Origin: Mogibacterium neglectum
Lineage (GTDB): Bacteria; Bacillota; Clostridia; Peptostreptococcales; Anaerovoracaceae
Reading direction: 5' to 3'
NCBI RefSeq assembly: GCF_030644205.1
Contig: NZ_CP128647.1
Span: 1,054,001-1,118,000 of the forward strand
Length of the DNA stretch: 64,000 nucleotides
Shown here: piece after piece, positions 1 to 64,000 of the stretch
Position numbering within the stretch: position 1 is the first letter of the stretch
Layout: each line of letters starts with the position of its first letter
The notes under the pieces: generated by a model
What the model was told of the DNA's origin: nothing
Databases searched by the model: none
Seen by the model: only the letters and a program-made list of their open reading frames with translations
Program-made: the position numbers and the translations under genes

Positions 1-159
1 CTGAAATAATATTATCGCTGTAAAACCATACAGAATCTTTTTATCAGTTGTTCCAAAAAATCCAGCTATTTCAGAATGAAACAGTAGAAGTATATCGAAC
101 AAAAATATTAGATAACAATATCCTCTAACTTTGCCAAGTGCAATCGCACCTTCTTTCAT
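1..159 (-). CDS. Membrane protein of unknown family, C-terminus beyond window
   Basis: An open frame of 53 codons starts at 159 and runs off the left edge. The ATG has a GGAGG seven bases upstream. It begins 12 bp after the cmk stop, so it is probably the next gene of the cmk operon. The visible part has a basic N-terminus (MKEGAIALGKVRG), one hydrophobic helix at about residues 14-27, and the start of a second at the window edge. I do not recognise the family. An integral membrane protein is all that can be supported. Confidence 0.6.
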   Translation of the reverse strand, partial: MKEGAIALGKVRGYCYLIFLFDILLLFHSEIAGFFGTTDKKILYGFTAIILFQ

Positions 160-171
160 ACATGACCTCCA

Positions 172-831
172 TTACTCTCTGCATGATACTCTTGTAGCCA
201 TCGATACAATTGTATTTACGACCTCATCAATAGTCATATCAGAAGTATCTACCATAGCCGCATCTTCAGCTTGAACCAGTGGGTTAAGCTTCCTATTCAT
301 GTCCTGATAATCTCTATCTTTGATTTCCTCGTAGATATCATCAAGAATCGTCTTGACTCCTTTTGCCGTAAGTTCATCATATCTACGGCGTGCCCTAACC
401 ATGGGATCAGCGGTTAAAAATATCTTGAGTTCTGCATCCGTCAATACGTTTGTACCTATATCTCGCCCATCCATGATTACGCCTTTACCTGTGGCAATTC
501 TTCGCTGGATGTCAATAAGCTTACTTCTAACTTCAGGTACTTGAGAGTAAATCGAAGCAAGTTTAGAAATTTCCTGAGTTCTTATAACATCACTAACATC
601 AACCCCATCGAGAATAATCCTACCATTCACAAAATCAATAGCCGTCTCTTCTAACATATTGCGAATTGATATTATGTCATCGGGTTTAATTCCCTCGCGA
701 TCAAGTTTCAGTCCAATAGCACGGTACATAGCACCAGTATCGATATACTCGAGACCTAGCTTGTTACCTACAAGCTTTGCGATAGTACTTTTGCCGGCAC
801 CACCAGGTCCATCAATAGCAATCCTTATCAT
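172..831 (-). CDS. cmk: Cytidylate kinase
   Basis: Phosphorylates CMP and dCMP with ATP in the cytoplasm. The N-terminus IAIDGPGGAGKST is the family P-loop. DTGAMYRA follows, and GRDIGTNV is the conserved NMP-binding segment. Length of 219 aa is usual. A GTG six bases upstream (837) is in frame, but the AAGG is spaced seven bases from the ATG at 831 and would sit almost on the GTG, so ATG is preferred. It follows nrdR by about 10 bp and precedes a partial membrane protein gene, so all three are probably cotranscribed. Confidence 0.96.
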   Translation of the reverse strand: MIRIAIDGPGGAGKSTIAKLVGNKLGLEYIDTGAMYRAIGLKLDREGIKPDDIISIRNMLEETAIDFVNGRIILDGVDVSDVIRTQEISKLASIYSQVPEVRSKLIDIQRRIATGKGVIMDGRDIGTNVLTDAELKIFLTADPMVRARRRYDELTAKGVKTILDDIYEEIKDRDYQDMNRKLNPLVQAEDAAMVDTSDMTIDEVVNTIVSMATRVSCRE

Positions 832-840
832 TTGCACACC

Positions 841-1365
841 TTAATCCTCATCAGCGGAATCTTCTTCTCCTGTCGACTCCTTTACATATCTCTCTGCATC
901 GTGACCATTTCTATCCTTCTCAAGTAGATTATTAATCTCCTTTACAAATGTATCAATATCTGTAAATCTATGATATACAGATGCAAATCTAACGTATGCA
1001 ACCTGATCCAAATCACGGAGCTCATCCATGATAAGAGCACCTATCATCTTACTATCTATCTCTTTTTCCATAGTGTTATTCAGCCCACGTTCGATGTTGT
1101 CAGCAATTCTCTGCACATCATCGTACTTAACCTTAGTTTTCTCGCAAGCCTTAAGAACACCATTTATCAGTTTGTTGCGGTCAAAACTCTCTCTAGTACC
1201 GTCACTTTTTATTACCACGAGCAACGAGTTTTCAATCTTCTCAAATGTTGTAAAGCGCTTATGACACTTGTCGCACTCACGACGACGCCTAATAGCAAGA
1301 CCTTCTTCAACGGGTCTAGAATCAACAACCTTGGTATCGGGATTACCGCAATAAGGGCACTTCAT
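841..1365 (-). CDS. nrdR: Transcriptional repressor NrdR
   Basis: Zinc-ribbon/ATP-cone repressor of ribonucleotide reductase genes; it senses ATP/dATP. The N-terminus MKCPYCGNPDTKVVDSR holds the first CxxC, and CDKCHKRF at about residue 32 holds the second. The ATP-cone spans about 49-139. GGAGG lies 6 bp before the ATG. At 174 aa it is slightly longer than the usual 150-160 because of an acidic tail ending GEEDSADED. No ribonucleotide reductase gene or NrdR-box pair was noticed in the window, so its targets lie elsewhere. Confidence 0.96.
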   Translation of the reverse strand: MKCPYCGNPDTKVVDSRPVEEGLAIRRRRECDKCHKRFTTFEKIENSLLVVIKSDGTRESFDRNKLINGVLKACEKTKVKYDDVQRIADNIERGLNNTMEKEIDSKMIGALIMDELRDLDQVAYVRFASVYHRFTDIDTFVKEINNLLEKDRNGHDAERYVKESTGEEDSADED

Positions 1366-1489
1366 TTCGTTCCTCCATGTTTAATTATAATAAAAATTTC
1401 GTAGCTTATCTTCTATCAAACGTATGTACGCTTTATTTAAATCATGCATACATAATAGTTGGAATTAAGAACAAGCTCTACAATGCTAG

Positions 1490-2581
1490 CTATTTTGCAA
1501 TGCTATCCTTAAGAACTTTTGCCATAACCTTTTCGTAAACCATAGTATCGTAAAGATTATTCTGATCAGCATATTTTTCAATGGACATACCCGCAGCCTT
1601 TTCATACTGAGAGCGTGTATAACCTGCGTCCTTAAGCAGTTTGTCTAAATACTCCTTGTATTCCTTGTCAGATACTTTGATATCATATTGCTTAGCGAGC
1701 GCAAAGAGCACAAGTTCTTGCTTAACTGTATTCTTCGCTGCAACTTTTGCTTCTTTCTCAAAAGCTTTCTTAGACATCCCCATCGAGCTCTTTAAATACT
1801 TCTCATACGACATATCATTTTTCTTAGCAAGAGCCTTGTAAGTATCAATCATCTTCTTCTGAGCATCTTTAAGTTCCTTATCAGGGTATTTCTTAATCTT
1901 GCTTGAATTTAATATCTTCTGGAATAACTCCTGCTTCTCAGAGCTTGCTGCCTGAGCTTTCTTATCCTTTAGAAGCTGTTCTTTGAGATTTTTCTCATAT
2001 TCAGCTTTATTCTTGAATTTTGTATTCTTTTTTACAAATTCATCATTATACTCAGGTGTAACAGTCTTAACAAGAGAGTTAAGCTTAATTGTAAACGTCG
2101 CTTTCTTACCTGAAAGTTCGGTGTTATTAGAATAATTGGCTGGGAACGTAACGGTTATATCAAAAGTCTCTCCCACTTTGTGTCCGACTATCTGCTTAGC
2201 AAATCCACTGATAAAATTGCTATCTCCAAGATTCAATTCATATCCTGTAGCTGATCCACCATCAAACTTCTTGCCATTAATTTTACCAGTATAATCGATG
2301 TTAACTATACTGTCTGCTGCAGCAGTTCCTTCTTTAACCTGTTCCTTAGTTTTCGCCTGTTCCAGCGTAGTATTAATCGCGTTCTGAACTTCAGCATCAC
2401 TCACTGAAGCATCAGCCTTGGTATACTCAAGATTCTTATACTTGCCTAGTTTCACATATTTACTGAAATCATCATAGTTGTACTTATCTGGTATAGATGC
2501 TCCACCGCACGAAGTAAACATGAATGCACCGGCTACCATAACCGCCACAATTGTCAACTTGCATATTTTGTTACGTGACAT
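1490..2581 (-). CDS. Trigger factor-like peptidyl-prolyl isomerase lipoprotein
   Basis: A predicted extracytoplasmic folding factor. The N-terminal helix (residues 8-22) ends in a lipobox-like FTSC with Cys25, indicating a lipoprotein. An FKBP-type PPIase domain spans about 85-172 (NIDYTGKINGKKFDGGSA, FAKQIVGHKVGETFDI). A lysine-rich helical region resembling the trigger factor C-terminal domain spans about 180-355. It therefore looks like the FKBP and C-terminal parts of trigger factor moved outside the membrane, playing a role like PrsA. An AAGGGG precedes the ATG by about 7 bp. It appears to be monocistronic, upstream of nrdR. Confidence 0.85.
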   Translation of the reverse strand: MSRNKICKLTIVAVMVAGAFMFTSCGGASIPDKYNYDDFSKYVKLGKYKNLEYTKADASVSDAEVQNAINTTLEQAKTKEQVKEGTAAADSIVNIDYTGKINGKKFDGGSATGYELNLGDSNFISGFAKQIVGHKVGETFDITVTFPANYSNNTELSGKKATFTIKLNSLVKTVTPEYNDEFVKKNTKFKNKAEYEKNLKEQLLKDKKAQAASSEKQELFQKILNSSKIKKYPDKELKDAQKKMIDTYKALAKKNDMSYEKYLKSSMGMSKKAFEKEAKVAAKNTVKQELVLFALAKQYDIKVSDKEYKEYLDKLLKDAGYTRSQYEKAAGMSIEKYADQNNLYDTMVYEKVMAKVLKDSIAK

Positions 2582-2726
2582 ATTAAAACCCCTTATATAT
2601 TGTGTTTTAAGTTGGTTATACTTATAAACCTTTTAATATATGTTATCATAGCAAAATCGAGGGTTCAACGAGTTTCACAGTAACCACACGAGTATTCCAA
2701 TTAATAGTTCTAAATTTTGCAATAAT

Positions 2727-2754
2727 AAAGACAGGGTTACTGCCCTGTCCTTTA
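2727..2754 (-). terminator. Weak hairpin ending the infC-rpmI-rplT operon
   Basis: On the minus strand GGACAGGG, a six-base loop and CCCTGTC form the stem, followed by TTTATTATT. The T tract is interrupted, so termination may be partial. It sits immediately after the stop of the small membrane protein gene, closing the ribosomal protein operon. Confidence 0.6.
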
Positions 2755-2756
2755 TG

Positions 2757-2933
2757 CTAATTATTCTCTTCTTGTTCTTTACGCTTCGCAAGCGCAGCCT
2801 CTTTACGTGCCTTTGCCCTCTCTCGCTTAAGAACTTCATTTCTCGCCGTTAACCCCCACCAAGCAACCGCGCAAACAGCAACGATTAGGCCGGCGATAAA
2901 TATAACGCCAATGTGGCTTAGAAAATATTCCAT
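2757..2933 (-). CDS. Small single-span membrane protein
   Basis: A 58-codon gene starting MEYFLSHIGVIFIAGLIVAV. One transmembrane helix (about residues 7-27) is followed by a strongly charged helix rich in Lys, Arg, Glu and Ala (about 31-56). It starts two bases after the rplT stop, so it is the last gene of the infC operon and ends right at the hairpin that closes it. No family recognised. The topology (helix plus basic cytoplasmic tail) and the ribosomal context suggest contact with ribosomes or nucleic acid, which is inference only. Confidence 0.7.
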   Translation of the reverse strand: MEYFLSHIGVIFIAGLIVAVCAVAWWGLTARNEVLKRERAKARKEAALAKRKEQEENN

Positions 2934-2935
2934 TA

Positions 2936-3289
2936 TTAGTTAGCCTTCTTTGCTAGTTTGCATAGCTCAGCGAAACCTGCAGCATCATAGATAGCCATCT
3001 CTGAGAGCATCTTTCTGTTTAGCTCGATTCCGGACTTCTTGAGACCGTTCATTAGGTTGCTGTAATTAATGCCGTTAGCTCTTGCAGCAGCATTAATTCT
3101 TGCGATCCAGAGTCTTCTGTACTCTCTCTTCTTGTTCTTTCTTCCAACGAAGGCAGATCTTAGAGCTCTCATTACAGCTGGGTTAGCAGCTCTGAAGTTC
3201 TTGCTTCTCTGTCCGTAGAAGCCCTTTGCCTGCTTTAAAATCTTCTTATGTCTCTTATGAGCGTTTACGCCCTTCTTTACTCTTGCCAT
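2936..3289 (-). CDS. rplT: 50S ribosomal protein L20
   Basis: A 117-residue L20 beginning [16 protein letters not shown], the standard N-terminus, behind a strong GGGAGG. A longer in-frame reading upstream to 3349 overlaps rpmI and lacks support. L20 is a primary 23S rRNA binder needed early in large-subunit assembly, and in Firmicutes it also represses this operon through the leader. The gene follows rpmI by about 20 bp. Confidence 0.98.
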
Positions 3290-3308
3290 ATCTTTAAACC
3301 TCCCTAAA

Positions 3309-3509
3309 CTACTTTGCCATTGATCTAAGCATACGCTTTGTATCTGCACTAGTAAGCACTGTGGACTTACGAAGACCTCTCTTTCTCTTTGCAGTCTTCT
3401 TTGTCAGAATATGGCTCTTAAATGCCTTGTTTCTCTTAATCTTACCTGAACCAGTAAGCTTCATTCTCTTGCTTGCGCCTCTATGAGACTTCATCTTGTT
3501 CTTTGCCAT
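3309..3509 (-). CDS. rpmI: 50S ribosomal protein L35
   Basis: A 66-residue, very basic protein with the L35 signature ([20 protein letters not shown]) and the usual length. A good AGGAGG-like site precedes the ATG. It lies between infC and rplT in the canonical infC-rpmI-rplT order. No anomalies. Confidence 0.98.
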
Positions 3510-3537
3510 AATGATTTCCTCCTAAGTTGTTAATTCA

Positions 3538-4056
3538 TTACTTACTATTCTTTGGTGATAGGAACATAGTAAGGCTTCGTCCCTCAAACTTTGGCTTCTT
3601 GTCTATGATGCCGTATTCAGAAACCAGCTCTGCAAAGCTGTTCATAACATCGAAGCCTTTCGCTGTGTAATCACGTTCTCTTCCTCTGAATCTAAGGCTA
3701 ACCTTAACCTTATCTCCATCCTTTAGGAACTTGATTGCTGTATTCGCCTTTACATTTACATCGTGCTCCTCGATAAATGTGCTGAGACGGACCTCCTTAA
3801 CCTGCATGGTCTTCTGATTCTTCTTAGCCATCTTATCCTTCTTCTGGAGCTCATAGCGATATTTCCCGAAGTCTAGGATCTTGCAAACTGGCGGTTCAGC
3901 ATTCGGAGAAACATTCACGAGGTCTAGATTAGCCTCTTCTGCAATTGCAAGAGCTTCTCTTATGCCCATAACTCCGCGCATATCTCCATTTTCATCTATC
4001 AAACGGACTTCCTTTGCACGAATATCTCCGTTGATCTGTTGTTTATCCTTGCTAAT
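3538..4056 (-). CDS. infC: Translation initiation factor IF-3, AUU start
   Basis: IF-3 binds the 30S subunit and enforces correct start-codon choice. The frame extends upstream of the first ATG/GTG/TTG to an ATT codon at 4056, giving ISKDKQQINGDIRAKEVR ahead of LIDENGD. This matches the known N-terminus of Bacillus IF-3, which also starts at AUU, and a GGAGG lies seven bases upstream. The resulting 172 aa is the normal length; starting at the TTG (4002) would lose 18 conserved residues. AUU initiation is the classical basis for IF-3 autoregulation, because IF-3 rejects the poor start codon on its own mRNA. Confidence 0.97.
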   Translation of the reverse strand: MSKDKQQINGDIRAKEVRLIDENGDMRGVMGIREALAIAEEANLDLVNVSPNAEPPVCKILDFGKYRYELQKKDKMAKKNQKTMQVKEVRLSTFIEEHDVNVKANTAIKFLKDGDKVKVSLRFRGRERDYTAKGFDVMNSFAELVSEYGIIDKKPKFEGRSLTMFLSPKNSK

Positions 4057-4075
4057 TGGTCTACCTCCATATAAT

Positions 4076-4184
4076 AAAAAAAGCGGATACAGAAGTATCC
4101 GCGAATTAACTGAAATAAATCAAGTTATTGATAACCCGTACGCCTGTGCCCACAAGGTGAGAAGCGGATAACTTCTTCTTTGAC
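4076..4184 (-). promoter_or_regulatory. L20-type attenuating leader of infC operon
   Basis: The leader between promoter and infC contains a strong intrinsic terminator: on the minus strand GCGGATAC, TTCT, GTATCCGC and seven T (4102 to 4076). Upstream, TTATCCGC (4171-4164) is complementary to the first terminator arm, so an antiterminator and the terminator are mutually exclusive. AAGTTAT and ATAACTT can also pair across the leader. This arrangement, and its position before infC-rpmI-rplT, match the Firmicutes ribosomal protein L20 leader, in which excess L20 promotes termination. Pairings were read by eye; no covariance model was run. Confidence 0.85.
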
Positions 4185-4190
4185 TAGATG

Positions 4191-4219
4191 ATTATAGACT
4201 ATTGCTTAGCTTGTGTCAA
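4191..4219 (-). promoter_or_regulatory. Consensus sigma-A promoter for infC operon
   Basis: On the minus strand TTGACA (4219-4214), a 17-bp spacer and TATAAT (4196-4191). All 12 positions match consensus, as expected for a ribosomal operon. Transcription should start near 4184, giving a leader of about 128 nt. Confidence 0.85.
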
Positions 4220-4239
4220 TACTAAATAATACCTGTCAT

Positions 4240-5622
4240 CTACTGTTTTTCAACTTCGTGTTCTGGCTTCATATGCTCCCAGTTCCATTCTCCTTTACAC
4301 ACAATCCTATTATACGCAGGAACCATTACTGAGATTAGCGACATGATGCCTAGAACTATCAGATACCAGTTGTATGGAATCATACTTGTCGGATTTACTG
4401 CATTCTTGGTCAAGCTGGCGATTAGAAGGAACTGTGCCCCGTACGGAATGAAACCCTGCATTATACATGAGAATATATCGAGAAACGAGGCTGTTCTTCT
4501 AGGATCAATCTTATACTTCTCGGCAATTTCTCTGGCAATCTCACCAGTAACGATAATCGCTACTGTATTGTTAGCTGTTGCAGCATCTGTTAAAGCTGTT
4601 AGTGCCGCGATTCCTACAGATGCAGATTTAGGGCCTTTGAAAAGCTTGCTCGTCTTATCTATAATCCACTTAAGACCACCGTAATGCTTAGTAAGTTCTG
4701 CAAGACCACCTACAAACATGGATAGAATAAACACTTCAATCATACCCTGATATCCAGCCCAGATTTTAGCTGCAACTTCCATAAGACCGATAGCACCAGT
4801 TCCAACACCTACTGCTGAAGCGCTGAGAATTCCGATAATCAGTACAGCGAACACATTGAGTCCTAATAACGCTAGTCCGAGAACAAGAACGTATGGTACT
4901 ACCTTTATCAAGTTATAATCTAGATTTTCAGTTACAGTACCACCCTTGCTAAAGATAATCATGAGCACGAGTGAAATAAACGCTGAAGGTATAGAAATCC
5001 AAGCATTAGTTCTAAACTTGTCCTTAAGGTCTACTCCCTGAGTCCTTGTAGCAGCAATTGTCGTGTCGGAAATCATAGATAGATTATCTCCAAACATCGC
5101 ACCTGTGAGAACAGCAGCGACAACGAATGACATATTAAGGTCTGCTGTCTTAGCCATCTGATATGCGATTGGCACTATAGCTCCAACGGTACCCATTGAA
5201 GTGCCAGTAGCAGTGGATAGGAACGCTGCTATTACGAAAATTCCTGGAACAATGAACCTAGGAGGGATAATCGTTAGTCCAAGATTTGCTGTAGAGGAAA
5301 CTCCTCCCATTGCACCCGCAACAGAAGAAAATGCTCCAGCTAAGAGGAATATCATGAGCATCGTCATAATATTTTCATCACCAGCACCTCTTGCAAATAG
5401 CTTAAAATTATTGTCGATTCCCGTCTTGTGATACATTAAAAAAGCCAGTATAACGGCAATTGTCATAGCGACTACAGAAGGAAACTGGTAAAATGCCATC
5501 TCTACACCCTTGGAATGCAGGACAATTCCAACACCCAGGTAGATAACAATAAAGAAAAGAAGTGGAATTAACGCCAAGCCACTTGCTTCTCTTTCCCTAT
5601 GAAGTTTAACTTGTTCTTTCAT
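4240..5622 (-). CDS. nhaC: Na+/H+ antiporter NhaC family
   Basis: A 460-residue polytopic membrane protein with about 11 hydrophobic segments. Motifs FLSTATGTSMGTVGAIVPIA and GAMFGDNLSMISDTTIAA are typical of the NhaC branch of the ion transporter superfamily. Related carriers exchange Na+ for H+, or organic acids or amines with cations, so the substrate is not settled. It ends only 20 bp from the infC promoter and appears to be transcribed alone. The ATG is not preceded by a strong Shine-Dalgarno. Alternative: malate/Na+-lactate (MleN-like) antiporter. Confidence 0.85.
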   Translation of the reverse strand: MKEQVKLHREREASGLALIPLLFFIVIYLGVGIVLHSKGVEMAFYQFPSVVAMTIAVILAFLMYHKTGIDNNFKLFARGAGDENIMTMLMIFLLAGAFSSVAGAMGGVSSTANLGLTIIPPRFIVPGIFVIAAFLSTATGTSMGTVGAIVPIAYQMAKTADLNMSFVVAAVLTGAMFGDNLSMISDTTIAATRTQGVDLKDKFRTNAWISIPSAFISLVLMIIFSKGGTVTENLDYNLIKVVPYVLVLGLALLGLNVFAVLIIGILSASAVGVGTGAIGLMEVAAKIWAGYQGMIEVFILSMFVGGLAELTKHYGGLKWIIDKTSKLFKGPKSASVGIAALTALTDAATANNTVAIIVTGEIAREIAEKYKIDPRRTASFLDIFSCIMQGFIPYGAQFLLIASLTKNAVNPTSMIPYNWYLIVLGIMSLISVMVPAYNRIVCKGEWNWEHMKPEHEVEKQ

Positions 5623-5904
5623 TAAAATACCTCAGTAACTAGTTCATTATAAAAGTAACATATTAAAGCTTTTACTCATCTAATAAAAACGTTATCTTTT
5701 ATTTTACACAAAATCACACTTTCTTACACAGTTTATTTGTATTTTTCTTTGTATTTTAAGTACTTTATATATAGCTTTGTAAGTGTATCATTAAATTTAA
5801 AACATCAATTGCATCACTCAAATGTTACAATCATAGTAATTAATATTTCAGTTCATACAATAATGAAGAAACGAAAACAAGTAACACATATAAAATTTAT
5901 CGTA
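5623..5904. other. AT-rich divergent spacer, no gene seen
   Basis: Between the divergent nhaC and thiT promoters. Short open frames here lack Shine-Dalgarno sites and coding character. A 9-base direct repeat TTGCAATAT lies just downstream, within the thiT promoter. TATAAT-like and TTTATTT tracts are frequent. Nothing else is supported. Confidence 0.5.
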
Positions 5905-5933
5905 TTGCAATATCATTTGTTGCAATATACAAT
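5905..5933 (+). promoter_or_regulatory. Promoter of the thiT riboswitch transcript
   Basis: TTGCAA (5905-5910), 17 bp, TACAAT (5928-5933), with a start expected near 5940, about a dozen bases before the TPP aptamer. The motif TTGCAATAT occurs twice, at the -35 and within the spacer. Confidence 0.65.
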
Positions 5934-5951
5934 GAGTAAATAAACAAAATA

Positions 5952-6070
5952 TTGCTGGGGGAGCGATAGCTGAGAGTTGCTTCACTTACGTATAAAATCG
6001 GTCATTTTATACACTAAGATGAAGCGAGACCCTTCTACCCTGCGGATAATGCCGTAGCGGGAAGCTGGCT
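5952..6070 (+). ncRNA. TPP riboswitch (THI element)
   Basis: The conserved THI-box blocks occur in order: GGGGGAGC, GCTGAGAG, then GACCCTT, CCTGCGGATAATGCC and GCGGGAAGC. The variable P3 arm is unusually long: TTGCTTCA pairs with TGAAGCGA, capped by GTATAAAAT/ATTTTATAC. Known function: binds thiamine pyrophosphate and turns expression off. The following hairpin overlaps the thiT ribosome-binding site. Supported by motif order and by the downstream thiamine transporter. Confidence 0.95.
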
Positions 6071-6084
6071 AGAATACAAAAGCA

Positions 6085-6113
6085 CCCCCTCCTGCATTAT
6101 AGGAGGCTTTTTT
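6085..6113 (+). terminator. Terminator whose 3' arm is the thiT Shine-Dalgarno
   Basis: CCTCCT (6088-6093), loop GCATTAT, AGGAGG (6101-6106), then six T ending directly before the thiT ATG. The 3' arm of the stem is a perfect ribosome-binding site seven bases from the ATG. The same hairpin can thus act as an intrinsic terminator and mask translation initiation. Outer AAAAG/CTTTT pairs could extend the stem across a five-base bulge. Confidence 0.8.
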
Positions 6114-6752
6114 ATGACTTTACAGAGTTTTGTTGAATCAAGAGTTGGTCAGGTATTGATTGTATTTATAATCATCCTATTACTATGCTTAATAACAGTT
6201 AGCGGGAAATCAAAGAGTGATAACAAAAAAATCGACGTTAAAGCACTCACTGTTTCATCTCTACTAATTGCGATTGCGATGGTGCTATCTAACATCAAGA
6301 TATTTACAATGCCACAAGGGGGATCGATCACACTGTTCTCCCTACTACCAATATCTGTTATCACTTACCTATACGGCACTAAACGTGGTGTAACTGCAGG
6401 TGTTGCTCTAGGCCTTGTAAATCTAATATTCGGGCCTTACGTAATTCACCCTCTTCAGCTACTGCTCGACTATCCAATTGCTTTCGGTGCACTCGGTCTC
6501 GGCGGTGCACTACGTGACAGCAAAAATGGCCTGACTAAAGTATATCTTACAGGTGTATTTGCAAGATATTTCTGCGCAGTTGCATCAGGTATCATCTTCT
6601 TCGGATCATATGCACCATCTGAATTTAACGCTGTCACTTGGTCTATCTGGTACAATCTCACATACCTAGCAGCAGAAGCAGCTATTACGGTTGTTGTAAT
6701 CAATATGCCACCGGTTAAAGCTATTTTTGAGAAGATGAAGAATGATAACTAA
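6114..6752 (+). CDS. thiT: Thiamine ECF transporter substrate-binding subunit ThiT
   Basis: Membrane S-component that captures thiamine for an energy-coupling-factor transporter; the shared EcfA/A'/T module is not in this window. Motifs PQGGSITLFSLLPI and GPYVIHPLQLLLDYPIAF are typical of ThiT. Six helices follow an extra N-terminal helix (residues 13-30) and a charged linker, which explains 212 aa against the usual 180-200. It is controlled by the upstream TPP riboswitch and overlaps maf by 11 bp, so thiamine status also influences maf. Confidence 0.93.
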   Translation: MTLQSFVESRVGQVLIVFIIILLLCLITVSGKSKSDNKKIDVKALTVSSLLIAIAMVLSNIKIFTMPQGGSITLFSLLPISVITYLYGTKRGVTAGVALGLVNLIFGPYVIHPLQLLLDYPIAFGALGLGGALRDSKNGLTKVYLTGVFARYFCAVASGIIFFGSYAPSEFNAVTWSIWYNLTYLAAEAAITVVVINMPPVKAIFEKMKNDN

Positions 6753-7365
6753 AGAGAATAATCCGCTATTAGATCGATATGATAGAGTCATTCTCGCATC
6801 AAAGTCCCCACGCAGATTGGACATACTGAGAGAGCATGGCGTTGAACCAATTATAAAGTATGGAAATGCTGACGAATCACTACCAAAGGGTATATCATTT
6901 ACAGATGCAGTGACGATGCTTTCCGAGAGAAAAGCTATGGCAGCACTAGAACTTCCAGATATATTAGGACTTAAAGGCAAATCGATACTTATAGCTTCGG
7001 ACACTATCGTCTATAAAGACATTATCATGGGCAAGCCGCACGATAACGAGGATGCTTTTAATATGCTGGCATCTCTACGAAATGATACCCATTACGTGGC
7101 TACTGGTGTCACACTCATCGACATTATTGACGGAGCTCCTCAGATCGATGACATATGCTCGTTTGCCGAAGTTACGGAGATCATCTGCTGTGATTATGCA
7201 GATGAAGATATATGGGCATATATAAAGACTGGTGAACCTGCTGATAAGGCTGGTGCATACGCTATCCAAGGTGGTTTTAGAAAATATATCAGAGAGTTTA
7301 GAGGCGATTACGAGAATGTCGTTGGACTACCTTATAATAGGATAATCAGCGAGCTTAATAAATAA
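6742..7365 (+). CDS. maf: Maf family nucleotide pyrophosphatase
   Basis: Maf proteins hydrolyse non-canonical or modified nucleoside triphosphates to monophosphates and are linked to septum formation. Visible motifs: ILASKSPRR near the N-terminus, ASDTIV with the catalytic Asp, MGKPHDNEDA and GAYAIQGGF. At 207 aa it is slightly longer than average, with a short N-terminal extension. The start overlaps the thiT end by 11 bp, implying translational coupling. Pairing of maf with thiT under a TPP riboswitch is unusual; I know of no functional link. Confidence 0.93.
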   Translation: MITKENNPLLDRYDRVILASKSPRRLDILREHGVEPIIKYGNADESLPKGISFTDAVTMLSERKAMAALELPDILGLKGKSILIASDTIVYKDIIMGKPHDNEDAFNMLASLRNDTHYVATGVTLIDIIDGAPQIDDICSFAEVTEIICCDYADEDIWAYIKTGEPADKAGAYAIQGGFRKYIREFRGDYENVVGLPYNRIISELNK

Positions 7366-7377
7366 CATCAACGTAAA

Positions 7378-7414
7378 TGGGGCTACACATTTCATATGCT
7401 AGCCCCACTTTTTT
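7378..7414 (+). terminator. Intrinsic terminator after maf
   Basis: TGGGGCTA and TAGCCCCA pair around a 14-base loop, followed by ACTTTTTT. It separates maf from the convergent tenI gene. The T run overlaps the tenI stop codon. Confidence 0.85.
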
Positions 7415-7976
7415 ATAGCTTCATATAAAACGACATCTGACATGCCCCACTTGCTCCAGCAGAGGCAACCTCCTCTATATTGAACTCATCGATTCCACCT
7501 ATCGCATATACTGGTACATCAACTTGCTCTACTATACTTGTCAAGAAGTCTATACCACGTCCCGGAAGCCCTTTCTTGCATTCAGTATCATAGATATGAC
7601 CAGCAATTATTGCATCTACATCAGAGTTGTTTATTCTAATCGCCTCATTTATGGAATGAACTGAAACCCAGACCGATAAACCGTACAATTCCCCAACATT
7701 AGACTCGTAATAAGGGGACGATAATTGAACTGGTATACCGAGTTCGCGCGCAACCCCATAATACTTGTTCACTATCAATCTCACAGAATGCATATCACAG
7801 AGTAATTTAACTTTATATGCTAGTTCTCTATATTCGGCTTCAGAAAGATCTTTTTCTCTAAGTATCAAGAAATTCGGCTTCGAAATTGTAAAAACTATCT
7901 TAAGCTGTTCATAAAGCGACCTATCTGTTAAGTGGCGATTCGTTACACAGATTTTTTTAAACGTACACATAATCAT
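7413..7976 (-). CDS. tenI: Thiazole tautomerase TenI / ThiE-like protein
   Basis: A 187-residue TIM-barrel of the thiamine phosphate synthase superfamily. AGHIYDTECKKGLPGRGIDF resembles TenI, which aromatises the thiazole phosphate made by ThiG, more than ThiE. VYAIGGIDEFNIEEVASAGA is the phosphate-binding C-terminal loop. It overlaps thiH by 20 bp at the end of the thiSFGH operon, which also fits a thiazole-branch role. ThiE activity cannot be excluded from sequence. Starts at 7976 or 7970 are both possible. Confidence 0.8.
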   Translation of the reverse strand: MIMCTFKKICVTNRHLTDRSLYEQLKIVFTISKPNFLILREKDLSEAEYRELAYKVKLLCDMHSVRLIVNKYYGVARELGIPVQLSSPYYESNVGELYGLSVWVSVHSINEAIRINNSDVDAIIAGHIYDTECKKGLPGRGIDFLTSIVEQVDVPVYAIGGIDEFNIEEVASAGASGACQMSFYMKL

Positions 7977-9180
7977 TCATGACCGGCTGCATGCCGTGCT
8001 CCTTAAGAGCCTTACAGATTTCATCGACGGATCTTCCGTCTGCAATTTCAAACTGATTATCACCAGAACTCGTTTCATCGTCGCTATGGCTACCGATTCC
8101 AGTATCCACACCTGCTGAGATTTTTGTAGCAGTTATACCCATGACATTATCTCTGAATCCTGCCCTCTCACGAGTTGAAATGGTCATCGCTGCAAACGGA
8201 AGAAAAAGCCTATACGCGGAGATAACTTGAAGCAGTTGGCGCTCCCCCACCTTCTCATTATTCTGGTTCGGAGTGAACATCGCTCCTTCATCGTTATTGC
8301 TAATGATAGGTCTCAGTCTTGGACATGACAGCGAAATCTCTGCCCATGGATACTTGCGCTGAATTAGATATGCATGAAGACCAGTAGCTAAAGCATCTTT
8401 TCTAAAATTATCAAGTCCTAGAAGTGCCGCAAATCCCACACCCCTCATACCGCCCATAAGAGCTCTTTCCTGGGCATTAAACCTATATGGAAAAACCCTC
8501 TTGTGTCCAGCTAGGTGAAGCCTCTCATATTCATCGGAATTATACGTCTCTTGAAAGACAGTTACGTAGTCAGCTCCGCACGACTTTAGATACGCATACT
8601 CATCCGAGTTCATCGGATATACCTCAACACCGATATTCTTAAAGTATTTTCGTCCTATTTTGCACGCCTCACCGATATATTCGATATCTGATTTACTCCT
8701 GCTCTCACCTGTTAAAAGCAGTATCTCTTCCAGCCCAGTTTTTGCGATAGCCTTCATCTCCTTTTCTATCTCATCCGAGCATAGCCTTGCCCTATGAATT
8801 TTATTATGGCAATTGAAACCACAGTATACGCAGTAATTCTCGCAGTAATTCGATATGTATAACGGGGTAAAGAGATTTACGACATTACCGAAGTGTTTTC
8901 TCCTCTCGAGGTGTGCCTTCTCGGCGATTTGTTCTAGGTATTTATCAGCTGCGGGAGATAGCAGTGCTTTGAAATTCTCGATAGTGCAGATATCAGACTT
9001 AATAGCGCGCACTACATCCGCTTCGCTGTAATCTAAAGGGTTATACGAATTCATCTCGGCAATAACCCTGTCAAAAATATCATGAGGAATAATCTCCATT
9101 CCGTCCATATACGCCATGCAATCGGTGCGTGTTCTCACCTCTTCACCACAGTATGTATTCATGTACTTATCATCATTCAT
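7957..9180 (-). CDS. thiH: 2-iminoacetate synthase ThiH
   Basis: Radical SAM tyrosine lyase that produces dehydroglycine for the thiazole ring. The cluster motif is C113-x3-C117-x2-C120 in SNYCENYCVYCGFNCHNKI, followed by VYPMNSDEYAYLKSCGADY and a C-terminal BATS-like region (ISTRERAGFRDN). At 407 aa the length is normal. It lies 3 bp after thiG and overlaps tenI, so translation is coupled. Use of ThiH rather than oxygen-requiring ThiO fits an anaerobe. Confidence 0.95.
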   Translation of the reverse strand: MNDDKYMNTYCGEEVRTRTDCMAYMDGMEIIPHDIFDRVIAEMNSYNPLDYSEADVVRAIKSDICTIENFKALLSPAADKYLEQIAEKAHLERRKHFGNVVNLFTPLYISNYCENYCVYCGFNCHNKIHRARLCSDEIEKEMKAIAKTGLEEILLLTGESRSKSDIEYIGEACKIGRKYFKNIGVEVYPMNSDEYAYLKSCGADYVTVFQETYNSDEYERLHLAGHKRVFPYRFNAQERALMGGMRGVGFAALLGLDNFRKDALATGLHAYLIQRKYPWAEISLSCPRLRPIISNNDEGAMFTPNQNNEKVGERQLLQVISAYRLFLPFAAMTISTRERAGFRDNVMGITATKISAGVDTGIGSHSDDETSSGDNQFEIADGRSVDEICKALKEHGMQPVMNDYVYV

Positions 9181-9183
9181 GCT

Positions 9184-9948
9184 CTATTCCTCCAAAAATC
9201 CAGTGAGAGGAGACGAGGCAACTCCACCGTCCTTTACGATGCGCCCAAGACCAGCAAGATAAGCCGCCCTGCCTGCCTTAATGGCATTTCCAAATGCTCC
9301 TGCCATTCCCGCTACATCCTTTGCTGTCGCAATTGCCGTATTAGCCATAATCGCACTTACCCCCATCTCCATAGCTTCACAAGCCTGAGACGGTGAACCT
9401 ATACCTGCATCTACGATGATTGGGATGTCAATCTCATCAACGAGAATCTTAATCATATCCTTAGTTACTAATCCTCTATTTGAACCAATTGGTGCAGCCA
9501 GTGGCATAATAGTCGCAGCACCCGCATTTACAAGATCTCTTGCAACATTGAGATCTGGATACATGTATGGCATCGCAATAAATCCTTCTTTTGCCAAAAC
9601 TTCCGTAGCTCGTATGGTCTCATAATTATCCGGGAACAGATACTTTGAATCCTTGATGACTTCAATCTTAATGAAGTCACCGCATCCCAGCTCCCTAGCG
9701 AGCCTTGCTATTCTGACCGCCTCTTCAGAATTTCTTGCTCCAGACGTGTTAGGAAGCAGTGTTACATGGTCTGGAATATACTCAAGGATATTCTGAACAT
9801 CGGTATTAGCTCTTCTGACCGAGAGAGTAATCATCTCTGCCCCCGCCTGTTCAACGGCAGCTTGTATCAACTCCACATCGTATTTGCCAGAACCAAGTAT
9901 GAATCTGGAATCAAATTCATAACCACCAATCACTAATTTATCATTCAT
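9184..9948 (-). CDS. thiG: Thiazole synthase ThiG
   Basis: Condenses deoxyxylulose 5-phosphate, dehydroglycine and ThiS-thiocarboxylate into thiazole phosphate. [19 protein letters not shown] begins the barrel. [19 protein letters not shown] and [20 protein letters not shown] are phosphate-binding and catalytic-loop signatures. Length of 254 aa is usual. About 100 bp of non-coding sequence separates it from thiF, a slightly wide spacing within the operon with no clear promoter. Confidence 0.97.
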
Positions 9949-10050
9949 TATGTGCTCCTTTTATTTTTAAAGCTCCTACTTATACGTATAATCAAAATCC
10001 CTTTATCCTAATTACATCTCAATGTATCTCAATTCCACATTAAATCTCTA

Positions 10051-10713
10051 TTAAATATTATCCACTCCTAGAATCTGCCCTATTACGATATTCGCCTGAT
10101 GACCTGCACAGATAGAAACCCTTGGTGCCATTAGTCCAATGCCACTATCGACATCGGTGCATTCATCTCCACAAATGAATAACCTGTCCATGATACGTCT
10201 GGACTTTATTTCATTTGCGCTGTCATATCCAGCCATTCCAGATCCTGATATCACGATTGGGCCATAGTCAATTGACAGTAGTGAATCGATAAGCATCGCT
10301 TTTGACTCCGCCCCATCAAATGCCTCGCACACGATGTCATAACTTCCTAATATCTCATCGCAGTTATCCGCTACTACACGAACACAGTCGGTGGTTACTT
10401 TCATGTAAGGGTTTATCTCCATGAGGATTTCTTTTATAGCATCAACTTTTCGCGAACCAATATGCTTAACGGTATATGCCTGCCTGTTCAGATTAGTTAT
10501 ATCTACGATATCGAAATCAACAATATGAAGGTGTCCAATTCCGCTCCTAGCGAGCATAACTGCGATATTTGAACCGAGACCACCTGCACCTGCAATTGCT
10601 ACGCTTGCAAGCTTTAGATTCTGATGGATATCCGGTGAAAATCTATCGTCCTTAGCTTTTTCAAGCTCATTTACACTTGGCACCTTCGGAGTATACGGTT
10701 TCAAAATCCCCAT
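10051..10713 (-). CDS. thiF: ThiS adenylyltransferase ThiF
   Basis: E1-like enzyme that adenylates the C-terminal glycine of ThiS. VAIAGAGGLGSNIAVMLARS is the Rossmann nucleotide loop; DFDIVDITNLNRQAY carries the conserved Asp, Asn and Arg. At 220 aa it is the short clostridial form and lacks the paired CxxC zinc motifs of E. coli ThiF. It follows thiS by 3 bp. Confidence 0.93.
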   Translation of the reverse strand: MGILKPYTPKVPSVNELEKAKDDRFSPDIHQNLKLASVAIAGAGGLGSNIAVMLARSGIGHLHIVDFDIVDITNLNRQAYTVKHIGSRKVDAIKEILMEINPYMKVTTDCVRVVADNCDEILGSYDIVCEAFDGAESKAMLIDSLLSIDYGPIVISGSGMAGYDSANEIKSRRIMDRLFICGDECTDVDSGIGLMAPRVSICAGHQANIVIGQILGVDNI

Positions 10714-10716
10714 TGT

Positions 10717-10914
10717 TTAACCTCCTCCCATAAAACAAACTATTTCTATCTTGTCACCGTCATTAATTAGAGTATCTGCATAATTTTTCTTAGGTACAAT
10801 CTCACCGAGCCTCTCTACTGCAATACGCGATGTGTTGTATGAGAGCGATATCACGAGATTTTGTATGGTCATACCGGAAAAGTATTCAATTTCCTTGCCG
10901 TTTACCTTAATCAA
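10717..10914 (-). CDS. thiS: Sulfur carrier protein ThiS
   Basis: A 65-residue ubiquitin-fold carrier ending in GlyGly (CFMGGG), the site of thiocarboxylation. I prefer the TTG at 10914: GGTGGTGAG lies just upstream and the product LIKVNGKEIEYF is collinear with other ThiS proteins. The ATG at 10932 has no ribosome-binding site and would add six unusual residues. First gene of the thi operon, behind a long leader with a promoter-proximal hairpin. Confidence 0.93.
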   Translation of the reverse strand: MIKVNGKEIEYFSGMTIQNLVISLSYNTSRIAVERLGEIVPKKNYADTLINDGDKIEIVCFMGGG

Positions 10915-11008
10915 AGTCTCACCACCTTTCATAGTAGATTTTATAATTCACCTGATTCCTTGGCCTTTTAATTAGCTACCGTCATAAGTTATGTAACCAT
11001 ATGGCAAC

Positions 11009-11065
11009 AAAAAAAGGTCATACGAAGCTTTACACCCAAGGTGGTGTACCCCCTCGTATGACCTT
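11009..11065 (-). promoter_or_regulatory. Promoter-proximal terminator hairpin in thiS leader, candidate thiS-motif riboswitch
   Basis: On the minus strand AAGGTCATACGA pairs with TCGTATGACCTT (12 bp) and is followed by seven T. The enclosed 28 bases contain GGGGG, a small inner hairpin (ACACC/GGTGT type) and AAAGC before the closing arm. It lies about 10 nt after the predicted start of the thi transcript and about 95 bp before thiS. No TPP-box sequence occurs on this strand here. From memory, a small riboswitch candidate called the thiS motif, reported to sense HMP-PP, integrates its ligand site into a terminator stem upstream of thiS; this hairpin fits that description but was not checked against a model. 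Confidence 0.7.
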
Positions 11066-11081
11066 GCATACTCTACCTTTA

Positions 11082-11109
11082 ATTATAAGTGACAGAGTTT
11101 TATTGTCAA
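11082..11109 (-). promoter_or_regulatory. Consensus promoter of the thi operon
   Basis: Minus-strand TTGACA (11109-11104), 16-bp spacer, TATAAT (11087-11082). The expected start near 11075 places the terminator hairpin at the extreme 5' end of the transcript. A strong promoter followed at once by a terminator implies control by conditional termination. Confidence 0.8.
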
Positions 11110-11251
11110 TAAAAAACTAGGATTTAAACTATTTTAATTACTAATAGGTCATCCTTTATTGATTAAAATAAAGTCTAAGATATGCCCCATACAATATGAT
11201 AATATTTAGTTAAATATAAATAATCTAATTAATATCTAAGAAAGGGAAATC

Positions 11252-11458
11252 ATGCGTAATGACAATTTAAAGTTAATTTTAGGACTTGTATGCATTTGCT
11301 TGCTTTCTACACCAATAAGCACCTTTATCTCAGACCATATTAACGTGACAACTGATGAATTCTCTATAAGTAGAATTACAAATTTTGCATGGAGTATCCG
11401 AATTGCTTGCCTTATTTTGGCAATGTATTTCTTATTCAATGATAATAATAAGAAATAA
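11252..11458 (+). CDS. Small two-helix membrane protein
   Basis: A 68-codon gene with AAAGGG five bases before the ATG. Two hydrophobic segments (about residues 7-24 and 45-63) flank a polar loop, and the tail NDNNKK is hydrophilic. It stands alone between two minus-strand operons and is the only plus-strand gene here. No family recognised. The small size, ribosome-binding site and clean two-helix pattern favour a real gene; function unknown. Confidence 0.6.
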   Translation: MRNDNLKLILGLVCICLLSTPISTFISDHINVTTDEFSISRITNFAWSIRIACLILAMYFLFNDNNKK

Positions 11459-11507
11459 CTTACATATTGGATAAAACATTCTATTATCATTCAGCATCAA
11501 AGACAAA

Positions 11508-11535
11508 AACCAGTTGCTATGCAAAGCAACTGGTT
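11508..11535 (-). terminator. Terminator of the Mrp-like operon
   Basis: AACCAGTTGC and GCAACTGGTT form a perfect 10-bp stem. On the minus strand it is followed by TTTTTGTCTTT, so it mainly ends the antiporter operon. In the plus direction (TTTGTAC) it could weakly terminate the small membrane protein gene. Confidence 0.85.
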
Positions 11536-11552
11536 TGTACTATACAATTAAT

Positions 11553-13292
11553 CTAGTTGATGTAAATCATCGCAATCATCAGAATCAGCGCAAACATCGA
11601 AACCGATATCTCAATTACGACTCCGATATCGCGATCTTCATTCTCGAACGAAATATTTCTAATAGCACTATTTCTTGAGTTCTCTGTCCATTTATACGGA
11701 TTCCCTAGTCTCTCGCCAAGGAAATGCACGAAGTTCAGCGATTTACTGTCTGCCCATGCCGTGAACCTATTAAGACCAACTGAAACGCAATTAACGAACT
11801 TTGCCAGTGGCTTTCTGAAGAACCAGTCAAAATCTAATGAAAGCTCATCGTGCGGAAGCATCTTAACTCTGAAAATCCAGAACACTAGTGTAGCCCCAGC
11901 AAATAGTATCATGTACTCTAGGATATGACCAATGTTAAACGGATTTACATCTATCTTGTACGGCATAATCCTAAAGAGAAGAGACGGATATACACCCAGA
12001 ATTATACATCCTGAAGCTCCTAGAACCATACCTATCTTCATACACATAGGTATCGGCTTTACCTCGAATTCACTTCTAGCCTTACCGAAGAACACGAACC
12101 AGTTCACCTTTAATGCTACAGAGAGCCAGGTTCCAATTGATGTCACGGTAAGTAAAAGTGCTGCCGTCTCATGTCCACCAAGGTTGACTGCGTGCATAAT
12201 AATACTTTTGGAAGCAAATCCATTCAAAAATGGTATACCTGCAATGGATAGAGATGCAATGAGGAAAGTCCATGCTGTAATCGGCATTTTCTTACTTAGT
12301 CCACCTAATTCTGTAATTTTTCTCTTCCCCGTCGCCATTATAACTGCACCTGAGCACATCATAAGTACACCTTTGTATAAGATATTATTGAACGCATGAG
12401 ATACGGCTCCATCGATTCCCCATGCTCCGCCTATAGCAAGTGCTGCAACCATATAGCCGAGCTGCGACATAATATGATAGCTGAACAGTCTGCGAAGATC
12501 ATTTTCTAGGAAAGCCATCAACACGCCGTATAGCGCCATAAACACACCAACGTACACAAGCGCTTCAGTGCCAGAAAAAATCCTTATCATGGCATATATG
12601 CCTAGCTTGGTAGTATATCCGCACATGTATACTGTTCCTGCAATAGTAGACTCAGGATAGGAGTCGGAAATCCACGAATTAAACGGTGGAACTACTGCAT
12701 TTACACCAACTCCTATTAGTATGAACCAGAATGCTGCCGAGCCACCTAAGGCAGTAAATCTAGGAATTTCAAGGGAATTCGTCTGTGCTGCATGTAGCAA
12801 GAACCCCACTAGGAGCATGTTCCCTCCAAAGGCATGCATCAGTAGATATCTAAGCGCCGACCTTGATGAACGCCTCGTATGCCTTGCATATATTAGATAT
12901 GCTGCACTGAATGCAGCAACCTCCCAGAACACGATCATACTGATTACGTCACCTGCCAAAGTCGCAGATATAATGCTGCCTCCATATATAACCGAAACTC
13001 CCTTTTCCCACTTGTCCTGTATGTCAAATGAATAAATGGCGTTGATAACTGTAATTATGCCGAAGATGATTACGAACATCATTGATAATCCATCAACATG
13101 AATCATCTCTAGCTTGATACCTGGCGTAATCTGATACACCAAATTGCTACTACTATTGAGCGTGAATAATCCAAGAATTCCCGATGCTGCTGCAATAATT
13201 GAACACGGTTTTTTAAACCTATCTTGCAGAACGAGAATTAGCATCCCAATTAGAATCATAAGGAGTCCTGGGTGAAAACTATTTATCATCAT
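11553..13292 (-). CDS. MrpD/NuoL-like antiporter subunit, third paralogue
   Basis: A 579-residue proton-translocating-type subunit, last of the Mrp-like operon. It keeps the helix-5 glutamate (FWEVAAF, Glu124), a later lysine (GYTTKLGIYAM, Lys229) and a helix-12 HAFNNILYKG segment. The helix-7 lysine of the family is replaced: the sequence reads GVGVNAVVPPFNSW, with Asn198 at the lysine position and Asn205 where the family has His. The other two paralogues keep both. A C-terminal extension of about 100 residues ends in one more helix (EISVSMFALILMIAMIYI). It overlaps the preceding small gene by 14 bp. It could be a structural or modified pump module. Confidence 0.85.
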   Translation of the reverse strand: MMINSFHPGLLMILIGMLILVLQDRFKKPCSIIAAASGILGLFTLNSSSNLVYQITPGIKLEMIHVDGLSMMFVIIFGIITVINAIYSFDIQDKWEKGVSVIYGGSIISATLAGDVISMIVFWEVAAFSAAYLIYARHTRRSSRSALRYLLMHAFGGNMLLVGFLLHAAQTNSLEIPRFTALGGSAAFWFILIGVGVNAVVPPFNSWISDSYPESTIAGTVYMCGYTTKLGIYAMIRIFSGTEALVYVGVFMALYGVLMAFLENDLRRLFSYHIMSQLGYMVAALAIGGAWGIDGAVSHAFNNILYKGVLMMCSGAVIMATGKRKITELGGLSKKMPITAWTFLIASLSIAGIPFLNGFASKSIIMHAVNLGGHETAALLLTVTSIGTWLSVALKVNWFVFFGKARSEFEVKPIPMCMKIGMVLGASGCIILGVYPSLLFRIMPYKIDVNPFNIGHILEYMILFAGATLVFWIFRVKMLPHDELSLDFDWFFRKPLAKFVNCVSVGLNRFTAWADSKSLNFVHFLGERLGNPYKWTENSRNSAIRNISFENEDRDIGVVIEISVSMFALILMIAMIYIN

Positions 13293-13485
13293 CAGTCCTC
13301 CCTTCCAAATGAGATGTATCTAAAGAGGCAGTCTGGAGAAGCTCTATCTCTTCGTGTATTTCTACTCTCTCGTAATAATTTACATCTCGGCGTAAAAGTT
13401 TATTTAAAACAACCTTACTCGTAAACACTAGTACCAACGAGCCTACAAGAGCGAGGATGATGTAATGTAATATCTCATTTAACAT
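13279..13485 (-). CDS. Small membrane subunit inside the Mrp-like operon
   Basis: A 68-residue protein with one N-terminal helix (LHYIILALVGSLVLVFTSKV) and a long acidic tail ending GRTDDDK. It overlaps both flanking genes (7 bp with the 505-aa subunit, 14 bp with the 579-aa subunit), which argues that it is translated as part of the complex. No family recognised. It does not match MnhB, C, E, F or G. Confidence 0.75.
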   Translation of the reverse strand: MLNEILHYIILALVGSLVLVFTSKVVLNKLLRRDVNYYERVEIHEEIELLQTASLDTSHLEGRTDDDK

Positions 13486-14996
13486 AATACACCTCCTGCA
13501 GGGGCAAACACTGCCTCACCCGTACTCATCGCAAGGTCTAGCAGATGAAGTCCGAAGTTTGGTGCCACACCTAGTAGCACTGATACAGTCGCTGTAATCA
13601 GTAATGGAACTAGCATCATTTTGCTGGATTCGCCGTACGTGCTGAACTCTGGATTCACTGGTTCTCTCTTAAAAGCGATAAGCACAACTGGCATCAGATA
13701 TGTGAGCGCCAAGATTGCACTTACAATAAGTGTTGCGCCAAAGAGCAGCTGTCCTGTCTGAAGTGCACCCATTATGATGTTCGCTTTGCTGACAAATCCA
13801 ATGAAAAATGGGAATCCTGCAATACCGAGCGAAGCTAATGTAAATGCGCTCATCGTAATTGGCATTCTTCTTCCAAGCCCAGCCATCTCACTTATATTCT
13901 TCTTGTGAGTAGTTACAAATATAGCACCTGCACACATAAAGAGTGTGATCTTCATAAATGCATGCGCAACAAGATGATATAGTGCCCCCGTGGTGCTTAT
14001 CGGAGATAAAATAGCTATTCCGAGCACGATATATGAGAGCTGTCCTATAGTTGAAAAAGCAAGCCTAGCCTTTAGATTATCTTTCTTAAGCGCTATCAGT
14101 GATGATATTAAAATTGTTAATACTGCCATCCATGCCAGTATGGTTGCTCCACCACACTCTCTAGCTAGTTTAGGTCCAAATACATATAGCACCACCCTGA
14201 GTGTTGCAAACGCACCTGCCTTTACGACTACTACCGCATGTAGAAGAGCACTTACAGGTGTAGGCGCAACCATGGCCGCTGGAAGCCAGCTATGAAGTGG
14301 CATAACACCAGCCTTGACGATTCCAGCTCCTATCATCATCATAAATACAACTAGTGCCCAAGGTGCTGGTAACATATTTTTATCTAGAAACCCACCTGGC
14401 TTAAAATCCATCGTCCCCGATACAGAGTACACGATTACCATAGCCGCAAAGAATATCTGTCCACTTATTAGAGTATATGCGAGATACTTTCTTCCAGATC
14501 TAGTGCCTTCAGCATCACGATAATGAACGACTAATGGATAAGTTGCAATAGTTAGTACTTCGAAGAAGATGAAGAATGTTATCATGTTTGCCGCAAAGCA
14601 TATCCCCATTGCAGCTGACAGGCACATTGCAAAAGATGCATAATATCCAGTCTGATTTTTCTCGCCATGACCTCGCATGTATCCAACAGAGTATATCGAT
14701 GTCAGGAGCCATAGCGTCGATGCACTACATGCAAAAACGATTCCTGCTGTATCCACATTAAAAGCAAAAACTACATCATCTACTATTCTAAATAAATTTA
14801 ACTTTATGGTATGACCGGCCAGAACAGCTGGAACCATTGAGTATACGAGAGCAATTTTAGTAATTGCAGCTATGAAGGTAATAGCCTCTCTTGCGTTTTC
14901 TTTGATATGATCTCCTAGCACATATATTAGTCCAGAATCACATAACGAGACTAGTATCGCAAGAAGCGGGCGGACATTTAAATCAATCAAATTCAT
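13479..14996 (-). CDS. mnhD: MrpD-like antiporter subunit, second paralogue
   Basis: A 505-residue polytopic protein of the NuoL/M/N-MrpA/D superfamily. Key residues are intact: Glu146 on helix 5 (FFIFFEVLTI), Lys228 on helix 7 (GAGIVKAGVMPLHSWLP) with His235, and the helix-12 LVAHAFMKITLFM. It should form a complete proton or Na+ half-channel pair. The start overlaps the upstream paralogue stop by 4 bp (ATGA). Confidence 0.9.
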   Translation of the reverse strand: MNLIDLNVRPLLAILVSLCDSGLIYVLGDHIKENAREAITFIAAITKIALVYSMVPAVLAGHTIKLNLFRIVDDVVFAFNVDTAGIVFACSASTLWLLTSIYSVGYMRGHGEKNQTGYYASFAMCLSAAMGICFAANMITFFIFFEVLTIATYPLVVHYRDAEGTRSGRKYLAYTLISGQIFFAAMVIVYSVSGTMDFKPGGFLDKNMLPAPWALVVFMMMIGAGIVKAGVMPLHSWLPAAMVAPTPVSALLHAVVVVKAGAFATLRVVLYVFGPKLARECGGATILAWMAVLTILISSLIALKKDNLKARLAFSTIGQLSYIVLGIAILSPISTTGALYHLVAHAFMKITLFMCAGAIFVTTHKKNISEMAGLGRRMPITMSAFTLASLGIAGFPFFIGFVSKANIIMGALQTGQLLFGATLIVSAILALTYLMPVVLIAFKREPVNPEFSTYGESSKMMLVPLLITATVSVLLGVAPNFGLHLLDLAMSTGEAVFAPAGGVLC

Positions 14997-16468
14997 ATCC
15001 CTATCCCCTTCACAGTCATCATAATCACATCAATAATGCTTACGTTAAGTATTCCTATAGCAATTATTGCTACAAAACAAGTTACAATCGCAATAAGCAT
15101 AGATATAGGAAGTTCACGCACTTCTCCTCCTCGTCTATCATTAAGCTCTGTCGGTTTATTAATAAAGATCCTCTCAATTAGCTTGAAGAAGTAAATTGCA
15201 TTTAGCAAACTGCTAAGTACGAGCACCGCTAAATACACAAATTGATGATTCTGTACTGCCCCTAGCGCAATGTACCATTTACTGAAGAAACCAGCGGTAG
15301 GTGGTATTCCAATCATCGAGAGTGATGCTAAAACGATAAGAGCAGATGTAATAGGCATCTTCTTGTAAATCCTACCGAAGCTCGAAATCTCAAAGTTTCC
15401 GAATCTGTATCTGATTGCCGCGGAGCTGAAGAAAAGTCCACTCTTCATAAACACATGTCCAATCAAATGTAAGAATGCTCCAGCAAGTGCATAGGAATTC
15501 CCTATTGAAAAGCCGAGTGTAATATACCCGATCTGAGCAATGGATGAATATGCGAATATCTTTCTAATATCCTCCTGTGCCATAGCTCTAATCGACCCAT
15601 ATATAATACCAATGCAAGAGAGCACACCGATTATAGTTAGAAACAAATTAAAATACTTGAAATCTGTACCGTAGATAATATACAGATACCTAAACAAAGC
15701 CAGCGCTGGAATCTTTCCCATTATACCGACGATCAGTGGTCTAGAACCTGGTTCAGCGTGTGCGTAAGCCGATGGCTGCCAGCCGTGGAACGGGAACATC
15801 GGCATCTTGATACCAAAAGCGCCGATAAAGAGGCACATGGAGACAGTCATTTGAACTGTATAGTCCTGAGAGTCCAAAATGCTTCTCATATCGGTCATAT
15901 TCAGTGTCCCAGTTGATGCATATAGTATTCCAACACCGAGCAAGTACATGGTAGCTGCAACTGTGCCCACCAGAAGGTATCTAAAAGATGCTACTATTCC
16001 CCTGCTGCCACCTAGAGCAATCAAACAATAACCAGAAAGTGAAGTAATCTCTAGAAATACGTATAGATTAAATACGTCGCCAGTTAGCGTCATACCACAC
16101 ATTCCGACTATTAACAAACCTATAAGAGCATATGCCCCACCTATGACCTTACGTTCATTAGTAACTTCAAAATTCATGGCATAGAGCACTGTAACAAATC
16201 CGAGGAGCAGAATTATCAAAACAATAATTGCACCGATTGAGTCGATATAAAATTCGATACCGTACGGTGCTTTATAGCCTCCAAATGTATAGCGAATCAC
16301 GCCATGATTTATAACACTTGATAGTAGCTTTATTGAGCAAATAAATGCAGCAAATATCGAAATTGCAACCGCATTTCTTCCTAAGTGCTTATGTATCTTA
16401 GATAGTGGGAGCGACAATAGCGCACTTATTAGTGGCAGTAAAATAATAATTATTGGAAGATCATTCAT
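14993..16468 (-). CDS. mnhD: MrpD antiporter subunit, first paralogue
   Basis: A 491-residue MnhD/MbhH-type subunit. Catalytic positions are present: Glu140 (NLYVFLEITSLSGY), Lys221 (GAFGIKMPMFPFHGWQPSAY), His228, and the helix-12 GHVFMKSGLFF. The motif YAHAEPGSRPLIVGIMGK resembles archaeal-type MbhH/MnhD more than MrpA. It overlaps mnhC by 4 bp. This is the likely core MrpD. Confidence 0.93.
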   Translation of the reverse strand: MNDLPIIIILLPLISALLSLPLSKIHKHLGRNAVAISIFAAFICSIKLLSSVINHGVIRYTFGGYKAPYGIEFYIDSIGAIIVLIILLLGFVTVLYAMNFEVTNERKVIGGAYALIGLLIVGMCGMTLTGDVFNLYVFLEITSLSGYCLIALGGSRGIVASFRYLLVGTVAATMYLLGVGILYASTGTLNMTDMRSILDSQDYTVQMTVSMCLFIGAFGIKMPMFPFHGWQPSAYAHAEPGSRPLIVGIMGKIPALALFRYLYIIYGTDFKYFNLFLTIIGVLSCIGIIYGSIRAMAQEDIRKIFAYSSIAQIGYITLGFSIGNSYALAGAFLHLIGHVFMKSGLFFSSAAIRYRFGNFEISSFGRIYKKMPITSALIVLASLSMIGIPPTAGFFSKWYIALGAVQNHQFVYLAVLVLSSLLNAIYFFKLIERIFINKPTELNDRRGGEVRELPISMLIAIVTCFVAIIAIGILNVSIIDVIMMTVKGIGI

Positions 16469-16851
16469 TTGAAACGGTTCTCCCTCCTTATTATATCGTC
16501 CTCTTCTATGCTACCATACTTTTCTTTAATTCTAGTTAATAACGCAAGTCCAACACCAGTAGTACCTAAGCTTACAACGATTGCTGTTAGCATTAGTCCG
16601 TGGGGAATTGGGTTAACATATTTATCAGCATTAACTATTGTATCTAGGGCAACAGGAATAGTTCCACCTTTCTTCTGCGCAAAGCATAGGTAGAAAAATA
16701 TTACCGCCACCTGCATGATATTCATACAAATGAGTTTCTTCATGTAGTTCTTACACGAAATCATTCCGTAAACTCCAAGTAACAAAAGTAGTAGAGTTAA
16801 AAAATAAATTCCTTTACTTGCCAGAAGTCCATTTATCTGTGTCATCATCAA
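16465..16851 (-). CDS. mnhC: Na+/H+ antiporter subunit MnhC (NuoK-like)
   Basis: A 128-residue, three-helix NuoK homologue. GLMLTAIVVSLGTTGVGLALL is the conserved second half, and NIMQVAVIFFYLCFA carries the middle helix. It overlaps mnhB by 38 bp and mnhD by 4 bp. The C-terminal tail KEKYGSIEEDDIIRREN is hydrophilic. Length is normal. Confidence 0.93.
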   Translation of the reverse strand: MMMTQINGLLASKGIYFLTLLLLLLGVYGMISCKNYMKKLICMNIMQVAVIFFYLCFAQKKGGTIPVALDTIVNADKYVNPIPHGLMLTAIVVSLGTTGVGLALLTRIKEKYGSIEEDDIIRRENRFK

Positions 16852-17617
16852 ATCTTACCCTCTTCATAATCGCATTGAGAATCGTGATAATAGTGCCCAT
16901 TACTCCGATTGTTACGCCTATCTCAACAAGCAGAATCCCAATCGCATGTCGTTCTGCAGCATGTACTGGAATTGGTAGATATGTGTAATCCATGAATGAG
17001 CCTCCGTTGAACATCGGAACAACTCCTGTCATCACATATATCAAAACACCAATGCCAGCAATACTAGCCGAATTTTTACCTGTCATCATGAATAAATTCT
17101 TCTTATCGGGAATTACTAGAATATCAATGATATACGTCAATGCAATGAGCGCCCCAGATTGGAATCCTCCACCGAGGCTGATTTCTCCATGAAATAGCAC
17201 ATAAAATGCATATATCAATATGAGTGGTTCAATGAGTGTAATCATGACATCCTTATTGATAGTCTTATATGCGGGAGCTCCGAGCTTGTAACGGTGGCCA
17301 AAATATCTCTTCGGTTCTACAATCCTATTCTTTGCCTTTGGTCTACTCGCCAGAATCATAATTACCCCGATTCCGGCTAAAAACATAACCGTCGTCTCGA
17401 ACATAGTATCAAAGGCACGGTAGTCCACAATCATAGCAGTAACCATGTTGGGAGAGTTTGTGTCCTGTACTGAATGCTCTATGTAGTATTTTGAAACGTG
17501 GAGCGCAGGCGCAGAATCTATATCCCCAATATCTGGTAACACATCAATCTTAGAAACGAGCACAAAGAGTAGCAGTATCGATGCAATCAAAAAAGTCACA
17601 TTAATATATTTGCGCAT
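16814..17617 (-). CDS. mnhB: MbhE-MnhB fusion subunit
   Basis: A 267-residue protein with two parts. Residues about 1-95 resemble the MbhE/MrpA C-terminal segment (NMVTAMIVDYRAFDTMFETT), and residues 120-260 are MnhB/MbhF (FHGEISLGGGFQSGALIAL). In Mrp antiporters the first part belongs to MrpA; in membrane-bound hydrogenases it is a separate gene. Here it is joined to MnhB. The gene begins directly at the end of the 80-residue DUF4040 subunit. Confidence 0.88.
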   Translation of the reverse strand: MRKYINVTFLIASILLLFVLVSKIDVLPDIGDIDSAPALHVSKYYIEHSVQDTNSPNMVTAMIVDYRAFDTMFETTVMFLAGIGVIMILASRPKAKNRIVEPKRYFGHRYKLGAPAYKTINKDVMITLIEPLILIYAFYVLFHGEISLGGGFQSGALIALTYIIDILVIPDKKNLFMMTGKNSASIAGIGVLIYVMTGVVPMFNGGSFMDYTYLPIPVHAAERHAIGILLVEIGVTIGVMGTIITILNAIMKRVRFDDDTDKWTSGK

Positions 17618-17859
17618 TACTTACACCGCCTATCTATGCTCTTCAGTGTCATTATAAAGTAAATAGTTGATATGACACCGATTACAGCCTCTGTAAATGC
17701 TACATCAGGTGCACCCATTATAATGTATAGGAACATCGTTACAAAGCTGAATGCGCAGTACACTACAACCACTGACACTAGATCTTTATCAAATATAATC
17801 ACTAGAGTAATAGATATTAAAGTCAGTAGTAGAAGTGCCTCTACAAGAAATGAACTCAT
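17617..17859 (-). CDS. MbhD-like subunit (DUF4040, MrpA C-terminal domain)
   Basis: An 80-residue, three-helix protein. VYCAFSFVTMFLYIIMGAPDVAFTEAVIG matches the conserved MrpA/MbhD piece (APDVAxTEA). It occupies the position that MbhD holds in Mbh operons, between MnhG and MbhE/MnhB. It shows that the MrpA C-terminal half is encoded separately here. Confidence 0.9.
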   Translation of the reverse strand: MSSFLVEALLLLTLISITLVIIFDKDLVSVVVVYCAFSFVTMFLYIIMGAPDVAFTEAVIGVISTIYFIMTLKSIDRRCK

Positions 17860-18216
17860 CTATCTACCCTCCTTTTCCGCTATGTTATTGTCGTCATTCA
17901 CTCCAATATGTCTCTTATGGTTGTAATCATGATAATTCTTGGCATGAATCGATGTAAGCATAATCAAATTTGTTCCGAGAGGATTCGTAAGAAGTAATAA
18001 AAAGAATATGATAAATACCTTTAATGACAGCAATGTCCATCCGGTATACACCATTATTCCGATTGTCATCATCAACGCTCCGAAGGTCTCTCCTACGCCA
18101 GAAGCATGAAGCCTAGTAAAAAAGTCTGGAAACCTTATTACACCAACTGCAGCTGTAGCCATAAGCACAAAGCCGAAGGAGATAATGGCAATTGCCATGA
18201 TATTTTGTATACTCAT
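17860..18216 (-). CDS. mnhG: Na+/H+ antiporter subunit MnhG
   Basis: A 118-residue three-helix subunit. VGVIRFPDFFTRLHASGVGETFGA is the MnhG signature, and LLLLTNPLGTNLI the conserved third helix. The C-terminus is a charged tail (HIGVNDDNNIAEKEGR). It abuts mnhF and the DUF4040 gene with 0-1 bp spacing. Confidence 0.93.
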   Translation of the reverse strand: MSIQNIMAIAIISFGFVLMATAAVGVIRFPDFFTRLHASGVGETFGALMMTIGIMVYTGWTLLSLKVFIIFFLLLLTNPLGTNLIMLTSIHAKNYHDYNHKRHIGVNDDNNIAEKEGR

Positions 18217-18476
18217 TACCTTCTACCTCCTATGAATTTAGCGAGAATTACGGTTGTAACGAACCCTAAAATCGCATAGCTAAGTGCTATATCTATGTGC
18301 ATATCCATTCTGTTGTCAATTAAGCCAACGACTAAAATCAGCATAACGATATTCGTATTTATAACGAATAAAGCATTTAGCTTATCGTATACAGTCTTCC
18401 CTATTAACATCGTTATAACCATCACTATAACGATTGCGAGAAGACCTGCAAGTAGAGCTATAAAAAAGTTATGCAT
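18216..18476 (-). CDS. mnhF: Na+/H+ antiporter subunit MnhF
   Basis: An 86-residue three-helix MnhF. IGKTVYDKLNALFVINTNIV corresponds to the conserved polar linker, and YAILGFVTTVILAKFI is the last helix. It overlaps mnhE by 8 bp. Length is typical. Confidence 0.9.
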   Translation of the reverse strand: MHNFFIALLAGLLAIVIVMVITMLIGKTVYDKLNALFVINTNIVMLILVVGLIDNRMDMHIDIALSYAILGFVTTVILAKFIGGRR

Positions 18477-19116
18477 TATACTTCTTTCTCCTTCTCTTGA
18501 ATCGTTTAGATGTCAGTTCAACGACTTCCTTCTCGGTGAAATCGTAATCAGTAACCACATCGATTGCCTTGTAATCGATAGTCTCTCCATAGAGTTTTGC
18601 AATACGCTTCTGCATAGATCCATCTAGTAACCCATCGGCAAACTCGCGGTTGAGAGCGTGAACAGAAAAAACACCGCTATCATAGATATCGATGGTTACA
18701 GTTCCAGGTGTCAATGTGATTGAATTTGCGAGAATTGCCCTTGCTGCCGGATTGTCGTAATCCGCCTTAAACCAAACCACAAGCGGATCAATTTTCATGT
18801 TAGGAGATAATACGATTTTAGAAACATCTATCGCACTCTTAACCACCTCTTTGATAAGCCATAGGAAATAGATTATCAGTTTTGGATAATTAGCATGCAA
18901 AATAAAATATGTTCGATTAGATTTAAGCCCTCCGATGCGCAGAGAACCTACTACGAAACATGAAATCAAAAACGAGGAAACACATCCATAAATTATAAAT
19001 TTAACTGTAAATATTCCTGACATCACGATCCACAGGAGTAATAACAAGCCATAGACCTCGAAAAAATTGAGGTATGGGTTGCTAGCCAGATGCCGGTCGC
19101 GAAAGAATTCCCTCAT
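18469..19116 (-). CDS. mnhE: Na+/H+ antiporter subunit MnhE
   Basis: First gene of the operon. LANSITLTPGTVTIDIYDSG is the diagnostic MnhE motif, after two or three N-terminal helices. At 215 aa it is longer than the usual 160, with a charged C-terminal extension (TSKRFKRRRKKYN). AAAGG lies about 12 bp before the ATG. A possible promoter (TTTAAA, 17 bp, TATACT) lies about 50 bp upstream. Confidence 0.93.
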   Translation of the reverse strand: MREFFRDRHLASNPYLNFFEVYGLLLLLWIVMSGIFTVKFIIYGCVSSFLISCFVVGSLRIGGLKSNRTYFILHANYPKLIIYFLWLIKEVVKSAIDVSKIVLSPNMKIDPLVVWFKADYDNPAARAILANSITLTPGTVTIDIYDSGVFSVHALNREFADGLLDGSMQKRIAKLYGETIDYKAIDVVTDYDFTEKEVVELTSKRFKRRRKKYNA

Positions 19117-19288
19117 CTTTGCTTTAACCTTTCATTTGTAAAATTGATTGAATTGATAAGACATATTTTAGTATACATGATTATTGATAACCTTTAAAGG
19201 CTTTTGGTCTATTAACCATACATTATTGTATTATTTATCTTTTCGAGCTTAAAAATGTTCATAACCCGGTATTTCATCATCATTTCAA

Positions 19289-19317
19289 TTGCAAACAACT
19301 GTTCGAAATGGTATAAT
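19289..19317 (+). promoter_or_regulatory. Promoter of radical SAM-lexA operon with LexA-box-like site
   Basis: TTGCAA (19289-19294), 17 bp, TATAAT (19312-19317). Within the spacer, CAAACAACTGTTCG (19292-19305) matches the Bacillus SOS box CGAACRNRYGTTYG at 12 of 14 positions. A repressor there would cover the -35 and spacer. This predicts autoregulation by the LexA encoded second in the operon. Confidence 0.7.
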
Positions 19318-19349
19318 GTAATGATTTTAGTATAGGGGGATAAACTAAA

Positions 19350-20165
19350 ATGAAAGATTTTATCAAAGAGGGTCCAACGGTTACTATGTTCGTTCCATAT
19401 GACTGTAACAATTGCTGCCCTTTCTGTGTAAATAAAGATGACTATAGAGACACATCATCGTTCAACCTAGATAGATGTTATAGGTCTCTCGACTTGCTGG
19501 ACAAGATATTGCCACATAACGATATAGTGCTTACCGGAGGTGAACCTCTTGCAGACCTTGATGCGCTTCAGGACATCCTAGACCACATAAAAGATGGTCA
19601 CCATATATATATAAATACAACACTACCAACCAATGAGGATCAGGATATCCATAAAGTCGCAGCTGTGCTTAATAAAAACAAAGATAAGATCAGCTGCATT
19701 AATGTATCTAGACACCTTAAGCATTACGTCAAGGAATGCTCCGATAAGATCTTCAATCTTCTTGAAGTCCCTCATCGCATTAACTGTGTGATCTTCCAGG
19801 ATGCAACTGAAGCAGACACAAAGGAAAAGCTTCTCAAAGTACTGGATAGATTCTCTGGACATGAAATACAGCTACGAGCTAACTACTCCAAGCTGACGCT
19901 TGACAATGTGTTCGACACAGAACATGACGATTTATTCAAGCTAATCGATTCCATCGCTGAATATAAGGGACAACTCGAGAAAGAACTGTTCCGTACTGGC
20001 TTCCTATTTCAGCTTGGAGATAGCAGAATCACTTATCACAAAACACTTCCATACAGCAAAATCAATTGTAAGGTTGGTGATATTATCATCAGACAAACTG
20101 GTGAAATATATGATGATTGGAATAATTACGGCGAAGAGATGACACTTAACTCACTTACTTTATAG
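19350..20165 (+). CDS. Radical SAM protein, function unknown
   Basis: A 271-residue MoaA/NirJ-like radical SAM enzyme with C19-x3-C23-x2-C26 (DCNNCCPFC) and VLTGGEPL as the SAM-binding GGE motif. There is no C-terminal SPASM-like cysteine cluster; isolated cysteines remain (SCINVSRH, KINCKVGD). GGGGG precedes the ATG by about 7 bp. It lies 10 bp before lexA under a shared promoter carrying a candidate LexA box, so its product may be made upon DNA damage. The substrate cannot be inferred. Confidence 0.88.
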   Translation: MKDFIKEGPTVTMFVPYDCNNCCPFCVNKDDYRDTSSFNLDRCYRSLDLLDKILPHNDIVLTGGEPLADLDALQDILDHIKDGHHIYINTTLPTNEDQDIHKVAAVLNKNKDKISCINVSRHLKHYVKECSDKIFNLLEVPHRINCVIFQDATEADTKEKLLKVLDRFSGHEIQLRANYSKLTLDNVFDTEHDDLFKLIDSIAEYKGQLEKELFRTGFLFQLGDSRITYHKTLPYSKINCKVGDIIIRQTGEIYDDWNNYGEEMTLNSLTL

Positions 20166-20175
20166 AGGATTTGAC

Positions 20176-20832
20176 ATGACAAAGGTTAAAAAAAGCGAAA
20201 AACGTCAGCAGCAAGTGCTCGCGTACATGAAGGAAACTATAAAGCTAAAGGGATTTCCCCCAACCGTTAGAGAGATTTGTGACGCTATAGGTATCAAATC
20301 AACTTCAACGGTATATAGCGATATCAAAGCACTAGAGGTCCAAGGGTTCATCAAAAAAGACCCTAGCAAACCTCGTGCACTGGCAATTGTTGATTCAATT
20401 AGCAAAGATACGAAGGAGCCTATGTTTGAGTCAGATGACATCAACATGGTGCAACTTCCTGTAATAGGAAACGTTGCAGCAGGTGTTCCGATTCTCTCCG
20501 AGCAAAATATTGAGGATAACATCCCATTCCCTGCTAGATTTATCGGTAATGGGAATAACTTCTTGCTGGTAGTACATGGTGACAGTATGGTTAATGTCGG
20601 AATAAATGATGGCGATTACTTAATCGTACAAGAAGGTCAGACCGCATCTAACGGCGATATTGTTGTTGCAATGGTAGACGGAGCATTTGAGACTGAGGCG
20701 ACAGTTAAGAGGTTCTATAAAGAAAAGGGACATATAAGGCTGCAGCCTGAAAACGATTTCATGGAGCCTATAATTGTCGATTACTGTAAGATTGTCGGCA
20801 AGGTTAAGGGAGTCTTCAGATATTTTAACTAA
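20176..20832 (+). CDS. lexA: LexA repressor
   Basis: SOS repressor. A winged helix at about residues 1-68 (GFPPTVREICDAIGIKSTSTVYSDI) is followed by the self-cleavage domain. The cleavage site Ala102-Gly103 lies in GNVAAGVP; nucleophile Ser137 (HGDSM) and Lys178 (TVKRF) form the dyad. At 218 aa it is slightly longer than average. It is cotranscribed with the radical SAM gene, and uraA follows after 33 bp. Confidence 0.97.
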   Translation: MTKVKKSEKRQQQVLAYMKETIKLKGFPPTVREICDAIGIKSTSTVYSDIKALEVQGFIKKDPSKPRALAIVDSISKDTKEPMFESDDINMVQLPVIGNVAAGVPILSEQNIEDNIPFPARFIGNGNNFLLVVHGDSMVNVGINDGDYLIVQEGQTASNGDIVVAMVDGAFETEATVKRFYKEKGHIRLQPENDFMEPIIVDYCKIVGKVKGVFRYFN

Positions 20833-20865
20833 TATTTCACTTTATACGTACCCAAGGAGGAAACG

Positions 20866-22182
20866 ATGACACAGAGTAACGAACATCACTACTCTAACGG
20901 CATAACTGATGCAAGAACACTCGGTTGGCCGAAAACTATTCTATTAGGACTTCAGCACACATTTGCCATGTTCGGCGCAACCGTGCTGGTTCCACTTCTC
21001 ACAGGTTTAAGCATATCCACTACCCTTTTAATGGCAGGTCTTGGAACGCTGTTATTTCACCTTTTGACAAAAGGAAAGGTTCCAGCATTTCTCGGTTCTT
21101 CATTCGCATTTCTAGGTGGTTACGCAGCTGTGGCACCGCTTCAGAATGGTCACCCCAATACAGAAATGCTCCCATATGCTTGCGGAGGAGTAATTGTTGC
21201 AGGCTTAGTATATGTAATACTCGCTACACTTATAAAGCTATTTACGATTGAGAGGGTCATGAAATTCTTTCCTCCTGTAGTTACTGGACCAATCATCATC
21301 TCAATCGGTCTAATACTCGCACCATCTGCTATCAAGAATGCACAAACGAACTGGCTTCTAGCCATTGTTGCCCTCGCATCTATCATATTCTTCAATATGT
21401 GGGGACGTGGCATGGCAAAGATTGTACCAATAATCTTGGGTGTAATGATTTCATATTTAGTAGCACTAGCGATGGGACAGATTGATTTCTCGGGTATAAG
21501 CAAAGAGTCAATCGTTGCATTCCCTCCTATCATGATGGCTAAGTTTAATATAAGCGCTATTATCACAATCACTCCAATTGCTCTAGCGACAATGATGGAG
21601 CATATCGGAGATATATCCGCAATCAGTGCAACAACTGGTTATAACTACATTAAAGATCCAGGTCTACACCGCACGCTTCTCGGCGACGGACTTGCTACTA
21701 TGCTCGCCTCTCTATTTGGCGGACCTGCTAATACAACATACGGTGAAAACACCGGTGTGCTTGCACTCACTAAGGTATACGATCCATTAGTAATAAGAAT
21801 CGCCGCTTGTTTCGCGATAATACTCTCGTTCATACCAAAGTTTGCATTCATCATAGAAACCATTCCAGTAGCAATAATCGGCGGTGTTTCACTGATACTA
21901 TATGGTATGATTTCTGCAGTCGGAATCAGAAACCTCGTTGAAAACCATGTTAATTACAAAAACACCAGAAACACAATAATCACTGCTCTCATTCTCGTAT
22001 GCTCTCTAGGCTTCAACCAGATTGGCGGTATAACATTTACAGTTCTCAGTGTGAAAATCAATCTTTCAGGACTTGCTATTGCGGCTATAGTCGGCATTGT
22101 AGCTAATATGTTACTCCCTGGAAAAGATTATGAGTTTGACGAGGATAACGAAGACGATAAATTTCAAACATTTAAAGTTTAG
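20866..22182 (+). CDS. uraA: Uracil:H+ symporter (NCS2 family)
   Basis: A 438-residue nucleobase transporter with 14 expected helices. LGLQHTFAMFGATVLVPLLTG at the start and GGPANTTYGENTGVLALTKV (substrate-site loop) are UraA/PyrP signatures. HIGDISAISATTGYNY carries the conserved Glu/Asp region. AAGGAGG lies 7 bp before the ATG. The C-terminal tail is acidic. Uracil is the most likely substrate; xanthine is less likely given the motif. Confidence 0.93.
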   Translation: MTQSNEHHYSNGITDARTLGWPKTILLGLQHTFAMFGATVLVPLLTGLSISTTLLMAGLGTLLFHLLTKGKVPAFLGSSFAFLGGYAAVAPLQNGHPNTEMLPYACGGVIVAGLVYVILATLIKLFTIERVMKFFPPVVTGPIIISIGLILAPSAIKNAQTNWLLAIVALASIIFFNMWGRGMAKIVPIILGVMISYLVALAMGQIDFSGISKESIVAFPPIMMAKFNISAIITITPIALATMMEHIGDISAISATTGYNYIKDPGLHRTLLGDGLATMLASLFGGPANTTYGENTGVLALTKVYDPLVIRIAACFAIILSFIPKFAFIIETIPVAIIGGVSLILYGMISAVGIRNLVENHVNYKNTRNTIITALILVCSLGFNQIGGITFTVLSVKINLSGLAIAAIVGIVANMLLPGKDYEFDEDNEDDKFQTFKV

Positions 22183-22207
22183 TATTTTACCGACTTAAGA
22201 TTTTTTA

Positions 22208-22240
22208 TTAGCCGTGAGCTTTGTAATAGCCCACGGCTAA
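22208..22240 (+). terminator. Terminator after uraA
   Basis: TTAGCCGTG and CACGGCTAA form a 9-bp stem followed by TTTATAT. The T tract is short, so some readthrough into the next gene is possible; that gene starts 24 bp later. Confidence 0.75.
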
Positions 22241-22263
22241 TTTATATGATATAGGAGGTCATT

Positions 22264-23076
22264 ATGCCTGCACATAACGCACACTATTTATTTGGAAGAA
22301 CTGTTCTAAGCATGCTTCCTTCTGATACACAACGTGTAATCAATACAAACGCTGATTCATATGCGGCATTTATTTTCGGACTTCAAGGACCTGATATCCT
22401 TGCTTTTTATAGGCCGATATTTCCAAGCATTCTCAATAAAGAAGGTTCAACTATTCATCATAGTCCTGGTTCATTCTTTTTCGAGCATGCTATTAATGTT
22501 GTTAAGGATTCTCCTACTCTAGAGAAAACAAGCTACTTGTACGGTGCAATGTGCCACTATATACTCGATTCTCTCTGTCATCCAGTAATTAACAGTTATG
22601 TAAAAACTGCAGGCATGTCACACAGCTTGGTCGAGAGAGAATTTGACCACTATGTACTCGAGCAACACGGCCTCACGCCTTTTATAATTGATTTAAAGCT
22701 CGTTGCTCCAGTGAGGAAAAATCTCGGTGCCATAATGGCACCATTTTACGAAACCCCTACCACTAGCCAGATGCAGCTAGCAACTAGAGATATGAGGCGT
22801 TCAATTCTAATACTTGGTACAAAGAACGACTTCCTTCGCAAAAGACTACTCTCTCTTCTCTCTTCAACGAAGGCAACTAGAAAACAATGCGATATGGTCG
22901 CATCTCACGACTACGATCCTCGTTCGATGGATAGCAATGCGGAAATTTGGAAGAAATATGAAATAGCCATAGACAAGGCTGTTTCTGAAATCGATTACAT
23001 AAGAAAAAGTCTGATTGATAATGATCAACCAGACATTAGTCGCTATGAATTAGATTATCTAGGCAAGAAGCACTAG
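22264..23076 (+). CDS. Zinc-dependent phospholipase C family protein
   Basis: A 270-residue protein of the family annotated as zinc-dependent phospholipase C in Clostridia. Metal-ligand-type motifs: MPAHNAHYLFG at the start, GLQGPDILAF, TIHHSPG, CHYILDSLCHPVI and EREFDHYV. There is no signal peptide, so it probably acts in the cytoplasm on an unidentified substrate. Start supported by AGGAGG. Convergent with the COG2426 gene 5 bp downstream. Confidence 0.8.
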   Translation: MPAHNAHYLFGRTVLSMLPSDTQRVINTNADSYAAFIFGLQGPDILAFYRPIFPSILNKEGSTIHHSPGSFFFEHAINVVKDSPTLEKTSYLYGAMCHYILDSLCHPVINSYVKTAGMSHSLVEREFDHYVLEQHGLTPFIIDLKLVAPVRKNLGAIMAPFYETPTTSQMQLATRDMRRSILILGTKNDFLRKRLLSLLSSTKATRKQCDMVASHDYDPRSMDSNAEIWKKYEIAIDKAVSEIDYIRKSLIDNDQPDISRYELDYLGKKH

Positions 23077-23081
23077 ACTTT

Positions 23082-23528
23082 TTATAAAAACGTAGACGCA
23101 CCGTATGTTACCCATGTAACTATGAATGCGGCAGCAACTACACCGAGGGCAATTGCAGGGAAAGCTCTCTTGAGCTGCATGTCCATCATCGCAGCCACTA
23201 GAGCTCCTGTCCATGCTCCAGTTCCTGGAAGTGGAATTGCTACGAGGATCATAAGCCCCCAGAACTCATACCTTAGGACGACGTCCTTATTTCTATCAGC
23301 TTTTCGTTCCATCATCTGGACGATATTGTTGAGCTTATCAGACTTCTTTCGCATCCAAGAAAATATATCCCTAGTAAAGACAACGAGGAAAGGAACTGGT
23401 AGCAGATTGCCGAGCACCGCAATTAATGTAGCTTGCCAGATTGGTAATCCTGCAATTCCAGCGCCATATGGTATTGCTCCACGCAGCTCTATAATAGGCA
23501 CCATAGCCATCACAAATGTTTTAAGCAT
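23082..23528 (-). CDS. COG2426 small multidrug export-type membrane protein
   Basis: A 148-residue, four-helix protein with the family motif MVPIIELRGAIPYGAG near the N-terminus and AIPLPGTGAWTGALVA in the third helix. Both are Pro/Gly-rich re-entrant-type segments related to the SNARE-associated/DedA group. The 'drug export' name is historical; the real substrate is unknown. AAGGAAGGG precedes the ATG. It ends 5 bp from the convergent upstream gene, with no clear terminator between. Confidence 0.85.
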   Translation of the reverse strand: MLKTFVMAMVPIIELRGAIPYGAGIAGLPIWQATLIAVLGNLLPVPFLVVFTRDIFSWMRKKSDKLNNIVQMMERKADRNKDVVLRYEFWGLMILVAIPLPGTGAWTGALVAAMMDMQLKRAFPAIALGVVAAAFIVTWVTYGASTFL

Positions 23529-23741
23529 CTACCCTTCCTTTCTCACAATTGTAATATATCTAAAAATAGTATCACTTAAATCCATAGACTATTGATTTAA
23601 TCTATAATTATGTTTTTTATCCACTTAACCTATTTATTGTAGCATACGCTTATAACCCTATCAATTCATAATACCTTCACATTGATTGATTGTACTTTAA
23701 TACCTTTTGTGCTACCATTTACATACTATAGGAGGTAAATT

Positions 23742-25121
23742 ATGAAAGATAAAAACGCATGGAATAACTACTCTCCAGAGGAGCTTAAAGCTCTCGAGAA
23801 TTTAAACAAAGGATACATAGATTTTATTTCAGAAGGAAAGACGGAGCGGGAGTGCACAGAGCTCCTCGTCGAAATGGCAGAGTCTCACGGATATCGCGAC
23901 CTAAATGAAGTGATAAAGAATGATGAAATTTTAGGCTTGGGAAGCAAGGTATACGCCGTTAATATGAACAAATGCCTTATTACATTTAATATCGGCGAAG
24001 ATATCGTAAACCGCGGTATGAACATTCTCGGTGCGCACATCGACTCACCTAGAATCGACCTTAAGCAGAACCCACTATATGAGACAGATGAATTCGCTTA
24101 TCTAGATACACAGTACTACGGTGGCATCAAGAAGTACCAATGGGTTACCATGCCTCTAGCACTTCACGGTGTAATAGCTAAGAAAGATGGAACAGTTATT
24201 AAGGTAAATATCGGAGAAGATCCATCTGACCCGGTTTTCTTCATCAGCGATCTGTTAATCCACCTCGCTCAGGATCAGATGCAGCTCACAGCAACTAAGC
24301 TGATTGACGGTGAGAATATGGATATAGTATTCGGCACTCAGCCACTTGATAACGAGAGTGAATCAGCAGTTAAAGCTAATGTGCTTAAGCTACTCAAAGA
24401 TAAGTATGATGTTGAAGAGGACGACTTCTGGTCAGCTGAGATTGAGGCTGTTCCTGCAGGAAGAGCGAGAGAAGCTGGACTTGATAGAAGCCTTATCCTG
24501 GGATATGGACATGACGATAGATCTTGTGCATATGCTTCTGCAATTGCACTCTTTGAAGTTGAAAACCCTAAGACCACTACTTGCGGACTCTTTGTAGACA
24601 AGGAGGAAATCGGAAGCTATGGTGCTACAGGTATGCAATCTCACTTCTTCGAGGATATTGTTAGAGAACTGCTAGATAGATTAGGAATTTACACTGAGCT
24701 AAATGCTGCACGGGCTCTAAGAAACTCTCGCATGCTCTCATCCGACGTAAGTGCTACTTACGATCCTATGTATGCAGACAAGTTCAGCAAAAGAAACGCT
24801 GCCCTCTTCGGCCGAGGAATTGTATTCAACAAGTACACTGGAAGCAGAGGTAAAGGTGGCTCTAATGACGCTAATGCTGAATATCTCGGCAAGCTCAGAG
24901 CAATTATGCATAAGCACGATGTAATGTTCCAGTCGGCCGAACTTGGAAAGGTAGATGTCGGTGGTGGTGGAACTATAGCATACATTTTGGCACTTTACGG
25001 AATGGAGGTTGTAGACAGCGGAATCGCAGTGCTCAACATGCATGCTCCATATGAAGCAGTTAGCAAGTCTGATGTGTACGAAGCATATAAAGGATATAAG
25101 GCGTTTATAATCGAGGCATAG
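23742..25121 (+). CDS. M18 family aminopeptidase
   Basis: A 459-residue dinuclear-zinc aminopeptidase. LGAHIDSPRIDLK holds the first metal His/Asp, FVDKEEIGSYGATGMQS the catalytic Glu pair, and LNMHAPYEAVSKSDVYEAYK the last metal His. Aminopeptidases of this type release N-terminal residues from cytoplasmic peptides, consistent with amino-acid fermentation. AGGAGG precedes the ATG; a promoter TTGTAC, 17 bp, TACCAT lies upstream. It appears to be monocistronic, ending at a strong bidirectional hairpin. Confidence 0.93.
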   Translation: MKDKNAWNNYSPEELKALENLNKGYIDFISEGKTERECTELLVEMAESHGYRDLNEVIKNDEILGLGSKVYAVNMNKCLITFNIGEDIVNRGMNILGAHIDSPRIDLKQNPLYETDEFAYLDTQYYGGIKKYQWVTMPLALHGVIAKKDGTVIKVNIGEDPSDPVFFISDLLIHLAQDQMQLTATKLIDGENMDIVFGTQPLDNESESAVKANVLKLLKDKYDVEEDDFWSAEIEAVPAGRAREAGLDRSLILGYGHDDRSCAYASAIALFEVENPKTTTCGLFVDKEEIGSYGATGMQSHFFEDIVRELLDRLGIYTELNAARALRNSRMLSSDVSATYDPMYADKFSKRNAALFGRGIVFNKYTGSRGKGGSNDANAEYLGKLRAIMHKHDVMFQSAELGKVDVGGGGTIAYILALYGMEVVDSGIAVLNMHAPYEAVSKSDVYEAYKGYKAFIIEA

Positions 25122-25220
25122 TCTAATAAATGCTGTGCAATAAAGCAAAGCTGTGTTCTAAAGAGGTACAACATTCAGCCATAGAACGATCAATATATAA
25201 TATATTATAGTAATCACGGA

Positions 25221-25250
25221 AAAGCCACGTCTCAATTGAGACGTGGCTTT
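25221..25250. terminator. Perfect-palindrome bidirectional terminator
   Basis: AAAGCCACGTCTC, loop AATT, GAGACGTGGCTTT: a 30-base perfect palindrome between the convergent aminopeptidase and hydrogenase genes. A and T runs on both sides allow termination in both directions. Confidence 0.88.
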
Positions 25251-25267
25251 CTGATTTAAGTTGACGG

Positions 25268-27022
25268 TTAGTCAGCCTGCTTATTCACACCTCTATTTAC
25301 ATAGGAAGTATGTAGCAAGTGATGAGCCTTCTCTCCTCCTGGTACACCGAGGTAGTCATCGTACATCTTGATGATTACTGGGTTCTCATGAGCTTTACGG
25401 ATTGGAGCGTTTTTATCCAATGTGTACAGACCTTTTGCACGCTCTGCTCTAACGTCGAGGAAGTTTCTAATCTGAGAATCCACGTGTGGCTGTCCACCAC
25501 CATTTACGCAGCCTCCAGGACACCCCATGATTTCGATGAAGGTATAGTCGGCTTCTCCAGCCTTTACCTTATCCATAATTATTCTTGCGTTGGCTAGACC
25601 GCTAGCGACAGCAACCTTAACTTTCTTGCCCTGTAGGTCGTATTCAGCCTCTTTTACGCCCTTAACACCACGAACGTCTACGAAGTCTAGGTCTATTAGT
25701 TCTTCACCTGTAAGCTTCTCTACAGCCGTTCTAAGTGCCGCTTCCATTACACCACCAGTAGCACCAAAAATTACTCCAGCTCCGGTATATTCACCTAGTG
25801 GATTATCGTACGGTTCGTCTTCAAGCTTCATGAACTCTATACCTGCCATCTTGATCATCTTTGCAAGTTCACGAGTTGTGATTGAATAATCGACATCCTG
25901 ATAACCATCATTGCCCTGGTCATCTCTTCCGAGCTCGTGCTTCTTAGCTGTACATGGCATGACACTTACAGATACTATTTTGTCTACAGGAATTCCCATA
26001 ACATCAGCATAGTAAGACTTAGTTACCGCACCAAACATCTGTTGCGGTGACTTACATGTCGATAGATTAGGAATTAGTTCTGGATAGTAGTGCTCACAGA
26101 ACTTAACCCATCCTGGTGAGCATGATGAAATCATAGGGAGAACACCACCGTTAGTCACTCTCTCAACAAGCTCATTTGCTTCCTCAACTATCGTGAGGTC
26201 AGCCGAGAAGTTAGTATCGAAAACTCTGTCAAATCCCAGTCTGTGAAGAGCTGCTGACATCTTTCCTTCCACTTCCGTACCTATCGGTTGATCAAAACAC
26301 TCAGCGAGTGCAACTCTAGTTGAAGGAGCAGCCTGTACAACTACGAACTTATCTGGGTCTTCAATCGCTTCCCTAACCTGAGTGATAGAATCCTTCTCAT
26401 ACAGAGCACCTACAGGACAAGCAACGATGCATTGTCCACAATTTACGCAGCTAGTCTCAGCGAGAGGGATGTTGAATGTTGTTCCAACATACGAATCAAA
26501 CCCTCTATTATTGGCACCGATAACTCCGATGCTCTGAAGATTATTACATGCGCCTATGCAACGACGGCATAGTACACACTTACTGTTATCGCGAACAATG
26601 GACTTTGAGCTATCCTCAATCACGGAATGATTCTTTGCACCCTTATAGTACTCAGTATCGTCTACTCCGTACCTTCTGCATAGCTTGAGAAGCTCACAGT
26701 TACCGCTTCTAAAACATCCGAGGCAATCCATGTTATGATCTGATAGAAGTAGCTTTAAATTCTTTCTTCTATACTCAACAAGCTTTGGTGTATTTGTACG
26801 TGCAACCATTCCGTCAAATACAGGGAATACACATGCTGCCGCAAGTGCACGAGCACCCTCTACTTCACATAAGCACATCCTACATGCACCGATTTCATTT
26901 ACATCCTTAAGATAACATAACGTAGGGATATCAACTCCTGCGATGTGCGCTGCTTCGAGTAGCGTAGAACCTTCAGGGACATTAACCTCTATGTTATCAA
27001 TTGTTACTTTAACATCTGACAT
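25268..27022 (-). CDS. hydA: [FeFe]-hydrogenase catalytic subunit HydA
   Basis: A 584-residue catalytic subunit of an NADH-dependent hydrogenase. In order: [2Fe-2S] ligands C36, C47, C50, C64; His-type cluster H96-x3-C100-x2-C103-x5-C109; two [4Fe-4S] sets at C149-C159 and C192-C202; then H-cluster loops with C301 (SSCSPGW), C357 (MPCTAKKHE) and C501/C505 (EIMGCPGGCVNGGG). The first loop reads SSCSPGW rather than the textbook TSCCPGW. The C-terminus carries the small-subunit-type domain. It lies 13 bp after the NuoF-like gene. The product should use NADH, possibly with reduced ferredoxin, to make H2. Confidence 0.96.
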   Translation of the reverse strand: MSDVKVTIDNIEVNVPEGSTLLEAAHIAGVDIPTLCYLKDVNEIGACRMCLCEVEGARALAAACVFPVFDGMVARTNTPKLVEYRRKNLKLLLSDHNMDCLGCFRSGNCELLKLCRRYGVDDTEYYKGAKNHSVIEDSSKSIVRDNSKCVLCRRCIGACNNLQSIGVIGANNRGFDSYVGTTFNIPLAETSCVNCGQCIVACPVGALYEKDSITQVREAIEDPDKFVVVQAAPSTRVALAECFDQPIGTEVEGKMSAALHRLGFDRVFDTNFSADLTIVEEANELVERVTNGGVLPMISSCSPGWVKFCEHYYPELIPNLSTCKSPQQMFGAVTKSYYADVMGIPVDKIVSVSVMPCTAKKHELGRDDQGNDGYQDVDYSITTRELAKMIKMAGIEFMKLEDEPYDNPLGEYTGAGVIFGATGGVMEAALRTAVEKLTGEELIDLDFVDVRGVKGVKEAEYDLQGKKVKVAVASGLANARIIMDKVKAGEADYTFIEIMGCPGGCVNGGGQPHVDSQIRNFLDVRAERAKGLYTLDKNAPIRKAHENPVIIKMYDDYLGVPGGEKAHHLLHTSYVNRGVNKQAD

Positions 27023-27035
27023 ATCGTTTCCTCCA

Positions 27036-28937
27036 CTACTTTCTGATTATTGCACCGAATCTGCAGTTATCCATACATGCACCACACTTGATACACTTTA
27101 CAGTATCAATTACGTGAGGCATTTTAACTGCACCAGAGATAGCATCAACTGGGCAGTTTCTAGCGCACAGAGTACATCCTTTACACTTCTCTTCGATGAT
27201 GCTGTACTTAAGCAGCTTTTTGCAGACACCAGCAGGACAAGTCTTTTCCTTGATATGTGCAACGTACTCGTCTCTAAAGAATCTCAGTGTCGAAAGAACT
27301 GGGTTTGGAGCTGTCTGACCAAGTCCACACAGTGAGTTGGTCTGAATGAATTTAGCTAATTCTTCAAGTTTGTCAAGATCTTCTATTTCACCCTTACCCT
27401 CAGAGATTCTTGTTAGGATTTCAAGCATTCTCTTAGTTCCAACTCTGCAAGGTGTACATTTGCCACATGACTCACTAACTGTAAATTCTAGGAAGAACTT
27501 TGCTATGTCAACCATACAGCTATCCTCATCCATTACGATGAGTCCGCCAGATCCCATCATACATCCAATACTCTTTAGGTTCTCGAAGTCTATTGGGATA
27601 TCGTAGTATGTACTAGGGATACATCCGCCAGAAGGACCACCAGTCTGTGCAGCCTTAAACTTCTTGCCATTTGGAACTCCACCGCCGATATTTTCAACAA
27701 CATCGCGCAGAGTTGTACCCATAGGAACTTCTACAAGTCCGGTATTGTTAATCTTACCCCCAAGGGCGAAAACTTTAGTACCTGGTGATAGTTCTGTTCC
27801 GAGAGAGCTAAACCACTCTGGCCCCTTGTTAAATATCACTGGAATGTTAGCGTATGTTTCAACGTTATTTAGAATTGTTGGACATCCAAATAGGCCTTTT
27901 ACAGCAGGGAACGGAGGACGAGGATGTGGTTCACCTCTATTACCTTCGATAGAAGTTAGAAGAGCAGTTTCCTCACCACACACGAATGCTCCTGCACCGA
28001 GTCTTAAATCGATATCGAAATCAAAACCTGTGCCAAATATGTCCTTACCAATCAGTCCATATTCCCTAGCCTGCTTAAGAGCAATCTCTAGTCTATTAAC
28101 AGCTATAGGATACTCAGCACGAACATAGATATATCCCTGGTCAGCTCCAATTGCATATCCAGCAATAGCCATAGCCTCAAAAACTGAATGTGGATCTCCC
28201 TCTAATATTGAACGATCCATGAATGCACCTGGGTCACCTTCGTCTGCATTACAACATACATATTTCTGAACTTTTCCTCTATTACCAGATGCGAACTTCC
28301 ACTTCTTTCCTGTTGGGAATCCTGCACCACCACGTCCTCTAATGCCGCTATCGAGAACGGTCTGAATAACTTCATCTGGGTTCATCTCAGTTAAGCATCT
28401 TCCAAGAGCCTCATATCCACCTGTGGCAATATATTCATCGATGTTCTCTGGATCGATAACTCCGCAATTTCTAAGTGCTATTCTCTCCTGCTTAGTGTAG
28501 AAGTCAGACTCTGTCATCGTCTTTGCAGGACTTCCATCGGTAGTCTCCTCTTTGAGCAGGTATTTGTCAGCAGGAACACCACCAACGATATGCTCATTTA
28601 CAATTGCCTCTACCTTCTCTGGATCTACTTCTTCATAGTAAACAGATCCCGGATGAACTACAACTACAGGTCCTTTAGCACATAGACCAAGACATCCGGT
28701 CTGAATGATCTTCACATCATTCTGAAGACCATGCTCTTTGAGATGAGTTTCAAAAGCTTCAACCACATCTAAGCTGTGGTTAGATGTACATCCTGTACCG
28801 CCGCAAACCAGTATATAATTCTTATGAACCTGTGCACCTTCAGCCTCTACTGAGATAGCTGATTCGCTACCTAGTCTGAGGCTTACTTGGCACATCATCT
28901 TATTCTTGATGGCTCTAAGTTCATTAAGCGATTTCAT
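27036..28937 (-). CDS. hydB: NADH-binding hydrogenase subunit HydB (NuoF-like)
   Basis: A 633-residue flavoprotein subunit. An N-terminal thioredoxin-like [2Fe-2S] domain (CGGTGC, QTGCLGLCAKGP) precedes the NuoF core with GRGGAGFPTGKKW (FMN/NAD site) and SCGKCTPCRVGT ([4Fe-4S]). The C-terminus adds two ferredoxin clusters (CKGCTLCARNCP, CIKCGACMDNC). The ATG at 28937 has GGAGG six bases upstream; the ATG at 28949 overlaps that site and is rejected. Together with HydA and HydC it forms the bifurcating-type trimer. Confidence 0.96.
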   Translation of the reverse strand: MKSLNELRAIKNKMMCQVSLRLGSESAISVEAEGAQVHKNYILVCGGTGCTSNHSLDVVEAFETHLKEHGLQNDVKIIQTGCLGLCAKGPVVVVHPGSVYYEEVDPEKVEAIVNEHIVGGVPADKYLLKEETTDGSPAKTMTESDFYTKQERIALRNCGVIDPENIDEYIATGGYEALGRCLTEMNPDEVIQTVLDSGIRGRGGAGFPTGKKWKFASGNRGKVQKYVCCNADEGDPGAFMDRSILEGDPHSVFEAMAIAGYAIGADQGYIYVRAEYPIAVNRLEIALKQAREYGLIGKDIFGTGFDFDIDLRLGAGAFVCGEETALLTSIEGNRGEPHPRPPFPAVKGLFGCPTILNNVETYANIPVIFNKGPEWFSSLGTELSPGTKVFALGGKINNTGLVEVPMGTTLRDVVENIGGGVPNGKKFKAAQTGGPSGGCIPSTYYDIPIDFENLKSIGCMMGSGGLIVMDEDSCMVDIAKFFLEFTVSESCGKCTPCRVGTKRMLEILTRISEGKGEIEDLDKLEELAKFIQTNSLCGLGQTAPNPVLSTLRFFRDEYVAHIKEKTCPAGVCKKLLKYSIIEEKCKGCTLCARNCPVDAISGAVKMPHVIDTVKCIKCGACMDNCRFGAIIRK

Positions 28938-28991
28938 AATAACCTCCATAGTCTACAAAACGCTGCTAAGCGTATCATTTACAACCGAAAA

Positions 28992-29480
28992 CTACTTGTA
29001 TTTAGCAAGAACTTCAGGAATCTTATCCGCAGTCATTTTGCCATATACGTCTCCGCCAACAATAACCACCGGAGCTAGTCCACAAGCTCCAACGCAGCGG
29101 CATGAATCTAAGGAGAACTTTCCGTCTGGTGTGCATTCTCCATCACCAATCTTTAACTCCTCCACGCACTTATCGAATATATCTCCCGCACCTTTAACGT
29201 AACATGCAGTACCGAGACAGACTGAAACTTCATGTTCACCCTTAGGCGACATGGAGAACTGAGCATAGAATGTAGCCACACCGTATACTTTCTCCATCGG
29301 AAAACCTGTTCCATCAGAAATGATTTTCTGAACCTGATATGGAAGATACCCATATATCTCCTGTGCATGTTGCATAATTGGCATCAAGCAACCCTTATCA
29401 CCTTTGAGCTCGTCAATAACCTTCAGTAATTGCTGTTCTTGCTCAGGTGTGCCCTTGAATGGGACATTCGAAACCTTCAT
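28992..29480 (-). CDS. hydC: Hydrogenase [2Fe-2S] subunit HydC (NuoE-like)
   Basis: A 162-residue NuoE homologue with a C-terminal thioredoxin-like [2Fe-2S] fold: CLGTACYVKG and SCRCVGACGLAPV supply four cysteines. GGAGG lies eight bases before the ATG at 29480; an in-frame TTG at 29498 is not used because the Shine-Dalgarno lies inside that extension. First gene of hydC-hydB-hydA, transcribed from the AT-rich region between it and the divergent DRTGG gene. Confidence 0.95.
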   Translation of the reverse strand: MKVSNVPFKGTPEQEQQLLKVIDELKGDKGCLMPIMQHAQEIYGYLPYQVQKIISDGTGFPMEKVYGVATFYAQFSMSPKGEHEVSVCLGTACYVKGAGDIFDKCVEELKIGDGECTPDGKFSLDSCRCVGACGLAPVVIVGGDVYGKMTADKIPEVLAKYK

Positions 29481-29738
29481 ACCTAGAACCTCCTTCAACC
29501 AAATCAGTTAGTGATATTTAATAAAATTAAATCATATATTAAATTTATTATATATATTAAATAAATTTATTTCAATGATAGTTATGAATCTGTCTATATA
29601 CTGAAAACATTCAATTAGCTGTAACTTTCGTATCAATTATCCACAGTTATTTTGACAAATCCACTCGCAATTGATAATTGTGTAACGTATAATATAAGTA
29701 TAATTATGACTGTATATGCGTTGACTAGGGAGGACAAA
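29481..29738. other. AT-rich divergent promoter region
   Basis: Spacer between hydC and the DRTGG gene. It contains repeated TATTAAAT/AAATTTATT stretches (29525-29575) and, on the plus strand, TATAAT-like motifs at about 29692-29707 before the DRTGG gene. A TTGACA at about 29653 is too far from them to assign confidently. No perfect Rex-type TTGTTAA palindrome was found. Confidence 0.5.
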
Positions 29739-30083
29739 ATGACACTACTTGAAATTAATTCTATTATAGAGGGAAAGATCCTAACCAAGGATCCTGACCT
29801 AAATCTCGAGCTAGTTAATGCCTTTTCATCTGACGTAATAAGTCACATCGTAACATATGCTAGCGATAAATCGATATTGATTACGGCAGTATATAATCCG
29901 CAAATCCTTAAAACTGCTGAGATGAAAGGCGTTCAGTGTGTTATTTTAATTGGAATCTATGAACCAGAGCCATCGCTCATCGCTCTTGCCAATTCATTAG
30001 GAATCACTCTACTACGTTCTACTTTTTCTATGTACGTTACCTGTGGAAAACTTTATAGCAATGGTCTGCAGGGTGCATTCTAA
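29739..30083 (+). CDS. DRTGG-domain protein
   Basis: A 114-residue protein consisting of one DRTGG domain (IIEGKILTKDPDLN, then VQCVILIGIYEP and GITLLRSTFSMY). GGGAGG lies six bases before the ATG at 29739; the frame is open further upstream without support. Similar stand-alone DRTGG proteins are commonly encoded with clostridial HydABC hydrogenases, where they may bind a nucleotide. Here the gene is divergent from hydCBA and followed at 15 bp by an S66 peptidase. Confidence 0.75.
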   Translation: MTLLEINSIIEGKILTKDPDLNLELVNAFSSDVISHIVTYASDKSILITAVYNPQILKTAEMKGVQCVILIGIYEPEPSLIALANSLGITLLRSTFSMYVTCGKLYSNGLQGAF

Positions 30084-30098
30084 TACAAGGAGGACTTT

Positions 30099-31118
30099 AT
30101 GATATATCCTAAATTTCCCGAAAAAGGTTCTGCTCTTGGTATCTGTGCACCGAGCGCTGGAGTTGGTCACAAAATTAAATCGTTTGACAAATCATTAGCA
30201 GCCTTAAAATCATCGGATTTCGATATTATAGAGACTGCCAGTGTTAGAAATGATAACATACGATCTGCTGATGCTAAGACTCGTAGCGAAGAATTCAATT
30301 TCCTTGTTCACAATCCTGATGTAGATATGATTATCTCCGCAGCTGGTGGCAATTATAACATCGAGATACTTCCCTACCTAGATATGGAAACACTGTCTAA
30401 CTACCCTAAGTGGATTGCCGGTGCAAGTGATCCAACGAACATCACATACTATGTAACGACCAAACTCGACATAGCCACAATGTACGGCTTTAATGCAGGT
30501 AGCTTTGACTGGGATATACTTCACGAGTTCCAGAAGAATTCGCTTGAGTTTATGCGTGGCAACATTATAAAACAATATTCATTCGATAAGTATGACTCTA
30601 ACACCGACTTTAACATTCAGGATGTGGTTCTTGATGAAGACGTAAATTGGCAGCTATCAATGCCAGGTACAGATGAGATAATAGATAAATCGTCCGCTAC
30701 TGATTCACCAAGACTAATAGCTGAGGGACGGCTTATCGGGGGATGCATAGATTGCATCGCAAAGCTGATAGGAACACCTTTTGATGACACTAAATCATTT
30801 GTTAAAAAATATCCTCGAAAGATATGGTTCCTAGACAACTTTGCGATGACCTCATTCGATCTATACCTTACGATGATGCAGATGAAGTATTGTGGGTACT
30901 TTAAGGGAACTAAAGCGATTGTATTTGGCAGGACTATGTTCCCCGACAAATCGGACGAAGAATATATCGCGCAGCTACGCCAAGCGATTCCAAATATTCC
31001 ATTTATTTGGAATGCAGATATCGGTCATGTTAAGCCATGCTTTACAGTAATAAATGGCGCGTATGGTAGGGTTACCTGTGTACAGGGCAAAGGAACGCTT
31101 GAGCAAGCATTGATTTAA
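30099..31118 (+). CDS. S66 family LD-carboxypeptidase / MccF-like peptidase
   Basis: A 339-residue serine peptidase of the LdcA/MccF family. LGICAPSAGVG begins the fold, IISAAGGNYN and AGASDPTNITYYV carry the oxyanion and nucleophile region, and DIGHVKPCFTVI holds the C-terminal His. Family members cut the L,D bond of murein tetrapeptides or inactivate microcin C-type aminoacyl nucleotides. The extended AGASDPTN sequence leans to the MccF side. AAGGAGG precedes the ATG. Confidence 0.85.
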   Translation: MIYPKFPEKGSALGICAPSAGVGHKIKSFDKSLAALKSSDFDIIETASVRNDNIRSADAKTRSEEFNFLVHNPDVDMIISAAGGNYNIEILPYLDMETLSNYPKWIAGASDPTNITYYVTTKLDIATMYGFNAGSFDWDILHEFQKNSLEFMRGNIIKQYSFDKYDSNTDFNIQDVVLDEDVNWQLSMPGTDEIIDKSSATDSPRLIAEGRLIGGCIDCIAKLIGTPFDDTKSFVKKYPRKIWFLDNFAMTSFDLYLTMMQMKYCGYFKGTKAIVFGRTMFPDKSDEEYIAQLRQAIPNIPFIWNADIGHVKPCFTVINGAYGRVTCVQGKGTLEQALI

Positions 31119-31139
31119 TACCGCAAAGGCGAAAGAAAT

Positions 31140-31221
31140 AAAAAAGGTAGATGTGGGCTAAAGTATAGCCAAAAAGTTAGTTTGATGTCCAACTTTTTGG
31201 GTGCTTGCATCTACCTTTTTA
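31140..31221. terminator. Three-way-junction terminator-like element
   Basis: Outer stem AAAAAGGTAGATG (31141-31153) with CATCTACCTTTTT (31208-31220). Inside are two side hairpins: GGCTA/TAGCC, and CCAAAAAGTT/AACTTTTTGG with a 12-base loop. The T run makes it a terminator for the S66 gene; the A run makes it one for the convergent minus-strand gene. The nested cloverleaf-like form is far more elaborate than the other terminators in the window. Confidence 0.7.
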
Positions 31222-31254
31222 CTATTTAGAACTAATAAACGCTAAGCTCAATGT

Positions 31255-31833
31255 CTATAGCACATCATTATGAATTAGAACGCTCATGTAAGCACCCTTC
31301 TTAAATAATGATGTACTTACGCCCCATGCGATGGCTGAACAAGCTAGCTCGTCAGCATTCTTTGATTTAATGGTTCTAGAAGTTAGAACGATTCCCTTTG
31401 GATAGAGTTCAGCATCTAGATACTGATGTAAGCTATCTGCAGAACCTGACTCAACGGCCTTGATTGAGCGACCAGGATTTGTATCCCACCATTCGTTTGG
31501 CTTTGAGAATGAACCATCAGCTCTCATCTCACCAGAAGAAAGATTCTGAGCACAAACTTCTCTAAGTTTCTCTAGAGTCTCCTCATCTATTACACCATCG
31601 GTAATCGAATATGCATACATTGCACACGCAACACCATCATCATCTAGTTCCTTGAGAAGGTATAGATTCGAGACACCTCTCTCCTTGAACTTCTTCCACT
31701 TAGCGGACACTTTCTTAAGGCTTGCATCATTGTAGACAGATGAGTTTCCATCCTCAAGAGCACGTCTTAGTTCTTCTAGATTAACATCCTTCTTCTCCCA
31801 GTTGTCGATAAAATTGATTCTTAGATCACTCAT
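31255..31833 (-). CDS. Hypothetical cytoplasmic protein
   Basis: A 192-residue soluble protein I do not recognise. The first 55 residues are charged (LRINFIDNWEKKDVNLEEL); the middle has ELDDDGVACAMYAYSITDG and the C-terminal half NEWWDTNPGRSIKAV. No helix long enough to span a membrane and no cofactor motif. It begins 6 bp after the 149-residue membrane protein gene with its own AGGAG, so the two form an operon. Confidence 0.7.
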   Translation of the reverse strand: MSDLRINFIDNWEKKDVNLEELRRALEDGNSSVYNDASLKKVSAKWKKFKERGVSNLYLLKELDDDGVACAMYAYSITDGVIDEETLEKLREVCAQNLSSGEMRADGSFSKPNEWWDTNPGRSIKAVESGSADSLHQYLDAELYPKGIVLTSRTIKSKNADELACSAIAWGVSTSLFKKGAYMSVLIHNDVL

Positions 31834-31839
31834 GTAACT

Positions 31840-32289
31840 TTACTCCTTTAAATCTTCTTGCCAACTAGCTAATGTATCATTATCAAATACGATTATCGTA
31901 TCAATAAACGGTTTCACTACGATCTTCGTGTAAAAAGGTCCTTTTTTCTTGTAATATACCGTTGCCCCAGAGCGACTTTTTACTGAGAACTTTATCTCAT
32001 ACTCTCCGGACGGCATCAAGATAGAAGGCGTTAGAAACTCATCTGAAAACAAAACTCCGGACGACCAATTCTCCCCATCAACGGAAAATGACATATCATA
32101 GAATTCGCCATAACCGTTATCGATTCTAAGGTATACCTTGGATAGTTCCTTATTGCGCTTCATGGTCTTAATCGTGTTAAATGCCTTCTTTCTTTTAGTA
32201 TGCTGATAATATAATATTCCAACACTTATGTAGAACAGTACGGACATCGCCACGATTAATATCCAGGGTCTTTCAATTAAAAAACTCAT
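31840..32289 (-). CDS. Hypothetical single-span membrane protein
   Basis: A 149-residue protein with one N-terminal helix (residues 9-27, PWILIVAMSVLFYISVGILY) and then a basic stretch. The beta-rich domain that follows (VYLRIDNGYGEFYDMSFSVD, MPSGEYEIKFSVKS) resembles a small carbohydrate-binding or surface-type sandwich only in pattern. No family recognised. It is cotranscribed with the 192-residue gene. Confidence 0.65.
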   Translation of the reverse strand: MSFLIERPWILIVAMSVLFYISVGILYYQHTKRKKAFNTIKTMKRNKELSKVYLRIDNGYGEFYDMSFSVDGENWSSGVLFSDEFLTPSILMPSGEYEIKFSVKSRSGATVYYKKKGPFYTKIVVKPFIDTIIVFDNDTLASWQEDLKE

Positions 32290-32612
32290 GATTAGTTCTC
32301 ACTTTTCTTATTGGTTGCAATGTACAGTTTGCAACAATTATCTATTAATACCAATCCTGTAAGTTCCGCAGACTTTGTGTAATCTGCCGAGTAAACGCAA
32401 TTCGCTTACAAGGCTCGTAGGCCACATATGGACAATCATCACAGCGAGGGAGCTGAAGGTGAATACAAAAGGCTGCGAGGTTTTGACAAGTTTAAAGGTT
32501 TACGAAGTTACGAATTAACGAATGCGAGTATTATTACATCACATCAAGTTACACAATATTCGTATAATTCATCAAGTAAGCGAAACTATTTGCCGAGGCT
32601 CGCAGTATTTTT
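32290..32612. other. 323-bp gene-free region with long-range stem, possible small RNA
   Basis: No convincing gene. On the plus strand CTGCGAG (32473-32479) pairs with CTCGCAG (32599-32605), which is followed by TATTTTT; between them are tandem TTACGAA-like units (32508-32524). GCAGA/TCTGC also forms a hairpin at about 32372-32391. A 130-nt transcript closed by its ends would resemble the general outline of 6S-type RNA, but conserved blocks were not recognised and the strand is uncertain. Confidence 0.35.
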
Positions 32613-33515
32613 CTATTCGCCGACCCCTATGTGTCTCTTAAAATTACCCACTATATTTTCACCCTCTGACATCATGAGAAATGCATGAGAATCAATATCG
32701 TTAACTATTCCTTTGAGATGTTCTATTTCATACTTTGAGACGAGCGTTAGAATTATATTTACCTCATCTCCTGTGTAAGCACCTGTTCCCTTCCAACTTG
32801 TAACGCCTCTGTTTAATTCTTCAGTAAGAATTTTTTCTATACCCTCTTTCTTAGTAATAATCAGAACTTCTGTCTTGATGTTTTGGGTGTGCATCCTGTC
32901 GATAAACATCGCCTTGACAGCCGAGTAGATGAAGGAGTAAACTGCTATCTTTACATTAAATAACAGTAGGCAGCAACCATATACAGCAAAATTCACAACA
33001 TTATTAAGCATTCCGACGCTAATGTTTGGATTCTTCTTTGCCATGCACACTGCTATGATATCTGGACCGCCAGTTGAACTTCCACCTCTTAAAATCATGC
33101 CCGTTCCGATTCCTCCGATAACACCTGCGACTACACACGCGGTTAGGTAGTCATCAATATAAGGAATCTTTGGTACTGGAACAAGGGTAAGGCAAACCGA
33201 TGATATGCCAATTGAAATCAGTGTCTTAGTCGCAAATTTAAATCCAGCTGATGAGTATGCATACAAAAATAAAGGAATATTTATCAAGAAGTAGATAATA
33301 CCAGTAAAGTCAAGACCATATATCGTTGCAACTCCAGTATTCACGACAATTAAATGTCTAACAATCTGGGATATTCCGAGGAATCCACCGTTATACAGGT
33401 GCATCGGTGTGATTAGGAGGTTTATGCTAAATGCATAAATTAAGTTTCCTAGAATCATCAATATTGTACTTGATAATCCATTCCATTTATCTTCAAATTT
33501 ATTAAACCAGTTCAT
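32613..33515 (-). CDS. YitT family membrane protein
   Basis: A protein of about 300 residues with five or six N-terminal helices (INLLITPMHLYNGGFLGISQ; GMILRGGSSTGGPDIIAV is the YitT signature) and a C-terminal DUF2179 domain (EVLIITKKEGIEKILTEELN, EIEHLKGIVNDIDSHAFLMM). Function is unknown for the family. An ATG at 33539 lies inside the 3' arm of a 13-bp terminator stem, so the next ATG at 33515 is preferred; neither has a clear Shine-Dalgarno. It sits directly behind ppdK and probably depends on readthrough or its own weak promoter. Confidence 0.85.
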   Translation of the reverse strand: MNWFNKFEDKWNGLSSTILMILGNLIYAFSINLLITPMHLYNGGFLGISQIVRHLIVVNTGVATIYGLDFTGIIYFLINIPLFLYAYSSAGFKFATKTLISIGISSVCLTLVPVPKIPYIDDYLTACVVAGVIGGIGTGMILRGGSSTGGPDIIAVCMAKKNPNISVGMLNNVVNFAVYGCCLLLFNVKIAVYSFIYSAVKAMFIDRMHTQNIKTEVLIITKKEGIEKILTEELNRGVTSWKGTGAYTGDEVNIILTLVSKYEIEHLKGIVNDIDSHAFLMMSEGENIVGNFKRHIGVGE

Positions 33516-33523
33516 TTCAAAAA

Positions 33524-33558
33524 ATTTATGGTTAAGCATCCGCTACGGATGCTTAACC
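33524..33558 (-). terminator. Strong terminator between ppdK and yitT
   Basis: Minus-strand GGTTAAGCATCCG, a three-base loop and CGGATGCTTAACC form a perfect 13-bp stem, followed by ATAAATTTTTT. It begins 9 bp after the ppdK stop and runs into the 5' end of the yitT frame. Confidence 0.85.
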
Positions 33559-33566
33559 TTTAGATA

Positions 33567-36191
33567 CTATTTATGATTCTTGATTGTCGCCTGTGCAGCA
33601 GCAAGTCTTGCAATTGGTACTCTGAACGGTGAGCAAGATACATATTGGAGTCCAGTCTTATACATAAACTCAATAGTATCCGGATCTCCACCGTGCTCTC
33701 CGCAAACACCTAACTTAATGTTTGGTCTAGTCTCTTTTCCGCCTTCACAAGCCATCTTAACCAGCTTTCCAATACCCTTCTGATCTAGAGATTGGAATGG
33801 ATCTCTCTCAAGAATACCATCATTAATATATTCTTTAATGATGTTACCAGTGTCATCACGAGAGAATCCAAATCCCATCTGAGTTAGGTCGTTTGTTCCG
33901 AATGAGAAGAACTCAGCTTCTTCAGCAATCTCATCTGCAGTGAGAGCAGCTCTTGGAATCTCAATCATTGTACCTACCATGTACTCAAGTTCCATTCCTG
34001 CCTTCTCAAAGCACTTCTTAGCTGTCTCATCAATTGTATTCTTAACGAAACGCAGTTCCTTAACATTTCCTACTAGCGGAACCATAATCTCAGGCTTAAT
34101 CTTATATCCTTTCTCCTTAGATACTTCAAGTGCAGCTGTTAGAATAGCCTCTGTCTGCATTTCAGCTATTTCAGGATAGGTAACTGCTAGACGGCAACCT
34201 CTGTGACCAAGCATAGGATTGAACTCGTGAAGCTCAACAGTCTTCTTCTCTATAGCTTCCTTAGAGATTCCGAACTGCTCTGAAAGCTGATTAATGTCAG
34301 TCTCAGTCTTAGGAAGGAATTCATGTAGAGGTGGATCTAAAAGTCTAATAGTAACTGGTCTCTCACCCATTACCTCGTATAGACCTTTGAAGTCCCCTTT
34401 CTGATATGGAAGAAGTCCTGCAAGAGCTTCTCTTCTCTCAGTCTCGGAGTCTGCAAGTATCATTCTTCTAATCTTAGGGATTCTCTCATCCTCAAAGAAC
34501 ATGTGCTCAGTTCTGCAAAGACCAATTCCTTCAGCTCCAAACTCTAGTGCCTGTCTAGCATCTCTAGGGTTATCCGCATTAGCTCTAACTCCGAGATTTC
34601 TAACATCATCAGCCCACTTCATAATAGTTCCGAAGTCACCAGATAGTTCAGGTGAAACAGTCTTAATAGCTACGTCATAAACACTTCCGTCAGTTCCATT
34701 GATAGAAATCACGTCTCCTTCGTGGTATTCTTTACCGTTTACAACCATTTTCTTCGCAGACTCATGTACTGTAACTGCACTGCAACCAGCAACGCAGCAC
34801 TTACCCATTCCACGAGCAACTACAGCAGCGTGAGAGGTCATACCACCTCTTGCAGTTAGGATACCCTGAGCAGCTACCATACCTGCAAGGTCCTCTGGGG
34901 AAGTTTCTTCTCTAACAAGAACAACCTTCTTACCTAATGCAGCCGCCTCTGCAGCGTCATCTGCGCTGAATACAATTTCACCACAAGCAGCGCCCGGGGA
35001 AGCTGGAAGTCCCTTAGCAACAGCTGTTGCAGTTGCAAGTTCTGAACTATCAAATGTAGGATGAAGTAGCTGGTTAATCTGATCTGGCTCTATACGTAAT
35101 ATAGCAGTCTCCTTGTCAATTAGCCCTTCTTCTACCATGTCAACTGCAATCTTAACAGCAGCAGTAGCAGTTCTCTTACCATTCCTTGTCTGAAGCATGA
35201 ACAGTTTGTTATCCTCGACAGTAAACTCCATGTCCTGCATATCCTTGTAGTGCTTCTCTAGAATCTCAGCTACAGATTCAAACTTTGCATATACTTCTGG
35301 GAAAGCCTGCTCCATCTCTGCGATTGGCTGAGGTGTTCTGATTCCAGCAACAACATCTTCGCCCTGGGCATTTACGAGGAACTCACCAAAGATTTTGTTC
35401 TCGCCGTTTACAGGACTTCTTGTAAATGCAACTCCAGTACCGGAAGTCTCCCCGGTATTTCCGAATACCATAGACTGTACATTAACAGCAGTTCCGAGTG
35501 ATGTAGAAATGTTGTTTAACTGTCTATATAGGATAGCTCTATCGTTATTCCAAGAACGGAATACCGCCTGTATAGCTTCCATCAGCTGATCTTTAGGATT
35601 CTGTGGAAAATCTCTTCCCAGCTCCTCTTTAACGAGAACTTTATAGGCTTCGATAATAGCCTTAAGGTCTTCTGGTGAGAGATCAACGTCAAACTCAGCA
35701 CCAACTGCTTCTTTCTTACCATCGAAGATAAAGTCGAACCTAGCTTTTGGAATCTCGAGAACTACATCTCCGAACATCTGAATAAATCTTCTATAACTGT
35801 CGTATGCAAATCTTTCGTTGCCAGTCTTTGCAGCAAGACCTTTTACAGACTCGTCATTAAGACCTAGGTTTAGAATTGTATCCATCATACCAGGCATCGA
35901 AACAGGAGCTCCCGATCTAACAGATACGAGAAGTGGGTTCTCTACATCTCCAAAAGTCTTTCCCATCACGTGCTCAAGCTCAGCAAGATGGTAATAAACT
36001 TCTTTGACAATTTCCTCGGACAAAACTCCTCCTTTGTCAAGATAGTCTTTACAAGCATCAGTTGAAATAGTGAACCCAAATGGTACCGGTAGACCTATCT
36101 TAGTCATCTCCGCAAGGTTTGCACCCTTACCACCTAAAAGACTCCTCATATCCTTAGAGCCTTCATTAAAAGAATAAACAAATTTTCCCAT
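33567..36191 (-). CDS. ppdK: Pyruvate, phosphate dikinase
   Basis: An 874-residue enzyme that interconverts pyruvate, ATP and Pi with PEP, AMP and PPi. The N-terminal ATP-grasp domain starts YSFNEGSKDMRSLLGGKGAN. The phospho-histidine lies in GGMTSHAAVVARGMGK. The C-terminal PEP/pyruvate barrel includes GIGLCRTEHMFF and the catalytic cysteine region KLGVCGEHGGDP. It follows glyS by 15 bp. In anaerobes it often replaces or supplements pyruvate kinase in a PPi-linked glycolysis. Confidence 0.97.
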   Translation of the reverse strand: MGKFVYSFNEGSKDMRSLLGGKGANLAEMTKIGLPVPFGFTISTDACKDYLDKGGVLSEEIVKEVYYHLAELEHVMGKTFGDVENPLLVSVRSGAPVSMPGMMDTILNLGLNDESVKGLAAKTGNERFAYDSYRRFIQMFGDVVLEIPKARFDFIFDGKKEAVGAEFDVDLSPEDLKAIIEAYKVLVKEELGRDFPQNPKDQLMEAIQAVFRSWNNDRAILYRQLNNISTSLGTAVNVQSMVFGNTGETSGTGVAFTRSPVNGENKIFGEFLVNAQGEDVVAGIRTPQPIAEMEQAFPEVYAKFESVAEILEKHYKDMQDMEFTVEDNKLFMLQTRNGKRTATAAVKIAVDMVEEGLIDKETAILRIEPDQINQLLHPTFDSSELATATAVAKGLPASPGAACGEIVFSADDAAEAAALGKKVVLVREETSPEDLAGMVAAQGILTARGGMTSHAAVVARGMGKCCVAGCSAVTVHESAKKMVVNGKEYHEGDVISINGTDGSVYDVAIKTVSPELSGDFGTIMKWADDVRNLGVRANADNPRDARQALEFGAEGIGLCRTEHMFFEDERIPKIRRMILADSETERREALAGLLPYQKGDFKGLYEVMGERPVTIRLLDPPLHEFLPKTETDINQLSEQFGISKEAIEKKTVELHEFNPMLGHRGCRLAVTYPEIAEMQTEAILTAALEVSKEKGYKIKPEIMVPLVGNVKELRFVKNTIDETAKKCFEKAGMELEYMVGTMIEIPRAALTADEIAEEAEFFSFGTNDLTQMGFGFSRDDTGNIIKEYINDGILERDPFQSLDQKGIGKLVKMACEGGKETRPNIKLGVCGEHGGDPDTIEFMYKTGLQYVSCSPFRVPIARLAAAQATIKNHK

Positions 36192-36206
36192 GGCATTTCT
36201 CCTTAG

Positions 36207-37637
36207 TTAAAACTGCAATTTGTTTTCTATATATTCCCTAACGTCAGACAGAGGTAGACGAATCTGCTCCATCGTATCTCTATCGCGTATAGTGACTGAT
36301 TTATCGGTTTCTGTGTCAAAATCCACACAGATTGAGAAAGGTGTTCCTATCTCGTCTTCTCTTCTATATCTCTTGCCTATTGAACCAGCAGCATCGTATT
36401 CAACATTGAAATACTTGCTAAGTTCCTCATAAATAGGCAAAGCTACATCCTCTAATTTCTTAGATAGAGGAAGAACTGCAACTGTATAAGGCGCAAGAGC
36501 AGGATGGAGTCTCAGAACAACTCTAGTATCTTCTTTACCTTTTCCATCCACCACAGTTTCCTCATCGTATGCATCGATTAGGAATGCGAGTGCTACTCTG
36601 TCTGCTCCAAGAGATGGCTCTATACAATATGGAACGTATCTCTCGTTAGTTTCAGGGTCAAGATAACTCATATCCTGTCCAGAATGTTCTTGATGTCTCA
36701 TAAGATCAAAATCTGTCCTATCCGCTATTCCCCATAGTTCTCCCCATCCGAACGGGAATAAATATTCTAGGTCCGAAGTTGCATTGCTATAGTGCGATAG
36801 TTCCTCTTTCTCATGATCTCTAACACGAATATTTTCCATGTTCATACCGAGATTTTTGAGAAAATCAATCGAATACTGTTTCCAATACTCGAACCATTCT
36901 AGATCGGTTCCTGGCTTACAGAAGAATTCTAACTCCATCTGTTCAAACTCTCTAGTTCTGAAAGTGAAGTTTCCAGGTGTAATTTCGTTACGAAACGACT
37001 TACCTATCTGCGCTATACCAAACGGTATCTTTTTGCGAGAAGTCCTCTGAACATTTTTAAAATTAACGAATATCCCCTGTGCCGTCTCAGGTCTTAGAAA
37101 TATTTCTGATTTTGAATCTTCAGTTACGCCCTGAAAAGTCTTAAACATAAGGTTAAACTTTCGAATCCCTGTAAAATCAGATTTACCACACTCTGGGCAC
37201 AGAATATGGTTCTCGGCGATGTAATTCTCCATCTCCGCGTTACTCCAGCCATCGCAGGAAATCTGCTTGCCTTCAGTTTCAACCAGATAGTCTTCAATAA
37301 TCTTATCAGCTCTAAACCTTGCTTTACAGCTCTTGCAATCGATAAGAGGGTCTGAAAAACCACCAACGTGTCCAGATGCAACCCATGTTTCTGGGTTCAT
37401 CAGAATAGCAGCATCAATTCCAACATTGTACTTTGACTGTTGAACAAACTTGCTCCACCAAACCTTCTTAACATTGTTCTTGAATGCAACTCCCAGAGGT
37501 CCGTAATCCCATGTATTGGCTAATCCACCGTAAATCTCTGATCCGGGAAAAATATAACCTCTATTCTTTGCCAGAGCAGTAATCTTATCCATAGTTACAA
37601 CTCTATCCGGCTGAACTACATTCTTATCAATTGCCAT
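36207..37637 (-). CDS. glyS: Glycyl-tRNA synthetase (dimeric type)
   Basis: A 476-residue class II synthetase of the alpha2, eukaryote-like type. Motifs: [20 protein letters not shown] near the start, [26 protein letters not shown] (motif 2 region, read in parts), and [15 protein letters not shown] (motif 3). CKSCKARF and CPECGKSDF form a zinc-binding insert. The first 16 residues are not conserved, so a later start is possible, but none has a better ribosome-binding site. Confidence 0.97.
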
Positions 37638-37697
37638 ACATCTATACCTGTCCTATCTAAAAAAATTCTTACATTTCACGCAAATTAGCGTCAGTTT

Positions 37698-38459
37698 TTA
37701 TTTTTCTTCTGTATCTGCTTTTTGAGTTTCCTCATTGTCCACAAATACGTTTCCCGGCTGATCTGGACCTAGATTCTCGATATCTAAATCATAATATCCA
37801 TCAGCAACATCAGCTATATCGTTTTTAGAAAAGTCAAAGTTATCGTCCTTGTTACGTTTCTTAAGAATCTCGCTACCCTTGCGCTTTAAATCTGAGAGAT
37901 TAACATTGTTCTTGACATGGTCAAACTTATCGAGACCCTTATCCCTTAAATCTTCAAATTTATCCTGCCCTTTAAGTCTAATATCGTTATATAGCTCGCT
38001 GTCTTTAATCTTATCTACAGTCTCACTTCCAGCACTCTTTGCACGGCTATACTGTGCTTTAACCTTACCGTTAACGTCTGTAACTTCACCCTTGTCATTT
38101 ACAAATTCAACGTTACAGTTAAATCCTGCGGCAGCAACTAAGCCTAATATCATTCCCCAAGGTGCGATAACAACACCTAAAATACCAACTGTAAGCGGTA
38201 GATTAACGAGCACTTCATCGCCCTTCTTAATGATGATACGTGACATATTCCCTTTTTCAGCAGTCTTTTTAAGACGAGCGAAAAGTTCATTACCGTATAG
38301 ATTATCAGCATCTGAATCTTCGGTCCCAATATTTTCCTCGATGAAAATAATCGCATCAACCACGCTTCCATTAGCTTCTTCAAGAGCACTCTTTGCTTCC
38401 CTATAGCTAACTCCCGTCCTGTCTTTAACTAATTCAATCTTTTCCAATGTGATTTCCAT
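37698..38459 (-). CDS. DUF4342 protein with UBA-like N-terminus
   Basis: A 253-residue protein. Residues 1-45 resemble a UBA/TS-N domain (VKDRTGVSYREAKSALEEAN). Residues 75-125 match DUF4342 (VLVNLPLTVGILGVVIAPW), with one hydrophobic stretch. The C-terminal third is a charged region with repeated RDKGLDKFDHV-type units, probably coiled. Function unknown. GGAGG precedes the ATG. It lies between recO and glyS in the same direction. Confidence 0.8.
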   Translation of the reverse strand: MEITLEKIELVKDRTGVSYREAKSALEEANGSVVDAIIFIEENIGTEDSDADNLYGNELFARLKKTAEKGNMSRIIIKKGDEVLVNLPLTVGILGVVIAPWGMILGLVAAAGFNCNVEFVNDKGEVTDVNGKVKAQYSRAKSAGSETVDKIKDSELYNDIRLKGQDKFEDLRDKGLDKFDHVKNNVNLSDLKRKGSEILKKRNKDDNFDFSKNDIADVADGYYDLDIENLGPDQPGNVFVDNEETQKADTEEK

Positions 38460-38491
38460 AGCATCCTCCTTTTTTAACTTTGCAACAAAAT

Positions 38492-39262
38492 CTATAAGCT
38501 AATGTCATTATCGAAAATATCAACATCTAGATAGTACTTGAGGTATTCTGATAGAATTCTCTGTAATCCGTCTGACACTGCGGATTTTAAAGCTACTTTT
38601 TCAAAACTTGAGAGCGGCTTCTTTGCAAAGTAATCTAATACCTCAACTATATCAAAATCAGGTTTGAAAATCAACGAAACATCGCGTGTATCAAGCCTTG
38701 TGTAGCAATCCTCACACAGAATTCCTCCACCATTAACAGAAAAGTATTTTACCTTTCCATCTCCCTCTTTTCTAATATCAGAAAGTGACTTTCCACAGCT
38801 CACACACTGCTTTATTTCAGGCATTACTCCGTTGAGTGATAACGATTTTACAATAAACGCATAAAAGAGCGTCATGTAGTTACCTTTTGCATTGATAATA
38901 GACTCCATGAACTCAATTGATAGATCAAAAAGCCTTGGCCTTATCTGTTCCTCTTCGGTTGTTTTATCTATGTATTCTAGAAGCTGTGAGGCAACCATAT
39001 ACCTATCGATATCTTCACCGATTGAGTAGTAACTTTTCTTTACCTCTGCATTGTTTATATTGAAATAGTTCCGTCCCTTAAATATGTCATATTCTGCATA
39101 TGTAAAAGGTCTTATAGCAAGAGCTGCCCTTCCTTTGGCACGTTCGTTAATACTCGTCCCTGCAGTTATTTTCCCGTAGCGCCGTGTGAAAAGCGTAATA
39201 ATCCGTCTATTATTGGCAATCTTATTCTGTCGCAGCACTATCCCTTCTGTATTAATAAGCAT
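38492..39262 (-). CDS. recO: DNA repair protein RecO
   Basis: Loads RecA onto SSB-coated DNA with RecR in RecFOR repair. The N-terminal OB fold starts EGIVLRQNKIANNRRIITLF. The zinc finger is CVSCGKSLSD and CEDCYTRLD. At 256 aa it is normal. It begins 2 bp after the era stop, a common Firmicutes pairing. Confidence 0.93.
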   Translation of the reverse strand: MLINTEGIVLRQNKIANNRRIITLFTRRYGKITAGTSINERAKGRAALAIRPFTYAEYDIFKGRNYFNINNAEVKKSYYSIGEDIDRYMVASQLLEYIDKTTEEEQIRPRLFDLSIEFMESIINAKGNYMTLFYAFIVKSLSLNGVMPEIKQCVSCGKSLSDIRKEGDGKVKYFSVNGGGILCEDCYTRLDTRDVSLIFKPDFDIVEVLDYFAKKPLSSFEKVALKSAVSDGLQRILSEYLKYYLDVDIFDNDISL

Positions 39263-39264
39263 TC

Positions 39265-40164
39265 TTACTCTTCCCTATATCCGAGATTCCTAATGACCCT
39301 GTCAGAATCACGCCAGCGCTCCTTCACTTTAACCCAAAGCGACAGAAATACCTTAGTCCCAAGAAGCAATTCTATCTCTTCCCTTGCACTCTTTCCAATC
39401 CCTTTGAGTTTGCGTCCCCCTTTTCCTATAATAATGCTCTTATGTGATGTGCGCTCGCAGCAAATTACTGCACCAATCTTGGTGATGTGCGGCTTTTCTT
39501 CATATGACTCAATTTCAACGAAGATACCGTGGGGAACCTCTTGATCCAAATATTGCAACAGCTTCTCTCTAATTATCTCACTTACTATAAATCGTTCCGG
39601 ATGATCAGTCGCCATATCCTCTGGATAGTACATCGGTCCTTTAGTCATATAACTCGATAGGCACTTCATCAGTTTATCTACATTAGTGTCTTGAAGTGCC
39701 GAAATTCCGAAAATCTCATCAAACAGTCCACATTTATCGTATTCATTATAAAGCTCGAGATATTCCTCAGGCCCAATTGAATCCATCTTATTGATTGCGA
39801 GCACTTTCTTGATATCCGATTGAGCGAGCATATCTAAAATATACTGGTCACCTTTTCCAAACTTCTTAGTACCATCTACAATAAGCAAAACCACATCTAC
39901 TCCACCCATGGTGTTAATAGCGGTCTCGTTTATCGCTGCCCCTAGTTTATTTTTAGGCTTATGAATTCCCGGTGTATCCAGAAATACCATCTGAATCCCC
40001 TCACCGCCGTCGTGTTCTAAGTCCGTGTAGATGCCGGTAATACGATTTCTCGTCGTCTGCGGTTTATCCGATGTGATAGCTATCTTCTCACCCAATACAT
40101 TGTTAAGAAGCGTGGATTTACCCGCGTTAGGCCTTCCAATTATTCCAATAAAACCTGATTTCAT
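39265..40164 (-). CDS. era: GTPase Era
   Basis: Ribosome-assembly GTPase that binds the 3' end of 16S rRNA. G1 is GRPNAGKST, G3 DTPGIHKP, G4 NKMD; the C-terminal KH domain contains IIGKGGRKLKGIGKSAR. The start at 40164 is chosen because GGAG lies five bases upstream; the ATG at 40179 overlaps that site. The product is 299 aa, the family norm. Order ybeY-era-recO is typical. Confidence 0.97.
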   Translation of the reverse strand: MKSGFIGIIGRPNAGKSTLLNNVLGEKIAITSDKPQTTRNRITGIYTDLEHDGGEGIQMVFLDTPGIHKPKNKLGAAINETAINTMGGVDVVLLIVDGTKKFGKGDQYILDMLAQSDIKKVLAINKMDSIGPEEYLELYNEYDKCGLFDEIFGISALQDTNVDKLMKCLSSYMTKGPMYYPEDMATDHPERFIVSEIIREKLLQYLDQEVPHGIFVEIESYEEKPHITKIGAVICCERTSHKSIIIGKGGRKLKGIGKSAREEIELLLGTKVFLSLWVKVKERWRDSDRVIRNLGYREE

Positions 40165-40260
40165 TAGTTCTCCATTCATCTTAATAACAATAATTCTAGT
40201 TCTCTTATATATTTAGAGAACACTAAAACTTGTAGCTTAGTAACTTAATTAAAGAATCAC

Positions 40261-40788
40261 CTATCTTAAGATATCGAGTGTAGCCATAACTCGCTCCTCA
40301 TGCGCTCTCATATAGGCCTTTTCGTCATCCTCCATGTGATCATATCCGAGCAAGTGAAGTATGCTATGAACAAAGAGATATGTAACCTCGCGTCTAATAG
40401 ATGTTCCATACTCCTTCGATTGGCGTTCTGCCTGGTCAAGACAAATAACAACATCTCCAAGCGGAATATCTACGAGTGCTTCGTCACCCTCTATTTCATC
40501 AAGTAGTTCATCAACACTCTCGAACTGAGGGAATGATAACACATCAGTAACCTTATCTATCCCACGAAACTCTCTATTAATGTCTTTTATTTCATCCTCT
40601 GACACAAGAGATACGCCAATGTATATAGGTAGCTCGGTCGCTCTCTTTAGTACTTCATCATTAAACTCATCAAAGATTTCTGAGGATATGAGGTAAACTG
40701 CAGCCTCACGAATCAGCTCATTATCTATACGTTCATCAATACAAGTATCTCCATAAATGGTATCGCTATAATTGATATCTAAAATCAT
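40261..40788 (-). CDS. ybeY: Endoribonuclease YbeY
   Basis: A zinc-dependent rRNA maturation factor. HSILHLLGYDH gives the metal triad H-x3-H-x5-H, and GVSLVSEDEIKDINREFRG is the conserved middle segment. The 175 residues include a short acidic insert (SVDELLDEIEGDEAL). It overlaps phoH by 4 bp, as in most Firmicutes. Confidence 0.96.
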   Translation of the reverse strand: MILDINYSDTIYGDTCIDERIDNELIREAAVYLISSEIFDEFNDEVLKRATELPIYIGVSLVSEDEIKDINREFRGIDKVTDVLSFPQFESVDELLDEIEGDEALVDIPLGDVVICLDQAERQSKEYGTSIRREVTYLFVHSILHLLGYDHMEDDEKAYMRAHEERVMATLDILR

Positions 40789-41786
40789 CGCTTACTCCCA
40801 CCACGTCTGACATTTGCATTAGAATTATTTGAGTCCTCATAATCGCTATATGCCTTGATTATCTTCTTAACCAAATCGTGTCTCACTACGTCAACCTCTG
40901 TCAAATAGCTGAATTCTACACCCTCTACATCGCTGAGAACTCTCCTCGCTTCGACAAGTCCAGACCCTGACCCTTTCGGAAGATCTATCTGCGTGATGTC
41001 ACCTGTTACAACGACTTTAGAATTAAAGCCCATTCTAGTAAGAAACATCTTCATCTGTTCACGCGTTGTATTCTGCGCTTCATCAAGTATGATAAATGAA
41101 TTGTCGAGTGTACGGCCTCTCATGTAAGCTAACGGTACAACTTCTATAACTCCAGTCTCCTTAAGCCTTGCTGCTGTCTCTTGTCCTATAATCTCAAATA
41201 TTGCATCGTATAGAGGTCTTAGATACGGATCAACCTTATCTTGGAGATCCCCTGGCAAGAAGCCTAGGCTTTCGCCCGCCTCTACAGCCGGCCTAGCCAG
41301 TATGACTCTCTCAACCTCCTTGTTCTTAAGGGCATTAGCAGCCAATGCGCAGGCTAGGTACGTCTTACCTGTTCCTGCTGGACCTATTCCAAATACCATG
41401 TCATTCTTACGAATAATATCGACGTATCGTTTCTGACCTTTTGTTTTTGGTCTTAGTGGCTTCCCCCTATATGTATAGCAGATTACATCACTTGTCTGCT
41501 CTCTTGCATCAAAGCTTTCGCCCCTATATTCCATATCGATTAAATAGTTAACTCTGCGCGCATCGATTTCTGGCTCAACTCGTAAGTTTTCAACCATCCT
41601 ATTTATTATATTTGCAGCTCTCAGGTTCTCCGTTCCTTTAATAAAAAGCCCGTCATCTCGCATTACGATTGACGTGCCCGTAGCCTTTTCGACCTGCTTG
41701 ATATTAGCATCAAGGGTGCCAAAAAGCTGCTCTCTATTAATGTCCTCTGGAATCTCAAATCTAACTATATCTTTACTGTTATCCAT
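40785..41786 (-). CDS. phoH: PhoH family ATPase
   Basis: A 333-residue PhoH-like P-loop protein. Walker A is GIGPAGTGKTYLA and Walker B FIILDEAQNT; the N-terminal 90 residues have the KH-like fold of PhoH/YbeZ. YbeZ works with YbeY in rRNA processing and quality control, consistent with the 4-bp overlap. The tail NSNANVRRGGSKR is basic. Confidence 0.95.
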   Translation of the reverse strand: MDNSKDIVRFEIPEDINREQLFGTLDANIKQVEKATGTSIVMRDDGLFIKGTENLRAANIINRMVENLRVEPEIDARRVNYLIDMEYRGESFDAREQTSDVICYTYRGKPLRPKTKGQKRYVDIIRKNDMVFGIGPAGTGKTYLACALAANALKNKEVERVILARPAVEAGESLGFLPGDLQDKVDPYLRPLYDAIFEIIGQETAARLKETGVIEVVPLAYMRGRTLDNSFIILDEAQNTTREQMKMFLTRMGFNSKVVVTGDITQIDLPKGSGSGLVEARRVLSDVEGVEFSYLTEVDVVRHDLVKKIIKAYSDYEDSNNSNANVRRGGSKR

Positions 41787-41893
41787 GCACTCTTCCTTTG
41801 TAAATATTAACTATCATTATAACTTTTTTAACCAACTATTACAACGAAATGATACTTAACATGCATTTGTGATTTCAGTGAGAGAAAAGAAAA

Positions 41894-41912
41894 AACAGGG
41901 CATCGCCCTGTT
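41894..41912 (-). terminator. Terminator after yqeY
   Basis: Minus-strand AACAGGGC, GAT, GCCCTGTT, then TTTTCTTTTC. A compact, strong hairpin ending the rpsU-yqeY unit. Confidence 0.9.
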
Positions 41913-41928
41913 AAATACATATTGATAG

Positions 41929-42390
41929 TTATTTGCTGAGGTATTCCTTAACCATCTTAGACACGAGAGAGCCATCAGCCTTACCGTGTAGCTTAGCCAT
42001 AGCAGTCTTCATCATGGTGCCCATGCTCTTCATATTGCGTTCGATTCCAGTCTCGTCAGCAATCTTTTTGATAGCATCAAGGATTTCCTCTTCGGACATC
42101 TCCTCTGGGAGATATCTCTCGAGAACCTCAATCTCTCTTTTATAACCATCTAACAAGTCTGTCCTTCCAGCCTTCTCAAAATCAGCTAGCGCATCTCTAC
42201 GCATCTTGAGCTGCTTCTTGATGATTGGAACGATGTCAGCGTCATCCTCAAGTGCGACCTTCTGATCTACTTCGTGCTGCTTAATAGCGGCTCTAACGAG
42301 GTTGACGGTCTCCTTGGTGGTGACGTCGTGTTCCTTCATAGCTGTCTTATAATCAGCCATCAACTGTTCTTTCAAACTCACGCTATCCAC
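41929..42390 (-). CDS. yqeY: GatB/YqeY domain protein
   Basis: A 153-residue YqeY protein, homologous to the tail domain of the GatB amidotransferase subunit that contacts tRNA. LKEQLMADYKTAMKEHD begins it, and YLPEEMSEEEILDAI plus MKTAMAKLHGKADGSLVSKM are characteristic. It follows rpsU by 10 bp, the usual Firmicutes order. Biological role unclear. Confidence 0.93.
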   Translation of the reverse strand: MDSVSLKEQLMADYKTAMKEHDVTTKETVNLVRAAIKQHEVDQKVALEDDADIVPIIKKQLKMRRDALADFEKAGRTDLLDGYKREIEVLERYLPEEMSEEEILDAIKKIADETGIERNMKSMGTMMKTAMAKLHGKADGSLVSKMVKEYLSK

Positions 42391-42400
42391 CTCCTAAGAC

Positions 42401-42580
42401 TTAAAACTTTCTTGCCTTCTTTCTAGCAGCTTCAGACTTCTTCTTACGCTTTACGCTTGGCTTCTCGTAATGCTCTCTCTTTCTGAGTTCGGACATCACT
42501 CCATCACGTGCACAAGATCTCTTAAATCTCTTAAGCGCGCTCTCCAAGCTCTCGTTTTCTCTAACGGTAACCTGTGCCAT
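42401..42580 (-). CDS. rpsU: 30S ribosomal protein S21
   Basis: A 59-residue basic protein: [19 protein letters not shown] at the start and [20 protein letters not shown] at the end, the S21 pattern. AGGAGGTGA lies nine bases before the ATG. S21 sits on the platform of the small subunit near the anti-Shine-Dalgarno. First gene of rpsU-yqeY. Confidence 0.97.
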
Positions 42581-42673
42581 ATTACTGATTCACCTCCTGC
42601 CATTTCAGAGTGTTATGGACAAGCTTCGTCATAACGGATTGATTATAACATTTTCACTGGCTTAGTACAAGAA

Positions 42674-42730
42674 ATAAAAAAACGGAAGTTACTTCAGATC
42701 TAATCTTATGCTTATGCAAGCGACTTCCGT
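42674..42730 (-). terminator. Terminator after nnr
   Basis: ACGGAAGT (42682-42689) pairs with ACTTCCGT (42723-42730) across a 33-base loop that may fold further. On the minus strand it ends in TTTTTTTATTTC. It lies between nnr and rpsU. Confidence 0.8.
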
Positions 42731-42764
42731 AATTATTCAAATTAACTATTGATTCTTATAATTC

Positions 42765-44282
42765 TTAAAAAAGATTCTCCACAATATCGCTAGCCATCAT
42801 CTTTCTTCGAGCATCTTCACCAGTATTAAGCTTATCTGCAGCATTACCATGAATCATAACTCCGTACAGAAGGCTGTTATTAAGACTATTGCCCTGTGCT
42901 ATAAGCGAAGCAATAGTACCTGCCAGCACATCTCCTGATCCAGCAGTAGCCAGGCCAGAATTACCAAGGGTATTTAGGAAAAGTCTCTGGTCACTACCGT
43001 TCAAAAGCGATATCAGCGACACATCAGACTTCACCACCATGCTCACGTTATAGTGCTGCGAGAACTTCTTGATAAATCCAACTCTGTTCTTATCAACGAC
43101 CTTTATGTCCTCATCGCACAGCCTTGCCATCTCTCCAATGTGCGGAGTTATAACACAATCAGCCCTCCTCTTGCGGAAAGGTTTGAGATTTCGTGCGATA
43201 ATATTAAGTGCACCTGCATCGATTACCAGCTTTATCTCCATTGCAAGTAGCTGCTTAACTAGAATCCTACCTGTCGAATCTTCTTTTAGACCAGGTCCGA
43301 TAAGGACAACATCAACGGAACCGGCAAAATCTGTCATAGCACCAGTTATATCATCGTTCTTATATGGTACGACTACAGCCTCAGGTATCGCAACATTGAA
43401 ATACCCAACGTACTTATTAGGGCAGAATATCTTGACTAGGCCACACCCGCATCTATAGGCAGCCTTAGCCGCCAGCATGCTAGCTCCCATCATTGCGTTG
43501 GGGCCAACCACAATTCCAACCGAGCCAAAAGTACCCTTATGAGAGCGTTCTTCACGCGAAACTAGTGCCAGATGCCTTGTATCATCTAAAAACCTCTTAT
43601 CACATATAAAAAGCTTATCCTCGATTGTAGAATAACCGGATTTGATTATTCCAATATCTATTAATTTAACTTCGCCAGACATGGCTCTTCCATCGCCAAA
43701 GAACATCCCTGTCTTGTAGTTTCCGAATGTCACTGTGAGATCTGCTCTAAATGTGGCATCCATGATACCACCTGTAGTGGCGTTTAACCCTGAAGGAATA
43801 TCAATCGCAATTTTAAAGCCTGACTTCGTATTTAAATATTCGATAAACTTAGCAAAGTTAGCACCAAATCTTCTGTTTAGTCCAATTCCAAAAATACCAT
43901 CTACAATTACATCGTAACGTTGCTGTAGAATCTTGAGATCATCTCTCGAACCTAGTCCATACATCCTAAAGGATTTGCTCATAGATGTTAAAATTCTTAG
44001 TTGGTTAGTGAACGCATGCGAAACCTTGCTTCTATCTCCAACGAAGTAGACATTGACAACATAGCCCAGATGAATTAACCATCTAGCCACACAGAGACCA
44101 TCTGCACCATTATTGCCATGGCCAACGACTACGAGCACTTCGGTGGCTTTGTCAGGAAAGCGTGAAATAATCTCATTAACAAGTCCCCCAGCGGCATTCT
44201 CCATAAGAACTGCGCTCGGTATCCCCTTGCTAATCGTATATTCATCCATGTAACGCATGGCTTTCGCCGTCAATGCATACAT
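42765..44282 (-). CDS. nnr: Bifunctional NAD(P)H-hydrate repair enzyme
   Basis: Repairs damaged NAD(P)HX. The N-terminal epimerase (YjeF-N; VVGHGNNGADGLCVARWL) spans about 1-215. The C-terminal ADP-dependent dehydratase (YjeF-C; NSGLATAGSGDVLAGTIASL) spans about 225-500. The ATG at 44282 follows GGGAGAGG; an upstream frame to 44393 adds 37 unconserved residues and is rejected. At 505 aa the length is standard for the fusion. Confidence 0.95.
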   Translation of the reverse strand: MYALTAKAMRYMDEYTISKGIPSAVLMENAAGGLVNEIISRFPDKATEVLVVVGHGNNGADGLCVARWLIHLGYVVNVYFVGDRSKVSHAFTNQLRILTSMSKSFRMYGLGSRDDLKILQQRYDVIVDGIFGIGLNRRFGANFAKFIEYLNTKSGFKIAIDIPSGLNATTGGIMDATFRADLTVTFGNYKTGMFFGDGRAMSGEVKLIDIGIIKSGYSTIEDKLFICDKRFLDDTRHLALVSREERSHKGTFGSVGIVVGPNAMMGASMLAAKAAYRCGCGLVKIFCPNKYVGYFNVAIPEAVVVPYKNDDITGAMTDFAGSVDVVLIGPGLKEDSTGRILVKQLLAMEIKLVIDAGALNIIARNLKPFRKRRADCVITPHIGEMARLCDEDIKVVDKNRVGFIKKFSQHYNVSMVVKSDVSLISLLNGSDQRLFLNTLGNSGLATAGSGDVLAGTIASLIAQGNSLNNSLLYGVMIHGNAADKLNTGEDARRKMMASDIVENLF

Positions 44283-44438
44283 AAGAGCCCCTCTCCCTAT
44301 CAAGACATAGTTTGTACAAATTATAGCATTTAAATGAATTTTCATCAATAATTCTAGGTAGTACAATGTACAATATTTACAATTTTTACGCAATATAGTA
44401 GCATAGTGTCATACATGAAGTTAAATCAGGAGAATCAA

Positions 44439-45197
44439 TTGGCACTTACAGAGCAGCAGATGCGAGAAATTATCATCGCAGATAAACGAAAGAAAAAAAT
44501 GAAAAGGCGTCGTAGACGCAAATATACATTTTTCATATCTCTCTTCTTAGTTCTTTTTTTTGTAATCGGACTATACCGCAATAGAGACGTACTCGCCCCA
44601 CCAAAGCTTGATCGCGGAGTAATTTTCATCGATCCTGGTCACGGTGGACACGACCCAGGTTCTCAAACTAAGTCTCGAAAAGAAAAAGATGATACGCTTC
44701 GTATCGCACTACAAATAAAAAAAGAACTTAACAGAAAAAGATTTAAGGTCTACTTAACTCGTGAGAATGATAGCTTTACCAAGAGAATAAAAATTGGCAA
44801 AATGGCTAATAAAAAGAAAGCCAAGCTAATGGTTTCTATTCATAGAAACAAAGCTGGAGATCCAAGGGCACAAGGTGTAGAGGTTTTCCTCCCAAAGGAT
44901 AATAACCCTAAGAGCCGCTATCTTGGAAAACAGATTATGAAGCAGCTGCACGATGAAGGCTTTGCAAAAAGACAAGTACGCTCTGGAACGCTTGTAAGCG
45001 AAACCAACGAGTATGATGAGCTCAGTGTCAATAAAATGCCTTCTTGCCTCGTCGAAATTGGATTTATTAGCAATAAACACGATAATATGTTATTTGACAA
45101 GAATTTAAAAGGCAATGCACGAGCTGTTGCAGATGCGATTGAAAAGACATATTCTCATTACTACGAGAAAAATAAGAAGTCTAAGAAAGACAAATAG
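44439..45197 (+). CDS. N-acetylmuramoyl-L-alanine amidase (Amidase_3)
   Basis: A membrane-anchored cell-wall amidase. A very basic segment (KKKMKRRRRRKYT) precedes one helix (FFISLFLVLFFVIGLY), then the zinc amidase domain: FIDPGHGGHDPGS (first His), LMVSIHRNK (second His) and CLVEIGFISN (catalytic Glu). A SIHRNK sequence replaces the more usual SxHxNA. A TTG at 44439 with AGGAG six bases upstream is the best start; ATG 44415 and GTG 44406 lack a ribosome-binding site. It is divergent from nnr. Confidence 0.9.
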   Translation: MALTEQQMREIIIADKRKKKMKRRRRRKYTFFISLFLVLFFVIGLYRNRDVLAPPKLDRGVIFIDPGHGGHDPGSQTKSRKEKDDTLRIALQIKKELNRKRFKVYLTRENDSFTKRIKIGKMANKKKAKLMVSIHRNKAGDPRAQGVEVFLPKDNNPKSRYLGKQIMKQLHDEGFAKRQVRSGTLVSETNEYDELSVNKMPSCLVEIGFISNKHDNMLFDKNLKGNARAVADAIEKTYSHYYEKNKKSKKDK

Positions 45198-45202
45198 AAA
45201 GT

Positions 45203-45238
45203 AAAGAACTCGATTCAGCTGAATCGAGTTCTTTTTAT
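45203..45238 (+). terminator. Terminator after the amidase gene
   Basis: AAAGAACTCGATTCAG followed by its exact reverse complement, 32 bases without mismatch, then TTAT. It ends the amidase transcript and could also serve the convergent proC. Confidence 0.88.
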
Positions 45239-45303
45239 GCAATGATATTCTATGTATCTATATGTACATGTTAGTATCAGCTAGATGTTTTGTGAATTAA
45301 GCT

Positions 45304-46107
45304 CTAGCCTCTCATAGCCGCTGACTTCTCTGTAGCTGCATTGGCACCTTCGATAACAGCACTTCTGAAATTATATGCTTCGAGAGTGCGAACAGCTGCA
45401 ATAGTAGTTCCTGCTGGTGAGCATACCATATCCTTGAGTTCACCTGGATGTTTGCCAGTTTCCATAACCATCTTAGCAGCACCATACACTGTCTGTGCAG
45501 CGAATTCATATGCTTGTCTTCTAGGCATTCCTCCAACAACTGCCGCATCAGCAAGAGCCTCGATGAATAGGAATACGTAAGCTGGTCCACTGCCGCTAAT
45601 TCCAGTAACCACATCAAATAGATTTTCTGGAACAACCTCAGCCTTTCCAAAAGCATTCAGAATACTGAGAGTCGTCTTAATTTCTTCTTCGCTCACGAAC
45701 TCATTTGGGCAAGCCGCCGACATACCTTCACCAACCTGAGCTGGTGTATTTGGCATTACACGTACGATTTTTACGTCCTTACCACCAAATGCTTTGCTGA
45801 GGTAGTCCAGTGTCACTCCTGCTCCAATAGAGATGAACACGTGATTTTCCTTTACGTGATCCTTTATTCCCTCGATTACCGGTGCATAATACTGCGGTTT
45901 TACAGTTAGGAATATATAGTCACATTTCTCTAGTACATCTAGATTATTGTCAGTAACTTCTACTCCATTCTGCTCTTTGGTCTTAGTTCTTCCAAACTCA
46001 GTTGGATCTGCACCGATGATGTTTTCGGGCTTGCATACTCCAGCGCTGATGATACCACCCATCATCGCATTCGCCATAACGCCTGTGCCGATAAAGCCTA
46101 TTCTCAT
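45304..46107 (-). CDS. proC: Pyrroline-5-carboxylate reductase
   Basis: Reduces pyrroline-5-carboxylate to proline with NAD(P)H. MRIGFIGTGVMANAMMGGII is the dinucleotide fold; RVMPNTPAQVGEGMSA and SGSGPAYVFLFIEALADAAV are ProC signatures. Length of 267 aa is usual. It lies 169 bp downstream of hypD in the same direction; the HypD product is the ProC substrate, so it most likely serves hydroxyproline use as well as biosynthesis. Good AGGAGG before the ATG. Confidence 0.97.
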   Translation of the reverse strand: MRIGFIGTGVMANAMMGGIISAGVCKPENIIGADPTEFGRTKTKEQNGVEVTDNNLDVLEKCDYIFLTVKPQYYAPVIEGIKDHVKENHVFISIGAGVTLDYLSKAFGGKDVKIVRVMPNTPAQVGEGMSAACPNEFVSEEEIKTTLSILNAFGKAEVVPENLFDVVTGISGSGPAYVFLFIEALADAAVVGGMPRRQAYEFAAQTVYGAAKMVMETGKHPGELKDMVCSPAGTTIAAVRTLEAYNFRSAVIEGANAATEKSAAMRG

Positions 46108-46155
46108 TTCTGCCTCCTAACGCACGCAAATACTATAAGTAAAGTTATATTAGAT

Positions 46156-46184
46156 GGATTGGCGCAAACTAGTCACGCCAATCC
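46156..46184 (-). terminator. Hairpin between hypD and proC
   Basis: GGATTGGCG and CGCCAATCC form a perfect 9-bp stem with an 11-base loop. The following minus-strand sequence lacks a proper T run, so it may act as a processing or partial termination site, setting different hypD and proC levels. Confidence 0.5.
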
Positions 46185-46276
46185 AGTCATGATGTAATTA
46201 TTTAGAATATACTACGTATAGCCGCTTCATGTATCTATTATACATCGAATTCGCTTCTATACACGGTTTATCCCTT

Positions 46277-48652
46277 TTAGCTGAAGGATTGCTCAGTTCT
46301 ATTGATAATCTCATCCTGTAGAGGTTTATCAAGGTTACGGAAGAAGTCGCTGTATCCAGCTACTCTTACGATTAGATCCTTGTACTCCTCAGGGTTCTTC
46401 TGAGCCTCGATTAGAGTTGCTCTATCGATTATATTGAACTGAATGTGGTGTCCATCCATCGCGAAGTAAGAACGAACGAGATCCGCCATGTGAGCTAGGC
46501 CCTCTTCACCTGTTACTACATCAGGTGTAAACTTCTGGTTGAGAAGAGTACCACTTGTTGCGAGATGATCCATCTTAGCGCAAGACTTGATTACCGCTGT
46601 AGGTCCATTTACATCGGCAGCCTTCTCTGGTGAGATTCCCTCAGATACCGGCTTGTGTGCTTTACGTCCATTTGGAGTTGCGAGGATAACATCACCAAAG
46701 TATACGTGGCAAGTTGTAGGAAGCATGTCGATTCCGTACTTTCCACCCTTCATATTAGGTCTGCCAACGATTGTGTCGTGGTACAGGTCAAAGATCTGTT
46801 TCATAACGTCATCTGCGTAATCATCATCGTTTCCGTATTTAGGAGTCTTCTCAGTTACTAGGCTATAGATATAGTCGTATCCTTCAAAGTTGTGCTCCAT
46901 AGCTTCGATGAGCTCGTCCATAGTGAAGTTCTTCTCATCAAATACATTGTACTTAACCGATGTTAGGCAGTCTGTAACTGTTCCGATTCCTACACCCTGG
47001 ATGTAGTTTGTGTTGTAACGAGCACCACCAGCATTGTAGTCCTTAGCATTTGAAATACAATCGTTAGTTACTACAGAAAGTAGAGGTGCCGGCATGAACT
47101 CTGCATAGATTCTCTCAATGATGTTGTTGCCGTAAAGTTTGATGTTTACGAAATACTCTAGCTGCTTCTTGAATGCGTCCCACAGCTCCTCATAAGTCTT
47201 GAAATCCTTAGCATAGCCTAGCTCTAGACCTAGCTGCTTGCCGGAAACCTGATCATAACCATTGAACAGCGTCATCTGGAATATCTTAGGGATGTTCATA
47301 TATCCTGTTAGAATATATGCTTCACTTCCCCATGCTCCAGTCTCAACGCATCCAGAAGAACCGCCGCGACGAGCATCTTCGAGTGTCTTTCCTGCATTTA
47401 TCAGCTCCATAATCTGAGCTTCTGTGTTATAGAATGCTGGCTGCCCCCAACCCTTTCTTGAAATCTCGCAAGCTCTCTTGAGGAATCTCTGAGGAGTTTT
47501 CTTGCTGATTGTTACGTTTGAGTTAGGCTGTACAAGTTTCATATCATCCATACAGTCAAGGATTAGATAGCTAACTGCGTTAACACCGTTCTCTCCAGTT
47601 GGTGTAACTCCACCAGTGTTTATATTAGCAAAGTCTGTGTATGTTGCACTCTCCTTGAGTGTAATTCCTACCTTTACAGGTGCTGGCTGGTTGTAGAACT
47701 TAACCCACAGGCACTCTAGAAGCTCGAGAGCCTTCTCATCATCGAGAATACCTGCTTCAGTATCCGCTTCATAGTACTTGATGAGGTGCTGATCCATTCT
47801 TCCAGGGCTAAATGCGTCCCATGGATTGAGCTCAGTAGTAACTGCGAGGTGTGTGAACCAATATAGCTGGATTGCCTGCCAGTAAGTCTGTGGTGCGTGT
47901 GCAGGAACGACTTCGAGGTTCTTAGCAATCTGTAAAATCTCAGCTTTTCTAACTGGATCTGTCTCTGCTTCAGCCTTCTCGAGCGCTAGCTTGTGGTATC
48001 TCTCACCGAGGATGATCACCGCATCACAGCAGATATCCATAGCCTTTAGCTCTTCGTTCTTATCATAAGCTTCAGGATCGTTCATCCAGTCTAGATTATC
48101 CATTGTTTCCTTGATCTTAGCCTTATAATCCATGTATCCAGTAGTGAATACCTGCTCTCCACCGCAAGTGTGTCCAGGGCCTCTCTGTTCCATAAACTCT
48201 GTGAATACACCTGCTTCGTAGCACTCATGCCACTCTGGCTTCATCGATGCTAGAATCTTCTCACGGATAGTTCTTCCTTCCCAGAAAGGAATGATTTCCT
48301 TCTTCTGTAGTTCTCTATCCTCTACTGTAGTATGGAATGAAACGAGCTTTCTGTCGCTCATTACAATCATATCTTCTTCACTGTGGCAGCATAGTTCAGG
48401 GAATGTAGGTGATGCCTGAGGGTCTTTACCCTTCTCACCGACGATAAGCTCTCCATCTCCAAAGTAAAGTGTCTTCTTCGAGAAATACTCCTTTAGAACC
48501 ATAGCTCTCATTACAGGAATTGAGTATTTCCCATCGTTTTCTTTGTAGAAATCTGTCTCAATCTTAGCTCTTTCGAGGTCGATGTGTACCGGTGTGTTTA
48601 CACTGATATCTCTTAACTTCTGAATTCTCTCATTCATACCATGTGTTGCCAT
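46277..48652 (-). CDS. hypD: trans-4-hydroxy-L-proline dehydratase (glycyl radical enzyme)
   Basis: A 791-residue glycyl radical enzyme. The radical site is Gly766 in RVAGYSDF and the thiyl residue Cys435 in GGSSGCVETG, with Glu437. Residues reported as substrate contacts in C. difficile HypD (from memory: Phe152, His160, Asp278, Ser334, Asp339, Phe340, Cys434, Glu436, Tyr450, Thr645) all recur here one position later: Phe153, His161, Asp279, Ser335, Asp340, Phe341, Cys435, Glu437, Tyr451, Thr646. This and the adjacent proC identify it better than general similarity to pyruvate formate-lyase. It removes water from hydroxyproline to give pyrroline-5-carboxylate. Activase is 2 bp upstream. Confidence 0.93.
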   Translation of the reverse strand: MATHGMNERIQKLRDISVNTPVHIDLERAKIETDFYKENDGKYSIPVMRAMVLKEYFSKKTLYFGDGELIVGEKGKDPQASPTFPELCCHSEEDMIVMSDRKLVSFHTTVEDRELQKKEIIPFWEGRTIREKILASMKPEWHECYEAGVFTEFMEQRGPGHTCGGEQVFTTGYMDYKAKIKETMDNLDWMNDPEAYDKNEELKAMDICCDAVIILGERYHKLALEKAEAETDPVRKAEILQIAKNLEVVPAHAPQTYWQAIQLYWFTHLAVTTELNPWDAFSPGRMDQHLIKYYEADTEAGILDDEKALELLECLWVKFYNQPAPVKVGITLKESATYTDFANINTGGVTPTGENGVNAVSYLILDCMDDMKLVQPNSNVTISKKTPQRFLKRACEISRKGWGQPAFYNTEAQIMELINAGKTLEDARRGGSSGCVETGAWGSEAYILTGYMNIPKIFQMTLFNGYDQVSGKQLGLELGYAKDFKTYEELWDAFKKQLEYFVNIKLYGNNIIERIYAEFMPAPLLSVVTNDCISNAKDYNAGGARYNTNYIQGVGIGTVTDCLTSVKYNVFDEKNFTMDELIEAMEHNFEGYDYIYSLVTEKTPKYGNDDDYADDVMKQIFDLYHDTIVGRPNMKGGKYGIDMLPTTCHVYFGDVILATPNGRKAHKPVSEGISPEKAADVNGPTAVIKSCAKMDHLATSGTLLNQKFTPDVVTGEEGLAHMADLVRSYFAMDGHHIQFNIIDRATLIEAQKNPEEYKDLIVRVAGYSDFFRNLDKPLQDEIINRTEQSFS

Positions 48653-48654
48653 TG

Positions 48655-49563
48655 CTATCCTCCTATCTTGGTATTAACAAAACCAGCTTTTATAAATAGT
48701 TCAGCGAACTTATCCATCTCTTCCTTGAAAGGTGCGTGTAGCTCATTACCCTCATACACCATTCCTATCTTCGAATATTTCGGAACACCTGCGTCGTGAT
48801 AAGGTAAAAGGTTAATCTTTGCTGGGTGTATTCCGTTGTCCTGCAAGAACTTTATGGTATCCTGCATATTTTTTTCATTGCCGTTAACTTCTTTGATGAC
48901 CGGAATCCTTACGTAAATTCTTGCTCCGTCCTTAGAAAGTCTTGCGAGATTGTCGAGTATCTTCTCGTTGCTAACACCAGTGTATTTCTTGTGGAGTTCA
49001 TCATCCATGCACTTGAGATCGTATAAGAACGTATCTGTGTATGGGAGAATTTTGCTCAGCCTCTCATATGGAACATATCCACAAGTGTCGATAAAAAGCG
49101 AAATTCCATTGCGTTTTAATTCCTTAGCTATAGCGAGTAGATAGTCTATATCCATCATCATCACTTCACCGCCTGAGAGTGTTACGCCACCTCCAGACTC
49201 CTCGTAGAACATGAGGTCTTTCATCAGTTCTTTTACAAGTACCTTAGGCTCGTAATCTTTACCCATTACCCTTCTAGCCGAGCTTGGGCACATCTTGCCG
49301 CACTTGTCGCAGCGGTCGCATTTGTTAGAATCCGTAAATGCCTTACCGTCTACGATACTGATTGCCTCAGTATGACATACTCTGATGCAGGAACCGCATC
49401 CTACACACTTCTCACTGTCGAACTCAACCTCTGGGTTATAGCACTGTGTCTCTGGGTTGTGACACCAAGTGCAGTGGAGCGGACAGCCTTTGAAGAATAC
49501 GGTAGTTCTGATGCCATCTCCATCATGTATTGAAAATTTCTGAATGTTAGTAATTGCTTTCAT
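48655..49563 (-). CDS. hypE: HypD-activating radical SAM enzyme
   Basis: A 302-residue glycyl radical activase. The SAM cluster is C27-x3-C31-x2-C34 (GCPLHCTWC). A two-cluster ferredoxin insert has C53, C56, C59, C63 and C82, C85, C88, C92. VTLSGGEVMMM holds the SAM-binding GGE motif. It installs the radical on Gly766 of HypD. The genes are 2 bp apart and share the operator-bearing promoter upstream. Confidence 0.93.
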   Translation of the reverse strand: MKAITNIQKFSIHDGDGIRTTVFFKGCPLHCTWCHNPETQCYNPEVEFDSEKCVGCGSCIRVCHTEAISIVDGKAFTDSNKCDRCDKCGKMCPSSARRVMGKDYEPKVLVKELMKDLMFYEESGGGVTLSGGEVMMMDIDYLLAIAKELKRNGISLFIDTCGYVPYERLSKILPYTDTFLYDLKCMDDELHKKYTGVSNEKILDNLARLSKDGARIYVRIPVIKEVNGNEKNMQDTIKFLQDNGIHPAKINLLPYHDAGVPKYSKIGMVYEGNELHAPFKEEMDKFAELFIKAGFVNTKIGG

Positions 49564-49585
49564 ATCTCAATCACCTTTAATAATT

Positions 49586-49641
49586 TTTAGACTGCGTTCT
49601 AAATTTAATATAACCATAACATTATGACAAAACCTTGTCAA
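49586..49641 (-). promoter_or_regulatory. hypE-hypD promoter with two candidate operators
   Basis: Minus-strand TTGACA (49641-49636), 17 bp, TATGGT (49618-49613). Inverted repeat 1, TGACAA-AACC-TTGTCA (49625-49640), covers the -35 and spacer. Inverted repeat 2, TTTAGA-CTGCGT-TCTAAA (49586-49603), covers the start region. Either would fit a TetR-type dimer; the TetR gene lies immediately upstream. Confidence 0.6.
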
Positions 49642-49683
49642 TCAGTTTTGTTAAAATATTTTCAAAATTTTGCAAAAAAATAA

Positions 49684-49702
49684 AGCGAAGCTTTGCCTCG
49701 CT
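49684..49702 (-). terminator. Terminator after the TetR gene
   Basis: Minus-strand AGCGAGGC, AAA, GCTTCGCT (one G-U pair), then TTATTTTTTT. It separates the regulator from hypE so the latter uses its own promoter. Confidence 0.82.
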
Positions 49703-49742
49703 AAATAAATCGATTAACTATTATTTCAAATATTTATAAAAA

Positions 49743-50324
49743 CTATTTAGCTCTAAACTCCCCAAAGAATAATGGCATATACTTTTTGCTATATTCAGCT
49801 AGTGAGAACGTACCATTCTTCATGCACCAGTCAGAAACGAGCGCGCGCTCAAGTATTACGTAATTGTTGACAAGTTCAGGAACGCTGAATTCTGTAGTTA
49901 TCTCACCGTCCTCCTGTCCTCTCTTTAGCAAGTCACCAAGAAGTTTGAAATAATATCTATCCTTGTCGAGCAGCTTGCTTGCAGCAGTATTAGTTAACTG
50001 ACTTGCATACATATTGCCTAGAAGCTCGTGATCGATGTGCTTCTCAATAAAGGTATGAGTTTCAAAATTGAGGATCATCAATGTATCAAACACACTAGTA
50101 TCATCTGGGATGACATTCATTATCTCCCTGTACTTGTTATCGAATACTGTAGCGAGCGTATCGAGTAAACTCTCTTTACCTTTAAAATAATAATAAAACG
50201 AACCTCTCGCTACCTGCGCTTTCTCAATGATGTCATTCATCGTTGTCGCCTCGTAGCCCTTCTCCTCGAATAGTTCCCACGACACTTCTATAATTCGTTC
50301 TTTGAGACTTTGTTTCTTCCTCAT
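49743..50324 (-). CDS. TetR family regulator, likely of hydroxyproline genes
   Basis: A 193-residue TetR protein. The DNA-binding domain (residues 3-50) includes LFEEKGYEATTMNDIIEKAQ and GSFYYYFKGKESLL. The C-terminal ligand domain is helical and unrecognised. The ATG at 50324 follows AAGGAAGGA; the earlier ATG at 50339 lies upstream of that site. A TTTACC, 17 bp, TAGAAT promoter precedes it. Position directly upstream of hypE-hypD-proC suggests it controls them; the ligand could be hydroxyproline, which is inference. Confidence 0.88.
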   Translation of the reverse strand: MRKKQSLKERIIEVSWELFEEKGYEATTMNDIIEKAQVARGSFYYYFKGKESLLDTLATVFDNKYREIMNVIPDDTSVFDTLMILNFETHTFIEKHIDHELLGNMYASQLTNTAASKLLDKDRYYFKLLGDLLKRGQEDGEITTEFSVPELVNNYVILERALVSDWCMKNGTFSLAEYSKKYMPLFFGEFRAK

Positions 50325-50430
50325 ATTCCTTCCTTTCACTTTTAAACCCGCGTATATTCTACTTGATTTTGCACAATCGGTAAAGGGTATTTACCAGGAA
50401 TTTCATATAATACAAAAGTATTTATCACAT

Positions 50431-50456
50431 GAAAAGACCCGGATATAATCCGAGCC
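50431..50456 (-). terminator. Terminator after the CofE-like gene
   Basis: Minus-strand GGCTCGGAT, TAT, ATCCGGGTC (two G-U pairs) followed by TTTTC. It lies 17 bp after the CofE-like stop. Confidence 0.75.
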
Positions 50457-50472
50457 TTTACAGTTTCTGATA

Positions 50473-51660
50473 TTAATTTGTATAGTTATCAAAATAGCCC
50501 TGAATATGTACTACAGGTGTTCCCTTATCGCCAGAACCACTTGTTAGGTCGCAAAGCGAACCGATGAGATCAGTCAGTCTACGTGGTGTAGTTCCCTCTG
50601 TCTCCATCTTACCAACAAGGTTATCATCCTTCTCCTTGATTCTAGCAGAGATTGCTTCTCTTAGCTCTTCACCACTTAGATCTTTAAAGTCATTATCAGC
50701 TAGATACTTAAGCTTAAGCTCGTTAGGTGTACCCTCAAGCCCAGGAGTGTATGCAGGTGATACTACCGGATCTGCAAGCTCCCAAATCTTACCCACTGGA
50801 TCCTTAAATGCTCCGTCACCGTAAACTAGAACCTCTACACACTTACCTGTCTTATCGAGAATTGACTTCTGAATATCTAGTACAATTTCTTCACAGCTCT
50901 CTGGGAAAAGCTTCACGCTGTCCTCTGTGCTCTTGTTGGAGCCTAGCAGTCCATACTTGCTGTTGAAACCGCTGCCATCAACTGGACCATTTAGAATCTC
51001 ATCCATGGCAAGCACTGTTGCACCAGCATCCTTTAGTATGCGTCGAGTCCTCTTTCTAGTGTGAATGTCACAGTTAATAACTCTGTCGGTGTAGTTCAAA
51101 ATCTCTGTCGCATGATTAGCGAGAACAATCTCTACTTCAGCGCCAGTTGCCTCTATAACCTCTCCGTAGTACGCGAGGTAATCTACGCCTGTAAATGGAT
51201 GCTTATTTTCTCCGAAAAGTTCACGGTACTCCTTGAGAGACATAACCTTTGAATAAGGATTGATTCCTGCCTCATCAAGCTGGTCCTCCGTGAGAAGCTG
51301 GTTACCAACCTCATCTCTTGGAAATGAAAGCATCAAAACTATTTTCTTAGCAGCCATCGATATACCGCGTAAACATACCGCAAATCTATTTCTCGACAAA
51401 ATCGGGAAGATTACCCCAATCGTATCACTTCCAAGCTTAGATTGAACGTCCTTTGCAATTGCCTCAACGCTAGCGTAGTTACCTTGACTTCTAGCAACTA
51501 CCGACTCTGTTACAGCAACAATATCTCTGTCTCTGATTTCAAACCCTTCAGCCTCTGTGGCTTCAAGTACAGAGTTAACCACAACACTTGAGATATCATC
51601 GCCTTCACGAATAATAGGACATCTAATTCCTCTTGATATCGTGCCTACTTTTCTTTCCAT
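50473..51660 (-). CDS. F420-0:gamma-glutamyl ligase (CofE)-like protein
   Basis: A 395-residue member of the CofE superfamily. The N-terminal half has RDRDIVAVTESVVARSQGNY, the family nucleotide/metal loop; further on, VEVLVYGDGAFKDPVGKIWE and VVSPAYTPGLEGTPNELKL. True CofE adds glutamate to coenzyme F420-0 in methanogens and actinobacteria; no other F420 gene was noticed here, and most Clostridia lack F420. It therefore probably ligates glutamate or another amino acid to a different acceptor. Start chosen at 51660 behind GGAG. Nfn genes lie upstream, separated by a terminator. Confidence 0.75.
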   Translation of the reverse strand: MERKVGTISRGIRCPIIREGDDISSVVVNSVLEATEAEGFEIRDRDIVAVTESVVARSQGNYASVEAIAKDVQSKLGSDTIGVIFPILSRNRFAVCLRGISMAAKKIVLMLSFPRDEVGNQLLTEDQLDEAGINPYSKVMSLKEYRELFGENKHPFTGVDYLAYYGEVIEATGAEVEIVLANHATEILNYTDRVINCDIHTRKRTRRILKDAGATVLAMDEILNGPVDGSGFNSKYGLLGSNKSTEDSVKLFPESCEEIVLDIQKSILDKTGKCVEVLVYGDGAFKDPVGKIWELADPVVSPAYTPGLEGTPNELKLKYLADNDFKDLSGEELREAISARIKEKDDNLVGKMETEGTTPRRLTDLIGSLCDLTSGSGDKGTPVVHIQGYFDNYTN

Positions 51661-51900
51661 TGTCATCTCCATCTATCTCGTTATTCTAGATTTCATCTTT
51701 TCTAATATATAGCTTATCTGTTAAACATTTAAATTTCAATAATTAATACAAAATTTGGTGAAATTATCATTAATGTTGGCTTTCAAAGTCATTTATAAGC
51801 CAACATTACGAACTTTTTTACCAAATTAGCATCATATAATACGAGAACTATAATGAATTCTAATATAATTCATACGCACTAATCGGTTGTATAATTTCAT
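51661..51900. other. Gene-free leader containing a symmetric nested inverted repeat
   Basis: Two inverted repeats share one centre (51789.5). Outer arms AATTTGGT (51752-51759) and ACCAAATT (51820-51827); inner arms AATGTTGGCTT (51772-51782) and AAGCCAACATT (51797-51807). The spacers between arms are exactly 12 bp on both sides. No gene is supported in this 240-bp stretch, which leads into the CofE-like gene. The element could be a large operator, a structured leader or the remnant of a small mobile repeat. Confidence 0.5.
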
Positions 51901-51935
51901 AAAAAACCCGCCAACAGGTAAGGTCGTTAGCGGGT
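51901..51935 (-). terminator. Terminator after nfnB
   Basis: Minus-strand ACCCGCTAAC and GTTGGCGGGT (one G-U pair) with a 10-base loop, followed by six T. It ends the nfnAB transcript. Confidence 0.88.
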
Positions 51936-52030
51936 TTTTCTGAACAATCTTATACATCAGCATGTACTCAATCATCCATAAGTATGAGGTAATGTATCTA
52001 TATGTAGGCTCTTTCGAACCTGGACATAAC

Positions 52031-53434
52031 TTATCTACGAGCCTTGAGTTTCTCATCTATCGCTGCTGCTGCAGTCTTTCCCGCACCCATAGCTAGGATT
52101 ACAGTAGCCGCACCAGTTACAGCGTCTCCTCCTGCATATACGTACTCTTTGCTCGACTCCATAGTCGCTTCATCAACTATGATGCCACCCCAACTCTGTG
52201 TATCAAGACCTGGAGTCGTCGCTCTAAGCAGAGGATTTGGACTTGTCCCTACAGAGATGATAACCGAATCAACATCGATGACATAGTTTGAGCCCTCAAT
52301 AGGAACTGGTCTACGTCTTCCAGATGCATCTGGCTCTCCTAGTTCCTGTTCAACAACTTCAATACCTGTCACATATCCATTCTCATCTCCAAGTATCTTA
52401 GACGGATTATTGAGGAACTTGAAGATAATGCCTTCTTCCTTAGCGTGATGAACCTCCTCAAGTCTAGCTGGGCACTCTGCTTCGCTTCTTCTGTATACGA
52501 TATACACCTCGTCCGCACCTAGCCTCTTTGCAGTCCTTGCAGCATCCATTGCTACATTTCCTGCTCCGACTACAGCTACCCTCTTACCAACCTTAACAGG
52601 TGTAGGAACCTCTGGGAATTTAAATGACTTCATGAGATTAACTCTTGTTAGAAACTCATTAGCTGAATAAACACCGAGAAGATTCTCTCCAGGAATGTTA
52701 AGGAACTTAGGCAGTCCTGCTCCACTTCCGATAAATACAGCCTTATATCCATCATTCATTAGTTCATCAACGGTAATCGACTTACCTACAATGACATTTG
52801 TATCAATTTTAACACCGAGCTTCTCAACACTCTCGATTTCCTTTGCCACTAATGACTTAGGAAGTCTAAATTCAGGAATCCCATATACTAGTACTCCACC
52901 TGGCTTATGAAGTGCTTCGAATACAGTTACTTCATAACCTCTTCTAGCAAGCTCTCCTGCACAAGTTATTCCAGAAGGGCCACATCCAATTACTGCAACC
53001 TTAATTCCATTCTTTTCAATAACTGGTTCAAACGTATCACCTTTAGCCATGTGGTAGTCTGCAACGAATCTCTCCATGCGACCGATACCAACTGGTTCTC
53101 CCTTGATACCACGAACGCACCTGCCCTCGCACTGATCTTCCTGTGGACATACTCGTCCGCAAATTGCTGGAAGTGCATTCTCTCTTGTGATAACTTCATA
53201 TGCTGCATCGAAGTCACCTTCTGCAACCTTCTCTATAAACTCTGGAATTGGAACATTTACAGGACATCCGCCTACACAAGGTTTATGCTTGCAGTGCAAG
53301 CACCTCTGAGCTTCCTCCATTGCAAGCTCTGGAGTATATCCAAGTGCTACCTCGTCAAAATTTTTATTTCTTACGTTAGGATCCTGTTCAGGCATCTTGA
53401 CCTTCTCAAGACTCATATTTCTATTAATAGCCAT
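52031..53434 (-). CDS. nfnB: NfnB / GltD-like NADP-dependent flavoprotein
   Basis: A 467-residue subunit related to the small subunit of glutamate synthase. N-terminal [4Fe-4S] motifs (AQRCLHCKHKPCVGGCP, ICGRVCPQEDQCEGRCV) precede two Rossmann domains (VAVIGCGPSGITCAGELARR for FAD, RVAVVGAGNVAMDAARTAKR for NADPH). Paired with the ferredoxin-reductase-like gene it overlaps by 11 bp, it forms NfnAB, which couples NADH and reduced ferredoxin to NADP+. No glutamate synthase large subunit is nearby, so Nfn is preferred over GltD. Confidence 0.93.
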   Translation of the reverse strand: MAINRNMSLEKVKMPEQDPNVRNKNFDEVALGYTPELAMEEAQRCLHCKHKPCVGGCPVNVPIPEFIEKVAEGDFDAAYEVITRENALPAICGRVCPQEDQCEGRCVRGIKGEPVGIGRMERFVADYHMAKGDTFEPVIEKNGIKVAVIGCGPSGITCAGELARRGYEVTVFEALHKPGGVLVYGIPEFRLPKSLVAKEIESVEKLGVKIDTNVIVGKSITVDELMNDGYKAVFIGSGAGLPKFLNIPGENLLGVYSANEFLTRVNLMKSFKFPEVPTPVKVGKRVAVVGAGNVAMDAARTAKRLGADEVYIVYRRSEAECPARLEEVHHAKEEGIIFKFLNNPSKILGDENGYVTGIEVVEQELGEPDASGRRRPVPIEGSNYVIDVDSVIISVGTSPNPLLRATTPGLDTQSWGGIIVDEATMESSKEYVYAGGDAVTGAATVILAMGAGKTAAAAIDEKLKARR

Positions 53435-54272
53435 ATTGACCCCTTCCTATCTTACATGCGTGGTCGTTCATCTCCTTCTCCTTATCCTTGAAGAAGTTCT
53501 GACGCTCCATGCATTCCTTGAAATCTACTTTAAATCCATCAAAGTCTGGTCCATCAACACATGCGAATTTCATCTCACCGTCAACTGTTACACGACAGCA
53601 TCCGCACATACCTGTACCATCAATCATAAGAGGGTTAAGCGAAACCATTGTATGAAGACCGGCTGGCTTGGTCACATTAACTACACCATTCATCATGCCT
53701 AGCGACCCTATAGCAATACATTCTTCGTACTCTTCGCCTTTATCTAGAAGCTCCTGAAGCACAACTGTAACAAAACCTTTTTCTCCATATGAGCCATCAT
53801 CTGTACAGACATAAATGTTGTCACAGAACTCCCTGAACTGATCCTCGAGAATTACAAATTCCTTAGATCTTCCGCCTAGAATAACATCCACATTAACGCC
53901 CATCTCAGCTAATTTCTTAAGCTGAGGATAGATTGGTGCAGCACCGAGCCCTCCAGCAACGCCGATGATCTTTTTATCAGTATATTTAAGAGGTGATGGA
54001 ACACCTAGCGGTCCAACAAAGTCCTCAATGTAATCTCCTTCTTCTTTGGTTGCTAGCAGATTTGAGGAATATCCAACCTTCTGATATATGATTGTAACAG
54101 TCTCCTTATCTCTGTCGAAATCGGCAATCGTGAGAGGAATCCTCTCTCCATCCTCATCAACTCTGAGAATGATGAACTGACCTGCCTCACACTTTCTAGC
54201 AACAAATGGTGCATGAATCTCCATAAGTCCAAGTGCCGGGTTCAAGATTTTCTTACTAACTATCTTGTACAT
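53424..54272 (-). CDS. nfnA: NfnA / ferredoxin-NADP reductase-like subunit
   Basis: A 282-residue flavoprotein of the dihydroorotate-dehydrogenase electron-transfer type. The N-terminal FAD barrel contains GQFIILRVDEDGERIPLTI. The NAD-binding domain has GVAGGLGAAPIYPQLKKLAE. A C-terminal [2Fe-2S] binding loop is GMCGCCRVTVDGEMKFACVD. First gene of nfnAB, behind an AT-rich leader. Confidence 0.93.
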   Translation of the reverse strand: MYKIVSKKILNPALGLMEIHAPFVARKCEAGQFIILRVDEDGERIPLTIADFDRDKETVTIIYQKVGYSSNLLATKEEGDYIEDFVGPLGVPSPLKYTDKKIIGVAGGLGAAPIYPQLKKLAEMGVNVDVILGGRSKEFVILEDQFREFCDNIYVCTDDGSYGEKGFVTVVLQELLDKGEEYEECIAIGSLGMMNGVVNVTKPAGLHTMVSLNPLMIDGTGMCGCCRVTVDGEMKFACVDGPDFDGFKVDFKECMERQNFFKDKEKEMNDHACKIGRGQYGY

Positions 54273-54435
54273 TTTGCCTCCATATTAAAAAAGTTAATAC
54301 GACTATAGTTACATAAAATAGTTTATATGCGTCTTAAGTCATTCGCACAAATAAAATAAATAATTTTAAAAAGCCCTATAGGTAAAGCCTTACATATATT
54401 TATACTACTCACACCTAACAGTGTCAACATAAATA

Positions 54436-54489
54436 AAAATTGGTTGAATATATTTCACCACGGCATTGCGCTAGTTTTCAACCAATTTT
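54436..54489 (-). terminator. Terminator after the ureide operon
   Basis: AAAATTGGTTGAA (54436-54448) pairs with TTCAACCAATTTT (54477-54489), a 13-bp stem with a 28-base loop, followed on the minus strand by TATTTA. It lies 41 bp after the regulator stop. Confidence 0.78.
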
Positions 54490-54530
54490 TCACTAAGTAT
54501 AATTCAATTTTTTATACAAGTTAATCTAAT

Positions 54531-55568
54531 TTATAGATTATAACGCAGACTCGATTCATTGAGGTGATTTTTCATCGCCCGCGCTGCTACCTCAGGGTCA
54601 TGTGACATAATCGCTTCATAAAGGTTTTTATGCTCCACGAGGACTGCTGATATCTGCTTCGGTTCAACCATACCGGTCCCACTTACTCGCTGTAAGAAGT
54701 TTCTGATTGTTCTTAGCATAGATATAATTATTGGATTCCCCGAACATTCTGCAATACATGTATGGAAATCGATGTCCTCATCTAGTGTTTCTTTGAGAGC
54801 AACTTGTACATTATCCGAGGTATCATAACTAGCAAATGTATGCTCCATCCTATTATAGATATCGGTTAATCTGTTCAGCTTGACCTGATCTTCGCATTGT
54901 GCAGCAAGTTCAGCTGATTTAATCTCAAGAATAGTTCTTACCGTTAAGATACTATCAACTTGATCCCCATCAAGAAATAGGGACCAAGATAATGGGATGG
55001 AGAAGAAGTTAGTTTCCCGACTAGAAATATAAGTTCCTTGCCCCAGTCTGATATCAATCATTCCAAGCACGTCAAGTACCTTTAGTGATTCTCTAACTGC
55101 TGATCTCCCTACACCTAACTTCCTAGCTAGCTCTCTATCAGATTCAATCTGATCTCCACGCTTAAGCCTACCTTCAAGCATCTCGTCAGCAAAATACATA
55201 GTAAGCCTGTTCACTAGTTTGCTAATACTGCCCTTCTTTTCTATACCTCGAACTAATTCTTCGTTATCCTTATGCTCAGCAAGATATTTTTCTATCTCTT
55301 TGATAAATTCATCCGTGCTCAGCGAGAATAACATCGTATCGATTTGGAGCTTTGTACATACTGAGCTAACGACCTCATTGACACGCTCTCCTCCCCTTGA
55401 TTCTAGGTTGGAGAGTGTGGCAATGCTCATCGATGGTTTATTGTCGCTATTTGATAAAAAGTAATCTATAAATTCCTTTTGTGTCATCTTTAGCGCACGT
55501 CTCAGTTGTCTAACGTTTTTCCTTTTGAAGGCAGAATTATATCTACCATCCACCATAGCCTTCACCAT
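54531..55568 (-). CDS. XRE-GntR/FCD hybrid transcription regulator
   Basis: A 345-residue regulator with two DNA-binding domains. Residues about 17-82 look like an XRE/Cro helix-turn-helix (VRQLRRALKMTQKEFIDYF, SIATLSNLESRGG). Residues 117-184 are a GntR winged helix (ESDRELARKLGVGRSAVRES, LGMIDIRLGQGTYIS). Residues 207-335 are an FCD ligand domain with metal-site residues (DIDFHTCIAECSGNP, VEHKNLYEAI). FadR-type proteins normally have only the last two. It is the last gene of the ureide operon, 12 bp after allC, so it probably senses a pathway intermediate. A start at the ATG four codons later is also possible. Confidence 0.85.
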   Translation of the reverse strand: MVKAMVDGRYNSAFKRKNVRQLRRALKMTQKEFIDYFLSNSDNKPSMSIATLSNLESRGGERVNEVVSSVCTKLQIDTMLFSLSTDEFIKEIEKYLAEHKDNEELVRGIEKKGSISKLVNRLTMYFADEMLEGRLKRGDQIESDRELARKLGVGRSAVRESLKVLDVLGMIDIRLGQGTYISSRETNFFSIPLSWSLFLDGDQVDSILTVRTILEIKSAELAAQCEDQVKLNRLTDIYNRMEHTFASYDTSDNVQVALKETLDEDIDFHTCIAECSGNPIIISMLRTIRNFLQRVSGTGMVEPKQISAVLVEHKNLYEAIMSHDPEVAARAMKNHLNESSLRYNL

Positions 55569-55580
55569 CCATTATTAATA

Positions 55581-56822
55581 TTACTTGTTCAATAAATCTG
55601 CAATCAGGTCTGTCATCAGTACCGAAGCTTTAGCAAGATCGCTATACTTACTGAATTCAACTGGTGTGTGACTTCTTCCATCCTTACTAGGCACAAACAC
55701 CATTACAGTAGGTAGCTGCTGACCGATTTCAAGGGAGTCATGACCTGCTCCACTTGGCATTCTCATGTACGAGAAACCATGTGTTTTACACGAGGTCTCA
55801 AGCTTATCTAGCATACTCTTGTTAAGTTCAACTGGTGTGATAACAAGTTTTGTATCAATCTTAAATGATCCACCCATTATCTTGCACTCACGTGCTAATG
55901 CCACTTTAATCCTATTTGCAATATCATTTATATTGTCATTGTTCATTGAGCGAATGTCAACAGTAAATTCAACCTCTTCGGCTACGATATTCATTCCACC
56001 ATTAGGAACCTTAATCAGTCCAACAGTTGCAACCGTACCATCCGCTTTTTCTCTAGCCCAATCAGCAATCTTGGATATTACCTTTGCTGCTGTATCTGCT
56101 GCATCAAGCCTCATATCCATCGGTGTTGTACCAGCGTGGTCAGCTCTTCCATATACCTTGACCATATACCTCTGAATTCCAACAATTCCAGTAACTAGAC
56201 CAATTTCAATATTCTTTTGATCCAGTACTGGTCCCTGTTCGATATGAGCCTCTACAAAGTTTCCAATAGATCCTTCTGTCCATGCAGCATCCTCAATCTT
56301 ATCTGGATCAAGTCCATATGCTCTCATTGCCTCAGCAATAGTGACACCGTCTATATCGGAAAACTGTCTGGTGTATTCCGCATTTCTATGTCCTAGAATA
56401 GCACCTGAACCAAAATAGCCAGTACCAAACCTCATTCCTTCCTCATCCATGAAACCGATTACAACAAGGTCTCTCTTGTGCTCAAGCTTCATCTCAACAA
56501 TCTGCCTTGCAACTTCAAGCGAGCAAACTACTCCACCGATACCATCATAATTTCCACCATGTAGTACTGAATCGACATGTGAGCCTGTCATTACACAAGG
56601 TAGAGATGAATCTGTTCCTCTAAGAATTCCGTAGACATTCCCAGCAGCGTCTTCCTTAACCTCGAGACCTATTTCCTCCATCTCTTTTCTGAGATAATCA
56701 ACTACTTCGCGAGTCTCCTTTGTAAAAGGAAGTCTAGTACAGCCTGCATCAGGTGTAGAAGTAAATCTTTTTAGATACTCTAGGTTCTGAGCAATTCTTC
56801 CTGTTATCATTTCAATTTCCAT
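55581..56822 (-). CDS. allC: Allantoate amidohydrolase
   Basis: A 413-residue M20-family zinc amidohydrolase. Metal motifs: GSHVDSVLHGGNYDGIGGVV, GFMDEEGMRFGTGYFGSGA and the C-terminal PSGAGHDSLEI. EAHIEQGPVLDQKNIEIG is the amidohydrolase/hydantoinase-group signature. Family alternatives are N-carbamoyl-L-amino-acid hydrolase and ureidoglycolate hydrolase; the allE/allD/fdrA context points to allantoate, which it converts to ureidoglycine, ammonia and CO2. GGAGG precedes the ATG. Confidence 0.88.
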   Translation of the reverse strand: MEIEMITGRIAQNLEYLKRFTSTPDAGCTRLPFTKETREVVDYLRKEMEEIGLEVKEDAAGNVYGILRGTDSSLPCVMTGSHVDSVLHGGNYDGIGGVVCSLEVARQIVEMKLEHKRDLVVIGFMDEEGMRFGTGYFGSGAILGHRNAEYTRQFSDIDGVTIAEAMRAYGLDPDKIEDAAWTEGSIGNFVEAHIEQGPVLDQKNIEIGLVTGIVGIQRYMVKVYGRADHAGTTPMDMRLDAADTAAKVISKIADWAREKADGTVATVGLIKVPNGGMNIVAEEVEFTVDIRSMNNDNINDIANRIKVALARECKIMGGSFKIDTKLVITPVELNKSMLDKLETSCKTHGFSYMRMPSGAGHDSLEIGQQLPTVMVFVPSKDGRSHTPVEFSKYSDLAKASVLMTDLIADLLNK

Positions 56823-56824
56823 CT

Positions 56825-57034
56825 TTAATCCTCCTTTTTACTTCGTTTATCGAGTATAAAAACTTTTATAGGTGAAATTAAGACTGCAACAATTACCACA
56901 GCTAGTCCGAAATTCTCAATCGTCTCAGAATTCATCTTAATCCCAACTAATATAATCATAAAGCTTAACATTGCAAGTATAAAACCTACAGTCAATGCAC
57001 CAGCCTTTGTCTTCCAGAAACTTGTTTTATCCAT
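56825..57034 (-). CDS. Small two-helix membrane protein, putative carrier partner
   Basis: A 69-residue protein: KTKAGALTVGFILAMLSFMI (helix 1) and FGLAVVIVAVLISPIKVFIL (helix 2), with a charged tail KRSKKED. AGGAGG lies six bases before the ATG at 57034. It sits between the permease gene (10 bp) and allC (2 bp), so it is made with the transporter. No family recognised. An accessory subunit of the permease is a reasonable guess. Confidence 0.75.
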   Translation of the reverse strand: MDKTSFWKTKAGALTVGFILAMLSFMIILVGIKMNSETIENFGLAVVIVAVLISPIKVFILDKRSKKED

Positions 57035-57044
57035 ATCGAACCTC

Positions 57045-58655
57045 CTATATTCCAAATACTGTGAACAAGAAAGCACCGATTAATATCGTTGCTGGAATTG
57101 TTATAGCGAGTAAAATCTTAAGCACTTCACCCTCTTTGCCGAGAATATTCGCCGTAGTCGTGCCTAAAATAATTTTACTTGGACTAACTGCAGCACCAAT
57201 AGCACCACCTGAAGTCTGAGCACCGAGTACTCCTGAAGTAGAAACATGAAGTAAATTAGCAGTAGTGACCTGGAATCCGCCAAATAATATATTTGAACTC
57301 ATATTGCTAGCCGTCATGAATGTTCCGAGAAGACCAACAAACGGAGCGAGTAGCAGGTACTTGCTTCCGAGTACATTTGCAATTCCCTGTGAAAGAACTA
57401 TTGTCTGACCAGTGCCACCCATTATCTTTGACATTATAACAAGTCCTATTACTGCCATTCCTGAAGGCATGGTCATAGAAATAGAATTTGCAAATGCAGT
57501 TTTTATGCCCCCTTCCTTTATCCATTCCTTTTTCTTGTAATACGCAAGCGCTATTATGGCAGCAAGAAAAAGAAACATGCTAGCCTGTGTAAATATCGCA
57601 ATTGGCGAATAATTGTCACTGCTCATGTTTACAATTCCGTATCCCGTACGTGTTTCTGGAACTGTGATGCCTATCTTAAATTGGCCAAGAGCTTCATTAA
57701 CAGGCTTTATAGCTAGAACTGCAATCGTCATAGCTGATAAAAGCAAATATGGAAGGAATGCCTGAAATAGTGTCATATCAGGAATTTCACCTTCAGCTTT
57801 ATCGCTTCTTTCGGTTCTGTCCATGATTGGAGACTCTTCGATTTTCCAATCAGTATTATAGAGCCTCATCCTGCCGAGAAGCATAACTATAACAAGAGCT
57901 AAAACCGCAGGAATAAAGTTACTCAGCGTCGTATTAATCTGGCTGAGAACTAGTTGTCCGCCTCCTCCAACAAGTGTCAGAATAAGAACAGCGGGAAATG
58001 CCTTGCGAACAGCTCTGCCTTTACCATAGAACCAGCAAATAATACCTCCTGTAACAAGATTCCATGCTAACAGAAATACCGCTGCCCAAAAAGCTGCCTT
58101 AAAATACTCATCACTTCCAGCTTTAATTCCAGCAGAATCGGCAAGTGCATCCCACGCTGCTCCCAATGTGCCAAAGGTATTTCCCCATGCCTGGCCTAGA
58201 AGCGAGATTGTAACAGCATATATTGGTCTTACACCTATTCCTATTAATAGCGGTGCTCCAACTGCAACTGGAACCCCAAATCCAGTAATTCCTTGTAAGA
58301 AACTTACAAATACCCAACCGAGAGCTAATATCAGCAGTAGCTCATTTGGAATGAGCTTGCTAAGCTCATTTTTGATCACAAGAAAAGCGTTCGCTTCTTG
58401 ACCTGCTTGATATAGTAATATCGCCGTCCAGATGATTAAAAGTATTACCAAAGAACTCCATACACCTTTTGCACTCTCAACGGCAACAAGATTGGCTGGC
58501 GCTTTGTAAAACGTCATTGCAGATACAATTGTTACAATCAATCCAACTGGAGCAGCTTCAGTAGCACCCCAGCGGAATTTGATCATTAATACGATTAATA
58601 CGATGATTGGCAAGATAGCCATGCCCCACATCGCAAAATTAACAGGTATGTTCAT
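57045..58655 (-). CDS. Lactate permease (LctP) family transporter
   Basis: A 536-residue carrier with about 13 helices. LQGITGFGVPVAVGAPLLIG, LGQAWGNTFGTLGAAWDAL and ASNMSSNILFGGFQV are LctP signatures. LctP proteins move lactate, glycolate and similar 2-hydroxy acids. Within the ureide operon the cargo is more likely a pathway acid: uptake of allantoate or ureidoglycolate, or release of oxamate, which is a close structural analogue of lactate/pyruvate. The ATG at 58655 follows AGGAG; the TTG at 58688 is upstream of that site. Confidence 0.88.
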   Translation of the reverse strand: MNIPVNFAMWGMAILPIIVLIVLMIKFRWGATEAAPVGLIVTIVSAMTFYKAPANLVAVESAKGVWSSLVILLIIWTAILLYQAGQEANAFLVIKNELSKLIPNELLLILALGWVFVSFLQGITGFGVPVAVGAPLLIGIGVRPIYAVTISLLGQAWGNTFGTLGAAWDALADSAGIKAGSDEYFKAAFWAAVFLLAWNLVTGGIICWFYGKGRAVRKAFPAVLILTLVGGGGQLVLSQINTTLSNFIPAVLALVIVMLLGRMRLYNTDWKIEESPIMDRTERSDKAEGEIPDMTLFQAFLPYLLLSAMTIAVLAIKPVNEALGQFKIGITVPETRTGYGIVNMSSDNYSPIAIFTQASMFLFLAAIIALAYYKKKEWIKEGGIKTAFANSISMTMPSGMAVIGLVIMSKIMGGTGQTIVLSQGIANVLGSKYLLLAPFVGLLGTFMTASNMSSNILFGGFQVTTANLLHVSTSGVLGAQTSGGAIGAAVSPSKIILGTTTANILGKEGEVLKILLAITIPATILIGAFLFTVFGI

Positions 58656-58707
58656 TTTCTTAATAACTCCTATGAATTTTACGGACAACTATTTTATACG
58701 TGATGAA

Positions 58708-59640
58708 CTATTTATGAATAACCGTTCCCGTCTCTCCGTTTATACCTTCTTTAGCTTTCTCTAGCAGTGTGATAAGCGCATTTCTGCCTTCTCCAGATTC
58801 TGCAAAGCGAATAGCCGCTTCAACCTTAGGTAGCATTGAACCTTTTGCAAACTGATCCTCAGCAATGTACTGTTTAGCCTGATCAATTGAAAGATCTGAT
58901 AACCATTCCTGGTTCTCCTTGCCGAAGTTGATGGCAACCTTTTCTACAGCTGTAAGAATTACGAGATAATCAGCCCCAATCTCCCTTGCAAGAAGACTTG
59001 AAGCGTTATCCTTATCTATTACAGCCTCTGCTCCAACGAGTTTACCACCTTCGTCAAACACTGGAATTCCACCACCTCCACAAGTGATTACAACATGACC
59101 TGCTTCAGCAAGTGTTTTGATAGTTCCTAGTTCGCAGATTCTTAATGGCATTGGTGATGCAACCACCTTGCGGTAACCTCTGCCAGAGTCTTCAACTACT
59201 GAGACACCCTGTGCAACAAGCTTATCTGCTTCTTCCTTAGTCATAAAGCTTCCAATCGGTTTAGTCGGATTCTTAAATGCTTCATCAGCAGGATCAACGA
59301 GTGTCTGTGAGATAATCGATGATACCTTCTTATCCATTCCTCTCTTCTTAAGCTCGTATTTTATTGCGTTCTGAAGGTCGATTGCAATGTATCCCTGTGA
59401 CATAGCAACACTTGTAGGTAGCGGAACCGCACCATATCCATGGTGTGTAGCTGCAAGAGCATCCATTGCATTCTGAATCATTCCAACCTGAGGTCCATTT
59501 CCGTGTGTAACTATCAGGTCATGACCTTCAGCAATCAAATCAACGATTACTTCCGCAGTATGAGCAACAGCTTCACGCTGCTCATCAACTGTGTTACCGA
59601 GTGCGTTTCCGCCTAGTGCGATAACAATCTTCTTTGCCAT
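58708..59640 (-). CDS. arcC: Carbamate kinase
   Basis: A 310-residue amino acid kinase-fold enzyme: KIVIALGGNALGN at the start, THGNGPQVGMIQN, and TCGGGGIPVFDEGGKLVGAE for the nucleotide and carbamate sites. It converts carbamoyl phosphate and ADP to ATP, CO2 and ammonia. Here carbamoyl phosphate should come from oxalurate, not from ornithine; no arcA or arcB is present. This would be the operon's substrate-level ATP step, equivalent to AllK of E. coli. Confidence 0.95.
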   Translation of the reverse strand: MAKKIVIALGGNALGNTVDEQREAVAHTAEVIVDLIAEGHDLIVTHGNGPQVGMIQNAMDALAATHHGYGAVPLPTSVAMSQGYIAIDLQNAIKYELKKRGMDKKVSSIISQTLVDPADEAFKNPTKPIGSFMTKEEADKLVAQGVSVVEDSGRGYRKVVASPMPLRICELGTIKTLAEAGHVVITCGGGGIPVFDEGGKLVGAEAVIDKDNASSLLAREIGADYLVILTAVEKVAINFGKENQEWLSDLSIDQAKQYIAEDQFAKGSMLPKVEAAIRFAESGEGRNALITLLEKAKEGINGETGTVIHK

Positions 59641-59731
59641 ATTTATATCCCCCTTGATATCGTCTAATAATAGTAACGACCTGATTTCTCAGGCCGCTAC
59701 GTTGTTTTGTCTTATAAGATTTCTATACGCT

Positions 59732-62700
59732 CTAGAAACCAAGCTTCTTTGCATACGCAAGAACTGCTTTTTCAAATGCCTCAATTGGTGGGTGCACTGT
59801 TCCGGCACCGATCTGACCAAATCCCGCAATCTTGTGAGCAATACCTGTATTGATTACAGGAGTGATTCCCTTTTCAACGACAAGTCTTGCGTCGATTCCT
59901 AGGCAGGTACCAGTGAAATTCCAATTTGGAATTATATAATTAGGGTTTCTATCGATTGTGATCTCTGTCATCTCATTTGATGTATTTAGAGCATCCTCGT
60001 ATCCCCCAGCACCAACAAATCTTGTTACAGCTGGTGCAGCAATCATAGCCATACCACCAACTCCAACGGTTTCTGTAATAGCGCTATCACCGATATCTGG
60101 GCACGCATCTTCACCGTCATATCCTGTAAAGTAGAGTCCCTGAGGTGTATTAACTGGTCCAGTGAACCACTCATCTCCCATACCTGCGATACGGATTCCG
60201 AAATTTACACCATTTCTGCACATTGCAGTTACTACAGTTCCTTCTGTAAGTCTTCTAGCTCCATCCATAATTGACTTTCCTGTAGCCATCATTATATTGA
60301 GGAAGAACTGATCTGTATCAGACAGGAACTTGATTACCTGAGACTTTTCATCCTCTGGCATATCCATATCAGTGATTATCGGTGCCATTTCCTTTAGGAA
60401 GCATAGAGAAGCAGCGATATTTCTCTGGTGGAATTCATCACCCATAGCAATCGCCTTAGCAATTAATGGATTAACATTCAGTCCACCTTCAATGCTTCTT
60501 ATAGCTCTTCCGAGGGTTGGACCTAGAACATCTCTCATCCATCTTAGTCTGTTTACAACCTCTTCTGAGTATGCACCGAATCTAAGAACCTTTCCTATTC
60601 CTTCGTTCATCTGGCAGTATGCATAATTACCATCAGTTTCGTTCTGAACTACGAACACTGGCATATGCTGAGTAGTAATTCCTCCCATAGGTCCTACTGC
60701 ATTACAGTGGTGACAAGGAATGAACTTAATTTCACCAGACTCAAGGAGCTTACGCGCATCAGCTTCATTATCTGCCCACTCTTCGAACAATACTGCACCT
60801 ACACAAGAGCCCTGTACTGTAGCAGGCATATCCTTATACTCAATAGGAGGACCAGCGTGAAGTATTACTCTTCCATTGTTCTCGTTGAGCTCTGAAATAA
60901 CAGTCATAGCTGGAACATTATCCTTCAGAACTGGCTGTGCAGCTACAACCTTAGCGATAACCTTGCGGTTTGCTTCGTCGATATCAAAGCCCTCGTAGTT
61001 TCTGAGGAAGTTAAGAGCCTTAATGAGCTCAATGTTTCCTCCTGCTGGTGGCATCCAATCATATTGAACTACATCGCATCCAAACTTAGCTGTAACTTCT
61101 GCAAAGCTCTTAAGACCGATGTTAATTACCTTTGGCTTGTGTGAAAGCATCGATAAAAGCTTTTCCGAAGGCTCAGCTGGAGTAAATTCTTTTACTTCCT
61201 TAGGTCTTGTTTCTTTTGGCTCCTCAGTGAATTTATATCCTACAGCTTCGATAGCAATCTCAACGGCTAGCTTGTTAGTCTCCGCTACGATTACGCCTGC
61301 ATCCTGAAGCTTCTTAACAGATTCGTCATAACCCTGATAATCATTTCTTGTTCCGCAAACCTCTGCTACGAAGAAAATTTCTCTATTCTGAGATTTAGCC
61401 TTATTCTTTAATGTCTCAACAGCCGGAATAAGAGCGCCAGCCATATCGTCATGAGAACCATATCCTAGAACAACATCGAATAGGATTACACCTGTGCTAG
61501 GGTCGTCCATAGCCTCTTCCATGCACTCCACTCTCTTTGTAGGATCAGTCATAGGGTGTGGCTTGCCCTGAGTATACATGTCATCGCCTAGGTCGATTAC
61601 AACGTGGCCATCGTGATTTAGCTTAAATCCATCTGCATAAGTATTATCAGTAATCTTAAGGGCATCCTTAATCATCATAGCAGCCTCGCCTGCCAATGTA
61701 CCGCCGGAGTAATACGCTTTGATTGTCTTCTTATCTTCAGGCTTGAAAAACTTAGACCTGTCGCAATCAACAGTCCCTTCAGCCACTTTCTGGCCTCTTA
61801 CTAAGCTCACTGCAAGACGAGCACACTCATCAAGTGTATAAGTCTGATACAGACCTTCTTCGTAATATTCTGGCTTCTCACCTAGGAATAAGCAAACTAC
61901 AGGCTTACTATAAACGCTAAGTCTTGCTGCAATCTTGTCTCTTACTGACTTTGCTGGTGGTTTAGAGATAACAACGAGCACCTTGACTGTCTGATCCTTT
62001 TCCATAGCATCGATGACATCCATCATAGTGGTACCGCCAACTTCTTCAGAGAGGTCACGTCCACCAGTGCCGATAGCATTTGTTACACCCTCACCCAGTC
62101 TATCGATAATAGTTGTGAGCTCCTGAATACCCGTTCCAGAAGCACCAATGATGCCAATTGATCCAGGATTTACAGTGTTTGTAAATGCAATTGGCACACT
62201 CTGAATGATTCCCGTTCCACAGTCTGGACCCATAACCACGAGACCTTTCTCGTGAGCCTTATCCTTGATCTTCTTCTCATCCTCAATTGTTACATTGTCG
62301 GAGAACATGAATACATTCATGCCCTCGTCGAGAGCTCTATCTGCCTCAAGTGCAGCGTAAGCTCCTGGAATCGAGATTACTGCTAGGTTAGCATCTGGCA
62401 TCTGCTTAAGCGCCTGATCCCAGCTCTTTGCTGATTTATTTCCTTCGCTTTTTTTATCAGCATTTGCTTCCTTTGCAAAGTACTCGTCAACCTTATCCAT
62501 AAGCGCAGCGAGCACGCTCTCTTCTGATACATCAGCAACAACTACCATATCGTTAGCAGTTGCGTTCATTAGCTCTTCAGTCTCAAGCCCACTCTGCTTA
62601 AAAATGTCCTTGTTAGCTGGAGTTGCCATCATGATGGATACCTTGTTTACACCATCAACTGTCGAAACCGCATTAGTAAGTAGCATTAGGGTAACAGAAT

Positions 62701-62737
62701 CATGATAACTTCCTGCTTTTACAATTGTCTTTAGCAT
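59732..62737 (-). CDS. fdrA: FdrA-YlbE fusion, oxamate carbamoyltransferase subunits
   Basis: A 1001-residue fusion. Residues 1-500 correspond to FdrA, with an acyl-CoA-synthetase-like core (VVMGPDCGTGIIQ, SIGIIGASGTGIQELTTIID, EVCGTRNDYQGYD). After a charged, Pro-rich linker (502-530), residues 535-1001 match YlbE/DUF1116 (DVVQYDWMPPAGGN, PCHHCNAVGPMGGIT, GIAHKIAGFGQIGAGTVHPP). In E. coli these are two genes reported, with ylbF, as allFGH, encoding oxamic transcarbamylase (from memory). The reaction is oxalurate plus phosphate to oxamate plus carbamoyl phosphate. No YlbF/DUF2877 gene is visible in the window; it may lie beyond the right edge. Confidence 0.9.
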   Translation of the reverse strand: MLKTIVKAGSYHDSVTLMLLTNAVSTVDGVNKVSIMMATPANKDIFKQSGLETEELMNATANDMVVVADVSEESVLAALMDKVDEYFAKEANADKKSEGNKSAKSWDQALKQMPDANLAVISIPGAYAALEADRALDEGMNVFMFSDNVTIEDEKKIKDKAHEKGLVVMGPDCGTGIIQSVPIAFTNTVNPGSIGIIGASGTGIQELTTIIDRLGEGVTNAIGTGGRDLSEEVGGTTMMDVIDAMEKDQTVKVLVVISKPPAKSVRDKIAARLSVYSKPVVCLFLGEKPEYYEEGLYQTYTLDECARLAVSLVRGQKVAEGTVDCDRSKFFKPEDKKTIKAYYSGGTLAGEAAMMIKDALKITDNTYADGFKLNHDGHVVIDLGDDMYTQGKPHPMTDPTKRVECMEEAMDDPSTGVILFDVVLGYGSHDDMAGALIPAVETLKNKAKSQNREIFFVAEVCGTRNDYQGYDESVKKLQDAGVIVAETNKLAVEIAIEAVGYKFTEEPKETRPKEVKEFTPAEPSEKLLSMLSHKPKVINIGLKSFAEVTAKFGCDVVQYDWMPPAGGNIELIKALNFLRNYEGFDIDEANRKVIAKVVAAQPVLKDNVPAMTVISELNENNGRVILHAGPPIEYKDMPATVQGSCVGAVLFEEWADNEADARKLLESGEIKFIPCHHCNAVGPMGGITTQHMPVFVVQNETDGNYAYCQMNEGIGKVLRFGAYSEEVVNRLRWMRDVLGPTLGRAIRSIEGGLNVNPLIAKAIAMGDEFHQRNIAASLCFLKEMAPIITDMDMPEDEKSQVIKFLSDTDQFFLNIMMATGKSIMDGARRLTEGTVVTAMCRNGVNFGIRIAGMGDEWFTGPVNTPQGLYFTGYDGEDACPDIGDSAITETVGVGGMAMIAAPAVTRFVGAGGYEDALNTSNEMTEITIDRNPNYIIPNWNFTGTCLGIDARLVVEKGITPVINTGIAHKIAGFGQIGAGTVHPPIEAFEKAVLAYAKKLGF

Positions 62738-62756
62738 TTATTCTCTCCCTTTTATA

Positions 62757-63809
62757 TTAGTCAGCAAATCTATTCTTGTGATCATATCTATTAAAGTGAA
62801 CCGGTTCACCCTTTAAATACTCAACTAGTTCGTCTGCAACATCTAAACCACCTGTTGCATAAGCCTTTTCCATTCTATTCTTAGCTCTCTCTCCAGGGAA
62901 GTTTACCTTATCAAATCCTGGAGCAGGCTTCATTGCATCAAGTTCGTCTAGGCACTGGCTCATAGCCTTCTTGAAGGCCTCTGCACCGACAAATCTCTCT
63001 GGGTCAATTACGATATGCATCTGACCAAGTCTTCTGCCCTCTGAAAGATCGTGGTACATGGAGCTAACATGACCACCGAATGGTACACCAAGAAGAATTC
63101 CAGAGAATACATCGACGAGCATCATAAGCCCATATCCCTTAGCCCCAGCAATAGGGTTAAGAGCATTAACCTTATGCGGATCTGTAACAGGAGCACCATT
63201 CTCATCCACTGCCCAATCTGCAGGAATTTCCTCATGCTTAGATCTCTTATCTAGAATCTTTCCCCAAGCCTGAACTGTAGTAGCCATATCAAATACTATC
63301 TTTCTATCATCAGCGGTTGGAGCTGCAAATGACATAGGGTTTGTTCCGTAATATGGTTCAGCACCACCGTAAGGAACTGCCATAGGATCTGACTGACAGA
63401 ACGAAATTGCTAGTAGACCTTCATCTGCAGCCATCTCTGTGTAGTAACCAATGGATCCCGAGTGTGAAAGGTTTGCCATTCCCACAACAGCGATTCCATT
63501 CTTCTTAGCCATCTCAATAGCTTTTTCCATGCCTGCCTTAGCAACAGTAAAACCTATTCCATTATCTCCATCAAGGATTCCAGAGCATGGTCCAGTTTCC
63601 TTCCAAGTCATGTTTGGCTCAACTGTGATTCCACCTTTAGCAATTCTCTCACTATAATACTCAACTCTTACTGCACCGTGAGAATAGTAACCTCTTTCAT
63701 GAGCCCAAGTAAGAATCTCTGCTGTAGTTTCAGCGTCATCAGCATGTAGTCCCGCCTGCATGAGTTTATTTTTCATTAAGCCCTTTAATTCTTCTCTCGA
63801 TAATTTCAC
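62757..63809 (-). CDS. allD: Ureidoglycolate dehydrogenase
   Basis: A 350-residue NAD-dependent dehydrogenase of the malate/lactate (type 2) family. SHGAVRVEYYSERIAKGG, MCQSDPM-like ISFCQSDPMAVPYGGAEPYY, DMATTVQAWGKILDKRS and GAKGYGLMMLVDVFSGILLG follow E. coli AllD closely. The GTG at 63809 has GGAGG ten bases upstream and gives KLSREEL directly after Met, as in E. coli; the ATG at 63842 is rejected. Oxidises ureidoglycolate to oxalurate and makes NADH. Confidence 0.95.
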   Translation of the reverse strand: MKLSREELKGLMKNKLMQAGLHADDAETTAEILTWAHERGYYSHGAVRVEYYSERIAKGGITVEPNMTWKETGPCSGILDGDNGIGFTVAKAGMEKAIEMAKKNGIAVVGMANLSHSGSIGYYTEMAADEGLLAISFCQSDPMAVPYGGAEPYYGTNPMSFAAPTADDRKIVFDMATTVQAWGKILDKRSKHEEIPADWAVDENGAPVTDPHKVNALNPIAGAKGYGLMMLVDVFSGILLGVPFGGHVSSMYHDLSEGRRLGQMHIVIDPERFVGAEAFKKAMSQCLDELDAMKPAPGFDKVNFPGERAKNRMEKAYATGGLDVADELVEYLKGEPVHFNRYDHKNRFAD

Positions 63810-63855
63810 TTGTTTTTTTCCTCCATGAACCTGCATATACAAATTCTTTCTATAA

Positions 63856-63886
63856 AACAGGTCCGCATCTATGACGCGAACCTGTT
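63856..63886 (-). terminator. Intercistronic hairpin between allE and allD
   Basis: Minus-strand AACAGGTTCGC, nine bases, GCGGACCTGTT (one G-U pair) followed by TTATA. The 11-bp stem lies 27 bp after the allE stop. The short T tract suggests attenuation or transcript processing, not full termination, since downstream genes lack another obvious promoter. Confidence 0.65.
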
Positions 63887-63913
63887 ACCAACAATTCATA
63901 ATATTGTTTAAAC

Positions 63914-64000
63914 TTACAGCTCAACGTCTCTGTTGCAATCCTTTGAGTAGATGTAGATAAAGTCTTCAGTACCTACACCGTAGCAAGCCTGTGGTACGTA
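63914..64000 (-). CDS. allE: (S)-ureidoglycine aminohydrolase, C-terminal part
   Basis: The last 28 codons of a gene entering from the right edge. The peptide contains PQACYGVGTEDFIYIYSKD and CNRDVEL. It resembles the AllE C-terminus (a PQW...G...YLLYKDVNR pattern), a bicupin that converts ureidoglycine to ureidoglycolate and ammonia. This is exactly the missing step between the AllC and AllD reactions. The call rests on a short segment plus context. Confidence 0.7.
   Translation of the reverse strand, partial: YVPQACYGVGTEDFIYIYSKDCNRDVEL

Follow-up and report, generated by a model that had tools for sequence, protein, structure and literature searches.

The window analysed here (64,000 nucleotides; contig C1, positions 1054001-1118000, in a genome of 1.75 Mb that is 99.26% complete) contained part of an allantoin cluster. 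Read along the minus strand, this cluster consisted of an allantoinase, an NCS1-type permease, a second allantoinase, a second NCS1-type permease and four genes outside the pathway, followed by allE, allD, allFG, allK, the gene for an LctP-family permease, an allC-like gene and a GntR/FCD regulator gene; allH was divergent at the far end. The features discussed below were as follows (window positions, except where C1 or residues of the fusion protein are given):

54531..55568, minus: GntR/FCD regulator (PF07729, PF00392)
55581..56822, minus: allC-like gene, allantoate amidohydrolase (NF006771, 440.8 bits; cut-off 399)
57045..58688, minus: LctP-family permease, candidate oxamate carrier (PF02652, 233 bits)
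58708..59640, minus: allK, carbamate kinase (TIGR00746, 360.8 bits; cut-off 358.25)
59732..62737, minus: allFG fusion gene, 1001 aa (ORF reading, family models, fused relatives)
59735..60982, minus: AllG (YlbE), residues 586-1001 (PF06545; 3CLQ aligns with 586-995)
60992..61150, minus: module e, residues 530-582, N-x-G...W-x-P-x-A-G-G (profile, standalone ORFs, 3DMY match)
61151..61237, minus: charged stretch within AllF, residues 501-529 (also in separate AllF proteins)
61238..62737, minus: AllF (FdrA) core, residues 1-500 (Pfam, NCBIfam NF004760, PDB 3DMY)
Residues 191-285, minus: CoA_binding domain in the AllF core (Pfam)
Residues 342-495, minus: Ligase_CoA domain in the AllF core (Pfam)
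62757..63842, minus: allD, ureidoglycolate dehydrogenase (TIGR03175, 534.8 bits; cut-off 496.2)
C1:1128258-1129196, divergent: allH, 312 aa (PF11392, DUF2877, 81-84 bits; cut-off 25; one match in the genome)

Both allantoinases (allB) exceeded the cut-off of TIGR03178 (357.85): 409.6 bits for the first in minus-strand order and 385.7 bits for the second. The allE product scored 332 bits with TIGR03214 (cut-off 200). The start of allD is probably near position 63809, since the models begin at residue 12. The two NCS1-type permeases were under the cut-offs of the allantoin-permease models, and the AllC-like protein was under that of the AllC equivalog, allC being called by the subfamily model only. 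The LctP-family permease, encoded directly 3' of allK, was under the lctP subfamily cut-off and far under the cut-offs for L-lactate and glycolate permeases. Among the best 80 of at least 429 relatives, this permease was found in 47 of 62 loci with fused allF and allG versus none of 18 split loci (some of the loci without it are stretches that end early), and the labelled order allK-LctP-allC occurred in 40 loci. Because oxamate is similar to lactate and pyruvate, our guess is that the permease may export oxamate. The GntR/FCD regulator gene, located at the same cluster end in many listed fused relatives, may, judging from its position, regulate the cluster.

The minus strand from 59732 to 62737 was read as a single unbroken frame of 1001 codons. 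The first-pass annotation had proposed that FdrA and YlbE are joined here in one polypeptide, and this was borne out by the ORF together with two family models, both above their cut-offs, and two PDB chains: NCBIfam NF004760 (FdrA) at residues 1-578 (699.5 bits; cut-off 433), Pfam PF06545 (AllG, formerly DUF1116) at residues 670-885 (320 bits; cut-off 27), within the stretch 535-1001 for which a DUF1116 match had been predicted, and, in a sequence search of PDB, 3DMY (E. coli FdrA) at residues 83-580 and 3CLQ (421 aa, AllG-like, named as uncharacterized) at residues 586-995. Since the alignments of 3DMY and 3CLQ abut almost end to end, the boundary between F and G was placed at residues ~582-586. 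In-frame start codons across residues 541-625 were found at 562 and 611 only, so that AllG is unlikely to have a start of its own at the junction. The charged stretch at residues ~502-530, taken at first for the linker of the two proteins, is real but does not join them: it lies inside AllF, is also carried by the separate AllF proteins of two other genomes (G071 and G150), and occurs in a shorter version in E. coli AllF. Instead of three separate subunits as in the oxamic transcarbamylase (OXTCase) of E. coli, AllF and AllG were found in one chain, and this one-chain arrangement defines the present OXTCase variant.

AllH had not been seen in the window, and two explanations had been offered: that its gene lies outside, or that the fusion works without it. 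The former was correct, as a search of the flanking genome for DUF2877 gave one match (83.7 bits; cut-off 25), located 10.3 kb beyond the right end of the window at the far end of the same allantoin cluster; the latter was not supported, the genome having AllH. Among the 62 fused loci in the best 80 of at least 429 relatives, AllH was found in the fetched stretch of 44, and whole-genome searches located it, with one match each, in 17 of the 18 remaining genomes: 61 of 62 in total, counted as family-level matches with OXTCase AllH and YahE-type paralogues taken together. The one fused genome with no AllH-family match was metagenome-assembled (L085). Besides AllH, the iterated profile picked up carbamate kinases (checked entries ~312 aa); the counts leave out kinase matches and hence also a joined AllH-kinase frame (L112). 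With such a gene in all but one of the fused genomes, the fusion does not replace AllH in this sample. A PDB sequence search with AllH gave no match at E 1.

Residues 530-582, at the join, form a small element referred to here as module e. All stop-to-stop frames of at least 35 codons in 2.34 Mb of loci (with some overlap) were scanned with a profile built from residues 528-582, which gave 147 matches in 146 loci (weakest E 2.7e-12). After 25 loci were set aside (24 duplicates or flanks of kept loci, and L011 from genome G051, of which no other locus was counted), module e was present in all 123 loci having both F and G, some of which share a genome (e.g. L037 and L060; further genomes may coincide). 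Four arrangements were observed: F-e-G in one chain (73 loci), F-e and then a separate G, as in E. coli AllF/AllG (24 loci), F and then e-G (4 loci: E. coli YahF/YahG, G239 twice and G130), and F, e and G as three genes (22 loci). In E. coli AllF, module e (~530-582 in the present numbering) is C-terminal. On a 44-row tree (see below), e was on F in all 28 rows of the AllFG clade and never in the 16 rows of the YahFG clade.

All but one of the 22 standalone e ORFs were 56-64 codons long (that of L017 being longer), with script-chosen starts of ATG in 21 and TTG in L059. On the 5' side, the best hexamer agreed with the ribosome-site consensus at 5 or 6 of its 6 bases in 14 ORFs, and only weakly (4 of 6) in the other 8. 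The uncorrected nonsynonymous/synonymous ratio was 0.05-0.39 in seven chosen pairs (synonymous change being near saturation in two), as would be expected of a translated gene. Pfam gave no match for e within the fusion and none above cut-off for three standalone e microproteins; the NCBIfam match of e was to the last 50 residues of FdrA only, under the cut-off of that model; and the sole match of one standalone e in PDB was to residues 428-474 of 3DMY. In the plasmid records (20 listed of 61 matching), e was either covered by a gene annotated as DUF1116 or FdrA, or had no gene listed at its position.

In a profile alignment of distinct e sequences, N539, G541, W561, P563 and G567 were invariant (110/110). 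The standalone e was located between F and G in 20 of 22 loci, before F in L017, and after F in L059, where G precedes F; e thus accompanies the enzyme even where the gene order is altered. It most likely forms part of the AllF/AllG contact or of the active site. We lean toward the view that OXTCase-type enzymes consist of four parts, F-e-G-H, in which e would be needed for function, the active site of AllF/AllG being its most likely place, and that many YahFG-type systems would possess a fourth essential small gene. Alternatively, e may be a mere structural tail of AllF that stabilizes the dimer without taking part in catalysis or bridging, its place between F and G reflecting inherited order. 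Such a tail is consistent with e belonging to the FdrA crystal chain 3DMY, a homodimer according to the available part of PMC11326118; however, among the 123 loci e is on G instead of F in 4 and free in 22, persists under changed gene order (L017 and L059), and keeps its five invariant residues in all 110 distinct sequences, and we consider a purely structural role rather doubtful. Under the four-part reading, the shifting position of e points to a 50-residue element, with its invariant N, G, W, P and G, as the probable link between AllF and AllG, and predicts that reconstitution of YahFG-type enzymes may fail without the small gene between F and G. This module, divided among genes in each of the four possible arrangements, is a more interesting result than the fusion itself.

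A species-genome scan gave at least 429 relatives, and the reading frames of the best 80, which were kept, comprised 62 fused and 18 split loci; this sample is biased to fused or in-frame loci and the fused share is inflated, because the ranking, apparently by tblastn to the 1001-residue query, favours matches running across the join. When every genome with a close AllG was counted whatever its frame, in whole-genome searches of overlapping samples of 393, 391, 398 and 345 genomes, 13 of 19 genomes (that of the window included) were fused, 5 were split and 1 was cut by a contig end, with a limit of ~64% AllG identity and with the F part itself ending with the stretch in several. G002, outside these samples, was fused as well. 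When trees were built from the F and G cores, with the module excluded, at least four changes between the fused and separate states were required in 107 rows (FastTree), three of which were forced by well-supported branches, and at least three, two of them so forced, in 44 rows (quick IQ-TREE; rows thinned at 82% identity, L017 and L059 left out for long branches). Fused forms were found in Anaerovoracaceae, Lachnospiraceae, Butyricicoccus, Clostridium, Enterococcus mundtii, Trichococcus, Paenibacillus radicibacter and Propionivibrio; split forms in E. coli, Bacillus, Psychrobacillus, Sporosarcina, Listeria, Lactobacillus, E. caccae, two other Paenibacillus species and a strain of Faecalicatena contorta. 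The AllF-AllG fusion is a widespread variant of an enzyme already known. That it recurs across different lineages is in keeping with AllF and AllG touching directly at 1:1, and the two would form a 1:1 complex.

Two further candidates were rejected. Of 23 split AllF/AllG loci, 19 had allG in frame with allF after the stop codon, which might have indicated readthrough or recent fission; this was attributed to selection, since the best-80 sample favours such loci (18 of 18 split loci from the best 80 of at least 429 relatives were in frame) and the cases reached otherwise were in frame at about chance, 2 of 6 (E. coli and G539 in; G071, G150, G085 and G103 out). G042, G043 and G038, suspected of distant fusions from an open-frame length near 1000, had separate F and G genes on direct ORF reading.

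The fusion grouped with E. coli AllFG, apart from YahFG, in a clade of 28 of the 44 rows, on a branch with 100% SH-aLRT (quick tree, midpoint root; residue composition was flagged as unusual in the E. coli AllFG row). In the available part of PMC11326118, E. coli OXTCase is described as requiring allF, allG and allH and as converting oxalurate and phosphate to oxamate and carbamoyl phosphate, the assay being run in the reverse direction. OXTCase activity had been measured in the 1960s, but the genes behind it received names only in 2024. AllF and AllG were similar in amount on a gel in that study, but a western blot disagreed with equal amounts. We assign a probability of roughly 0.85 to the reading, based on sequence comparison, that the fusion together with the separate AllH cleaves oxalurate with phosphate to give carbamoyl phosphate and oxamate, module e being conserved at the join. 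The 18-49% identity of the AllH of this genome to the other 47 AllH rows of the alignment was counted against this reading, as were the western blot, the scores of the AllC-like protein and of both NCS1-type permeases, the weak alignment with SucD described below, and the unusual composition of the E. coli AllFG row. The fused chain could instead be a carbamoyltransferase of the same kind acting on another ureido substrate, like the YahE/F/G paralogues: YahFG-type paralogues also have F, e, G and H parts, so that the parts alone leave the substrate unfixed. However, the chain falls in the same clade as E. coli AllFG, and the cluster contains allB, allC-like, allD, allE and allK genes, which makes a different substrate improbable. 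A sequencing, frameshift or assembly artefact, the last two of which the first-pass annotation had named as possible refutations, can practically be dismissed, because the same fused frame was found by whole-genome searches in four close relatives at 87-96% identity (G003, 94%; G035, 89%; G002, 87%; G261, 96%) and in 62 loci among the best 80 of at least 429 relatives, these two sets sharing some genomes, including Mogibacterium timidum (94%) and Baileyella intestinalis (96%), the nearest named records among those 80, and because the join offers no separate AllG start. A sibling genome (G001) contained broken pieces of the fusion only.

In the succinyl-CoA-synthetase family, phosphate attacks the acyl group and is then passed to a histidine. 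The AllF-e-AllG chain joins two of the three known OXTCase subunits, with AllH as a separate protein. In the reaction proposed here, phosphate would attack the carbamoyl carbon of oxalurate, and oxamate would leave in the place of CoA. AllFGH would keep the acyl-phosphate half of a succinyl-CoA-synthetase-type reaction, without a phospho-histidine step on the enzyme. At the place aligned with GHAGA of SucD, which we take to be the phospho-histidine motif, no histidine was found in five AllF/YahF rows (weak alignment, 21-24% identity). The separate carbamate kinase (allK) would then pass the phosphate to ADP, yielding ATP, ammonia and CO2, while the fusion would hold AllF and AllG at 1:1, in agreement with the gel though not with the western blot of PMC11326118, and the LctP-family permease may carry oxamate out.

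Searches by title and start of abstract, with subscription papers and supplements outside their scope, found no paper on an AllF-AllG fusion or on module e, and no solved mechanism or subunit arrangement of OXTCase, nor an enzyme assay of a fused form, was found in the portions of the literature examined. In the parts of these sources that were available, "fusion" meant lacZ reporters in PMC11326118 and PMC12535856 and general remarks on gene fusion in PMC3364942, and no mention of it was found in PMC12625717. The natural AllF-AllG fusion, as a single chain with a fixed 1:1 content, should be useful for structure work.

Among known systems, succinyl-CoA synthetase SucCD resembles the fusion in its CoA_binding and Ligase_CoA domains, a SucD-like stretch being located at residues ~105-287, but the fusion differs in the missing histidine at the GHAGA place (in the weak alignment mentioned above), and AllG and e had no match to any solved SucCD chain in the PDB sequence search. 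Aspartate and ornithine transcarbamylases and YgeW belong to the same reaction class, carbamoyl transfer involving carbamoyl phosphate; no transcarbamylase Pfam domain was found in the fusion at E 0.01, and an absence of similarity between OXTCase and transcarbamylases is also stated in the available part of PMC11326118. The uncharacterized E. coli paralogues YahE/YahF/YahG are of the same three families and have a carbamate-kinase-like gene (yahI) nearby, but belong to the other clade and have e at the N-terminus of YahG. The allFGHK operon of E. coli has the same domains, e at the C-terminus of AllF and adjoining carbamate kinase and allD genes, and falls in the same clade. On the other hand, AllH is encoded within the operon in E. 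coli, whereas here it is 11.5 kb away and divergent; the present cluster has an LctP-family permease in addition; and AllF and AllG, which are encoded in E. coli by two genes 9 nt apart, are here the product of one gene.

Two further genes, one in the allantoin-pathway cluster around the fused allFG gene and the other near it, are given by window position:
50473-51672, F420-0:gamma-glutamyl ligase family (PF01996) protein, assigned by family match; near the cluster
57045-58688, LctP-family permease, associated with the fused form of the cluster

The LctP-family permease is a candidate oxamate exporter. In the genome that contains the window, the NCS1-type permease encoded at L002:13481-14560 had 359 amino acids, compared with 453 in three near relatives (loci L020, L022, and L057), and, therefore, may be shortened. 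In a sibling genome of the same genus (G001, locus L025), only pieces of allFG were left, and this apparently also applied to allC and allE; therefore, the allantoin pathway seems to be decaying in this sibling. The frames of allD and the regulator at the same locus looked whole.

Fused AllFG was also found in lactic-type bacteria: Trichococcus collinsii (L133) and Enterococcus mundtii (L140). The fused AllFG of a metagenome bin titled Lonepinella koalarum (L106), a Pasteurellaceae name, grouped with Lachnospiraceae sequences, a mismatch between name and sequence that reflects either mis-binning or transfer. A second gene for the AllF-family part, together with a second match to the ~50-residue module at the AllF/AllG join, was detected in Psychrobacillus antarcticus (L139:22903 region), and this genome seems to carry two sets. 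A different joined frame was observed in Listeria booriae (L112:13084-14850), in which AllH, the third subunit of oxamic transcarbamylase, and carbamate kinase (AllK) formed a single frame of 588 amino acids; the matching region of L. riparia (L111) was interrupted.
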